Below are positions 1 to 8,837 of a stretch of DNA of 8,837 nucleotides, piece after piece. The position numbers were made by a program, and so were the translations under genes. The notes beneath the pieces were generated by a model, which was not told the DNA's origin, searched no databases, and saw only the letters and a program-made list of their open reading frames with translations. The DNA is from Paenibacillus sp. (GTDB lineage Bacteria > Bacillota > Bacilli > Paenibacillales > Paenibacillaceae). How positions within the stretch are numbered: the first letter of the stretch is position 1; the number at the start of each line of letters is the position of its first letter. The DNA lies in contig JAQSXN010000118.1 of NCBI GenBank assembly GCA_029256665.1, positions 1 to 8,837 on the forward strand. The letters run 5' to 3'.

Positions 1-114
1 AAATGCAGGACGTTCCAATTCACGCAAACCGAGAATTTGCTCATAAAATGCCTTAGACCGCTCAAGATCGGTAACGATCAAGCTTGCATGATGGATACTC
101 TCATGTAGAATCAT
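1..114 (-). CDS. Glyoxalase/VOC-fold family protein, N-terminal fragment
   Basis: Only the first 38 codons are inside the window; the gene continues beyond position 1. The readable protein starts MILHESIHHASLIVTDLERS and continues with KAFYEQILGLRELERPAF. This is the typical first beta-alpha-beta module of vicinal-oxygen-chelate proteins: a histidine on the first strand (a common metal-ligand position), the 'V-T-D-L-x-R-S-x-x-F-Y' helix start, and 'LGL' before the next strand. The ATG at 112-114 is preceded by GGAGG (122-126 on the minus strand) with a 7-base spacer, so the start is well supported. The family includes glyoxalase I, fosfomycin and bleomycin resistance proteins and ring-cleaving dioxygenases. 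The fragment is too short to choose among them. It lies downstream of the prmC terminator and is probably transcribed separately; I could not call its promoter with confidence. Confidence 0.85.
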   Translation of the reverse strand, partial: MILHESIHHASLIVTDLERSKAFYEQILGLRELERPAF

Positions 115-152
115 CTCGTTTCCTCCATCCCAATCGTTTGTCATGCTACACA

Positions 153-227
153 TCAATTCTTTACCCATTGGCTTAATCCTTCTTCATCAACCTGCCAGTC
201 GCGCTGCAGCGGATATTGCTCGCACGG
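153..227 (-). other. Possible decayed coding remnant
   Basis: Read on the minus strand, 227 down to 156 encodes PCEQYPLQRDWQVDEEGLSQ followed by WVKN and a stop (153-155). A stop codon (228-230) closes the frame upstream and there is no start codon or ribosome site. The composition looks protein-like (charged and aromatic residues, acidic helix-like end). It could be the tail of a deleted gene, or chance. No family was recognised. It sits between the prmC terminator and the glyoxalase gene, where a promoter for the latter must also lie. Confidence 0.2.
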
Positions 228-257
228 TTAAGGGAATGCATGCTGCAAGGTCGAAAT

Positions 258-309
258 AAAAAGCGTCACATCGGCCAACTGTCGGGTTGGCTTAATGTGA
301 CGCTTTTTT
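258..309 (-). terminator. Intrinsic terminator downstream of prmC
   Basis: A perfect 13-bp inverted repeat pairs 258-270 with 296-308. Inside it an additional 6-bp stem pairs GCCAAC (274-279) with GTTGGC (286-291). The outer arms carry A5 on the left and T6 (304-309) on the right, so the hairpin ends in a U tract on either strand. The only gene entering it is prmC, which stops at 381 on the minus strand, so its main job is probably to end that transcript. It could also block plus-strand read-through towards prmC. Confidence 0.9.
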
Positions 310-380
310 ACCTCATAGGAATGTTTAAGTTCTTTAAAACGATAAAACTTAAAGAAAATCATTCGTAATCGCAAACCGAT

Positions 381-1340
381 TTATGTCCGGACCGCTATAA
401 TATGGCGCTCGATACCGTTGTAGTCGGTAATGATCGCGATATCGTCCCAAGCGCCGATCTCGCGCATCAGCCCCGCGACGACGCGCGGCTGATGGATGCC
501 GAGCTCGAAGGCCACGATGCGAGGCATCGCGGGGAGCAGCGGCAGCTGCTCCAGCATGCGGCGGTACGGATCCAGCCCGTCCGCCCCGCCTTCCAGCGCG
601 AGACGCGGCTCATGGTCGCGCACCTCGCGCTGCAGCCCGTCCATATCCGCCGCCGGGATGTAGGGCGGATTGGACACGAGCACGTCGATGCGGCTCCCCC
701 TGGCTATGAAGGGAGCCAGCAGGTCGCCCTGCACGAACGTAACGCGGTCCGACGCCTTGTGGCGGGCTGCGTTCGCGCGGGCGACCTCAAGCGCGTCCGG
801 AGACAGATCGGACGCGCTCAGGCGCCAGCCGTGACGCTGCGCAGCCAGCGTCACGGCGATCGCTCCGCTGCCGGTGCCGACGTCGACGACCGTCGGCGCC
901 GCAGCGATCGCTTCGGCGCTGCCCGAGGACGCGGGCATCGCTTGAACCGTGGCCGCCGGCCAGAGCCGATCGGCGGCCGCCAGCACCCCCTCGACGAGCA
1001 ACTCCGTCTCGGGGCGCGGGATCAGGACGGCCGGCGTCACCGCGAACGGCCGTCCGAAGAACCATTCCTCGCCGATCACGTACTGGAGCGGCTCGCCCGT
1101 CGCGCGGCGGCGCACCAGCGCCTGCCACTCCTCCCCCTTGTCCGGCGGGAGGAGATCGTTCCAGGCGAGCAGCAGCGCCGCGCGGTCAATCCCCAACACA
1201 TGCAGGAGCAGACGCTCCGCATGGCTGCGCCCATCCTCGACGCCGCTCGTTTCCAGCCATGCTCCCGCTTTCACGCATGCCTGCCTGAACGTCATCGGCA
1301 GCTCGTACCACCGTTCCTCCGCCTTAGCCTCTTGTCCCAT
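381..1340 (-). CDS. prmC: Peptide chain release factor N5-glutamine methyltransferase PrmC
   Basis: PrmC uses S-adenosylmethionine to methylate the glutamine of the GGQ motif of RF1 and RF2 in the cytoplasm, which raises termination efficiency. With the chosen start the protein has 319 residues. An N-terminal helical substrate-binding domain contains GEPLQYVIG (about 82-90) and LIPRPETELL (about 106-115). The Rossmann methyltransferase domain has the SAM loop DVGTGSGAIA (about 153-162) and the catalytic NPPY tetrapeptide (about 224-227) that binds the target glutamine amide. The product is longer than the usual 280-290 residues, mainly because of an alanine/proline-rich linker of about 20 residues before the SAM loop. 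The ATG at 1338-1340 is preferred because GGGGAG lies 9 bases upstream. An in-frame GTG at 1385 and an ATG at 1364 have poor ribosome sites. The gene is visibly more GC-rich than the glyoxalase and ecs genes. It lies downstream of prfA, as in Bacillus, but is separated from it by a terminator and repeats. Confidence 0.95.
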   Translation of the reverse strand: MGQEAKAEERWYELPMTFRQACVKAGAWLETSGVEDGRSHAERLLLHVLGIDRAALLLAWNDLLPPDKGEEWQALVRRRATGEPLQYVIGEEWFFGRPFAVTPAVLIPRPETELLVEGVLAAADRLWPAATVQAMPASSGSAEAIAAAPTVVDVGTGSGAIAVTLAAQRHGWRLSASDLSPDALEVARANAARHKASDRVTFVQGDLLAPFIARGSRIDVLVSNPPYIPAADMDGLQREVRDHEPRLALEGGADGLDPYRRMLEQLPLLPAMPRIVAFELGIHQPRVVAGLMREIGAWDDIAIITDYNGIERHIIAVRT

Positions 1341-1447
1341 TGCTACCCGCTCCCCGCCATTCATCTCGAATCGCCAACATGCCACTTCGTCCGTACGTTT
1401 ACTTCTATCTATTTACTCCGCCAGCCATCAGCTTGCCCTCACAACTC

Positions 1448-1630
1448 TAACGGACCCAGATGACGCTATTCTGCCGAATTTGTATCTTGTCGCAACGTAA
1501 CGGACACTAGCGACTCTATCCCTCTCTAAATACCCGCAAATCTAAGAAATTCGCCCAAATAGCGCCTCTCAGTTCCGTTAGAAACGGGCATGTCTCATTT
1601 CCGCCGAAATAAGGTCGCTCAGGTCCGTTA
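1448..1630. repeat. Four-copy 23-bp repeat, mirror-arranged with 50-bp period
   Basis: Copies lie at 1448-1470 and 1498-1520 (minus orientation) and at 1558-1580 and 1608-1630 (plus orientation). Read in one orientation, all four are 23 bp, have ATA at positions 2-4 and end in TCCGTTA. Pairwise identity between inverted partners is roughly two thirds. Copies in the same orientation are exactly 50 bp apart, and the 27-bp stretches between copies are also weakly alike (ending in a TTYCGCC-type block). The block as a whole is an imperfect palindrome centred near 1539 and could fold into a long branched hairpin. It looks like an intergenic repeat family. My impression is that similar TCCGTTA-ended repeats are common in Paenibacillaceae genomes, but this was not searched. 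Confidence 0.75.
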
Positions 1631-1656
1631 GACTTAAGTTACCCACCCGCTCCATA

Positions 1657-1707
1657 ACAAAAAAAGACGAACGCCGCGGCAGCTACTTGCTTCTGGCGGC
1701 GTTCATC
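1657..1707 (-). terminator. Intrinsic terminator of prfA
   Basis: On the minus strand, 34 bases after the prfA stop, the stem GAACGCCGC / GCGGCGTTC (1696-1704 with 1669-1677) is extended by three more pairs, one a G-U wobble. The loop is 18 bases. It is followed by seven U residues (A tract at 1659-1665 on the plus strand). This is a textbook Rho-independent terminator. It implies that prmC is not simply read through from prfA. Confidence 0.88.
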
Positions 1708-1740
1708 CGGCTTGTCGTTGCCTCGTATGGTCTTGGGCGA

Positions 1741-2817
1741 TTAGATGCCCATCGTCTCGCGTTCCAGCAGATCGGCTTGCTCGGCGATCGTAAGAGACGA
1801 GATAATCTCGTTCATGTCGCCGTTCATGACGGAATCCAGCTTGTGGAGCGTCAAGTTGATGCGATGGTCGGTTACGCGGCTCTGAGGAAAGTTGTACGTG
1901 CGGATCCGCTCGCTGCGGTCGCCCGTGCCGACTTTGCTCTTGCGTTCGCCGGCGTACTTCGCTTCTTCCTCTTGGCGCTTGATATCGAAGATCCGCGCGC
2001 GCAATACTTGGAGCGCCTTCGCTTTGTTGTCGTTCTGGGACTTGCCGTCCTGACATGTCGCCATGATGCCCGTCGGCACATGAAGCACGCGTACGGCCGA
2101 CTTCGTCGTATTGACGGACTGTCCGCCGGCGCCGCTTGAGCAGAACGTATCGATACGAATATCCTTGTCGTGTATCTCGATCTCCACGTCCTCTACCTCC
2201 GGCATGACCGCAACCGTCGACGTCGACGTATGGATGCGGCCGCCGGATTCCGTAACCGGAATACGCTGCACGCGATGCGCGCCGCTCTCGTACTTCAGCT
2301 TGCTGTACGCGCCCTTGCCGTTCACCATAAAGATTACCTCTTTGAATCCGCCCAGGTCGTTTTCGCTGAAATCCATCAACTCTACTCGCCAGCCCTGCGC
2401 ATCGGCAAACTTGGTGTACATGCGGTACAGGTCGTAAGCGAACAACGCCGCTTCGTCGCCGCCGGCAGCGCCGCGGATTTCGACGATTACGTTTTTGTCG
2501 TCGTTCGGATCTTTCGGCAGCAGCACGACGCGGATTTTTTCTTCCAGCTCTTCTTTGCGCGGAGTCAGCTCGTCGATTTCCATCTTGACCATCTCGCGCA
2601 TCTCGTCGTCGAGCTTCTCGCCCAGCATTTGCTTGGCATCATCCAGTTGCTCCGCGACTTGTTTATATTCCGTATAAGTTTCATACGCTTCTTGTAAATC
2701 CGACTGTTCCTTGGACAGCTCTCTCAGCCGCTTGGGATCGCTGGACACGTCCGGATCGCACAACAGCTCGCTCAGCTTCTCATATCGGTCGGCCAGTGCT
2801 TGTAAACGGTCAAACAC
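1741..2817 (-). CDS. prfA: Peptide chain release factor 1 (RF1)
   Basis: RF1 recognises UAA and UAG in the ribosomal A site and triggers hydrolysis of the peptidyl-tRNA ester. Using the GTG start at 2815-2817 the product has 358 residues, close to the usual Bacillus length. A charged helical N-terminal domain comes first. The codon-recognition tripeptide PVT (about 187-189) lies in [20 protein letters not shown]; this P-x-T type marks RF1, while RF2 has SPF. The catalytic GGQ (about 231-233) lies in [17 protein letters not shown], and the conserved QSQN-like [12 protein letters not shown] and [18 protein letters not shown] segments follow. The start was chosen because the protein then begins (M)[14 protein letters not shown], like Bacillus RF1, and because GAGGTGA (2823-2829) sits 5 bases upstream. 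An in-frame GTG three codons earlier (2826) would overlap that ribosome site. An extended -10 promoter lies upstream and a strong terminator downstream, so it appears monocistronic here. Its GGQ glutamine is the substrate of PrmC, encoded next door. Confidence 0.97.
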
Positions 2818-2822
2818 GTTCG

Positions 2823-2829
2823 TCACCTC
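2823..2829 (-). promoter_or_regulatory. Ribosome binding site that sets the prfA start
   Basis: GAGGTGA on the minus strand, 5 bases before the GTG at 2817. It overlaps the alternative upstream GTG at 2826, which argues that translation begins at 2817. Confidence 0.7.
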
Positions 2830-2856
2830 GGTTTAATTTCCTTTAGATTATTCTTA

Positions 2857-2885
2857 AGTATACCATATCGTGCCCCGTTATTCGA
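2857..2885 (-). promoter_or_regulatory. Predicted prfA promoter (extended -10)
   Basis: On the minus strand, TATACT (2857-2862) is preceded by TG one base upstream, giving TGGTATACT, a strong extended -10 for sigma-A. Seventeen bases further up, TCGAAT (2880-2885) is a poor -35 (3 of 6 matches), which an extended -10 can tolerate. Transcription would start about 30 bases ahead of the prfA GTG. The DnaA-box array begins roughly 50 bp upstream of the -35. Confidence 0.6.
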
Positions 2886-2932
2886 TATGTGGTTTACTTT
2901 AACATCGCGGCGCGGACGGTGACCCCAAAAAA

Positions 2933-3028
2933 CTAATCACAGCTTGTCCACAAAACAGCCTGTTTTATCCACATTTATTTCCCGACTTGTCCACAGCGTG
3001 TGCACAGCCTGTGCACATCTTGTCCACA
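2933..3028 (+). promoter_or_regulatory. Phased cluster of DnaA-box-like sites
   Basis: Seven 9-mers in the same orientation resemble the DnaA box TTATNCACA. They are CTAATCACA (2933-2941), TTGTCCACA (2944-2952), TTATCCACA (2965-2973, a perfect match), TTGTCCACA (2987-2995), GTGTGCACA (2998-3006), CTGTGCACA (3009-3017) and TTGTCCACA (3020-3028). Mismatches to the consensus are 2, 1, 0, 1, 2, 2 and 1. Start-to-start distances are 11, 21, 22, 11, 11 and 11 bp, so all sites fall on nearly the same face of the helix. A further one-mismatch site in reverse orientation is TTTGGATAA (3080-3088), and a two-mismatch one is at 2888-2896. No dnaA, dnaN or AT-rich unwinding region is nearby, so this is unlikely to be oriC. 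A DnaA-titration or replication-control cluster, or DnaA control of prfA, is more likely. Confidence 0.7.
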
Positions 3029-3181
3029 TCGAGGAAATAAGCGGCTTTTTTCCTGCTTTTGAACAGAATTTTGCGACTTTTTGGATAACTATTCATCAGG
3101 AGCAACCGACTCACACCAAATGGTAATTGTTACTAGTGCGAGACCTTTCGGAGATGAGCGGCCGCGTTGAAGCGGAAGTTT
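3029..3181. other. Intergenic remainder between DnaA-box cluster and ecsB
   Basis: Apart from the possible reverse DnaA box at 3080-3088 I see no gene, no promoter and no convincing terminator for ecsB here. The short CCGC/GCGG arms near 3163-3176 lack a U tract. Termination of the ecs transcript is therefore unexplained within this stretch. Confidence 0.5.
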
Positions 3182-4417
3182 TTATCGCATATAAGAATTT
3201 CTGCTAATCCCCCACCAAATCAATCCGCATACCGCCGCTGCAGGAACAATCGCCCATAGCCCGGCCCACCTGTACCCCGCCAAGCCGGACCAGACGGATA
3301 GATGGGGCAGCAGCAGCCAAAATCGGGATAACCGAATCGCTCGTCCGACCGCCTCGCCTTCCCAGGGAAACTGTGCCACGAATTCCTCCGCGTACCACTG
3401 CTCCCATTGCATGCGCAGCCAAGAAACACCGATGACGAGGAATCCTATTATTAAGGCAAAAGCGGCGGGCGGAGACACCAGCGTTGACGCGTACGACGTT
3501 ACGGACAGGAATCCGATCCATATCCGAAGAGGCACCATCGACCGCAAGAAAGCGATCAATCTCATCTCGGCCAACAGCGTACCCGTATCCGTCCCTCGAA
3601 ATAAGCGTTGGGAACGCCTAAATAACAGCGGACGCTTCGCCTTAACGATGGACTTCGACGGTATGACCTGGCTCATCAACAATTCCGTGCTGCTCATTCG
3701 CGCCTTGCGCTCGCTTTTCACCTCGGCCTCATAATGAATGCCTGTTCGCAAGCAAATAAACAACGACAGCGGAAATACGAGCGCCATGCCAATCCAGGCC
3801 GGCATAAAATCGGATGAGCCTGGCGAAAGCATAAGCATCGGCATCAGATAAGCTGCCGCTAATACGATCAGCGCCACGCCTTGCAGCAGCCATTGCCGCC
3901 AACCTCGCGCGATACTTTTCAGCTGATGGAAGACCATGGATATGAACATTCCATACAGCCAAGCATACAGATAGGCCGCTCCGACATGCTCCCATTCCAT
4001 TCCCCCAGACTTAATCAGATAAGGCAGGAGTATGGCAAACGGAATCAGCAGCACAAGCGCCTGCATCACGAACGAATAGAACATCCCGTACCTCTTCAGC
4101 ATCTGCAGCCACCTTGGCCGTTGCAACAGGAACAACCGATCCGCTTCCTCCACATAGGTTCGAATACGACCAAACGCCATCAATACAAAAATGACGATCG
4201 GGTACAGCGCCGTCCATGGAACATCAGTCGCCCATTCGGGCACTCGTTGCCAAAGCTCCCGATAAAGCCCGCCGAATATGACGAGACCCGGAATAACCAA
4301 ATATAGCCATACCGTCCAATCGAGTACACTATTCCATACCCGGAATTGCTCCTTGCCATTGTTCTTCAGCCGAATAAGGAATAAGCGTCCTGGCGTCAAC
4401 AACGTCTTGTCCGTCAT
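3182..4417 (-). CDS. ecsB: ABC transporter permease, EcsB family
   Basis: EcsB is the membrane subunit of the EcsAB ABC exporter. In Bacillus subtilis loss of Ecs impairs secretion, competence and sporulation and affects intramembrane proteolysis by RasP. The related PptAB of streptococci and enterococci exports short peptide pheromones. The product has 411 residues, close to the family length (about 400). It shows hydrophobic segments near 34-51, 68-84, 113-135, 145-164, 178-197, 205-223, 300-334 (probably two) and 384-403. A basic cytoplasmic loop lies at about 230-285. The family-typical stretch EEADRLFLLQRP lies at about 90-101, after the second segment. The ATG at 4417 is preferred: GGGGGTGA sits 5 bases upstream, directly after the ecsA stop, whereas the in-frame GTG at 4426 has no spacer to its ribosome site. 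It is 13 bp downstream of ecsA and surely co-transcribed. No ecsC follows within the window. Confidence 0.88.
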   Translation of the reverse strand: MTDKTLLTPGRLFLIRLKNNGKEQFRVWNSVLDWTVWLYLVIPGLVIFGGLYRELWQRVPEWATDVPWTALYPIVIFVLMAFGRIRTYVEEADRLFLLQRPRWLQMLKRYGMFYSFVMQALVLLIPFAILLPYLIKSGGMEWEHVGAAYLYAWLYGMFISMVFHQLKSIARGWRQWLLQGVALIVLAAAYLMPMLMLSPGSSDFMPAWIGMALVFPLSLFICLRTGIHYEAEVKSERKARMSSTELLMSQVIPSKSIVKAKRPLLFRRSQRLFRGTDTGTLLAEMRLIAFLRSMVPLRIWIGFLSVTSYASTLVSPPAAFALIIGFLVIGVSWLRMQWEQWYAEEFVAQFPWEGEAVGRAIRLSRFWLLLPHLSVWSGLAGYRWAGLWAIVPAAAVCGLIWWGISRNSYMR

Positions 4418-4422
4418 CGCCT

Positions 4423-4430
4423 TCACCCCC
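4423..4430 (-). promoter_or_regulatory. Ribosome binding site that sets the ecsB start
   Basis: GGGGGTGA on the minus strand begins right after the ecsA TGA (4431-4433) and is 5 bases ahead of the ATG at 4417. This spacing suits the ATG and not the GTG at 4426, which lies inside the site. Confidence 0.6.
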
Positions 4431-5171
4431 TCACGTCAAAGCAAGGAAGCATTCGGACAACGCAGCATCCTCCGCGCATCCCGCATCCATTCTAACCTGC
4501 CGAAGCGTACCTTGCGCCACGACGGACCCTCCATTGATGAGCACGAAGCTCTGGCAGATTTTTTCGGCGGTATCCAGCACATGCGTAGACATCAGCACGC
4601 CTGCGCCTCGCGAAAGCTCGCTCATCAGCAGCTCAAGGAAGTCGTTTGTCGCGCGCGGGTCAAGTCCAACAAAAGGCTCGTCCACTACATAGATATCCGG
4701 CTCCAGCAGGAACGCGATAATAAGCATCAATTTCTGTTGCATGCCCTTGGAGAAGTTCGCCGGGTACAGATGCTTTTGTTCTGTCAGTCTGAATCGGTCC
4801 AGCAGAGCTTCCGCTTTGCCCTCGAATTCGCTTTCCGTCAGTCCGAATGCGGATGCCGCAAGCCTCAGATGCTCCCACAGCGTAAAATATTCATAATATA
4901 CCGGCTGCTCCGGCACATAGGCATAACGTTTATGCTTGCCTCCCAGTTCAACTTGCCCCTTCACATGGGCCAGCAGGCCAAGAATCGTCTTCACTGTCGT
5001 GCTTTTGCCCGCTCCATTCGGACCGATCAAGCCAACAAGCTCGCCCGGCGCAACCTGCAGCTGGATATCTCGGATGATTGGCTTATCCTCCTCATAGCCC
5101 GCCTCATCAATCGCTATTCGCAATACATATTCTTCCGAATTCGTTGTTTTCTCTTCGTTCATCCTAACCAT
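4431..5171 (-). CDS. ecsA: ABC transporter ATP-binding protein, EcsA family
   Basis: This cytoplasmic ATPase powers EcsB. With the chosen start it has 246 residues, essentially the length of Bacillus EcsA. Motifs in order are: Walker A GPNGAGKST (about 50-58), Q-loop in VPEQP (Q about 89), signature NFSKGMQQK (about 139-147), Walker B IYVVDEP (D164, E165), D-loop GLDP (about 169-172) and the switch histidine in STHVLD (about 197). The FSKGMQ signature in place of LSGGQ is usual in this exporter subgroup. The ATG at 5169-5171 is preferred because AGGAGC (5179-5184) lies about 8 bases upstream. An earlier in-frame ATG at 5225 has no ribosome site and would add 18 unconserved residues. It is first in the ecsAB pair and divergent from the FAD oxidoreductase. 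Its own promoter could not be called, but it should lie between 5185 and about 5300, close to the neighbour's operator. Confidence 0.9.
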   Translation of the reverse strand: MVRMNEEKTTNSEEYVLRIAIDEAGYEEDKPIIRDIQLQVAPGELVGLIGPNGAGKSTTVKTILGLLAHVKGQVELGGKHKRYAYVPEQPVYYEYFTLWEHLRLAASAFGLTESEFEGKAEALLDRFRLTEQKHLYPANFSKGMQQKLMLIIAFLLEPDIYVVDEPFVGLDPRATNDFLELLMSELSRGAGVLMSTHVLDTAEKICQSFVLINGGSVVAQGTLRQVRMDAGCAEDAALSECFLALT

Positions 5172-5178
5172 TCCATCA

Positions 5179-5184
5179 GCTCCT
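5179..5184 (-). promoter_or_regulatory. Ribosome binding site that sets the ecsA start
   Basis: AGGAGC on the minus strand, 8 bases before the ATG at 5171. No comparable site precedes the in-frame ATGs at 5225 or 5162; one before the ATG at 5195 is too close. Confidence 0.6.
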
Positions 5185-5300
5185 AACTCGGGCATACTCC
5201 AACTAATAATTCCTTTCCTGTCCATTCGTTACGAAGCAGCCAACCGCCTGGTAACGGCATTTTGTTCAAAATAACTTTTGATACGTTCTTTAGCGGGGCG

Positions 5301-5329
5301 TTGACAATTGAAAAAGAATCGCTTATATT
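5301..5329 (+). promoter_or_regulatory. Consensus sigma-A promoter of the oxidoreductase-tetR unit
   Basis: TTGACA (5301-5306) is a perfect -35 and TATATT (5324-5329) is one base from the perfect -10, with the optimal 17-bp spacer. Transcription should start near 5336. No other promoter of this quality is seen in the window, which fits a strong promoter held down by a repressor: the palindrome at 5328-5352 starts inside the -10. Confidence 0.88.
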
Positions 5330-5352
5330 AAGAATGAACCGTTCATTCTTAA
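5328..5352. promoter_or_regulatory. Perfect 25-bp palindromic operator, probably for the adjacent TetR protein
   Basis: The arms TTAAGAATGAAC (5328-5339) and GTTCATTCTTAA (5341-5352) are exact reverse complements around a single C at 5340. Length, symmetry and the GAAC-x-GTTC core suit a TetR-family dimer. It overlaps the last two bases of the -10 and the predicted transcription start, so a bound protein would block RNA polymerase. The only regulator in the window is the TetR gene at the end of this transcript, so autorepression is the simplest reading (inference). Confidence 0.85.
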
Positions 5353-5503
5353 AAATTCGCAGGAGGTGCTGCCCTTAAAATAACCACTCGCTCCCACGCT
5401 CTTGCCATTCGATCGGATTGGCTGTCGGGCCCATATTGGATTATTTTTACCTCGCGTCCAAGCTTGAAGTATAGTTCAACTTACATTAGGGAGGAAACAA
5501 TTA
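5336..5503 (+). other. Long 5' leader with an orphan ribosome site
   Basis: Between the predicted start of transcription and the oxidoreductase ATG there are about 165 bases. An excellent Shine-Dalgarno AGGAGG (5361-5366) is not followed by ATG, GTG or TTG at a working distance. The codon at the expected place is ATA (5380-5382), which opens a frame reaching into the oxidoreductase gene. The true ribosome site, AGGGAGGA (5488-5495), precedes the ATG at 5504. A short inverted repeat TTGAA/TTCAA occurs near 5464-5479. I recognise no riboswitch class. Confidence 0.45.
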
Positions 5504-6982
5504 ATGAATACGGAACGGGCTATTATTATTGGCGGCGGGATCGCCGGACTGCTTGCAGCGAAAGTATTATCCGCGTTTTATAACGAGGTCGTGATCGTGG
5601 ACCGGGACGATTTTCCCCAGCGGCCTGAGCTCCGTCCCGGAACGCCTCAAGCGTTCCAGCCTCACCGCTTTACGCCTCGCAGCCGCACGATTCTGAATCG
5701 TTATTTTCCAGGCCTCATCGATGAATTAATCGCGCAAGGCGCTCGCCCTACGCATGGAGTAACGACTCATCTCATTAACCCTTATGGCCGGATGATCGCC
5801 GTCGAGCAAGTTCACGACGCATCGTTCAGCCGAGCTCTATTCGAATGGGTTGTTCGAAGGTATGTGAATGATATCCCGAATGTTCGTTTGCTCGGGTTGA
5901 ACGAAGCGATACAACTCCAAACCGCCGAAGATCGTTCGCGGGTTACCGGCATTATCGTTCGGGAGCGCGCCTCGGGCGAACGTCGGCAGTCCGCGATGAC
6001 GGCAGACCTGGTCGTCGACACCGGCGGCCGATTTTCCAAAACCGCGCAATGGCTCTCGGAGCTCGGTTACGAAGCGCCGGAGCCCGAGCGATTAAAGATC
6101 TCTTTGGGCTACAGCACTCGGCGTTACCGCATTCCCCCGGGCCGCAAGGAAACGGCGCAACATATACGCATGGAAGGCAATCCTCTTACTACGTCGCCTG
6201 CAGCCGCATTATCCATCATCGAAAACGATATCGCGGAAATGGTGCTTTGGAACTTGAACGGCCGGTATCCTTCCACCGACCCGGAACGATTCGAACAAGA
6301 AATCCGCCGGATCGGGAATCCCCTTTTCAACGAAGCGTTGGATGGGCTGGAGCCGATTGGACCGCCGCGCGGCTTTCGGGTACCTGAACTCATCCGGCAG
6401 CGTTTCGATAAAATGCAGCGATGGCCGTCGGGACTGTTAGTTATGGGTGACGCCATCTGCCAGCTTGATCCCGTATACGGGCAAGGGATGACGCTTGCCG
6501 CAATCGAGGCGGAAATCGTCGAAGCATGTCTTCAACGTCAGCTCAGCGACCCCAAACCCGACTTCGAGCTCGAGGCGCTTAGGCGGATGCAGGATAGCAT
6601 CGAACCGGCCTGGTGGTTGAACGTCGTATCGGATTTGCGTTGGAAAGGCGTAGAATATGTCGGTTCGAAGCCGATCCAAGGCTTGGCGTTCGCGCAGCAT
6701 TACTTCGACCGAGTACTGGAATGGTCAACGGAACAAGCCAATTACGATATCTTTGGGTTATATTGGCTTGTGAATTCCTTGTTCTTGCATCCCCAACAAT
6801 TGATTCGTGCGGAGTTCATCGATTTCTTGCTCTCTGGAGGAGGTTCCGGCGCAGCGAAGGAATGGTTGGAGCGATGGATCGAGGAGTCGGATCGGCCGCT
6901 GGAAGAACGATTGTCGGCAACGATCCCTTCCTTCCAAGGCGCATCCTTCGCAACCATTGACGAACTTATGGCGGGGGCATGA
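5504..6982 (+). CDS. FAD-dependent monooxygenase-like oxidoreductase
   Basis: This is a 492-residue cytosolic flavoprotein of the group A hydroxylase/epoxidase fold. The N-terminal dinucleotide-binding motif is GGGIAG (10-15), followed by an acidic FAD-ribose ligand and arginine in VIVDRD (D33, R35). A DTGGR segment (172-176), in the position of the DG motif, and the second FAD motif GDAICQLDPVYGQGM (315-329) follow. The segment RPGTPQAFQPHRF (44-56) recalls the 'R-x-G-x-P-Q-x-x-x-x-H' block of LasC-type epoxidases and related FAD oxidoreductases. The helical C-terminal part (about 350-492) has no motif I know. Substrate is unknown; oxidation or detoxification of a small hydrophobic or aromatic compound is a guess. 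There is no signal peptide or membrane segment. The ATG at 5504 has AGGGAGGA about 9 bases upstream. The tetR gene starts 40 bp downstream, in one transcript, behind a palindromic operator, so expression is probably inducible by a ligand of that regulator. Confidence 0.88.
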   Translation: MNTERAIIIGGGIAGLLAAKVLSAFYNEVVIVDRDDFPQRPELRPGTPQAFQPHRFTPRSRTILNRYFPGLIDELIAQGARPTHGVTTHLINPYGRMIAVEQVHDASFSRALFEWVVRRYVNDIPNVRLLGLNEAIQLQTAEDRSRVTGIIVRERASGERRQSAMTADLVVDTGGRFSKTAQWLSELGYEAPEPERLKISLGYSTRRYRIPPGRKETAQHIRMEGNPLTTSPAAALSIIENDIAEMVLWNLNGRYPSTDPERFEQEIRRIGNPLFNEALDGLEPIGPPRGFRVPELIRQRFDKMQRWPSGLLVMGDAICQLDPVYGQGMTLAAIEAEIVEACLQRQLSDPKPDFELEALRRMQDSIEPAWWLNVVSDLRWKGVEYVGSKPIQGLAFAQHYFDRVLEWSTEQANYDIFGLYWLVNSLFLHPQQLIRAEFIDFLLSGGGSGAAKEWLERWIEESDRPLEERLSATIPSFQGASFATIDELMAGA

Positions 6983-7022
6983 TAATAAATAGCAATCGCT
7001 AAGGAAAAAGGAGTGCCGCACG

Positions 7023-7628
7023 GTGACGCCACAGTCCGAAGAACAGTTGATGAAACGGCAAGAAGCTCGAAGACAGCAGATCCTGGATGCCGCCTTAAAG
7101 GTGTTTGCCGTTCGCGGCTTGCACGGGGCCAAGATGAGCCTGATCGCCGAAGAAGCCAAGCTGAGCGCAGGGCAGCTCTACCGCTTTTTCGAATCGAAGG
7201 AAGAGCTGTTCATCACCTTGATCCGCCAAGTTGCCAAAGAAACCGCTCGGGAGATCGGCAATATCTACAATCTCCCCGGTTCCCCTTACCGCAAGCTTCG
7301 CGCCTTTACGGCAACGATTCTGGAGGAGGATGGCGCACAATATCCGTTCAAGCTCATACAGCAAGCCAATACCGATGAACAGGTTCCGGATGAAGCGAAG
7401 CAGCTGCTTGGACAATTTTCCGCGAAACGTTTTGTCGAAGAGCTGCTTCCTTTGTTCGAGGAAGGGCAACGGGTCGGGGATTTCGCGCAAGGCGACGCCC
7501 GCGAGCTCATATCCGCGTTTCTGACGATTTTGTCCGCCGTCATTACCCTTAATATGCCGCTCGATGACGACCATCGCCTGCCGAGCGCGGATTTGCTCAT
7601 GCGAATCGTGGCGGGGCCTGGCGCGTAA
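7023..7628 (+). CDS. TetR/AcrR-family transcriptional regulator
   Basis: This 201-residue DNA-binding repressor has an N-terminal TetR domain. The helix 1 region is RRQQILDAALKVFAVRG, and the helix-turn-helix, about residues 36-58, reads AKMSLIAEEAKLSAGQLYRF and ends in FESKEELF, the family's usual 'Y-x-x-F-x-x-K-E-x-L' signature. The C-terminal ligand and dimer domain is variable and gives no clue to the inducer. The start is GTG at 7023, with GGAG 9 bases upstream. It lies 40 bp after the oxidoreductase gene with no terminator between, so it is translated from the same message. The perfect palindrome at the operon promoter (5328-5352) is the obvious binding site, giving negative autoregulation. 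The product of the upstream enzyme, or its substrate, may be the inducer (inference). The gene converges on nagA with a 17-bp gap. Confidence 0.93.
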   Translation: MTPQSEEQLMKRQEARRQQILDAALKVFAVRGLHGAKMSLIAEEAKLSAGQLYRFFESKEELFITLIRQVAKETAREIGNIYNLPGSPYRKLRAFTATILEEDGAQYPFKLIQQANTDEQVPDEAKQLLGQFSAKRFVEELLPLFEEGQRVGDFAQGDARELISAFLTILSAVITLNMPLDDDHRLPSADLLMRIVAGPGA

Positions 7629-7640
7629 CGAAGGAGAAAC

Positions 7641-7660
7641 TCGGATTATTCGTTATCCGA
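7641..7660. terminator. Weak hairpin between convergent tetR and nagA
   Basis: TCGGAT (7641-7646) pairs with ATCCGA (7655-7660) around an 8-base loop that includes the nagA stop region. There is no run of U on either side, so it is at best a poor terminator. It is the only stem seen in this tight convergent junction. Confidence 0.25.
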
Positions 7661-8824
7661 TCGATACACCGTTTGCCCGGCAACGACCGTCTCCCGGATC
7701 GCGATACGGCCGGCTCCGTCGTCATGATCGAATAGGGTCAGATGGGCGGGAGCCCCCTTTTCGATTCTTCCCAGCTGTCTGTCGTTCATCACAAGCGCAG
7801 GCCGGAGCGAAGCGGCCTCCGCCGCTTCTGCCAACGTCATATCCGTGTAACGGACGGCATTGGCAATACCGAGATCGAGCGATGCGGCCGATCCCGCCAG
7901 GATATCCGGATTCGCCGCCGTGTGCAACCGCCCGGCCTCCGTCAGCTCGACCTGACCGCCGATAAGGCTGTCATACCGTCCAGGCGGCATACCGCCGAAT
8001 TGGGTGCAATCGCTGACGAGAATCGATTTCTCCCGCTTCGCCCTGAGCATCGCCTTCAGCACCTGCGGTGCAAGATGTTGACCGTCGGGAATAAACGTCG
8101 CCCACAATCGGTCTTCCGCCAATTGATGCCAGATGTAATTCGGGTGCCGGGGCAGCATAGGCTGCGAACCGTTGCCAAGATGGGTCGACAACGTCGCTCC
8201 GGCCAGCACCGCTTGCTCCAGCTGCTTCTCGCTGGCCATCGTATGTCCGATCGCTACTACGATTCCTTGCTTGGCCAGCTTCTCGATGAATGCTATAGCG
8301 CCTTCTCGCTCTGGCGCAAGAGTAACCATGCGAATTCGCCCTTCCGCCGCATCCTGCAGACGCAGGAACTCCTCCCAGTCGGGGTCGCGGGTATGCTCTC
8401 TTGGATGCGCGCCTCTGCTGCCATCCTCGCTGGACAGATAGGGACCCTCCATATGGATGCCCATGATCGAATCGCCGGCGTATTGCCCGCTCCGGACATA
8501 TTCTGCAATAGCGGCCAACGCCTGCTTCATTCGATCGAAGCTTCCCGTAATCACGGTCGGCAAGTAGATGGCCGTCCCGCGCGCGTGCAGCGCTCTCGTG
8601 ACGCCCTCGATGTCTTGCAACGTCGTCCGCTCCGCGTTCAGATCATAACCGCCGAAGCCGTTCACCTGCAGGTCGATCCAACCGGCCGAGATCCATGGCA
8701 ATTCCGCGTTGTTCGCCTGGCCTCCGTCAAGGAGGAGGGGCCGAATGTCCGCAATTACGCCTTCGACAACGTCGATCTGAACCGCCTCTCCGGTAGTCGT
8801 CAGCTTGCCTTGCCGCTTCATCAT
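7646..8824 (-). CDS. nagA: N-acetylglucosamine-6-phosphate deacetylase family protein
   Basis: NagA hydrolyses N-acetylglucosamine 6-phosphate to glucosamine 6-phosphate and acetate in amino-sugar and cell-wall recycling. The 392-residue product is a full-length amidohydrolase. AGWIDLQVNGFGG (47-59) has Q-x-N in place of the usual amidohydrolase H-x-H, as in E. coli NagA. Metal ligands are E126 in HMEGPYLS, H194 in AIGHT and H215 in LSTHLGN. DGQH (247-250) supplies the substrate histidine and D272 in VSDCTQFGG the catalytic acid. The H215 loop reads THLGNGSQPM instead of the common THLFNAM, and the acid loop is followed by GMPPGRY, which marks a divergent subgroup. The exact substrate is therefore less certain. 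The ATG at 8824 has GGAGG 7 bases upstream. No nagB or transport gene is seen within the window, since the upstream side is cut off. Confidence 0.85.
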   Translation of the reverse strand: MMKRQGKLTTTGEAVQIDVVEGVIADIRPLLLDGGQANNAELPWISAGWIDLQVNGFGGYDLNAERTTLQDIEGVTRALHARGTAIYLPTVITGSFDRMKQALAAIAEYVRSGQYAGDSIMGIHMEGPYLSSEDGSRGAHPREHTRDPDWEEFLRLQDAAEGRIRMVTLAPEREGAIAFIEKLAKQGIVVAIGHTMASEKQLEQAVLAGATLSTHLGNGSQPMLPRHPNYIWHQLAEDRLWATFIPDGQHLAPQVLKAMLRAKREKSILVSDCTQFGGMPPGRYDSLIGGQVELTEAGRLHTAANPDILAGSAASLDLGIANAVRYTDMTLAEAAEAASLRPALVMNDRQLGRIEKGAPAHLTLFDHDDGAGRIAIRETVVAGQTVYRSDNE

Positions 8825-8837
8825 CCAATCGCCTCCA

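Follow-up and report, generated by a model that had tools for sequence, protein, structure and literature searches.

The window, by which we mean the whole 8,837-nt stretch of Paenibacillus DNA analysed here, carries the gene for peptide chain release factor 1 (prfA), with an ABC ATPase gene and an EcsB-like permease gene upstream of it. The genes flanking the region of interest, and a prfA promoter element predicted by eye, are as follows.

381–1385, minus strand: prmC, release factor glutamine methyltransferase, downstream of prfA
1741–2826, minus strand: prfA, peptide chain release factor 1
2857–2865, minus strand: predicted prfA -10 element, TATACT preceded by TGG
3182–4426, minus strand: EcsB-like permease gene (weak family match), the upstream neighbour, its 3′ end towards the array described below

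A promoter and terminator scan of positions 2700–3300 found none, and an Rfam search of the whole window gave nothing at gathering scores. Elsewhere in the window a perfect inverted repeat, AAGAATGAACCGTTCATTCTT, was noticed by eye at 5330–5350, upstream of a FAD-dependent oxidoreductase gene (5504–6982), next after which comes a TetR-type regulator gene (7023–7628); the repeat is likely an operator.

Upstream of prfA, by 118 to 202 bp, lie six DnaA-box-like 9-mers (2944–3028), the nearest about 95 bp upstream of the start of the prfA promoter predicted by eye. The preliminary description had counted seven sites with start-to-start distances of 11, 21, 22, 11, 11 and 11 bp. Their common orientation was borne out, all six counted sites reading on the plus strand, antisense to prfA, and the distances of 21, 22, 11, 11 and 11 bp apply among these six; but the seventh site, at 2933, from which the first 11-bp step leads, has three mismatches to TTATCCACA and was left out of the box count.

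2933–2941, plus strand: CTAATCACA, the formerly counted seventh site
2944–2952, plus strand: TTGTCCACA, DnaA-box-like site, one mismatch to TTATCCACA
2965–2973, plus strand: TTATCCACA, perfect DnaA box
2987–2995, plus strand: TTGTCCACA, DnaA-box-like site, first in a run of four with 11-bp pitch
2998–3006, plus strand: GTGTGCACA, DnaA-box-like site, three mismatches, core palindromic
3009–3017, plus strand: CTGTGCACA, DnaA-box-like site, three mismatches, core palindromic
3020–3028, plus strand: TTGTCCACA, DnaA-box-like site, last of the four

At the place matching 2933 the relative G028 has TTAATCACA, with two mismatches as judged by eye, and the site is a weak box at best. The last four boxes are separated by gaps of 2 bp, and both TGTGCACA cores, being palindromic, are readable on either strand. 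The site at 3009, the TC spacer that precedes the last box (3018–3019) and the box at 3020 together form the 19-mer core found in relatives, among which the other spacers vary.

The array is far beyond chance. When the gap between prfA and the EcsB-like gene (2827–3181) was shuffled 20,000 times with dinucleotides preserved, the largest number of boxes on one strand was three (in 6 of the 20,000 shuffles) against the six observed. The strict three-box pattern matched the window's own assembly (4.14 Mb in 630 contigs, 64% complete) at the array only, with four overlapping matches, and its reversed control gave none.

We compared the region upstream of prfA in 110 genomes of the order: all 51 sampled for the genus (G065 being represented by only 468 bp), 39 of the 40 chosen from elsewhere in the family (all but G416) and 20 of the 23 sampled from other families (all but G038, G045 and G053). 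An array was scored where at least three boxes in one orientation, antisense to prfA, lay no more than 500 bp from prfA. Arrays were present in 17 of the 51 genus genomes, with none in the other genera (0/39) or the other families (0/20). The remaining 34 genus genomes and the 59 others of the order have no array here, which counts against the reading preferred below; any role of the array must be dispensable or met elsewhere. Within 310 bp of prfA, 86 boxes in the 17 arrays run antisense to the gene, versus 5 non-palindromic boxes in the opposite direction; the corresponding counts for the 93 array-less genomes are 3 and 9. Adjacent spacings in the arrays (n = 69) were most often 11 bp (30 cases), followed by 22 bp (8), 21 bp (6) and 12 bp (5).

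Conservation is concentrated in the boxes. Between the window and its nearest relative, G028, 52 of 54 box bases are identical, compared with 16 of 31 spacer bases and 34 of 100 ungapped flank bases, and box identity exceeded flank identity in all eight pairs compared, the smallest contrast being that of G067 and G029 (35/36 vs 78/100). In 11 of the 51 genus genomes the pair TGTGCACA-NN-TTGTCCACA has one exact match per genome, always with TC as the spacer; none of the 343 other genomes of the family has it. Among named genomes it had 40 matches, of which the 10 in Paenibacillus all have TC, as does one of the other 30. With three further arrays added to the 11 genus core matches the TC spacer is still invariant, more so than some positions within the boxes. 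In the 14 core-type arrays the nearest box stands 74 to 174 bp from the start of the prfA match. A prfA codon tree placed 14 arrays in one group of 15 (the array-less member being G064) with a weak support of 55, and the divergent arrays of G024, G002 and G065 in a separate group with a support of 100, a topology that fits one gain with losses and two independent gains alike.

That the sites are DnaA boxes, to which binding is predicted, is well supported by comparison: their spectrum is like that of oriC of the genus, they are selectively conserved, and the pattern drawn from them finds loci that are bound by DnaA in B. subtilis. The oriC regions of 11 genus relatives have a box make-up similar to that of the array, TTGTCCACA included, and in 9 of the 11 two CTATGCACA sites stand 11 bp apart downstream of dnaA. 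Across the 51 genus genomes the strict pattern gave 65 overlapping matches, spread over 31 genomes, among them the prfA site in 14 (its reversed control matched 14 times, in 8 genomes); it undercounts, since it missed 3 of the 17 arrays (G024, G002 and G065). Further clusters lay upstream of sda in L197 (Pfam Sda, 9e-14) and, judged by eye, upstream of the same sda-like ORF in L203 and L204, where an NCBIfam search of the two ORFs assigned no family; downstream of tsaD in L196; and adjoining serS (L194 and L210) and tadA (L193), besides other places. Several of the three-box clusters of the genus flank tRNA or translation genes, like the ywlC and gcp clusters of B. subtilis. Context was retrieved for 8 of the 30 core matches outside Paenibacillus, and a gene was assigned in five (L086, L093 and L109 being the others): in Alicyclobacillus contaminans (L099) and a Streptomycetaceae bin (L102) the core pair is directly downstream of dnaA; in Sporolactobacillus kofuensis and S. 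nakayamae it lies upstream of rlmH; and in Levilactobacillus andaensis it is at the start of that gene. We take the B. subtilis genes gcp and yydA to be tsaD and rlmH, respectively. The regions most strongly bound by B. subtilis DnaA in vitro are reported to include sda, gcp, ywlC and yydA (PMC4447404).

The geometry of the array fits the same identity. Low-affinity sites in E. coli oriC are described as running in one direction 2 bp apart (PMC6727663), and T. maritima DnaA is reported to form most dimer complex on boxes so arranged (PMC10316083). The array resembles these E. coli sites and the DnaA-oligomerizing region of T. maritima oriC in its same-direction 9-mers with 2-bp gaps; unlike it, both are parts of origins and adjoin an unwinding element, whereas no DnaA-trio run was found at the array. 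Further observations count against a DnaA-box cluster: the invariance of the TC spacer, which simple box spacing leaves unexplained; the three mismatches in each TGTGCACA site, together with an excess of G at box position 3 (39/86 in arrays vs 15/140 at genus oriC); and the matches of the reversed control noted above.

Our preferred reading, to which we give a probability of roughly 0.6, is that the array is an extra-origin DnaA-box cluster at which ATP-DnaA is predicted to assemble, holding DnaA from oriC. It consists of several boxes close together outside oriC, in excess of chance; it is spelled in the same letters as the oriC boxes of 11 genus relatives, with more G at position 3; and it is near oriC as judged in three array-bearing relatives. 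The distance to oriC was taken from relatives only, because a search of the window's own assembly (64% complete) found no full-length dnaA. With single contigs treated as circular (G013 included), prfA and dnaA are about 236 kb apart in G013, 117 kb in G002 and 185 kb in G033, the three array-bearing genomes with both genes on one contig, and 291 to 484 kb apart in ten array-less genomes. ATP-DnaA would assemble head to tail along the six one-way boxes, four of them with 2-bp gaps; the TTATCCACA and TTGTCCACA sites would nucleate the complex and the weaker TGTGCACA sites would be filled cooperatively. DnaA held there would be withheld from oriC, and its presence could secondarily affect the prfA promoter. 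Titration is proposed because in relatives less than half a megabase separates prfA from dnaA, and the locus would be replicated shortly after initiation. On the sequence evidence the array likely titrates DnaA, and it may set prfA transcription as well; as a sink that probably holds DnaA it would help to time chromosome copying or to tune prfA.

Such clusters are already known elsewhere, and the array is a new example. E. coli datA is described as an extra-origin DnaA-box site that lowers the available ATP-DnaA, working with IHF (PMC10950094); the likeness to the array is that of a DnaA-box site outside the origin, and no sequence homology is claimed. The array also resembles the oriC-proximal clusters of B. 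subtilis, in having several boxes outside oriC, in occupying a gap near oriC (as placed in relatives) and in lying close to the prfA-ywlC gene group, and the clusters at sda and tsaD (gcp) are present in the genus too. It differs from the B. subtilis clusters, among them that of the ywlB-ywlC region, in standing upstream of prfA, not ywlC, in being confined to part of one genus, and in its six same-direction boxes in 11-bp steps; moreover, binding and an effect on initiation are known for the B. subtilis clusters, whereas the array is known from its DNA sequence. Removal of six clusters from B. subtilis is reported to cause early initiation, strongly only when all six are gone (PMC5295017, PMC13220808). 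One of these sources, a review, also states that no cluster with a significant part in controlling initiation has been identified in B. subtilis (PMC5295017), which counts against the preferred reading. A search for literature on DnaA boxes in Paenibacillus, or on DnaA together with prfA, at the level of titles and listings, gave nothing on the array.

The cluster at ywlB-ywlC of B. subtilis named in the preliminary description does exist (PMC4447404), but its position differs from that of the array and only the neighbourhood is common. In G071 the start of ywlC is 5.6 kb downstream from that of prfA, and 14 neighbourhoods, each of 20 kb, showed no three-box cluster from prfA to 16 kb downstream. 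Identity with the ywlC cluster was accordingly rejected, there being no cluster in the matching position in the 14 neighbourhoods, with ywlC placed in G071. Two of the 14 (G010 and G036) have no cluster at all. Seven of the 51 genus genomes, all of them without an array at prfA, carry a strict cluster 16.4–17.3 kb downstream of the prfA start (L205–L209, L250 and L252), next to an oppF-like gene that precedes it (confirmed with Pfam in G071), its boxes mostly in the array's direction relative to prfA. Among 63 other genomes of the order, 34 of which had a strict match, two clusters lay within 3 kb upstream of prfA (G052 and G057), where rough arithmetic would give about 0.5 within 20 kb. The coincidence of a shared prfA-ywlC neighbourhood is, by a rough estimate, not significant; DnaA clusters concentrate near oriC in any case. 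Turnover of clusters inside one neighbourhood is an attractive idea, not statistically established.

The main rival to titration is control of prfA. Here DnaA would bind the array, and the selected role would be to set prfA-prmC transcription by the level of DnaA; we regard this as possible but on balance unlikely. The sites stand just upstream of the predicted prfA promoter, and the array stays beside prfA where ychF, the upstream neighbour in most array-bearing relatives (not ecs), is missing from the stretch compared (the window's own genome, G000, with G060, G004 and G029; for G065 there was too little DNA for this check) or displaced to 1.4 kb (G013). Precedent comes from B. subtilis, in which DnaA is reported to activate sda and appears to repress ywlC (PMC4447404). 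Against this, the distance from array to prfA varies, any cluster would find obvious free room in the gap upstream of prfA, an insertion between the array and prfA would be selected against regardless, and array-less relatives retain the -10 region (by eye). The ecs genes, also put forward earlier as a target, are unlikely to be controlled from the array, since the EcsB-like gene has its 3′ end before the boxes are reached, and most array-bearing relatives have ychF upstream instead of ecs.

The invariant TC spacer (11 genus cores and three more arrays), conserved above some box positions, would be accounted for if a different regulator with a DnaA-box-like site recognised the core TGTGCACATCTTGTCCACA as its unit, and the palindromic TGTGCACA is like many repressor sites. 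We think this very improbable: the exact core is carried by 11 of 394 family genomes, once in each, so that no regulon is visible, the remaining boxes vary as oriC boxes do, and the strict pattern also finds the sda and tsaD sites. The dense boxes might instead mark a second or relic replication origin, but in four oriC sequences a trio run follows the last box and here it is missing; allowing at most one mismatch, the one trio form sought, CTACTACTA, has a single match in the window, at 8254, and for lack of a trio run at the array a second origin was rejected as extremely improbable. Chance or a neutral repeat, which the lineage restriction (34/51 genus genomes array-less) might suggest, is contradicted by the shuffles and by the keeping of boxes while flanks diverge, and has next to nothing left to recommend it.

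In the literature searched, most descriptions of extra-origin DnaA clusters concern E. coli and B. subtilis. Because the array is present in some close relatives and absent from others, and other members of the genus have a second cluster position, it can be tested by comparison whether the site, the gene touched or the box number matters, and the regular geometry offers a simple natural substrate for DnaA cooperativity. More speculatively, and to our minds doubtfully, the release factor 1 promoter of a Paenibacillus lineage might bear a DnaA filament site that is phase-locked and one-way, a sink near oriC coupling translation termination capacity to replication initiation, with such sinks turning over in one neighbourhood (at prfA; after oppF in sister species; at ywlC in Bacillus) and settling beside translation genes.

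As a separate observation, four genomes of other families (G039:C14, G047:C38, G049:C66 and G054:C7) have a near-identical three-box cluster about 4–5 kb upstream of a second release factor gene, which we infer to be prfB.
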